Origin: a virus
Reading direction: 5' to 3' (one strand)
Virus record (IMG/VR): IMGVR_UViG_3300008448_000553
Location: 1 to 25,903 of that record
Length of the DNA stretch: 25,903 nucleotides
The position numbers were made by a program, and so were the translations under genes. Shown piece by piece: positions 1 through 25,903 of the stretch; positions within the stretch are counted from its first letter, which is position 1, and each line of letters opens with the position of its first letter. The notes beneath the pieces were generated by a model. That model saw nothing but the letters and a program-made list of their open reading frames with translations, did not search any database and was not told the origin of the DNA.

Positions 1-1245
1 CAGTGAGATGAACCGGGCGCGCACCTGCTTGGCCTGGCCGACGCGGTGGACGCGCATCAGGGCCTGTGCGTTGTCGGCCGGTGACCACGAACTCTCAAGC
101 ATGACGATGTCAGCCGCAGCCGTCAGCGTCAGGCCTGTGCCGGCCGCTCGCACGTTGCCGACGAACACGCGCGTCGCCGGGTCGTTCTGGAAAGCCTGCA
201 CGGCCTCGACGCGCTTGGCCTCGGGCACCGAGCCGTCGATCATCACGACGCCGAAGCGCGCCAGGCCCTCGGCGACGAGCGACAAGGCCCGCTTGTGGAC
301 GCCCATGATGACGACCTTCTCCAGCCCGTTGTCCAGTTCCTCTTCCATCAGCTTGACGAAGGCCGGTGCCTTGGCCTCGCCGACGAGGCGGCGCAGGGTG
401 GCGATGTGCTGCGCCTCGATGAACGACAGCCCGCCCTGCTCGATGGCTTCGAGGATAGCGCCTCCGAGCCCCGGCCACTGACGCAGCAGGTCGCGGATCT
501 CGGCGGTGTCGCCGTCCACCGTCTGTGTCGTCAGCCAGATCGGCGGGATCTGCAACCCGGCTTCTTCTTTGGTGCGGCGCAGGCTGTGCTGGCGGATCAG
601 GTGGCGCAGTTCGCCGACCATGTCGTCGCGCGGCGTCTGCCGTGCGCTGAACGCACCCATGCTGGACTTGAAATAGCGGTTGGTGAAGGCGGTCAGGGTC
701 AGGGTCGTCGCGCCGACGAACCGCATCCAGGGCCAGATGTCGACCGGGTCGTTGGGGATCGGGGTGCCGGACAGGAACCAGACGCGCGACGCCCATCGCG
801 CCAACCCTTTACGGCCGTCGCACTGTGTGCCGAGCATGGCGCGTGTCCGTGCGGCGGCAGGGTTCTTGAGGTAGTGGGCCTCGTCGAACACGAGGGCGTC
901 GAACAGGTCGCCCTCGATTTTCGGAGCCCACTTCGCTGCCATCTCGTAGGACAGCAGCAAGACGTCGGCCTTGCCCTTGAGCCAGACGCCGAGGTCGGAG
1001 ATCGAGCGGCCCTTGATGATGCGCCGGCGGTAGGTCGAGAACTTCTTGAACTCGCCGACCCATACCTCGCGCACGGCCGCAGGGCAGACGACGATGATGC
1101 GCTGCGCGGCGACGCGGTCAAGCGCGCCGATGGCCTGCGCCGTCTTGCCTACGCCCATCTCGTCAAAGAGCCCGGCGCGTTCGAGGGCGGCGAGGTAGCC
1201 CGCGCCTTCGGCCTGATAGGGGAAGAGGGGAAGGGGGTTGTTCAC
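1..1245 (-). CDS. SNF2/DEAH-type helicase, partial (3' end outside window)
   Basis: The frame is open for 415 codons from a GTG at 1245 to the window edge with no stop. Superfamily 2 motifs appear in order: DEMGVGKT at residues 28-35 (Walker A), DEAH at 121-124 (Walker B), SGTP at 159-162 (motif III), AAGTGLTLTAA at about 367-377 (motif V) and QALMRVHRVGQ at about 394-404 (motif VI, arginine finger type). The order and the RVHRVGQ signature are those of SNF2-like ATPases. Phage members are thought to remodel DNA-protein complexes or branch-migrate DNA during replication or recombination. The GTG overlaps the stop of the RuvC-like gene as GTGA, with a purine-rich ribosome binding site (GAGGGGCGGG) just upstream, so the two are probably translationally coupled. 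A recombination role beside the resolvase is inferred. Family assignment is firm, the exact substrate is not. Confidence 0.93.
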   Translation of the reverse strand, partial: MNNPLPLFPYQAEGAGYLAALERAGLFDEMGVGKTAQAIGALDRVAAQRIIVVCPAAVREVWVGEFKKFSTYRRRIIKGRSISDLGVWLKGKADVLLLSYEMAAKWAPKIEGDLFDALVFDEAHYLKNPAAARTRAMLGTQCDGRKGLARWASRVWFLSGTPIPNDPVDIWPWMRFVGATTLTLTAFTNRYFKSSMGAFSARQTPRDDMVGELRHLIRQHSLRRTKEEAGLQIPPIWLTTQTVDGDTAEIRDLLRQWPGLGGAILEAIEQGGLSFIEAQHIATLRRLVGEAKAPAFVKLMEEELDNGLEKVVIMGVHKRALSLVAEGLARFGVVMIDGSVPEAKRVEAVQAFQNDPATRVFVGNVRAAGTGLTLTAAADIVMLESSWSPADNAQALMRVHRVGQAKQVRARFISL

Positions 1246-1730
1246 GCCCCGCCCCTCTTCGCCAATGTGTTGACGCCCCACAGCGACAGCATGGCCGCTT
1301 CAGCCCGACCGTCGTGCTTGGCCAGTGGCCACAGGTGCTTGTGTGCGGGCAGGAGATCAGCCGCACGGGCGCGCGACTGCTTCTTGTCAGCCGGCACGCG
1401 GAGCGCCTGCTTCCACTGTGCCGGCGCGACAGTCTCGACGGCTAGGCCCGACATGCGCGCAGCGGTCAGGATCACGGCATAGCCGTAGCCGAAGCTGAAC
1501 GCAGCCGGTGCCGACTGGCGGGGAAGCCCTTGCACCTTTTCGATGACGAGGTGTGTCGCCCCCATCACCGCAAAACCTCGCACCAGTTCGATGACAGCCT
1601 CGTCGTCGATCGTCGGGCGCTTGGCCTTGCCGACCATGCGGATGTAGGTCGGCATGTCGAAGACTTGGAGGGCGTCACCGTCTTGCAGCGCGAAGGCTCC
1701 CGTCAGGCCAGGATCACAGGCGACGATCAC
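1242..1730 (-). CDS. RuvC-like Holliday junction resolvase
   Basis: This 162-residue protein has the RNase H-like fold signature of phage RuvC-type endonucleases. An N-terminal strand MIVACDPGLTGAFAL carries D6. LVIEKVQGLP carries E64 after the second strand. The C-terminal helix KHDGRAEAAML carries D140 and E144. These are the expected metal-binding acids. The family resolves four-way junctions and branched replication intermediates; in phages it also clears branches before packaging. The start is GTG, overlapping the upstream stop as GTGA, and its stop overlaps the GTG of the helicase. Length is close to the usual 150-175 residues. It is encoded directly upstream of the SNF2-like helicase, which suggests a joint recombination or debranching step. 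No DNA polymerase or primase is visible beside it; these may lie beyond the left edge. Confidence 0.88.
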   Translation of the reverse strand: MIVACDPGLTGAFALQDGDALQVFDMPTYIRMVGKAKRPTIDDEAVIELVRGFAVMGATHLVIEKVQGLPRQSAPAAFSFGYGYAVILTAARMSGLAVETVAPAQWKQALRVPADKKQSRARAADLLPAHKHLWPLAKHDGRAEAAMLSLWGVNTLAKRGGA

Positions 1731-2152
1731 CTGTCTTCTCCTGTAAGGGCGGCTCGGGCGCGCTTGCCGGGCTTACCGTCTGGGTAGAGCGGGTGTTGCA
1801 GAGCGTCGTCCCAATCATCGTTCATCGGAGCGTGGCCGATGCAGTATGTGCCGTGCCAGTTTTCGGGTTCGGCGTAGAACGTCATGGCCCTCCGCAGCCT
1901 CTCTATCTCGTCGGCTTGGCGTTCAAGGGTGGAGAGCGCGTAAGTCACGTCCTCTTTGACGCCTTCGACCTTCAGGCGTCCGCGTTGCAAATCGTCGGCC
2001 AGTCGGTGAAGCGGATTGGTCGGGTCGTTTGTCGGGAAGGTAGCCGGGTCGCGGTTGGACAGACCGGCTATGTCAGGGGTGGTCCCCGTCTCGTTGCAGA
2101 TGCCGCAGCCCTCGGGGCCATCGCCCCGGCGAACACAGATGCAATCGCCCAT
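1727..2152 (-). CDS. Hypothetical phage protein with Cys pair and coiled coil
   Basis: A 141-residue reading frame. I chose the ATG at 2152 over upstream in-frame starts because it overlaps the previous stop as TGATG and follows AGGGAG. The N-terminus has CIC and CGIC pairs (C4, C6, then GCGICNETG at about 16-24), which could bind zinc. The middle (about 85-110, TLERQADEIERLRRAM) is a predicted short coiled coil. It is followed by FYAEPENWHG and a basic GKPGKRARAAL tail. The coiled coil, then F-A-(D/E)-x-x-x-W, then GKRARAAL arrangement recurs in uncharacterised phage proteins. No enzyme motif is present. The gene is coupled to the RuvC-like gene by a GTGA overlap. Function unknown. Confidence 0.75.
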   Translation of the reverse strand: MGDCICVRRGDGPEGCGICNETGTTPDIAGLSNRDPATFPTNDPTNPLHRLADDLQRGRLKVEGVKEDVTYALSTLERQADEIERLRRAMTFYAEPENWHGTYCIGHAPMNDDWDDALQHPLYPDGKPGKRARAALTGEDR

Positions 2153-2490
2153 CACTCCCTCCCTGTATCGGTAGCCGTGAGGATGGCGGCGCAGAGGGCA
2201 AGGGCGGGGGTGTGGGCGAAACTTTGTCCGTCTCGCTTGGCGTAAACTTTGGCCCAAGCCGGTGTGCTAGTGGGTTCGTCGTCAAACTCAACTTTCCACA
2301 TATAAAGCCCCGGCAGAACCCGCTCCGCCAGAGCAAGAGCGTCATCAATGCTGGTCGTCGGATGAGGATAAGCGTCGATCTCGCGCTCGCTGTCGAAGCC
2401 GTAAGGGTGGGTCGTTTCCATCGCCAAGGAGATATCCAACTCTCGGCTCCCCACTTCCGCTTCTTCCAGCCGCTTGATGAGGTCAGTCAT
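2152..2490 (-). CDS. Phage ABA-sandwich family protein
   Basis: This is a 112-residue protein starting MTDLIKRLEEAEVGSRELD. It resembles the small phage family called the phage ABA sandwich domain: an opening MxxLIxRLExAxxxSRELD, a central SIDDALALAERVLPG, a strand pair with a tryptophan (YMWKVEF), then a closing helix TPALALCAAILTA. No member has a firm function that I know of. The ATG at 2490 overlaps the end of the upstream gene by eight bases (ATG 2490-2488, upstream TGA 2485-2483), so it belongs to the coupled operon. Its C-terminal TDTG coding sequence shares a 13-base stretch with the 3' end of the upstream gene. Confidence 0.8.
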   Translation of the reverse strand: MTDLIKRLEEAEVGSRELDISLAMETTHPYGFDSEREIDAYPHPTTSIDDALALAERVLPGLYMWKVEFDDEPTSTPAWAKVYAKRDGQSFAHTPALALCAAILTATDTGRE

Positions 2491-3133
2491 GGTTGGCTCC
2501 TGTATCGGTAGGGCGAAGGGCTGCGATGATGGCGTCAACGTCGTCCAGCGTGTGCCGGATGCTGTTCGCGGGCGCATGACGCTCGATAGCCGCCTCAACG
2601 ATCTCCGCGACGCGCTGGCGGTGTTCCTCGCTCACCCCTACCGGAACGACAGGGGATGCAATCACCAACTCCCACAGATTGTCGGGGCGCTGCCGCCATT
2701 CCCCGGCGTTGACGCTCTTGCCCTCCGGTGTTTCGACCTCGATAAACCGAGGGCCGTTGTGATCTGGCGGACCGTCAAAAACGATGTGCCGAGCAGTCCA
2801 AGCCTCCCCCTCTGGTGCAGGAACGACAGGGGATGCTGCGAGCATGGCGGCATAGAAATCCTCTGGTTCGAGTTGCACATAGTTTACGCCGGTGCCTTCG
2901 CCCCACAGTGCGTTAGCCGCCGCGATCATCGCCTCAGTCGGCTCACTCGGAACAGTCCGCCAAGCCTCCCCCTCTGGTGCAGGGGTGCGGCGGTTCCATG
3001 CTTCGATGGCTTCGTCAGCGCGAACAATGGCGTCAACGTCATGGCCGCAATCGGTTATCTCCGCGACCGCCCCCACAAAGGCCCGCAGTCGGTCGCGCAG
3101 TTCTATAGTGCTTGCCAACAGTTTCTCGCTCAT
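2483..3133 (-). CDS. Mosaic phage protein with repeated PAPEGEAW linkers
   Basis: A 216-residue hypothetical protein that looks assembled from modules. Residues 1-7 (MSEKLLA) match the N-terminus of the neighbouring Lar-like protein, and 42-49 (AIEAWNRR) is the usual C-terminal signature of Lar-like proteins, but the CPFCGG zinc site is absent. Then come PAPEGEAW at 51-58, a PTEAMIAAA...YAAMLAASP module at about 65-101, PAPEGEAW again at 105-112, a module with VFDGPPDHNGPRF and GEWRQRPDNLWELV at about 118-157, ASPVVP at 159, and a C-terminal helix module ending ALRPTDTG. These modules are common in phage hypotheticals of high-GC hosts. ATG 3133 follows AAAGGTGATGAACG. No function can be assigned. 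Confidence 0.78.
   Translation of the reverse strand: MSEKLLASTIELRDRLRAFVGAVAEITDCGHDVDAIVRADEAIEAWNRRTPAPEGEAWRTVPSEPTEAMIAAANALWGEGTGVNYVQLEPEDFYAAMLAASPVVPAPEGEAWTARHIVFDGPPDHNGPRFIEVETPEGKSVNAGEWRQRPDNLWELVIASPVVPVGVSEEHRQRVAEIVEAAIERHAPANSIRHTLDDVDAIIAALRPTDTGANHD
2643..2836. repeat. 17-base direct repeat pair
   Basis: GGAACGACAGGGGATGC occurs at 2643-2659 and 2820-2836 on the plus strand. On the coding (minus) strand it encodes ASPVVP, which appears twice in the mosaic 216-residue protein. Confidence 0.85.
2798..2983. repeat. 24-base direct repeat pair
   Basis: An exact 24-base match lies at 2798-2821 and 2960-2983. Read on the minus strand it encodes PAPEGEAW, the linker found at residues 51-58 and 105-112 of the mosaic protein. 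The second copy of the 17-base repeat abuts the first copy of this one. Confidence 0.87.
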
Positions 3134-3362
3134 CGTTCATCACCTTTCTGGTTGAGGGTTGCGGCGGTTCCATGCGGCGATGGCGGCGCTTTTGATGGCG
3201 GCAAGCACTTCCGGTTTGGCACAGCACTGTTCGTTGTCACAGCCCACAACCCAGTCGCCATAGTAATCGACCCTTACGCATTGTTCGGCGGACGCCTCAC
3301 CCCCACAGAACGGACAAGCCAACAGTTTCTCGCTCATCGTTCATCACCTTTCTGGTTGAGGG
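3114..3362. repeat. 45-base perfect direct repeat covering two gene starts
   Basis: Bases 3114-3158 and 3318-3362 are identical over 45 positions, 204 bases apart. On the minus strand each copy contains the end of one gene, the sequence AAAGGTGATGAACG, the ATG and the first codons (MSEKLLA). In one copy the upstream gene ends in frame as LNQKGDER and the ATG overlaps its stop. In the other copy the upstream Lar-like gene is read in a different frame (NPQPER) and stops eight bases before the next ATG (seven bases in between). Confidence 0.92.
3140..3337 (-). CDS. Lar-like restriction alleviation family protein
   Basis: A 65-residue protein with the layout of the Lar family: MSEKLLACPFCGG (C8, C11), a second cysteine group C33 and C38-C39, and the closing AIAAWNRR at 52-59. 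In Lar of the Rac prophage, the family protein modulates type I restriction and modification to reduce cleavage of unmodified DNA. Most phage homologues are assigned on this zinc-site pattern alone. The ATG overlaps the upstream stop as ATGA. Its start lies inside a 45-base direct repeat shared with the next gene. Family membership is likely; anti-restriction activity is inferred from the family. Confidence 0.75.
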   Translation of the reverse strand: MSEKLLACPFCGGEASAEQCVRVDYYGDWVVGCDNEQCCAKPEVLAAIKSAAIAAWNRRNPQPER

Positions 3363-3603
3363 CGGTGTCAGCGATTGTTTGAACCTCACTGCCAAACTCG
3401 TTGTCTTTGTTCGCCAGCCGCTCCAAAGCCCGGCGCTGCTCTTGGTATGCTTTCAGGAGGGCGCGGAGGTCCGGCCACGGAGCAGGGTCGATTGCCGCCA
3501 CCTCCAGCCGAGCGACAACCGCCTCCATATCAGCAGGGAGTTCGTCGGGGGTCAGATTGGAACGCGCCAGATCAAGAACCGCATCCTTATCGTCGGGGGT
3601 CAT
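3334..3603 (-). CDS. Hypothetical protein
   Basis: An 89-residue, mainly helical and acidic protein (MTPDDKDAVLDLARSNLT start). It contains ALLKAYQEQRRALERLANKD at about 48-67, a likely amphipathic or coiled-coil helix. It has no cysteine site and no recognisable catalytic motif. ATGA overlaps on both sides show it belongs to the coupled operon: its ATG at 3603 overlaps the upstream stop, and its stop at 3334-3336 overlaps the Lar-like ATG. Function unknown. Confidence 0.72.
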   Translation of the reverse strand: MTPDDKDAVLDLARSNLTPDELPADMEAVVARLEVAAIDPAPWPDLRALLKAYQEQRRALERLANKDNEFGSEVQTIADTALNQKGDER

Positions 3604-3782
3604 GATGCTTCTCCTGTGGCTTTGGCGATGGCGTCGTCATCAGCCATCGACCAGTCTGCGTCGCACTCAGGGCACACCCATCCTTCTGGGGGAATGATAG
3701 CGGGAACGCGGTCTGGGCAAGTGCCGCAAATCTCCGGTTCGTCATCTTCCCACATAGCGGCGGGGAGTTCGTCGGCGCTCAT
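3600..3782 (-). CDS. Small zinc-ribbon-like protein
   Basis: A 60-residue acidic protein starting MSADELPAAMWEDDEPEICGTCP. It has two CxxC pairs: CGTC at about 19-22, and CPEC after GW at about 37-40. This is the arrangement of a short zinc ribbon. I chose the ATG at 3782 because it overlaps the previous stop as TGATG; an in-frame start four codons upstream exists. It could be a nucleic-acid or protein-binding adaptor, but the sequence gives no partner. Confidence 0.7.
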   Translation of the reverse strand: MSADELPAAMWEDDEPEICGTCPDRVPAIIPPEGWVCPECDADWSMADDDAIAKATGEAS

Positions 3783-3976
3783 CACAGCCACCACAGGCTG
3801 ATAACGCCAGCGAGGGCCAGCAGGATGATGATGCTACGCGGGCGCAGCACCTCGGCCACGGCTTTAAGCCACATCGGAGGCTCGTCGGAGGGGCGGAAGT
3901 CAAACCCGCGACTGGATTGGTTGGTCGCCTGAGCCGCTTTCATGCGGTGGCAAACGTGTGTGTGATGGTCGATCAT
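3782..3976 (-). CDS. Small membrane protein, C-terminal TM segment
   Basis: A 64-residue protein starting MIDHHTHVCHRMKAAQA. It has a soluble charged N-terminal part and a single hydrophobic C-terminal segment, SIIILLALAGVISLWWL, at about 48-64, preceded by the basic LRPR. This predicts a tail-anchored or single-pass inner membrane protein. The start at 3976 is supported by an ATGA overlap with the preceding gene, and the stop overlaps the next ATG as TGATG. It is not a recognisable holin or spanin; a role at the host membrane early in infection is only a guess. Confidence 0.68.
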   Translation of the reverse strand: MIDHHTHVCHRMKAAQATNQSSRGFDFRPSDEPPMWLKAVAEVLRPRSIIILLALAGVISLWWL

Positions 3977-4188
3977 TGTTCTGTGCCCTTCAATGCTGAT
4001 GCCAGCCGCGCAGCGGCGGCGTTGAGGCGGTCGCGCTGTTCCTTGGTGAGGCTGGCCAGGTCCAGCCGTTCGATCTGGCCGACCGCCACGGTAGCTGACG
4101 ACATGCACCGCTCGAACGCGGAGGATCCGTCGTAGTCGGTCGCGATCGCGTGCGGCAAGCCGTAGACGGGGTGCGGCTTGAGGATCAT
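3973..4188 (-). CDS. Hypothetical protein
   Basis: A 71-residue protein (MILKPHPVYGLPHAIATDYDG start). The C-terminal half, IERLDLASLTKEQRDRLNAAAARLASALKG, is a predicted helix pair. The ATG at 4188 overlaps the upstream stop as ATGA, which decides this start over an in-frame ATG 13 codons upstream. No motif is recognised. Confidence 0.7.
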   Translation of the reverse strand: MILKPHPVYGLPHAIATDYDGSSAFERCMSSATVAVGQIERLDLASLTKEQRDRLNAAAARLASALKGTEQ

Positions 4189-4418
4189 CGTGCCGCTCCC
4201 GTGATGTCGGTGGCGATGCCGAACCAATCGTCAGGCAACAGGTCGGCCCGCTCGGCGGCGGCTTCATGGCGGCGATACTCGGCCTCGGCCTCCTCTTCGG
4301 CCTCGGCGTCGCGCTCGCAGCCTTCGCACAACATGGCGTCGTTCAGGTCGTCTTCGTCACGGAACCAGCCGCCGCACTCGGCACACTCGCCGCCGTGACA
4401 GTCTCTCGGGTCTCTCAT
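4185..4418 (-). CDS. Small zinc-finger-like acidic protein
   Basis: A 77-residue protein starting MRDPRDCHGGECAECGGWF. Cysteines at about 7, 12 and 15, then CEGC at about 31-34, can form one zinc site. A very acidic, Glu/Ala-rich helix follows (DAEAEEEAEAEYRRHEAAAE). The start at 4418 is preceded by AAAGGAAACACAATC in the repeated leader type of this arm. An earlier in-frame ATG at 4505 would extend the protein through the terminator-like hairpin and is not favoured. This is the first gene of the coupled operon that runs to the helicase. Confidence 0.72.
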   Translation of the reverse strand: MRDPRDCHGGECAECGGWFRDEDDLNDAMLCEGCERDAEAEEEAEAEYRRHEAAAERADLLPDDWFGIATDITGAAR

Positions 4419-4462
4419 GATTGTGTTTCCTTTGTGGTTGTGAACGCATAAAGCCTTATGCG
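4419..4462 (-). promoter_or_regulatory. Repeated-type 5' leader with small hairpin
   Basis: On the minus strand the bases before ATG 4418 read CACAACCACAAAGGAAACAC then AATC. The gene at 5491 has almost the same leader (TCACAAAGGAAACACG). Just upstream is a perfect 7-base-pair hairpin, 4445-4451 with 4456-4462, with a four-base loop. The leader supplies the ribosome binding site (AAAGGA). Confidence 0.55.
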
Positions 4463-4481
4463 GTATCAGGTCGCAATGCAA

Positions 4482-4515
4482 CAGGCCCGCCGCACATTTC
4501 TGCACGACGGGCCTG
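4482..4515 (-). terminator. Hairpin between the 224-aa and 77-aa genes
   Basis: An 8-base-pair GC-rich stem (CAGGCCCG at 4482-4489 with CGGGCCTG at 4508-4515) plus a 3-base-pair inner stem (4492-4494 with 4501-4503). It lies eight bases after the stop of the upstream gene. The bases that follow on the minus strand (TTGCATTGC) are only weakly T-rich, so it may be a weak terminator or a processing/stability structure. Confidence 0.45.
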
Positions 4516-4523
4516 CGCTATCC

Positions 4524-5198
4524 TCAACCACAAGGAACGTGCACGGCACGCCCGGCTTCTGTAGCGTCGGGGTCTGCTTTTGACAAGTCGCTCGTCATAC
4601 TGGCGGCGAAGGCCAGCAGGTCAGCCGCCTGGGCCTTGGCCCGCTCGACCAGTGTCCTGATCTGTTCGGGCGTCAGGATCTCGGTGTAGCGGCTCGTCAC
4701 CATGGCCTGAACAGACGACTTGCCTCGGCCGATGGCCTCGCCGATGTCAGCGGCCGTCGCATTGCTGACAGCCTTGTAACGGGCAAGGATAGGTTCACCC
4801 TCGGTGCGGAGGCGTTCAGGTGCAGCCCTCTGCGAGGGCACAGGAGGCGCGACAAGGCCGGCGGGCATCTCGACCGCCTGGGCCTTAGGTTCGGCCTCCC
4901 TGCGCGCTCCACAGGCCATGCACCGGCCGTTGGCTGCGATGGCCTCGGTGCATCGATCGCCGCGATCCTCTCGACAGGGGTCGAGGTGGACGGACGGCGC
5001 GACGGTTGGGGGCTCTGGCGGGTCGAGGGCCTCGGCCTCCTCCACTAGCAGCGCGAGGGTCAACGGATCCTCGGCCTCGGTATCGCGGCCAGCCGACAAG
5101 AGGAGCGCGGCGATTTCCGCGCGCCTCTCGCCGGGGCTCATAAGCGCAAGGGTCGGATCAGCCGCGAGGGCCAGGGCGACGGGGTCAGGGGCGGTCAT
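4524..5198 (-). CDS. Hypothetical protein with Cys cluster and possible HTH
   Basis: A 224-residue protein. The N-terminal third is acidic and helical. The middle has C75, C83, C93 and C96 (ending GRCMACG), a possible zinc site. A Pro/Ala-rich linker follows. The C-terminal part contains ATAADIGEAIGRGKSSVQAM at about 147-166, with the spacing of a helix-turn-helix, then a helical tail (EQIRTLVERAKAQAADLL). It could be a phage DNA-binding regulator, but the HTH call is by eye only. The ATG at 5198 overlaps the upstream stop as ATGA, so it is expressed with the 98-residue protein. It is the last gene before the hairpin at 4482-4515. Confidence 0.72.
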   Translation of the reverse strand: MTAPDPVALALAADPTLALMSPGERRAEIAALLLSAGRDTEAEDPLTLALLVEEAEALDPPEPPTVAPSVHLDPCREDRGDRCTEAIAANGRCMACGARREAEPKAQAVEMPAGLVAPPVPSQRAAPERLRTEGEPILARYKAVSNATAADIGEAIGRGKSSVQAMVTSRYTEILTPEQIRTLVERAKAQAADLLAFAASMTSDLSKADPDATEAGRAVHVPCG

Positions 5199-5491
5199 CG
5201 TGCGAGCCTTTCGAGGGTTTGGATCCAGTCGAAGAAAGCGCCGGGCGTCAGATCGTCAACAACCGGGGCGCCGTCGGGGCCTTCGTAGGCGTCGAAGGGT
5301 TGCGACGCGACATGATCGCGCAGGGCTCGGCGCTCGGCCAGTACCGGCAGCACGTCATCCAGCGCCATACCGAGCAGGGCCAGGACGTCGGCGAGGTCGG
5401 AAAGGTCGGCGAGGGCGTCGGCCAAGCCGAGGGCGTCGGACGGGGACGCGGTCAGCCGCGCGGCCTCGAGGGTGTCAAGGATCAGTTGCAT
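5195..5491 (-). CDS. Hypothetical Leu-rich acidic protein
   Basis: A 98-residue protein starting MQLILDTLEAARLTASPSDA. It has a Leu/Ala/Asp-rich helical stretch (ALADLSDLADVLALLGMALDDVLPVL) at about 27-52 and a C-terminal FFDWIQTLERLAR. No transmembrane segment is convincing, because acids interrupt the leucines. The ATG at 5491 follows TCACAAAGGAAACACG, a leader nearly identical to that at 4418. Its stop overlaps the next ATG. Function unknown. Confidence 0.7.
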   Translation of the reverse strand: MQLILDTLEAARLTASPSDALGLADALADLSDLADVLALLGMALDDVLPVLAERRALRDHVASQPFDAYEGPDGAPVVDDLTPGAFFDWIQTLERLAR

Positions 5492-5532
5492 CGTGTTTCC
5501 TTTGTGATCGGCGTCTAACAGGCCGTCAAACC

Positions 5533-5550
5533 CATCGCCGTGAAGCGATG
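5533..5550. other. Small hairpin in the spacer upstream of the 98-aa gene
   Basis: CATCGC at 5533-5538 pairs with GCGATG at 5545-5550 across a six-base loop. It lies in the 73-base spacer between the genes ending at 5565 and starting at 5491. There is no T-tract on either strand, so a termination role is not supported. Confidence 0.35.
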
Positions 5551-5564
5551 AGAAAGAGGGCACG

Positions 5565-5825
5565 TCAGACCGTGAAACGGTCCCAACCGTCATCCCCGAA
5601 GGGCTGAACGAAAACATAGGTTAGGCCGTCAGTCGCGCCTCCGACGTATTCGCCGGACCAGTCGAGACGCGCGGCCAGAGCGCGGGCGGCCGCGCAATGG
5701 TTTTGGTTAACGGTTACGGCGTGGTCCCACGGGATCGTAACGGATCCGGCTTGGGCCGTCGCTTTAATGCGGGCGCCGCGCGTGTTGCTGGCGTTGAGAT
5801 ATTTTGTGGTGATCGCTTGCAGCAT
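5565..5825 (-). CDS. Conserved hypothetical phage/bacterial small protein
   Basis: An 86-residue protein with the opening MLQAITTKYL and a body of conserved-looking blocks: RGARIKATAQAGSVTIPWDH, then AARALAARLDWSG and GLTYVFVQP near the end. I recall an uncharacterised small family with this opening and the GSVT(I/V)P(W/Y)DH block in proteobacteria and their phages, but no function. The start at 5825 is chosen because the repeated leader (CACAAAGGGACGACC) stands immediately upstream; a longer in-frame start would read through the leader. It is probably a single-domain beta-rich protein. Confidence 0.75.
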   Translation of the reverse strand: MLQAITTKYLNASNTRGARIKATAQAGSVTIPWDHAVTVNQNHCAAARALAARLDWSGEYVGGATDGLTYVFVQPFGDDGWDRFTV

Positions 5826-5844
5826 GGTCGTCCCTTTGTGGCTG
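5826..5844 (-). promoter_or_regulatory. Repeated 5' leader, copy shared with 6101-6118
   Basis: On the minus strand CACAAAGGGACGACC precedes ATG-C at 5825. The leader of the gene at 6100 is the same except for one extra A (CACAAAAGGGACGACC). It holds the ribosome binding site AAAGGGA. Related leaders stand at 4418, 5491, 6566, 7708 and 8116. Confidence 0.6.
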
Positions 5845-5851
5845 ATAGTTG

Positions 5852-6100
5852 TTAGCGGCGCGTGGATTCGGTGACCGCGACGGCCCAAAAACCGTTAGCG
5901 CGCGCGTCCCATGGCGTCGCGTGGATCCGGTAATCGCGAAAGCCTCCGCCAAAGTTAGCGCGGATCCTGTCGCCGTCTCTCGCGCCGATGGCCAGGGCGG
6001 AGCGGGTCAGACCCTTGACCGTCCCGTCAAACGAAAACGCCTTGCGGCCTAGCCGCGCCGGCGAGACGCTGTATCCGTTCACTGTTCCTAGTTTTTGCAT
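5852..6100 (-). CDS. Hypothetical small protein
   Basis: An 82-residue basic protein (MQKLGTVNGYSVSPARLGRKAF start) rich in Gly and Arg, with alternating short strands (AFSFDGTVKGL, GFRDYRIHATPWDARANGFWAVAVTES). The pattern suggests a small beta fold. It has no cysteines or catalytic signature. Its leader is the twin of the one in front of the 86-residue gene downstream, and a promoter-like inverted repeat lies about 130 bases upstream (6230-6278). Function unknown. Confidence 0.7.
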   Translation of the reverse strand: MQKLGTVNGYSVSPARLGRKAFSFDGTVKGLTRSALAIGARDGDRIRANFGGGFRDYRIHATPWDARANGFWAVAVTESTRR

Positions 6101-6229
6101 GGTCGTCCCTTTTGTGGTTGGAAGGGTTTAGGTGGTGGGGGATGCGCCCCGCCTCGCCTCCTATCCCTGACAGCCAGGCCCCGGAGCGGGGGTTGTGAAC
6201 ATCGCGCCGGGTTTCTCCCCGCTGCGTCA

Positions 6230-6278
6230 CAATCTCTTTCTATAGCCCGTTTTCTACAGTGTCAACAGGCTATAGAAA
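6230..6278. promoter_or_regulatory. Divergent promoter-like inverted repeat
   Basis: TTTCTATAGCC (6237-6247) and GGCTATAGAAA (6268-6278) are perfect 11-base inverted arms 20 bases apart. On the minus strand the left arm reads GGCTATAGAAAGAGATTG (6247-6230), very close to GACTACAGAAAGAGACGG at the plus-strand motif 8478-8495. The minus strand also has TTGACA at 6265-6260, with TATAGA 15 bases or TAGAAA 17 bases further on, so a host sigma-70-type promoter is an alternative reading. It lies upstream of the minus-strand genes at 6100, 5825 and 5491. Confidence 0.5.
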
Positions 6279-6302
6279 AAAAGTTACAGAGGGTCGAAAG
6301 CC

Positions 6303-6577
6303 CCATGGGCTTTAGGTCTGGCCATTGGCCGCGAAACCTAGACGCTAGGCGCGCCACGGTTCCCCGGCCGTGCTCCAAAATGCCACGGCGCAATCTGTCG
6401 CCGCGCTCTCGATAAATGCGTTCCGCTTTTCTTCGGACGGATCCGCCTGATAAGCCGAATGCGCGAGACGTGCGGCCGTGGCGATTTGAGCGGCTATCGC
6501 TCGCGCGGCTTTAGGGTCTCGCGTCGCGTGATAGTCGGCCAGGGTTAGGCGTGCTGGATTTTCCATGGGCTTTAGGT
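6303..6577. repeat. 15-base leader repeat, one copy without a gene
   Basis: CCATGGGCTTTAGGT occurs at 6303-6317 and 6563-6577. On the minus strand both read ACCTAAAGCCCATGG. The copy at 6563-6577 holds the start codon of the 73-residue gene. The ATG of the other copy (6306) opens only 14 codons before a stop, inside the promoter-like region. Confidence 0.75.
6345..6566 (-). CDS. Hypothetical helical protein
   Basis: A 73-residue Ala-rich helical protein (MENPARLTLADYHATRDPKAARA start, SAATDCAVAFWSTAGEPWRA end). The ATG at 6566 is preceded by ACAACCACAACGGAACCTAA, a variant of the repeated leader. A longer in-frame reading starting at 6800 is Arg-rich, overlaps the next gene and is not credible. 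No motif is recognised. Confidence 0.65.
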   Translation of the reverse strand: MENPARLTLADYHATRDPKAARAIAAQIATAARLAHSAYQADPSEEKRNAFIESAATDCAVAFWSTAGEPWRA

Positions 6578-6604
6578 TCCGTTGTGGTTGCGGGAAGGGC
6601 GGTG

Positions 6605-6883
6605 TTACAGGAAGCGGCAACGCGCGCCGGGTATGCCAAGCGACGCGGCAAGGCGCGTCATTTCGGCTTCGCCGTCCGTCAACGTGTCCGCGTCGACGAT
6701 AGCCGACGCTATCCCGTCCGCGTCGACGCCGTACACGGTGAAAAATTCCGCGTCGGCCGCGCTTTGCAATCCGTCGACGCCGTCCGCGTCGGCTTTGCAT
6801 CCGCCAAGCCTAAGCGAGACAAAGTCCCCGCCTAGTCTCGCGTCGTTTTCGGCCCACAAGCGCGCTAGTTTTGTGTCTGACAT
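6605..6883 (-). CDS. Hypothetical acidic protein
   Basis: A 92-residue protein (MSDTKLARLWAENDARLGGDF start), acidic and rich in Ala, Asp and Gly, with AEFFTVYGVDADGIASAIVDADTL in the centre and GIPGARCRFL at the end. The alternating strand/helix pattern suggests a compact alpha/beta fold. The ATG at 6883 follows GAAGGGAACGAAA. It is separated from the upstream gene by the nested hairpin at 6908-6959. Function unknown. Confidence 0.68.
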   Translation of the reverse strand: MSDTKLARLWAENDARLGGDFVSLRLGGCKADADGVDGLQSAADAEFFTVYGVDADGIASAIVDADTLTDGEAEMTRLAASLGIPGARCRFL

Positions 6884-6907
6884 TTTCGTTCCCTTCGGAT
6901 TAGGCTC

Positions 6908-6959
6908 AAAGCGGCCTAGAAGCCCGTCGGACGGATCCGACGGGAAACTAGGCCGCTTT
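6908..6959 (-). terminator. Nested two-stem hairpin at the 3' end of the 249-aa gene
   Basis: The outer stem AAAGCGGCCTAG (6908-6919) pairs with CTAGGCCGCTTT (6948-6959), 12 base pairs. After a three-base by three-base internal loop, the inner stem CCCGTCGGA (6923-6931) pairs with TCCGACGGG (6936-6944), 9 base pairs, with a four-base loop (UCCG on the minus-strand RNA). It overlaps the last base of the stop codon of the upstream gene. Only TTT follows the stem in the minus direction, so it may be a terminator, an RNase processing site or an mRNA-stabilising end. Confidence 0.65.
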
Positions 6960-7708
6960 CAGGCCGCGAGGGCCACGGGGGCGCCGTTACGCGTTAGGGC
7001 GAAGCGTGCGGCCTTGCCGGGCCCGTGCACGATGATAACGGGCGACGCTTTGGCCTTGCTATCGGTCCCCATACAGGCGCGACACGTTGCGCAGTCTGTC
7101 TTGTACCCGGCTTCCTTTGAAGCGGGACAAACGAATTCGAGCTTAGGCGCGACAGGCTCAGACGCGTCGCGGATCCGGAATGTTCGCCAACCGGCCAAGC
7201 GCGCTTCGAAGCCTTCGCCGACATTGTCCGCGCTTGCCATTGTCAGACGCTTGAAACCGTCGGGCGCCGTTCGCCATTGATGCGTGTACCCGGTCCACGC
7301 GTCGGCCTTCGAAACTAACGCGTCCCATATAGCCACGGGCGCAGCGGCTGGATCCCCATAAGCGCCAAGCCTAACAGTCCGGCCTTCGCATGCGTCGGCC
7401 GCTTCGGCGAGGGTTAGGCGAGGGTAGCTACCGCGCTTGTAAGCGCGATACACGGAAAGCGGCGCCTCGTGCACGCGGACATAACAGACACCGCCAAGCG
7501 CGGGTCTATGGGGACACTGGCCACAGACGGAAGCATCGTCGCCAGTCTTAAGCGCCGCATGCGGTTCGGTATCGGCGCGGAGGATCCAAGTCTGGATCAT
7601 GTCCCCCGTTTTTTCGTTACGGGATTTGGCGTCTAGGCCCGTGGCAATGACGACGATCGGCGCGCCGTCTAGCAGCGACGGGCCTTCGAAAAGGATAAAG
7701 CTATTCAT
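6959..7708 (-). CDS. Conserved phage protein with Cys clusters (DUF7227-like)
   Basis: A 249-residue protein with a pattern I associate with an uncharacterised phage family (DUF7227-like). Near the N-terminus is KTGDMIQTWILR, then ASVCGQCPHRPALGGVCYV (cysteines at about 62, 65 and 75), then PLSVYRAYKRGSYP, a central domain with GYTHQWR, and near the C-terminus CPASKEAGYKTDCATCRAC. The cysteine groups are probably one or two metal sites; an iron-sulfur cluster or zinc is possible. The start at 7708 follows a leader with three CCACAA repeats and AAGGGAACC. It ends in the nested hairpin. Leucine codons include CTA and CTT far more than in the virion genes. Function unknown. Confidence 0.8.
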   Translation of the reverse strand: MNSFILFEGPSLLDGAPIVVIATGLDAKSRNEKTGDMIQTWILRADTEPHAALKTGDDASVCGQCPHRPALGGVCYVRVHEAPLSVYRAYKRGSYPRLTLAEAADACEGRTVRLGAYGDPAAAPVAIWDALVSKADAWTGYTHQWRTAPDGFKRLTMASADNVGEGFEARLAGWRTFRIRDASEPVAPKLEFVCPASKEAGYKTDCATCRACMGTDSKAKASPVIIVHGPGKAARFALTRNGAPVALAA

Positions 7709-7743
7709 CGGTGCGGTTCCCTTGTGGTTGTGGTTGTGGTTGG
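7709..7743 (-). promoter_or_regulatory. 5' leader with triple CCACAA repeat
   Basis: On the minus strand the leader of the 249-residue gene contains three tandem CCACAA hexamers (7739-7722), then GGGAACCGCACCG and the ATG. The hexamer is the core of the other leaders in this arm. An A/C-rich unpaired leader of this sort can enhance ribosome binding; that role is inferred. Confidence 0.55.
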
Positions 7744-7747
7744 CGGT

Positions 7748-8116
7748 TTAGGCGTCGGCTATCAGGCGCGCCATAGCGGCCCGCGCTTCGGCGATAGCTT
7801 CTGGGATAAGGTCGGCCGCAATCTCTGTCAGATAGGCGTTATCGGACCCTGGGAAGTTAGCTTCGATACCCCAAAGCGCGGCGCCGTACGGGCCGGTTAG
7901 GTCTATTCCGGCGCGCGAGACTTGAACGCATACCCCGCAAAAATACCAATCATTGTCGTACCAAGCACGAACGTTTGCGTCATCGTAGCACTCGTAATCT
8001 TCGGGCCGCGTGCTTTCGTCGTACACGATGCGCGCCGTTACGGCGAAGCCGTCAATGACGGTTTGAATAGTGTCGCCAGTGCAAACGAAACGATCGAAGC
8101 TAGAAGCGTATGTCAT
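7748..8116 (-). CDS. Conserved hypothetical phage protein
   Basis: A 122-residue protein (MTYASSFDRFVCTGDTIQTV start) with DYECYDDANVRAWYDNDWYFCGVCV in the middle, then SRAGIDLTGPYGAALWGIEANFP and the helical end AYLTEIAADLIPEAIAEARAAM. Uncharacterised phage proteins with D-x-x-CYD...V-AW-D-W and LWGIE blocks look alike. The start at 8116 follows CCACAAAAGGCCACAGAGA. It is the first gene of the minus arm, so it would be transcribed first from the divergent region. Function unknown. Confidence 0.77.
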   Translation of the reverse strand: MTYASSFDRFVCTGDTIQTVIDGFAVTARIVYDESTRPEDYECYDDANVRAWYDNDWYFCGVCVQVSRAGIDLTGPYGAALWGIEANFPGSDNAYLTEIAADLIPEAIAEARAAMARLIADA

Positions 8117-8137
8117 TCTCTGTGGCCTTTTGTGGTT

Positions 8138-8163
8138 GTGGCGCCCGGTTCCGGGCTGGCCAC
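8138..8163 (-). other. Leader hairpin upstream of the 122-aa gene
   Basis: GTGGC (8138-8142) pairs with GCCAC (8159-8163), and GCCCGG (8143-8148) pairs with CCGGGC (8151-8156), with a two-base bulge (8157-8158). The tip must open a pair to form a loop. It lies immediately 5' of the CCACAA leader of the gene at 8116. Confidence 0.4.
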
Positions 8164-8250
8164 TGATAACTAGCACTATCCGGACGCATTGCAATAGCTT
8201 TTTTCGTATAGGCCTTTTCCCCTTATAAATCAGTGCCGTTCGCGTAAAGG

Positions 8251-8273
8251 TTTATAGCCGGAAAAAGTGGTAG
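8251..8273 (-). promoter_or_regulatory. Bipartite promoter-like motif facing the early arm
   Basis: On the minus strand this 23-base element reads CTACCACT, TTTTCC, GGCTATAAA. It agrees with the plus-strand copy at 8348-8370 at 19 of 23 positions with no gap. It points toward the first minus-strand gene at 8116. Length and bipartite layout resemble promoters of single-subunit phage RNA polymerases; that identity is inferred. Confidence 0.55.
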
Positions 8274-8362
8274 CATACTAGGTTGTGCGCTCGTAACCCT
8301 TTGAAACTAGGCAGGTATTTTTGTCCCTCCCTAGTGTATTACCAAACTTACCACTTTTTCCG
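8259..8362. repeat. 14-base inverted repeat
   Basis: CGGAAAAAGTGGTA (8259-8272) and TACCACTTTTTCCG (8349-8362) are perfect inverted copies 76 bases apart. They are the shared parts of two oppositely directed promoter-like motifs, and could also be arms of a binding-site pair. Confidence 0.85.
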
Positions 8363-8370
8363 ACTACAGA
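8348..8370 (+). promoter_or_regulatory. Bipartite promoter-like motif, first virion-arm copy
   Basis: TTACCACT, TTTTCC, GACTACAGA. The two outer blocks are identical to those at 8464-8486 with the same six-base spacing. It points toward the small-terminase-like gene and the virion cassette. Confidence 0.6.
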
Positions 8371-8387
8371 CCCTAAGCACGGTGTGA

Positions 8388-8409
8388 AGAGGGGCTGAAA
8401 GTCCCCTCT
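8388..8409 (+). other. Hairpin between the two plus-strand motifs
   Basis: AGAGGGG (8388-8394) pairs with CCCCTCT (8403-8409) over an eight-base loop. No T-tract follows on the plus strand (CTTCCCACG), so a classical terminator is unlikely. It would sit in the 5' leader of a transcript from the motif at 8348-8370. Confidence 0.4.
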
Positions 8410-8463
8410 CTTCCCACGCGTCGGGTGCTCGCTAGTGCACTGGTAAGGGTTAGGTGCACCTAG

Positions 8464-8486
8464 TTACCACTGAAAAAGACTACAGA
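8464..8486 (+). promoter_or_regulatory. Bipartite promoter-like motif, second virion-arm copy
   Basis: TTACCACT, GAAAAA, GACTACAGA, followed by AAGAGACGG. The six-base middle differs completely from the copy at 8348-8370, while both outer blocks are conserved. That is what a functional bipartite site should show. The gene start at 8581 is 95 bases downstream. Confidence 0.6.
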
Positions 8487-8580
8487 AAGAGACGGCCGTG
8501 GCCTTGCAGCCTAGAAGCCGGTGAAACGAGGACGTTACCCTGAAACGATTTTGTTGTTAGAAGGGGAGAAGGGCGAATAA

Positions 8581-9339
8581 GTGGTTTTTCACGGCATTCC
8601 GCCTCTTCGCCTAGCAGGCGACAAGCAAACAACCGCAAAGGCTAGCACCGTGCCTCAACGTCCTAACCACCCGCCCTTTGAGAAGGGCAACACGTTCTCC
8701 AAAGGTCGCCCCAAAGGTTCGCGCAATGCCGTGGCGAATAAGTTCTTCGAGGACTTGCATGGCCTTTGGCAAGAGCAAGGTGAAGCGGTGCTAAGGCGTG
8801 CCGCTTTTGAGAAGCCTATGGAATTCGCTTCAATGGTCGCAAAGCTAATGCCCCAAAAGCTCGAGATATCAACGCCGACGGACGGCCTATCAGACGACCG
8901 TTTCGCCTCCCTGATAGACCTCGCCGAACGTATGGCGACACTCAAAGCGGGCGCGGCGCCCTCTATGACGATCGAGGGAACGGCCAGGTTGCTAGAAGGG
9001 GAGGGGGGGAGCCCCCGCGCCGGCGACACACGGGGGGAGGTAATAGACGTCGCGCCCTATACGACCGACAATCCCAAACCGCTTTCCCACCTTCTCGACC
9101 TGCCGGCTCCAGCCCCTGTCCAGCCCACCAAGCTGTCCAGTCTAAAAGCCGAAACTGTCTACAACGATTTGAGCCCGACCACTGGCCAAACAGCCACAGA
9201 GCCGACCGAACTCCAGACAGACAGCCGAAAACACATTCCGAAAATTGGGCCGGGCGAAATTCCGACGACCAAAATCTCCAGCCTCAAGCCCGTGGCCACG
9301 ACCCCCGACGAGGAGATTGACCCCGCTTCGCTGTTCTGA
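8581..9339 (+). CDS. Small terminase-like protein (DUF5681-type N-terminus)
   Basis: A 252-residue protein starting GTG after AAGGGGAGAAGGGCGAATAA. Residues 32-50 (PFEKGNTFSKGRPKGSRNA) are the basic K-G-x-x-x-x-x-GRPKGSRN signature seen in DUF5681-type proteins, usually encoded next to the large terminase. The following helical segment (FFEDLHGLWQEQGEAVLRRAAFEKPMEFASMVAKLMPQKLEI, to about residue 96) matches the same family. The likely role is DNA recognition for packaging. The C-terminal half is Pro/Thr-rich and probably disordered, with two TK(L/I)SSLK repeats at 183-189 and 230-236 and an acidic end. An alternative GTG start at 8650 would remove 23 residues. The gene is followed by a strong terminator. 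Confidence 0.72.
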   Translation: MVFHGIPPLRLAGDKQTTAKASTVPQRPNHPPFEKGNTFSKGRPKGSRNAVANKFFEDLHGLWQEQGEAVLRRAAFEKPMEFASMVAKLMPQKLEISTPTDGLSDDRFASLIDLAERMATLKAGAAPSMTIEGTARLLEGEGGSPRAGDTRGEVIDVAPYTTDNPKPLSHLLDLPAPAPVQPTKLSSLKAETVYNDLSPTTGQTATEPTELQTDSRKHIPKIGPGEIPTTKISSLKPVATTPDEEIDPASLF

Positions 9340-9386
9340 CAGTCTGACCTCCCGCAGTGTTCCCCCTCCTTCCGCTGCGGAGCCTG

Positions 9387-9439
9387 GCGGCACCCTGGCT
9401 TGATGGAGCCCTCTCGGCTAGGGTGCCGCTTTTCTTTCC
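9387..9439 (+). terminator. Intrinsic terminator between small and large terminase genes
   Basis: GCGGCACCCT (9387-9396) pairs with AGGGTGCCGC (9420-9429), 10 base pairs, with a small inner stem (9397-9400 with 9407-9410). The stem is followed by TTTTCTTTCC at 9430-9439. This is the textbook layout on the plus strand. It lies 48 bases after the small-terminase-like stop and 21 bases before the microprotein start. Confidence 0.8.
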
Positions 9440-9459
9440 TCGACCACAGGATCCCAGCC

Positions 9460-9540
9460 ATGGCTACAACAATCCTCTGCATTGCCATCCTCTGCGCCCT
9501 CATCGGCGTATTCCTGCCCATGGACCGCCGCCGTGGCTGA
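9460..9540 (+). CDS. 26-residue single-pass membrane microprotein
   Basis: ATG at 9460 opens 26 codons to TGA at 9538-9540. The product is a hydrophobic stretch (TTILCIAILCALIGVFLP, residues 3-20) followed by a basic tail (MDRRRG). This predicts one membrane segment with the C-terminus in the cytoplasm. A CAGGA site lies upstream. The large terminase GTG at 9533 sits within its last codons, giving the overlap GTGGCTGA. The same eight-base overlap occurs at the tail tubular A/B junction (17622-17629), which supports real translation. Alternatively it is a leader peptide that only serves to deliver ribosomes to the terminase start. No known family is recognised. Confidence 0.5.
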   Translation: MATTILCIAILCALIGVFLPMDRRRG

Positions 9541-11008
9541 CGAGAACGAAATCCCGCCCGACGACGATGCCTCAGCCGAAGAGTGGGCGGCGTTTGCCAA
9601 ACGCCTGCGCAAGGCGCGTGACGAGAAGATCGCCTCCGACCGCCTTGGCCACTACAAGCCCTACGCCAAGCAGCAGGAGTTTCACGAGCTTGGAGCCCTG
9701 CCCGTCTACGAGCGGCTCTTCATGGCCGGCAACCAGTTGGGCAAGACGTTCGCCGGCGCGGCCGAAACAGCCATGCACCTCACCGGGCGTTACCCGATCT
9801 GGTGGAAGGGGCGTCGGTTCGACAAGCCCATCTCTGCCCTGGCCGGATCCGAGAGCGCCGACCTGACCAAAAAGGGTGCGCAGCGACTTCTCGTCGGTCC
9901 GCCTGAAACCGAGAGCGCCTGGGGCACTGGCTACATCCCGCGCGACGCCATCCTCGATACGAGCCGCAAAGCCGGTGTGCCTGACGCCCTCGACACCGTC
10001 GTCGTCAAACATGTCAACGGTGGCGCATCGACCATCAGCTTCAAGTCCTACGATCAGGGCCGTGCCAAGTGGCAGGCCGATACCGTCGACTGGGTGTGGT
10101 TCGACGAAGAGCCGCCCGAAGACGTCTACTCCGAAGGACGGACGCGGACCAACGCGACCAAAGGGTCCGTGATCCTGACCTTCACGCCCCTCCAAGGCAT
10201 GTCGAACGTCGTGCGGCGGTTCCTCAACGAGAAGAGCCAGCACCGCGCTGTCATTCGCATGACCATCCACGACGCGGAGCACTACACCGATGAAGACCGA
10301 GAACGCATCATCGCCGGCTACCTCGACCACGAGCGAGACGCCCGCGTTTCTGGCATCCCTATCCTGGGGTCCGGTCGTATCTTCCCTGTCTCTGACGCCC
10401 AGATCTTGGTCGCACCTTTCCATGTTCCAGCCCATTGGCCTCGGATTGGCGGACTTGACTTCGGGTGGGATCACCCGACCGGAGCCGTCGAACTCGCTTG
10501 GGACCGAGACACCGACGTCGTCTACGTCCTGCGAGAACACCGCGCCTCAAAGCTGACGCCCGACCAGCACTCGCTCATCATCGGTCCAAAGAAGTGGGGC
10601 AAGCTGAAATGGTCGTGGCCGCACGATGGACACGTTGCCGACAAAGGCACCGGGCAGGGGCTGGCGAAACAATACAAGGCAGCGGGGCTCGATATGCTTC
10701 AAAGCCACGCCCTCTGGCCAGACGGCTCCAATTCGACCGAAGCCGGCGTCATGGATATGCTACAGCGCATGAACGACGGGCGCTGGAAAGTCTTCGACGG
10801 CTTATGTCCGCTATGGATGGAAGAGTTCCGGATGTACCACCGGGACGAGGGCAAGATCGTCAAGGAGGACGACGACCTATTGTGCGCATCGCGCTATGCC
10901 TTGATGATGCTGCGTTACTCGCGTATCGTCCAGGACGAACGGCACCCCTTTGGGTTCTACGATCGCAAATCGCCCGTCGCCGTCGGCACAGGCGAGGTCA
11001 ACTGGTGA
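9533..11008 (+). CDS. terL: Terminase large subunit
   Basis: A 491-residue protein from the GTG at 9533. The ATPase domain has AGNQLGKT at about 65-72 (Walker A) and VWFDEEPP at about 187-194 (Walker B plus catalytic Glu). The nuclease domain has GGLDFGWDHPT at about 305-315 (first metal-binding Asp) and a second acidic block DGHVADKGTG near 364-373. Together these define the packaging motor: ATP-driven translocation into the procapsid and cutting of concatemers. A TTG 17 codons upstream (9482) is also in frame, but the GTG overlaps the microprotein stop as GTGGCTGA, as at the tail tubular A/B junction. Unlike T7, where the terminase is at the end of the late region, it heads the virion cassette here. 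Confidence 0.95.
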   Translation: MADENEIPPDDDASAEEWAAFAKRLRKARDEKIASDRLGHYKPYAKQQEFHELGALPVYERLFMAGNQLGKTFAGAAETAMHLTGRYPIWWKGRRFDKPISALAGSESADLTKKGAQRLLVGPPETESAWGTGYIPRDAILDTSRKAGVPDALDTVVVKHVNGGASTISFKSYDQGRAKWQADTVDWVWFDEEPPEDVYSEGRTRTNATKGSVILTFTPLQGMSNVVRRFLNEKSQHRAVIRMTIHDAEHYTDEDRERIIAGYLDHERDARVSGIPILGSGRIFPVSDAQILVAPFHVPAHWPRIGGLDFGWDHPTGAVELAWDRDTDVVYVLREHRASKLTPDQHSLIIGPKKWGKLKWSWPHDGHVADKGTGQGLAKQYKAAGLDMLQSHALWPDGSNSTEAGVMDMLQRMNDGRWKVFDGLCPLWMEEFRMYHRDEGKIVKEDDDLLCASRYALMMLRYSRIVQDERHPFGFYDRKSPVAVGTGEVNW

Positions 11009-11019
11009 AGGACTAGACG

Positions 11020-11187
11020 ATGGCTGCGAAGAAAGAAAACCATCCCGTCTACGAACAGGGCGTCGCTGCCGCTGCGCTCGACCTCAGCGCCGAAGCGTGC
11101 CCCTACGAAGGTGCGCTCGCCGACATCTGGCTCGACGGGTTTGCTGGCGGCGACAAGAAGAACGCAACCCGCGAAGCAGAGGCCTGA
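11020..11187 (+). CDS. RMF-like small protein (Rmf/CrpP-type)
   Basis: A 55-residue protein from ATG 11020. The body YEQGVAAAALDLSAEACPYEG...IWLDGFAGG lines up with ribosome modulation factor: G-x-x-A, then S-x-E-x-CPY, then WL-x-G(W/F). RMF binds the 30S platform and drives 70S dimerisation in stationary phase. Related small proteins in phages and plasmids are grouped as Rmf/CrpP-type. The spacing of CPY and WLxGF is as in RMF; the basic extremities are shorter. It lies between the large terminase and portal genes with short spacers, so it is expressed with the late genes. Whether it acts on ribosomes is unknown. Confidence 0.6.
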   Translation: MAAKKENHPVYEQGVAAAALDLSAEACPYEGALADIWLDGFAGGDKKNATREAEA

Positions 11188-11192
11188 CCCTG

Positions 11193-11360
11193 ATGAGCCC
11201 GCCCAAGCCTGTCGCCCCGCCGCCCGCGCCGACCATGAACGACGCGCGTATGGCGGCTGACCGCCGCGATCGTGCGCTGGCCCGGCGCGCGACTTCTGTT
11301 CTCACCAGCGAAAGCGGCCTGCCAGACCTCGGCACCGTTTCGCGCCCACAGGCGATGTGA
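11193..11360 (+). CDS. Small conserved phage protein with RRATSVLTS motif
   Basis: A 55-residue protein (MSPPKPVAPPPAPTMNDARMAAD start). A Pro-rich N-terminus is followed by a basic helix and RRATSVLTSESGLPDLG near the C-terminus. An R-x-S/A-T-x-LTS-x-x-G tail is common in short phage proteins encoded near terminase and portal genes, with no established role. The ATG is five bases after the previous stop, and the next start follows two bases after its own stop codon begins to close (TGATATG). Confidence 0.62.
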   Translation: MSPPKPVAPPPAPTMNDARMAADRRDRALARRATSVLTSESGLPDLGTVSRPQAM

Positions 11361-11361
11361 T

Positions 11362-11544
11362 ATGAGCCCGCTCGAAAACCTCGCCAAGTTCAATCCGGTC
11401 TACTCGGCCTACAAGGCCCTCGACCGCAACAAACCTGGCACGCCCCAGACACGCGCAGCCGCCAACACCTACCTGCCCGGCTATGGCCCGGCCGGCGGTA
11501 CGGGTGAGCGCCGGCCTGCCACCAACATGCTGACGGGGGGCTGA
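11362..11544 (+). CDS. Hypothetical small protein upstream of portal
   Basis: A 60-residue protein (MSPLENLAKFNPVYSAYKALD start) with a helical N-terminal third and a Gly/Pro-rich remainder (YLPGYGPAGGTGERRPATNMLTGG). The GGGGGGC at its 3' end doubles as a purine-rich site just upstream of the portal GTG. The location between terminase and portal, in the same direction with tiny spacers, supports a real late gene. Function unknown. Confidence 0.6.
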   Translation: MSPLENLAKFNPVYSAYKALDRNKPGTPQTRAAANTYLPGYGPAGGTGERRPATNMLTGG

Positions 11545-11549
11545 CGATC

Positions 11550-13187
11550 GTGGACGTTTCCGACGAGACGGCAAAGTTTGAGATCCGCTCGTGGGAACGC
11601 CAGCGGGACTACCGCGTCAACTTCGACAACATGTACGAAGAGATCGCCCGCTACTGCCTGCCGCGCGCTCAAGAGTTCACGTCGCGCCAAAGCCCCGGCA
11701 CGCGCAAGGAGCAGTACGTCTTCGACAGCACGGCGCAACTGGCCGTGCCCGCCTGCGCCGCTGCGATCGAGAGCCTCCTCGTCCCGCGCACACAAAAGTG
11801 GCACAGCCTGCGCCCACTGTCGGCCGCGCTGCAAGACGACGACGAGGTGCTGCGCTACCTCGAAGAGAAGCGCGACATGATGTTCCGCGTGCGCTACTCG
11901 CGCGCCGCCAACTTCACTGGCCAGGTCGGCGAAGCCCTCGTGTCCCTCGTGGCCTTCGGAACCATGGGTCTGTTTATCGAAGACGGCCTGTCCAAAGGTA
12001 TTCTCTATCAACACGTCCCCCTCAACCAACTCTTCATCGAAGAGGATGCGTGGGGTCGCGTCGACACCGTTCGCCGCAAATACCCGATGACTGTCCGCCA
12101 AGCGATCCAGAAGTTTGGCGAGAAGAACCTGCCCGAGATCATCACCAAGCACGCGCAGACCGATCCCTTCCGCGAGTTCAACTTCCTGCACGTCGTCCGC
12201 CCCAACGAGGAAGTCGCCTCCAACGACCGTTCGTTCCGTGGCATGAAGTACGCCGCCTTCGACATCTGCATCGAAGGCAAGTGCACGCTGCGTCGCGGCG
12301 GCTACCGCACCATGCCTTACGCCGTGTCGCGCTACACCGTGTCCGGCTCCGAAGTGTACGGCCGATCGGTGGCGTGGGATGCGTTCGCCGACATCAAGAC
12401 CGTCAACACCATGTCCAAAACCGGGCTGCGTTACGGCGAACTTGTGACCGACCCGCCGTGGGCGACGGCCGACGTCGACTCCTTGTCGCCGTTCTCGATG
12501 CGGCCCGGCGCCATCAACGCCGGCTACATCAACGAGCGCGGCCAGGTCATGGCCCAGAGCCTGTCGCCACAAGGCGATCCGCGCGTCGGCCTTGAGATGA
12601 TGGAGCAGCGCCGCCAGAGCATCAACCGCTCGTTCCTCATCACCCTTTTCCAGATCCTCGTCGAGACACCCCGCATGACGGCGACCGAGGCCCTGCTGCG
12701 CGCACAGGAGAAGGGCGCCCTGCTCGCCCCGACCATCGGTCGGCAGCAGTCCGAGTTCCTCGACCCCCTCATCACGCGCGAACTCGACATCCTCGAAATG
12801 TCCGGCATGTTCGACGACATGCCCGAGGCCCTGGCCGAAGAGGGCGGCATCCTCGAAGTCGTCTACGACAGCCCGCTGACCCGAGCCCAACAGGCCGAGG
12901 AAGGCGTCGGCATCATGCGCACGCTCGAAGCCGCTGGCCTCATGGCCCAGTACGACGAAGGCGAGAGCATCCGCACGATCGACGCCCCGTGGACGCTGCG
13001 CAAGCTGGCGCAGATCAACGGCGCTCCCGTCCGCATGATGCGCGCACAGGAAGAGATCGACGCCGAGAAGGCGCAGGCCGCGCAGGAGGCTCAACTCCAG
13101 CGCCTGCTCGCCGCTTCGCAACAAGGTGCGCAGACCGCACAGACCCTGGCCACCGCCAACAAGGATATGGCCGCAGCCCCCTTCTAG
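11550..13187 (+). CDS. Portal (head-tail connector) protein, T7 gp8-like
   Basis: A 545-residue protein, close to the 536 residues of T7 gp8. The opening FEIRSWERQRDYRVNFDNMYEEIARYCLPR, then a middle with KGILYQHVPLNQLFIEEDAWGRVDTVRRKYPMT and a later TPRMTATEALLRAQEKGALLAPTIGR block, are typical of head-to-tail connector proteins of podoviruses. The C-terminus is a Gln/Ala-rich helix. The portal forms the dodecameric ring at the unique vertex through which DNA enters and leaves, and docks the terminase. The start is GTG at 11550 after the G-rich site. The gene order (portal, scaffold, capsid, tail tubular proteins) agrees. Confidence 0.92.
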   Translation: MDVSDETAKFEIRSWERQRDYRVNFDNMYEEIARYCLPRAQEFTSRQSPGTRKEQYVFDSTAQLAVPACAAAIESLLVPRTQKWHSLRPLSAALQDDDEVLRYLEEKRDMMFRVRYSRAANFTGQVGEALVSLVAFGTMGLFIEDGLSKGILYQHVPLNQLFIEEDAWGRVDTVRRKYPMTVRQAIQKFGEKNLPEIITKHAQTDPFREFNFLHVVRPNEEVASNDRSFRGMKYAAFDICIEGKCTLRRGGYRTMPYAVSRYTVSGSEVYGRSVAWDAFADIKTVNTMSKTGLRYGELVTDPPWATADVDSLSPFSMRPGAINAGYINERGQVMAQSLSPQGDPRVGLEMMEQRRQSINRSFLITLFQILVETPRMTATEALLRAQEKGALLAPTIGRQQSEFLDPLITRELDILEMSGMFDDMPEALAEEGGILEVVYDSPLTRAQQAEEGVGIMRTLEAAGLMAQYDEGESIRTIDAPWTLRKLAQINGAPVRMMRAQEEIDAEKAQAAQEAQLQRLLAASQQGAQTAQTLATANKDMAAAPF

Positions 13188-13201
13188 GATAAGGCGCACG
13201 A

Positions 13202-13438
13202 ATGTCGAAGCTAATCAGGCCCGCCAAAGTCGGGTCCAAACTACACCAGCACGCAGAACAGTGGGAGCGCGGACAGGTCCGTAGCTTTGCTGTGTGCGCG
13301 ATCTACGAGGACGGCACAGTCACAGCGGACTTCGATGTCGAGGACATCAAGAACGTCGGCGAACTGAACGCGCTCGGCGCGGCCGTGGCCAATCTGCACG
13401 GACACCTCAAGACGCTCCGGGCTCAACGGTTCTCGTGA
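13202..13438 (+). CDS. Small hypothetical virion-region protein
   Basis: A 78-residue protein (MSKLIRPAKVGSKLHQHAEQWERG start) with VRSFAVCAIYEDGTVTADFDVEDI, two likely strands, and a C-terminal helix LGAAVANLHGHLKTLRAQRF. It has no known catalytic motif. It overlaps the following gene by GTGA. Genes at this position in podoviruses are often small accessory proteins of head assembly; this one cannot be assigned. Confidence 0.7.
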   Translation: MSKLIRPAKVGSKLHQHAEQWERGQVRSFAVCAIYEDGTVTADFDVEDIKNVGELNALGAAVANLHGHLKTLRAQRFS

Positions 13439-13722
13439 GGCACCGCCCCCCTGAAAAACTGCTGCGCAGGCAACTGGCCGTGCGCCGGCTGTTCCTCAAG
13501 GAAGGAGCGCCGTCACGCGACGCTCGCATCTTCATCTGGCTGATGAAGCGCGCCTGCCACGCGACGCGCGGGACGCGCCTCGTCGTCATCGGCGGCGACG
13601 GTCAGGTCGATCCGATCGCCACCGCCGCTGCTGCATCCCGCCGCGAACTCTTCGACGAGTTCGTCCAACTCCTAAACCTCGACGACTACACCGTCACCAA
13701 CATCACCCACGAAGAGGAATGA
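13435..13722 (+). CDS. Bbp19-like phage protein
   Basis: A 95-residue protein from the GTG at 13435, which overlaps the previous stop as GTGA. The pattern RRLFLKEGAPSRDARIFIWLMKRACHATRG, then SRRELFDEFVQLLNLDD, resembles the small Bbp19 family named from Bordetella phage BPP-1: a short helical protein encoded between the portal and scaffold or capsid genes. Its role is not established; a head-assembly accessory is plausible from context. Confidence 0.65.
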   Translation: MRHRPPEKLLRRQLAVRRLFLKEGAPSRDARIFIWLMKRACHATRGTRLVVIGGDGQVDPIATAAAASRRELFDEFVQLLNLDDYTVTNITHEEE

Positions 13723-13726
13723 CACG

Positions 13727-14638
13727 ATGACCACCGGAGCCGAAGCCCTTGCTGGCGTTGAACCCGCCGTCGAAACGCCCGTGATCGAAGGCCAGGCCAC
13801 GCCGGTCGCCGAGACGCCCGCTGCACCCGCCCCGGCTGACAAGCCGTGGTACGACGGCATCGTGCCAGCCGATAAGGCGACCTACGTCGAGGGCAAGCAC
13901 TGGAAGGGTCCGTCCGACCTGTTCGACAGTTACGTCAGCTTGGAGAAGACGCTCGGCCTGCCCGCCGACGTGCGCGCCGACACGCTGCTCATCAAGCCCA
14001 AGGCCGACGCCAAGCCTGAGGAAACCGAAGCCTTCCTGACCAAGGCGCTCGTCGGCTATGTGCCCGAGAAGGCCGCAGACTACGACATCGGCATCAAGGC
14101 CGAGGACATGCCGCCCGAAGTCCAGACGTCGCTGGACTGGATGCACGCCGCAGGCACCCCGCAACCCATCGCCGCCAAGATTGTCGCCGAGTACCAGAAG
14201 AGCCTCGCTGCCGGCGAAGCTGCGTTCGAGAAGCAGTCGATCGACGACATGAAGTCGCTGGCCGGCGAGTTCGGCGAGAAGTTCAACGACATGGCCGAGC
14301 TTGGCCGTCGCGCTTTCAAGGCCGCAGAGCAGGACGCTGGACTGACCAAAGAGCAGGTCGGCCAGATCGAGCGGGTGATCGGCACCAAGGCGCTGATGAA
14401 GCTGTTCATCGCGCAGGGCCGGAACCTCGTCGAGAACCCTGGCGGCGGTGCGCCCGGCAACGCGGGCAACTCGAACGGCGGCTTCCAAGTGTCGGCCGAA
14501 GGAGCCAAGGCGCAGATTCAAGGCAAGTTCAACGACAGCGAGTTTATGGCCCGGTACAACTCGCCGAACCAAGCGACGCGCAAGTCGGCCATCGACGAGA
14601 TGGAGCGTTTGCAAAAAATCGCTACCGGGACCGCTTGA
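13727..14638 (+). CDS. Capsid scaffolding protein
   Basis: A 303-residue acidic protein. The N-terminal 45 residues are Pro/Ala/Glu-rich and probably disordered. Then comes WYDGIVPADKATYVEGKHWKG at about 42-62 and VSLEKTLGLPAD. A long helical centre follows (about 150-240, with AEYQKSLAAGEAAFEKQSIDDMKSLAGEF). A Gly/Asn-rich linker leads to a C-terminal helix (FMARYNSPNQATRKSAIDEMERLQKIA). Scaffolds carry a capsid-binding helix at the C-terminus, which fits. The position directly before the major capsid gene is the standard one. It would guide procapsid assembly and leave before packaging. Confidence 0.85.
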   Translation: MTTGAEALAGVEPAVETPVIEGQATPVAETPAAPAPADKPWYDGIVPADKATYVEGKHWKGPSDLFDSYVSLEKTLGLPADVRADTLLIKPKADAKPEETEAFLTKALVGYVPEKAADYDIGIKAEDMPPEVQTSLDWMHAAGTPQPIAAKIVAEYQKSLAAGEAAFEKQSIDDMKSLAGEFGEKFNDMAELGRRAFKAAEQDAGLTKEQVGQIERVIGTKALMKLFIAQGRNLVENPGGGAPGNAGNSNGGFQVSAEGAKAQIQGKFNDSEFMARYNSPNQATRKSAIDEMERLQKIATGTA

Positions 14639-14748
14639 CGACGTTTGTGTTTTAAGACTACACCTTCAACAGAGGTGCTTCGGCACCGACCTGCTGGCCC
14701 GCAAGACGTGGACAACTGGCGTCAACCCTTTCTTTTGAGGCTGATGCA
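14639..14748 (+). promoter_or_regulatory. Capsid gene leader with UUCG hairpin and weak promoter-like match
   Basis: 110 non-coding bases. GGTGC (14674-14678) and GCACC (14683-14687) form a 5-base-pair stem closed by a TTCG loop, which is very stable as RNA. Upstream, GTTTTAAGACTACACC (14649-14664) shares GACTACA with the divergent-region motifs but lacks the TTACCACT block. The ribosome binding site GAGG precedes the capsid ATG by about nine bases. A capsid-boosting promoter or a stabilised leader are both possible. Confidence 0.4.
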
Positions 14749-15660
14749 ATGTCAACCGCAGTTCCCGTCCATTTCGTTCAGTCGTACTCGACCAACGTCG
14801 CTATGCTGCTCACCCAAAAGGGTGGCAAGCTGTCGGCTGCGGTCAGCCAGGGCTCGTACACCGGCAAGGCCGCGAAAGCTGTCGAGCAGGTCGGCACCGT
14901 CAAGCCGGTCAAGAACCTGTCGCGTCACAGCGACACGCCGCTGATTTCGACCCCCGGTGACGCCCGTTGGGTGTTCCCGAACGACTACGAGTGGGCGGAC
15001 CTGATCGACCAGCAGGACAAGCTGCGTATGCTGATTGACCCGCAGTCGGCCTACACCATGAACGCCGTCAACTCGATGCGCCGTGCGCAGGACGACGAGA
15101 TCCTGCAAGCCTTCTTCGCTGCCTCGGCGACCGGCGAGAACGGCACTGTTTCGACTGCCTTCCCCGCCGGCCAGATCGTCGGCGTCAACGTCGGCGGCAC
15201 CGCCTCGAACCTGAACGTCGCCAAGCTGCGCGCTGCCAAGCGTCTGCTGATGGCTGCTGGCGTCGACCTCGACACCGAGCAGGTGTTCATGGCGATCACC
15301 GCCTCCGACCACGACGCCCTGCTCAACGAAACGCAGGTCGTGTCGCTCGACTTCAACACCCGCCCGACCCTGGTCGACGGCCGCGTCACCGCCTTCATGG
15401 GCATCAACTTCGTGCCCGTCGAGTTCACCGACGCTTCGTCCTATCAGGACGCGACCGTCACCGCCATGACCTCGGGCTCGAACCGCCTGCTGCCGGTGTG
15501 GGTCCGTTCGGGTATGCACCTCGGCATGTGGAACGACGTCACGACCCGCGTCGACGAGCGGGCCGACAAGCGCTACTCCACCCAGGTCTATGCCAAGACC
15601 ACCGTCGGTGCGACCCGCCTCGAAGAGAAGCGTGTCGTCCAAGTCGTCACCACGGGCTGA
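14749..15660 (+). CDS. Major capsid protein
   Basis: A 303-residue protein following scaffold. The sequence MSTAVPVHFVQSYSTNVAMLLTQKGGKL, then WVFPNDYEWADLIDQQDKLRMLIDPQSAYTMNAVNSMRRAQDDEILQAFFA, then VFMAITASDHDALLNETQVVSLDF and GINFVPVEFT near the C-terminus, is that of HK97-fold capsid proteins of podoviruses (Phage_capsid_2-like). It would assemble into the icosahedral shell. Codons are strongly C/G-ended (AAC, GAC, CTG), as expected for the most abundant protein. The separate non-coding leader just upstream may raise its expression. Confidence 0.9.
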   Translation: MSTAVPVHFVQSYSTNVAMLLTQKGGKLSAAVSQGSYTGKAAKAVEQVGTVKPVKNLSRHSDTPLISTPGDARWVFPNDYEWADLIDQQDKLRMLIDPQSAYTMNAVNSMRRAQDDEILQAFFAASATGENGTVSTAFPAGQIVGVNVGGTASNLNVAKLRAAKRLLMAAGVDLDTEQVFMAITASDHDALLNETQVVSLDFNTRPTLVDGRVTAFMGINFVPVEFTDASSYQDATVTAMTSGSNRLLPVWVRSGMHLGMWNDVTTRVDERADKRYSTQVYAKTTVGATRLEEKRVVQVVTTG

Positions 15661-15689
15661 ACCCCGCAACCCTTTAGGGAGAACCCGTC

Positions 15690-16124
15690 ATGGCCGATCT
15701 TTATTCCGTCGAACTGGCAGGCTTTGCTTCGCTTCCGCAAGTCAAAGCCAACGCCCCCATCTACGGCGGGCGTCTGCGCCGCTATCGCGCGACCATCAAT
15801 CTGGCGTCGCAGCCCACCGCCGACAACATCCTTCTGGCTGTTCCGCCGGCGGGCAGCGCCTTCGCTTTCGGCGTCATCGTCGCGTCGGCCTCGCTCGGCA
15901 CGTCCGTCGTCGCCATCGGCACCAACAAGACCCACGCCTCGAACGGTCAGCTTCGCGCCGCCGCCGTGTTCACGGCCGTCGACACCCCGACCATGTTCGG
16001 TACGACCGCCGCAATCGACGACCCGGCTCTGGCCGGCGACACGCCGATCTACCTGACGCTCGCCACCGCCGCTCTGCCCGCTTCGGGCACCCTGGTCATC
16101 GACCTGTATTACGCCGGAGCCTGA
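15690..16124 (+). CDS. Probable capsid decoration (cement) protein
   Basis: A 144-residue beta-rich protein (MADLYSVELAGFASLPQVKAN start) with alternating Ala/Val/Thr strands and short turns: SAFAFGVIVASASLGTSVVAIGTNKTH, then TPIYLTLATAALPASGTLVIDLYY. Decoration or cement proteins next to capsid genes are typically beta-sandwich proteins of 130-160 residues. GGGAG stands before the ATG. The role is inferred from position and composition; it could also be a head-fibre base. Confidence 0.6.
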   Translation: MADLYSVELAGFASLPQVKANAPIYGGRLRRYRATINLASQPTADNILLAVPPAGSAFAFGVIVASASLGTSVVAIGTNKTHASNGQLRAAAVFTAVDTPTMFGTTAAIDDPALAGDTPIYLTLATAALPASGTLVIDLYYAGA

Positions 16125-16129
16125 CGCTC

Positions 16130-16324
16130 ATGCCGCAGTACCAGTACGACGGCACCCGACCCGGCAACAAACTCAACGTCACTGAGTCTGCCGGGTCGGC
16201 CATTGGCACCAGCGCCGTTCGTGTGACGATCGACAACACCTACGCTCCGACCAAAACAGAGGCGCTGTTGGTGCTAAAGGCGATCTGCGACAGGGTCCGC
16301 GAGGACACCTGGCCTCCGGCCTAA
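16130..16324 (+). CDS. Small hypothetical virion-region protein
   Basis: A 64-residue protein starting MPQYQYDGTRPGNKLNVTESAG. Two strands (AVRVTIDNTY) are followed by a helix (KTEALLVLKAICDRVREDTW). The ATG is five bases after the preceding stop. No family is recognised. Its place between decoration and tail genes suggests a minor head or completion protein. Confidence 0.65.
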   Translation: MPQYQYDGTRPGNKLNVTESAGSAIGTSAVRVTIDNTYAPTKTEALLVLKAICDRVREDTWPPA

Positions 16325-16337
16325 AGGAACGCGCACC

Positions 16338-16988
16338 ATGAAGAAGATCCTGCTGGCCCTCGCCCTGGCCTTGTTCGCGCTTCCGGCGTTCGCTCAAGCC
16401 ACCTATCCGACTGTCGCGGGTTCGCGCGTCAACGGCGTCGTGCCGCTGGCTTGCAACGCAAGCGGTATAAACTGCGCACCGACCAACGTGGCCACCCCCG
16501 CCAACAATGCGGACGACGTGGTCGCCACCACTATCGGACAAGCAGCCAGCACCTTCAACTATATCTACGACGGCACGGCCTGGGATCGCCAACGCTCCAT
16601 CGTGCTTGCGGGCGCCAGTGGAACGGGCGTCACCGCCGTCCACACCGCTCCGACGACCGCAGCGTCAGGGGGGGCACCTTCCGCAACCACCGGCTCTCTC
16701 AACTCTGGTCTTGTGGTCAAAACCTCTGCTGGCAATGTCTACGAATGGCAAGTGTCGACCGGCGCGGTTGCTGGCCATGTTATGACTTTTGACGCAACAA
16801 GCATTCCCGCCGACGGTGTCGTCGCACCCCTACAGTGCGTCCACGCTCCTGCCAACAGCACGGTCGCCTACAACCCCCCCGTCGTACCCGAGCGTTTCAG
16901 TACCGGATATGTGATCGTGTTTTCGACCACGGGCTGTTTTACAAAAACAGCTTCGGCCACGGCGCACATTCGAGTGCGTGCCCAGTGA
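16338..16988 (+). CDS. Phage protein with N-terminal signal peptide
   Basis: A 216-residue protein. Residues 1-20 (MKKILLALALALFALPAFAQ) form a textbook Sec signal peptide: MKK, a hydrophobic core, then AFA and likely cleavage after AFA or AQA. The mature part is beta-rich, Ala/Thr/Ser-rich, with FNYIYDGTAWDRQRS at about 75-89, a block found in several uncharacterised phage surface proteins. Cysteines occur as two pairs (CNASGINC, then C in PLQCVHA and GCF), which suits disulfides outside the cytoplasm. It sits between head and tail genes. It might be an exported surface protein or a virion protein whose N-terminus only resembles a signal. Confidence 0.72.
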   Translation: MKKILLALALALFALPAFAQATYPTVAGSRVNGVVPLACNASGINCAPTNVATPANNADDVVATTIGQAASTFNYIYDGTAWDRQRSIVLAGASGTGVTAVHTAPTTAASGGAPSATTGSLNSGLVVKTSAGNVYEWQVSTGAVAGHVMTFDATSIPADGVVAPLQCVHAPANSTVAYNPPVVPERFSTGYVIVFSTTGCFTKTASATAHIRVRAQ

Positions 16989-17020
16989 CGCCCACGCCGT
17001 AGCTATGATAGGGTGTCGGT

Positions 17021-17629
17021 ATGACCACGAAAACCGACATCGTAAACGGCGCAGCCGTCAAGCTCGGCGTCCAGCGTCTCTCCACCCTTTCCGACGCTTC
17101 TGAACTCGCGCGCGTCGCTGATTTGGTGTTTGACCGGGTTGCCCGCGCCGAACTGCGCAAGAACGCGTGGTCGTTCTCGCTAGCCAGTACGTCGCTCGGA
17201 CGCACGACAGACCCGACCGGCGGGCAGTTTGCCGCCGCTTTTGTCCTGCCGGTCAACCTTATTCGTCTCGTCCAGTTCAACGACGATTGGACGGTCTACG
17301 GTCTGTCGCCTGTGACGGACGGCCTGTCGCAGCCCTTCCTGATCGAGGGTCGGACGCTGTTGACCAACGACCTGACCGTCCGCATCCGCTATGTCAGGGA
17401 TTTGAGCGGCGACACGTCCCTTTGGGATCCAGCGTTTGTCGAGGCCATGACCTGCCGGCTGGCCGTCGAGATGGCTGCGACGTTGACCAAGGACAAACAG
17501 AAGACCCGCGATTGCGAAGCCGCTTACCGCATGGCTCTGGCGGAAGCGAAGCGCACCAACGGCATTGAACTGCCGCCGACCGAAAGGCCAGACAGCGCGT
17601 GGGTGGTGTCGAGGTTCACCCGTGGCTGA
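17021..17629 (+). CDS. Tail tubular protein A (adaptor), T7 gp11-like
   Basis: A 202-residue protein, close to the 196 residues of T7 gp11. MTTKTDIVNGAAVKLGVQRL at the N-terminus, then DRVARAELRKNAWSFSLAST, then FVLPVNLIRLVQFNDDW and the C-terminal helix with EAMTCRLAVEMAATLTKDKQ are typical of the podovirus adaptor that binds below the portal ring. It is followed by tail tubular protein B with an eight-base overlap (GTGGCTGA), so the two are translationally coupled. Confidence 0.88.
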   Translation: MTTKTDIVNGAAVKLGVQRLSTLSDASELARVADLVFDRVARAELRKNAWSFSLASTSLGRTTDPTGGQFAAAFVLPVNLIRLVQFNDDWTVYGLSPVTDGLSQPFLIEGRTLLTNDLTVRIRYVRDLSGDTSLWDPAFVEAMTCRLAVEMAATLTKDKQKTRDCEAAYRMALAEAKRTNGIELPPTERPDSAWVVSRFTRG

Positions 17630-19958
17630 CATTGCGCCTATCTGGAACAGCTTCAATGCCGGTGAACTTTCGCCGCTCATGGACGGTCGCACCGACCAGC
17701 CGCAGTATTTCTCCGGCTGCAAGGTCATGCAGAACTTCATCCCAACTGCGCAAGGGCCTGCCGCCCGGCGCGGCGGGACGCGCTACATCGGGGCGACCAA
17801 GAGCAACGCTCGCGCCTGGCTCGTGCCGTTCGAGTTCTCCCAAGACCAGAGCTACGTCCTGGAGTTCGGCAACAGCTACCTGCGCTTTTGGGTCAACCGG
17901 GGCCAACTACTGTTCAGCGGCTCGCCTTACGAAGTCGTCTCGCCGTGGACGTCGGCCGATCTGCTGACCGACGACGGCACACTGGCGCTTCGCACCGCGC
18001 AGTCCGCCGACATCATGTGGCAGTGCTTGGCCAGCGGCACTAAAGCCCCCTACAAGCTGTCCCGCCTCGGCGCGACCAACTGGACGCAGACCCTCGTCCC
18101 GTTCAATGACGGTCCGTTCAATGACGTCGACCCTAAAAGCACGATCGTCGTGCGCGCATCGGCCACCACTGGCACAGTCACACTGACGTCCAGCGCCGCG
18201 CTGTTCCGCGCCTCGGACGTCGGCACGTCGTTCTTCGTTCAGGCGCAGAGTTACTCCGACGTCCAGCCGTGGGTCGCGCAGCAGAACGCTTCGGCCGGCG
18301 ACACCTGCCAGCACGAGGGCAACTACTACCGGGCGGTGGCCATCGGCACCGCAGGCAAGTTCGGCAGCACGCCGCCCGTCCACCTCGGCGGCTTGGCCAA
18401 GGACGGCGACGACAACGTGACCTGGCTGTACCTGCACTCGGGCTACGGATGGGCGAGGATTACGGCTTTCGGGTCGTCCACGAGCGTTACAGCAGACGTG
18501 CTCTCCTACATCCCCGACAGCATCAAAGCGACTGGCAGCTTTCCTTCGCCTGTGATTGCTGGCGAAGCCCCCGCCACGGGCACGCCTGTCTATGTCGGCG
18601 GCACAAACAGGTGGGCTCGCGCTGCCTTTAATGACACCGACGGCTGGCCCACGAGCGTCGCCTTCTTCCGCGAGCGCCTGTTCTGGGGCCGTGGCCTCAA
18701 CGTCTACGGCTCGGCCGTCAAGAACTTTGACAACTACGAGCGCTACGAAGGCCCGGACCTGACCACCGAGACGGCTATCAATCTCAAGCTGGCGACCGAT
18801 CGCCTCGACCTGATCCGCTGGCTCGTCGGCGACCGCACGTTGCTCGTCGGAAGCGCCAGGGGCGAACTGTCAATTCAAGAGGCCACATCGCAGGCGGTTT
18901 TCGCCGCCGACAACGTGACCGGGATACCACAGACCGAATACGGTACGACGCAACTTGAGCCGCTTCGTGCGGCCGGCGCTGTGCTGTTCGTCCAGCGGTC
19001 GGGGCGGCGGATGCGCGAACTCAAGTTCGACCTTGGCACCGACAGCTACAAGGCCGAGGAACTGACCGTCCTGTCCGAGCACATCCTGCGGCCCGGCGTC
19101 ATCGACATGGACTTTCAGCAGGAACCCGACAGCCTCGTTTGGTGCGCACTCGGCGACGGTTCGCTCGCCGCCCTGTCCTACAACCGCGAGCGCGGCGTGC
19201 TCGGGTGGGCACCGCACTACATTGGCGCACCGGCTTACACGGCAACCGACCGTGCCGACGGCACCCTGGCCGTCACCGGCTTTGGTATTGTCGAGAGCGT
19301 CGCGTCCATCGCGCAGCCCGACAACCGCCGCGACGACTTGTGGATGATTGTCCAGCGCACGATCGGCGGCGTGACAAAACGCTATGTCGAGGTCGTCGAG
19401 GACAACACCCTCTATGAAGGCGGCTTGGCGCAGTCGTTCTATCTCGATAGTGGCATCAGCCGACTGACGGGCGGGCCGACGACCACGATCACCGGCCTTT
19501 CGCACCTAGAAGGCGCGACCGTGCAGATCCTCGCCGACGGCAGCCCGCACCCTGATCGCACCGTGGCCAGCGGCTCTATCACTTTGGATTATTCGGCGAC
19601 CGTCGTCCACGTTGGCTTCCACGCGCCCGCTCGTCTCAAGACAATGCGCGTCGATGCGTCTGGTCAAGGCGGAACTCTGCAAACCAAAGCCAAGTCTCTG
19701 TCCGAGGTGTGGTTGCGGCTGCTCGACACGGTCGGGGGCGGGGCCGGACCGGAGTTCGGGCGCATAGACCCGCTTCCTTTCACAAATCCGCTCGCCACTT
19801 TTGGCACTCCGCTCCAGCCGGTCAGCGGCGATTTTGAACTGACCTGGCCGGCGACGATAGACACCGACGGCTATGTTTGCGTCGAGCAAAGCCAGCCGCT
19901 TCCGATGACCCTCGTCGCTATCGTCGGCAGGCTCGACCCGGCAGAGGACAGCGCTTGA
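17622..19958 (+). CDS. Tail tubular protein B (nozzle), T7 gp12-like
   Basis: A 778-residue protein, close to the 794 of T7 gp12. It starts at GTG 17622 (VADIAPIWNSFNAGELSP, with GELSP at 14-18), then FIPTAQGPAARRGGTRYIG at about 39-57, and VPFEFSQDQSYVLEFGNSYLRFW. These are hallmarks of the tail nozzle family. The body is beta-rich (propeller-like). It forms the hexameric channel at the tail end. An earlier in-frame ATG at 17565 is less likely because it would overlap the adaptor gene by 65 bases. Confidence 0.9.
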   Translation: MADIAPIWNSFNAGELSPLMDGRTDQPQYFSGCKVMQNFIPTAQGPAARRGGTRYIGATKSNARAWLVPFEFSQDQSYVLEFGNSYLRFWVNRGQLLFSGSPYEVVSPWTSADLLTDDGTLALRTAQSADIMWQCLASGTKAPYKLSRLGATNWTQTLVPFNDGPFNDVDPKSTIVVRASATTGTVTLTSSAALFRASDVGTSFFVQAQSYSDVQPWVAQQNASAGDTCQHEGNYYRAVAIGTAGKFGSTPPVHLGGLAKDGDDNVTWLYLHSGYGWARITAFGSSTSVTADVLSYIPDSIKATGSFPSPVIAGEAPATGTPVYVGGTNRWARAAFNDTDGWPTSVAFFRERLFWGRGLNVYGSAVKNFDNYERYEGPDLTTETAINLKLATDRLDLIRWLVGDRTLLVGSARGELSIQEATSQAVFAADNVTGIPQTEYGTTQLEPLRAAGAVLFVQRSGRRMRELKFDLGTDSYKAEELTVLSEHILRPGVIDMDFQQEPDSLVWCALGDGSLAALSYNRERGVLGWAPHYIGAPAYTATDRADGTLAVTGFGIVESVASIAQPDNRRDDLWMIVQRTIGGVTKRYVEVVEDNTLYEGGLAQSFYLDSGISRLTGGPTTTITGLSHLEGATVQILADGSPHPDRTVASGSITLDYSATVVHVGFHAPARLKTMRVDASGQGGTLQTKAKSLSEVWLRLLDTVGGGAGPEFGRIDPLPFTNPLATFGTPLQPVSGDFELTWPATIDTDGYVCVEQSQPLPMTLVAIVGRLDPAEDSA

Positions 19959-20380
19959 GCATCGACATCATTCCGGCACGTCCCGAAATGGCCAACGTCT
20001 TGACGCTTCAAGGCGCACAAATGGCGCTCGGCCAGTATGCCACGCCCGAACATCTCGCCGCCGCCATGGTCAACGGCTTCGCTCTGGCCGTCGTCGACGG
20101 CTCTCGCATCCTGGCGATCGGTGGCGTGCAAACGGTGTGGGAGGACAGGGGCAACGCGTGGGGCCTCTTGACCGATGACATTGCCTACGCCATGCCGGTC
20201 ATCCACAAGACTGTTCTGCGGGTGCTGGACACGGCACCTCATGCCCGCGTCGAAGCTCAAGTTGCCGCCGAGCACGAAACAGGACAACGGTGGGTGCGTA
20301 TGCTACGCTTTCGCCACGAAGGCACCATGAAGCGTTTCTTTCAGGGCCGGGACTATGACCTGTTCTCAAGGGTAAAATAA
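19955..20380 (+). CDS. T7 gp13-like internal virion protein
   Basis: A 141-residue protein. The most likely start is the TTG at 19955, overlapping the previous stop as TTGA; an upstream in-frame start gives a basic, low-quality extension. The body has a GNAT-like pattern seen in T7 gp13 (DUF2833): GFALAVVDGSRILAIGGVQTVWEDRGNAWGLL, then VEAQVAAEHETGQRWVRMLRF, then EGTMKRFFQGRDYDLFSRV. T7 gp13 is needed for morphogenesis. Its acetyltransferase activity is not established. It lies in the canonical place between nozzle and gp14-like genes. Confidence 0.82.
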   Translation: MSIDIIPARPEMANVLTLQGAQMALGQYATPEHLAAAMVNGFALAVVDGSRILAIGGVQTVWEDRGNAWGLLTDDIAYAMPVIHKTVLRVLDTAPHARVEAQVAAEHETGQRWVRMLRFRHEGTMKRFFQGRDYDLFSRVK

Positions 20381-20922
20381 TGGCCTTCCTCGCCGCTGCT
20401 GTTCCCGCCGTGATCTCAATGGCCACCGCCGCCGGACCGATGGCCGCTGCGGCTATGGGAAGTTCGAGCACATTGGGTCTCGGTTCGACTGCCCTGTCGA
20501 TGGCCGGCACGGCTGTTGGCGCGATCGCCGAAAAGCGCGCACAGGACTTTAACTCGCGCGTCGCCGACATCCAGGGCGCGCAGGCTGTCGAACAGGCGGC
20601 GATCAAGACCTCCGAAATCCAGCGGCGCGGGATACAGACGCAGGCCGAGGCGCGCACCGCCATTGCGCAGAGCGGCCTCGAACTGACTGGTTCGCAACTC
20701 GATCTGCTGAACCAGCAACAGCGCCAAATCGAACTCGACGCCCTGACTGCCGTTTACGAGGGGCGTGTCGCGCAGGCGTCGGCGCAAACCGAAGGTCGTC
20801 TCGCCCGCTCCCGTGGTCGCAGCGCGCTGCTGGCCGGTGCGATGGGCATGGGCGCACAGGCGTTGAGTGGTCGGGCATCCTACCTGAATAGTCAGACCCG
20901 GAAGAAACAGGCGGCAGGCTAA
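20380..20922 (+). CDS. T7 gp14-like internal virion core protein
   Basis: A 180-residue protein (T7 gp14 has 196). An Ala/Gly-rich hydrophobic N-terminus (about 1-45) is followed by a long helix with AEKRAQDFNSRVADIQGAQAVEQAAIKTSEIQRR at about 50-85 and a second helical part (GLELTGSQLDLLNQQQRQIELDALTAVYEGRVAQA), with a basic C-terminus. gp14 is ejected into the host outer membrane as part of the DNA-delivery channel. The ATG overlaps the previous stop as TAATG, and the stop overlaps the next ATG in the same way. Confidence 0.8.
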   Translation: MAFLAAAVPAVISMATAAGPMAAAAMGSSSTLGLGSTALSMAGTAVGAIAEKRAQDFNSRVADIQGAQAVEQAAIKTSEIQRRGIQTQAEARTAIAQSGLELTGSQLDLLNQQQRQIELDALTAVYEGRVAQASAQTEGRLARSRGRSALLAGAMGMGAQALSGRASYLNSQTRKKQAAG

Positions 20923-23456
20923 TGGTGCGCGCAGTAACGATCAAGACTTCCGCCGAGCGCCGCGAACTTCCAAGCGAGCAGTTCTCGGTGCGCTCGGCGT
21001 CCGGCGAGGACTTCGGCGGACAGATCGGTGAAGGGCTTCAAACCCTGTCGAAGGGCGTCACCGACATGAGCGGCGCGATGGAGAACGCCGAACTCCTGCG
21101 GCTGCAAGAGCAGCGCCAGCTTCGCGATTTCACGCTCGCCGCCGATTACACGCAGTTCGTCGCCGACAGTGAGACGAGCTTGGCCGAAGCCGGGCAGAAC
21201 ATGGAAGGCGGCGCATGGGAGTTCCAGAAAAACTTCATGCTCAACAACGACGCCAGCTTCGAGCAGTGGGCGACGGAGCGCGGACTGTCGGAAACCGAGC
21301 AGGCCGAGTGGCGCGCGAAACACGCCGACGTGCGACGCGGCTTCTCGTCTCGCGCCCTTAACGCTGAGTTCAGCGAGCGCAATCGCTTCTACACGACCAC
21401 CGTTGGAAACGCAGTCGTCGCGTTGAGCACGCGCATCGACCAAGATCCGACCACTTTTGACGGCTCCGTGGCCGAGATGGAAGCGCTCATCGAGCGAGCA
21501 AACGTCTCGCCCGCACAGAAAGAGGCGCTCCGCCTTGCCGGGCGCCAAGACTTGGCTGCCGCACTTGGCACTGCGCTTGTGCAGCGCGACCCCGACCAGT
21601 TCCTGCGCATGACGGGCGGCGTCGTCCGCCCAAGCGCCGACGTCTTGAGCACAAAGCTGCCCGCCGACATAGCCGCAGCCGTCGCTCAAGTCGAAAGCGG
21701 AAACGTCGACGGCCTCGTCAGCGAAGATCCAGATGGCGCAGGCCCTGCCGGCGGCGGTGCTGTCGGGCGGATGCAGCTTCTGCCCGCGACGGCCGAGCGC
21801 ATGGCCAACAAGCTCGGCGTCGAGTTCGATGTCGAGCGCTTGCGCACGGACGGCGATTACAACCGCAGTCTCGGCCAAGCCTACCTGCAAGAACTGACCG
21901 ACCGCTACGACGGCGATGTCTTCCTCGCTATCACCGCCTACCACGCGGGCGAGGGCAACGTGGACGGCTGGCTCCAGAGCGTCGGTGATCCGCGAGAAGG
22001 CGAGATCACGCGCGAGGCATGGCTCAACGGTGTCGAAAGCCGAGGCAACCCGCGCTCGGCCGCGTATCCTCGCAAGGTGCTGGAGCAACTTGGGGCGACT
22101 GACGCACTGACAGGCGGTGCGCCGGGCGGCGAAACGGTCGAAACCGCCGAACTTGACCCGCGCCTTGCCGACCTGCCCTACGAAGAGCGCATCCGGCTGC
22201 GTGGCGTGGCCGAGCAGCGCAAGAACCAGCAGCGCCAGGCCGACCAACAGCAGCAACGCGAGGCCTATCAGTCGCGACTGAACGCACTCCAGCTCCAAGT
22301 CATTGACGGCACCGCCAGCGTCGAACAAATCGCGGCGGCGCGCGAAGCAGGTTGGTTGACGGACGCTGGTGACATCCAGAACCTCAACAACCTAGCAAGG
22401 CAACGCGCTCAAGAAACTGCCGCCATTGACCTGTACGACACCATGACGGGGTCTGGCGCAGCGTTCGATCCCTACAACAACGACCACAAGGACGCGGTCA
22501 ACGCGGCCTTTACGCGAGACCCTTCGGCGTCCAACCTCCAAGCCATCGTGGACCGGACAGGCTTTGTGCCTCCTGCCGCTGCCAGCTTTGTGCGGGGCGG
22601 GCTCCTGTCCAAAGACCCCGAGCGGGTAAAGGCCGTGGCATCGCTGGCCGCAGAGGTTATCACCCGCAGCCCGAACGCTTTCACGGCCTTCGAGGGCGGC
22701 GCGGCGATCAATGCTTCGGCCATCGAGTTCCTGCGGCTGACCGAGCTTGGCTATTCGTCCGATAATGCGGCGAGCGAAGTCATGCGGATGAATGACCCCC
22801 AAGAGGCCGAGCGCCGGCGCGCGGCTGCACCGCAGGTCAATGCTTTCCGCGAACAACTGCGCCAGTCCACCAATTTCAACGTGGCGACTGCTGACTTCGG
22901 CGGGAGGGCGCTCGGCACGCGGCAAGAAGCCGCCGTCATCGCCGACTACAGCGCCATCGCACTGGAACATTTTGAACAATACGGGAACCCGGAAGCCGCC
23001 CGTGCTTTCGCCCGTCGGCAGGTCGGCGCGCTGTGGGGCGAAGCGGCCAACGGCACGGTCGTCAAATACCCGCCCGAGAAAATCTATCCGCCCGTCGGCG
23101 GAAGCCACGACTACCTCTACCGCCAAGCGGCTGCGCGCGTTCAAGAAACTGCGGGCGTCGAAGTGGATCCGCGTCAGATTTTCCTGATGCCGGTGCCAGG
23201 CGTGACAGGTGCGGAATGGCGGGCAGGGCGACCGCCCGCCTATCAGGTGTTCTACCGCACCGAGGTCGATGGCCAAGCGGTCTACGACACTGTTCCCGGC
23301 GCATATCGTTTCAACGTGCCGACCGCAGCTTTGGCTGAAGAAAGCCAACAGAACCAAGAGCGGTTCGAGCGTTCGCGCCAACGCCGCCAGAACCAACAGC
23401 AGTTCCCCGGTCGAAGTGCGCCCGGTATGCCGGGCGTGGGAGGCATAGGCTTCTGA
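20922..23456 (+). CDS. Internal virion protein with SLT transglycosylase domain (gp15 position)
   Basis: An 844-residue protein. The N-terminal 240 residues are helical. Residues about 245-390 form a soluble-lytic-transglycosylase domain: AQVESG with catalytic E258, GRMQLLPAT at 282-290, NRSLGQAYL at about 314-322 and AYHAGEGNV at 339-347. The rest is helical and Gln/Arg-rich, ending in a Gly/Pro tail. The enzyme would cut peptidoglycan locally during DNA ejection. In T7 this domain is at the start of gp16, whereas here it is in the gp15-position protein. Start and stop junctions are TAATG and TGATG, indicating a coupled core operon. Confidence 0.88.
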   Translation: MVRAVTIKTSAERRELPSEQFSVRSASGEDFGGQIGEGLQTLSKGVTDMSGAMENAELLRLQEQRQLRDFTLAADYTQFVADSETSLAEAGQNMEGGAWEFQKNFMLNNDASFEQWATERGLSETEQAEWRAKHADVRRGFSSRALNAEFSERNRFYTTTVGNAVVALSTRIDQDPTTFDGSVAEMEALIERANVSPAQKEALRLAGRQDLAAALGTALVQRDPDQFLRMTGGVVRPSADVLSTKLPADIAAAVAQVESGNVDGLVSEDPDGAGPAGGGAVGRMQLLPATAERMANKLGVEFDVERLRTDGDYNRSLGQAYLQELTDRYDGDVFLAITAYHAGEGNVDGWLQSVGDPREGEITREAWLNGVESRGNPRSAAYPRKVLEQLGATDALTGGAPGGETVETAELDPRLADLPYEERIRLRGVAEQRKNQQRQADQQQQREAYQSRLNALQLQVIDGTASVEQIAAAREAGWLTDAGDIQNLNNLARQRAQETAAIDLYDTMTGSGAAFDPYNNDHKDAVNAAFTRDPSASNLQAIVDRTGFVPPAAASFVRGGLLSKDPERVKAVASLAAEVITRSPNAFTAFEGGAAINASAIEFLRLTELGYSSDNAASEVMRMNDPQEAERRRAAAPQVNAFREQLRQSTNFNVATADFGGRALGTRQEAAVIADYSAIALEHFEQYGNPEAARAFARRQVGALWGEAANGTVVKYPPEKIYPPVGGSHDYLYRQAAARVQETAGVEVDPRQIFLMPVPGVTGAEWRAGRPPAYQVFYRTEVDGQAVYDTVPGAYRFNVPTAALAEESQQNQERFERSRQRRQNQQQFPGRSAPGMPGVGGIGF

Positions 23457-25903
23457 TGTCGTTCGTCGATCCTGCCCTGCCTGGCGCACAAATCGGCTCC
23501 CTCGGGGGGCTGGAAGCTATTGAGCCTGTCGCCCCCCGCGCACGCTCGTCGTTCGGCCAAGTCGTTGAAGCTGCGTTCGAGCGCGAGAACCCTGTCGTCT
23601 CAGGTATCGACGCGCTGTGGAACGGCATGTCGGTGTCTTCGGCGCGCGACCCTGAGTACGATCCTTGGAAGGACATCCAAGGCACGCCCTACGAAGCGTT
23701 CTGGCGTGACTTTGCGGACAGCCCGAACGCGGGCACGACGACCCTGCTCAAGAACCAGATCGACGATGAGCGCGAGAATACGCAGATCCTGAGCGCGGCC
23801 GGCGGCTTCGGTGTCGCCGCGTCCGTCGTCGCTGGCATCCTCGACCCAACAATCCTCATCCCTGTCGGCGGTCAGCTTAAAGCCGCTGCGACAGGCGGGC
23901 GGGCCATTGTCCGCAGCGCGGCTTCTGTGGGCGCAGCGGGTGCCGCTGGTACGGCGATCTCTGAAGGGCTGCTGCAAGGCTCACAAGTCACGCGCACGGC
24001 GCAGGAAAGCGCTATGGCCGTCGGGTCCGGCGCTCTGTTGTCCGGCTTCCTCGGCGCAGGTGCTGCCGCGCTGCTGAACCGTGTGGACAAGAACGCCTAC
24101 GAGGCGACGCTCAAAGCGTTCGACACCCTCAACACAAACACGGCCAACCCGCCGCTTCGCCCGACGTCTGCCGGCGCCATGGCGACAGATACGTTCAGCC
24201 TAGACGAACTGTCACTTTCGACGACGAGCGGCTTTGGCCGGGCGATCGACGTCGTGGCCAAAGCGTCCAAGTGGGTCGGGCCGAACATGCGGCTCCAGTT
24301 CAGCCCGTCGCCCGTCGCCCGGCGCATCGCGCAGCAACTGAACGAGGGCTCCCTCTTCCAGCGTCGTCACGACGAACGTGGCACCCTTGGCCCTGCGGTC
24401 GAGACGCTGGCGCGCGGACTGTTTGAGGGTCGTCTCGCCACGGCCAACAAGCAGTACAACGCCCTGTGGCTGGAGTTCAAGAAAGCCACGAAGGGCACAA
24501 GCCGCCGAGACTTCAACAACGCTGTCGGCATCGCCATGCGGCGCAACGACGAGAGCGCCGACCCGTTCGTCGCCCGCGCTGCGCAGTTGTGGCGCAAGAC
24601 AATGTACGAGCCCTACCTTAACGACGCGATCAACGTCGGATCTCTGCCGGCGGACGTCAGTGTCGAGACGGCGGCATCGTATCTGAACCGCGTCTGGAAC
24701 CGGGCCGCACTGGTCAACGGGCGCGAAAAGTTCCTCCAGATCAACGCCGACTATTTCGGCAAGAACTTGGCGCGGAACTTCGAGACGGACACCGAGGCGC
24801 TGACCAAGCGCAAAGAGAAGGTCGAGCGCCAGATCCGGCTGCTGAAACTGACGCCTGAAGAGCGCGCGGCTGCGCTCACGGATGTTGAGGCGCGTGGTGC
24901 CGCGCTCGACGCGGCCAACGTCGAGAACGTCAATCGTGTGTCCAACATCAACGACCTGCGCTCGCAGCAGAAAGAAGCCCGCAAGCGCGGCGACGCGGCG
25001 ACCGTCAAGCTCTTGGCCGACCAGATCGCAGCGGAGCAGGCCGCAGGTGGCGAGCGGCTGCTGGCGTATTTGGCTGACAGGGCTCGACTGCGCGACGAGC
25101 GCCGGCGCGTCGACATGAACATCGCAGGCGTCAACGATCGGCTGGACAGGACGCTCCAGGCTCTCGTCGACCTCGAAGAAAAGAACGTCGCCAGCCTTAA
25201 TCGCCTGATCTCGCGGGGTCGTGTGCTCGAACGCGAGATCAGACGGCTGAACCCCGAGAAGGCGCGGGAGAAGGTGTCGGCCCTGCGCAACAGCTTTATC
25301 CGTCTTGCCGAGCAGGCGGACAAGGCGCTCGACCGGCAGGCTGCGGCACTGGCCAAGATGGACGAAGCGTCGGCCAAGGCAAAGGCCGAAGGCAAGGGTG
25401 TCGACGTCGCAGCCGGCGAGCGCGACGCCCGCGCCCGTGCGATGATCGACAAGGAGATCGAGCGCCAACAGAAACGCTCCGACCAGATGAACCGCGTGGC
25501 CGAACGTCTCGACGCCGCCGAGGCGCTGGACGTGGACGCGACGCTGCTCGAAGTGAAGAATGCCGTTGACGAACTGGTGAAGGACGTGTCGCGCCTGTCG
25601 ATGCAGAAGGGCGAAAAGGCTGCGCGCCTCAAGGCCCGACTCGAACGTCTCGACCCCAAGAAGGTTCAGGCCAAGGAGGCCGAACTGCGCGAAGCGGCCT
25701 TGAAGGCCGAGCGCGACTACAACAGCCGGTGGATTGGTTTCCAAGACGAAGACGGCAGCTTCACCACCGCCGGCCGCGACATCGGCGCAGACGTCTACGA
25801 CAAGCTCATCGGCCTCGACAGCCAGGTTGGGGCGTCGCAGGCCCTGTCGAACATCGGCCTGTCGCCCCTCAAGCGCGGCCCGCTCAAGGACCGCACCTAC
25901 CAG
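23456..25903 (+). CDS. Large internal virion protein (gp16 position), partial
   Basis: The ATG at 23456 overlaps the previous stop as TGATG and opens 816 codons without a stop up to the window edge. Residues about 110-140, 150-176 and 184-208 are Gly/Ala-rich hydrophobic segments, such as AASVVAGILDPTILIPVGG and SGALLSGFLGAGAAALL. They could insert in membranes, as proposed for T7 gp16 during ejection. Residues about 446-755 form a very long charged helical, coiled-coil-rich region. No transglycosylase motif is present; it is in the upstream protein. The likely role is the DNA-ejection core spanning the inner membrane. Antisense frames over this stretch are shadows. Confidence 0.82.
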   Translation, partial: MSFVDPALPGAQIGSLGGLEAIEPVAPRARSSFGQVVEAAFERENPVVSGIDALWNGMSVSSARDPEYDPWKDIQGTPYEAFWRDFADSPNAGTTTLLKNQIDDERENTQILSAAGGFGVAASVVAGILDPTILIPVGGQLKAAATGGRAIVRSAASVGAAGAAGTAISEGLLQGSQVTRTAQESAMAVGSGALLSGFLGAGAAALLNRVDKNAYEATLKAFDTLNTNTANPPLRPTSAGAMATDTFSLDELSLSTTSGFGRAIDVVAKASKWVGPNMRLQFSPSPVARRIAQQLNEGSLFQRRHDERGTLGPAVETLARGLFEGRLATANKQYNALWLEFKKATKGTSRRDFNNAVGIAMRRNDESADPFVARAAQLWRKTMYEPYLNDAINVGSLPADVSVETAASYLNRVWNRAALVNGREKFLQINADYFGKNLARNFETDTEALTKRKEKVERQIRLLKLTPEERAAALTDVEARGAALDAANVENVNRVSNINDLRSQQKEARKRGDAATVKLLADQIAAEQAAGGERLLAYLADRARLRDERRRVDMNIAGVNDRLDRTLQALVDLEEKNVASLNRLISRGRVLEREIRRLNPEKAREKVSALRNSFIRLAEQADKALDRQAAALAKMDEASAKAKAEGKGVDVAAGERDARARAMIDKEIERQQKRSDQMNRVAERLDAAEALDVDATLLEVKNAVDELVKDVSRLSMQKGEKAARLKARLERLDPKKVQAKEAELREAALKAERDYNSRWIGFQDEDGSFTTAGRDIGADVYDKLIGLDSQVGASQALSNIGLSPLKRGPLKDRTYQ

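Follow-up and report, generated by a model that had tools for sequence, protein, structure and literature searches.

Promoters of T7-type phages have the consensus core CACTATAG, and the specificity loops of T7-type polymerases read the bases around -14 to -8. Promoters of the N4 virion RNA polymerase form a short hairpin centred near -11 to -12 (PMC4496689), and the middle promoters of T4 use no phage RNA polymerase, with the MotA box replacing the -35 element at 12 ± 1 bp from a host -10 (PMC2988021). The -10 consensus of alphaproteobacteria is CTATAT (PMC8844928), and that of Caulobacter is GCTANAWC (PMC8144410). Podophages with T7-like virions but without a polymerase gene must rely on the host enzyme to order their gene expression, in ways that are poorly understood. 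In the window analysed here, a complete virus entry of 25,903 bases that is probably a genome fragment, a small and conserved region that would serve such control contains a well-defined box and -10-like half, and a protein that may regulate it can be named, which makes the question testable.

Three repeats between the gene arms

The right arm of the window encodes a putative small terminase subunit (terS), the large subunit (terL), a T7-like portal, scaffold, capsid, tail tubular and internal virion proteins, while the left arm carries small genes, RuvC and an SNF2-type helicase. The start of terS was set at a GTG codon by comparison with relatives. Two close relatives extend this map: L114 continues past the helicase with an exonuclease, an SSB-like protein, DNA polymerase A and a primase-helicase, and L145 continues past the right edge with a tail fibre and an endolysin. 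As these extensions overlap at the endolysin (92% match between L114:17030-17560 and L145:990-1520), the two arms run apart from 8.1-8.65 kb and meet at the endolysin; the record, L114 and L145 together cover the group's gene map as a composite of different, closely related phages. The capsid protein is 42-50% identical to those of HTVC010P-like pelagiphages and of Manatee Spring podovirus MW202898, which by this protein makes the pelagiphage Skadi one of the closest named phages; the divergent regions of MW202898 showed no copy of the motif described below.

A preliminary description of this DNA had reported three gap-free copies of a bipartite motif in the divergent region, and all three were confirmed (Table 1). 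The chance expectation in shuffled sequence is 0.08 copies at up to three mismatches, none of 100 shuffles reached three copies, and no fourth copy is present in the 25,903-base record at the same tolerance. The copies are spaced by 75 bases (copies 1-2) and 116 bases (copies 2-3). As had been noted, the middle six bases of the two plus-strand copies differ at every position (TTTTCC against GAAAAA). Copies 1 and 2 share the middle TTTTTCC and so form a 24-nt inverted repeat (88%) with arms 76 nt apart.

Table 1. Features of the window, with the equivalent sites of two close relatives; positions refer to the window.
Feature	Position	Strand	Description
Candidate box-binding regulator	4524-5198	-	Cys4 (C75, C83, C93, C96) and C-terminal XRE-like helix-turn-helix
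First left-arm gene, not conserved	7748-8116	-	no assigned function
Divergent non-coding region	8117-8649		51% GC against 63.5% for the whole record
Copy 1	8251-8273	-	CTACCAC-TTTTTCC-GGCTATAAA; toward the left (replication) arm, first left gene start 134 nt downstream
Extra half-box TTACCA	8339-8344	+	9 bp upstream of the copy 2 box (TTACCA-AAC-TTACCAC)
Copy 2	8348-8370	+	TTACCAC-TTTTTCC-GACTACAGA; toward the terminase/structural arm
Hairpin AGAGGGG-N8-CCCCTCT	8388-8409	+	between copies 2 and 3; GC-rich, no U-tract
Inverted half-box TGGTAA	8441-8446	+	17 bp before the copy 3 box; within the conserved stretch GGTAARGGTTAGGTGCAC
Copy 3	8464-8486	+	TTACCAC-TGAAAAA-GACTACAGA; closest copy to terS, 163 nt upstream
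Putative terS	8650-9339	+	opens the right arm; position beside terL
terL	9482-11008	+	
Sites in L024			CTACCAC-TTTTTCC-GGCTATAAA, TTACCAC-TCCGAAC-GGCTACAAG, TTACCAC-GGCAAAA-GGCTACAGA
Sites in L005			TTACCAC-GGAAGAA-AGCTACAGG, TTACCAC-GGAAAAA-AGCTATTCA

A scan of the whole collection for the tandem pattern recovered L005/L021 and L024, the other matches being unrelated repeats. A looser pattern, AAACTTACCAC-N7-RRCTA, was rejected as too loose; its matches were chance ones and included no close relative of the record. The divergent region, compared over about 400 bp, is 80-83% identical to those of the close relatives. All three copies are present in L024. In L005 the two plus copies are kept and the left one is decayed; across the three phages the spacings are 74-75 and 116 bp. 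Copy 1 is identical in L024 and has decayed in L005 to GTACAAC-N7-GGCTACCTA; copy 2 is invariant throughout its box (7/7) and CTACA (5/5); and copy 3 is invariant in its box (7/7) and CTA (3/3), its distance from copy 2 being 116 bp in each of the phages. In the three-phage alignment as a whole, 19 of the 21 box positions and 9/9 CTA positions are invariant, against 8/21 in the spacers and 271/394 in the surrounding region, in agreement with the selection on the outer blocks that had been proposed. The 8+6+9 layout first assigned to the copies proved too wide: relatives vary at the T that follows TTACCAC, which reduces the core to TTACCAC-N7-RRCTAYAR. The three repeats are genuine and have been kept in related uncultured phages. 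In seven phages, GTGGTAA/TTACCAC was also the most enriched 7-mer when divergent regions were compared with the rest of the genome in an unbiased k-mer analysis.

The repeats as probable outward promoters

The conserved copies, their orientation and spacing and the -10-like half support a directional, outward and promoter-like character for the repeats at the level of sequence, and the earlier proposal that they point toward each gene arm is upheld on the same grounds. The AT-richness of the region is also in keeping with promoters. We favour, at a probability of roughly 0.6, a joint reading in which the repeats are outward promoters that combine an alphaproteobacterial-type -10 with TTACCAC, a phage-specific box to which a phage regulator would bind. 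Firing would proceed outward from one divergent control region, with one promoter directed to the left replication arm and two to the terminase/structural arm. RRCTAYAR would act as the -10 for host RNA polymerase with the housekeeping sigma factor, and TTACCAC would sit 9-10 bp before the -10 hexamer, in the usual -35 space, where no -35 element is present. A phage protein on the box would help the polymerase and at the left promoter would possibly block it, and the early left-arm protein in Table 1 would be the leading candidate for this role. Since the group's gene map contains no phage RNA polymerase gene, the enzyme that reads the repeats is probably that of the host. We infer promoter activity, host-polymerase use, the identity of the factor and the activation or repression that it would exert.

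The CTA half agrees with CTATAT at 4-5 of 6 positions in 8/8 sites, and at only 4/6 in most copies, where a match of at least 4/6 occurs at about 1.6% of random positions; the consensus is alphaproteobacterial, and its use for these uncultured phages, with presumed alphaproteobacterial hosts, is an assumption. CTAYAR/GCTAYARR resembles the -10 of alphaproteobacterial RpoD promoters (CTTGAC-N17-CTATAT; TTGACGS/GCTANAWC in Caulobacter), but unlike these it has no -35 at the right distance. Neither CTTGAC-N16-18-CTATAT nor an E. coli-type sigma-70 promoter was found in the divergent region, nor was a -35 at 16-18 bp from the -10, and a classical sigma-70 reading was set aside. A sigma-54 reading was also rejected, GG at -24 and GC at -12 being absent from the eight sites and from the distant sites read. 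Like the T4 middle promoters, the repeats would, under the proposed mechanism, put a phage box where the -35 normally lies, upstream of a host -10, with no phage polymerase. They differ in the box itself (TTACCAC against the unrelated TGCTTTA of T4), in its spacing (9-10 bp against 12 ± 1 bp) and in number, with three copies in one divergent region rather than dozens genome-wide. No MotA or AsiA homologue was found among the proteins scanned with Pfam/PHROGs.

Four more distant relatives (L147, L148, L149 and L151; 67-68% in TerL) have the same layout without the exact motif. Their divergent regions contain GTAGTA-GGTAA-GGTGGTA arrays and a conserved rightward TTGCTAYRNGG, and in all four a degenerate box, YYACMWY, lies upstream of the rightward TGCTAYRNGG at the same offset as in the record. 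When 7-mers were scored 8-44 nt before the rightward TGCTA (37 offsets), in a test framed after the sequences had been seen, the best box-like 7-mer fell at offset 14, that of the record's box, in 4/4 (TCACCAT, TCACCAT, CTACCTT and TTACAAT, respectively), with a tie at offset 10 in L147; as L148 and L149 are near-identical there, this represents three independent cases. No fixed-offset box was found on the leftward side of these relatives, and the distant 23-mer GTAGTA-N3-GGTAA-N2-GGTGGTA was found only in three known relatives. Against the promoter reading weigh, besides the 4/6 match of most -10 halves, the decay of the leftward copy in L005 and the failure to find it at the same spacing in the distant group.

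Alternative readings

The copies might instead be operators of a phage repressor or switch protein, with CTAYAR lying within the protein site and transcription starting elsewhere in the region. TTACCA/TGGTAA half-sites without a CTA half, at 8339 (where ACCAAACTTACCAC is invariant across three phages) and 8441, would fit such a role, as would the distant GTAGTA-GGTAA-GGTGGTA arrays, which lie well upstream of the -10. However, the halves are asymmetric and the element is directional, close and distant relatives keep the same spacing to CTA, and no better promoter was seen in the region, so that we regard operators alone as unlikely. A packaging site (cosB/pac-like), at which the small terminase would bind the boxes beside its own gene, is improbable. 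The region is directly upstream of terS/terL, terS is conserved in the same phages, and repeated sites near terS are found in lambda-type cosB; against this, nothing ties the region to a genome end, the contigs of relatives run straight through it, and the CTAYAR half and the outward pairing would be left unexplained. A replication origin with initiator-binding repeats, for which the AT-rich character of the divergent region (44% GC over 8180-8370 against 63.5% record-wide) and the turn of the cumulative GC skew there could be cited, is very improbable, since the skew here follows gene direction and the arrangement, with three copies only, one of them inverted, free spacers and 75/116 bp spacing, differs from tandem iterons.

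The preliminary description had likened the repeats in format to promoters of a phage single-subunit RNA polymerase, which would be encoded outside the window. The repeats do share with T7-type promoters a length of 23 bases, a direction and a CTA near the start, where the T7-type core sits. The search for such a polymerase gene found none: PF00940 had no match in the record, in the 40-43 kb relatives behind L147, L148, L151 and L152, or in L114 and L145, which complete the group's gene map, whereas the positive control, Caulobacter phage S2B, was detected at E 1.6e-109. Searches by tblastn with the polymerases of S2B and Mycobacterium phage jiawei gave noise only. The genome scan for copies before other gene blocks likewise found none, the motif being confined to the divergent region in the record and in the covered genome of the group, and a PWM scan of the full relatives gave no strong extra copies beyond chance-like matches. 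The spacer, which occupies -14 to -8, is the free part of the motif (0/7 invariant in copy 2), so that the specificity region, at about -12 to -8, is not conserved where T7-type enzymes read bases; nor does any copy contain an inverted repeat of the N4 hairpin type. The related HTVC010P-like pelagiphage Skadi is also reported without a viral RNA polymerase (PMC10504331). With no gene and no other copies, two outcomes that the preliminary description had itself named as refuting, and with a free spacer, the polymerase reading is not supported and is extremely unlikely; it is already disfavoured and could be rescued only through a highly diverged polymerase among the unassigned proteins. That the inverted copies 1 and 2 act together as an RNA hairpin or attenuator is just as implausible, because although the 24-nt inverted repeat gives a strong predicted hairpin in the record, the relatives break the pairing, its TTTTTCC middle being lost in L024 and L005 without compensation, and there is no Rfam match.

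Candidate regulator and further elements

The early left-arm protein, gp4524, may be the one that binds the boxes of the proposed promoters. Its four cysteines are conserved. Its relatives give weak Pfam matches to HTH_31 and Xre-like-HTH, below the Pfam cut-offs. The AlphaFold model has a pLDDT of about 90 over residues 137-208 (the helix-turn-helix), and the top Foldseek matches are XRE regulators, with E-values to PDB that are not significant. Among viral contigs the family was found only in phages of this group, and gp4524, RuvC and SNF2 are the left-arm proteins shared with the L147-L151 group; because this co-occurrence with the box is confined to one phage lineage, it is weak evidence of a link. 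An unlikely extension would be a sigma-appropriation-like system, evolved independently of T4, in podophages of alphaproteobacteria, in which the Cys4/XRE-like early protein would read TTACCAC at about -26, replace -35 recognition and redirect the host polymerase to both arms.

Several other elements lie in the divergent region. The stem of the hairpin between copies 2 and 3 is invariant in 3/3 phages, and terminator prediction on the plus strand gave no call there; it may be an attenuator or weak terminator. CCTAG(T) is enriched in the region and occurs shortly upstream of all three copies (8277-8282, 8330-8335 and 8459-8463), and could be a further protein site. Searches for Rfam families and tRNAs gave no match. 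Just before terS, a small hairpin, CGCCT-CTTCGCCTAGC-AGGCG (8600-8620), has in relatives the stem CACC/GGTG (one compensatory change) and an almost invariant loop.

In the left arm, CCACAACCACAA forms a leader ahead of several genes, with a GGA-type ribosome site and the start codon after it (4442, 7732-7738 and 8140 on the minus strand); it occurs likewise in L024, L114 and L005, making four phages, and may be a shared translation leader or an RNA-binding site. The protein encoded at 6959-7708 (minus strand; phrog_2554) is 63-75% identical in S2B and jiawei, which suggests gene transfer. These two phages are Autographiviridae with otherwise differently built genomes; because theirs is a separate lineage that encodes an RNA polymerase, they served as controls only. 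A near-palindrome between left-arm genes, TTTTCTACAG-N10-CTATAGAAAA (6254-6287), overlaps a weak minus-strand sigma-70-like match and has its L024 equivalent at 6337.
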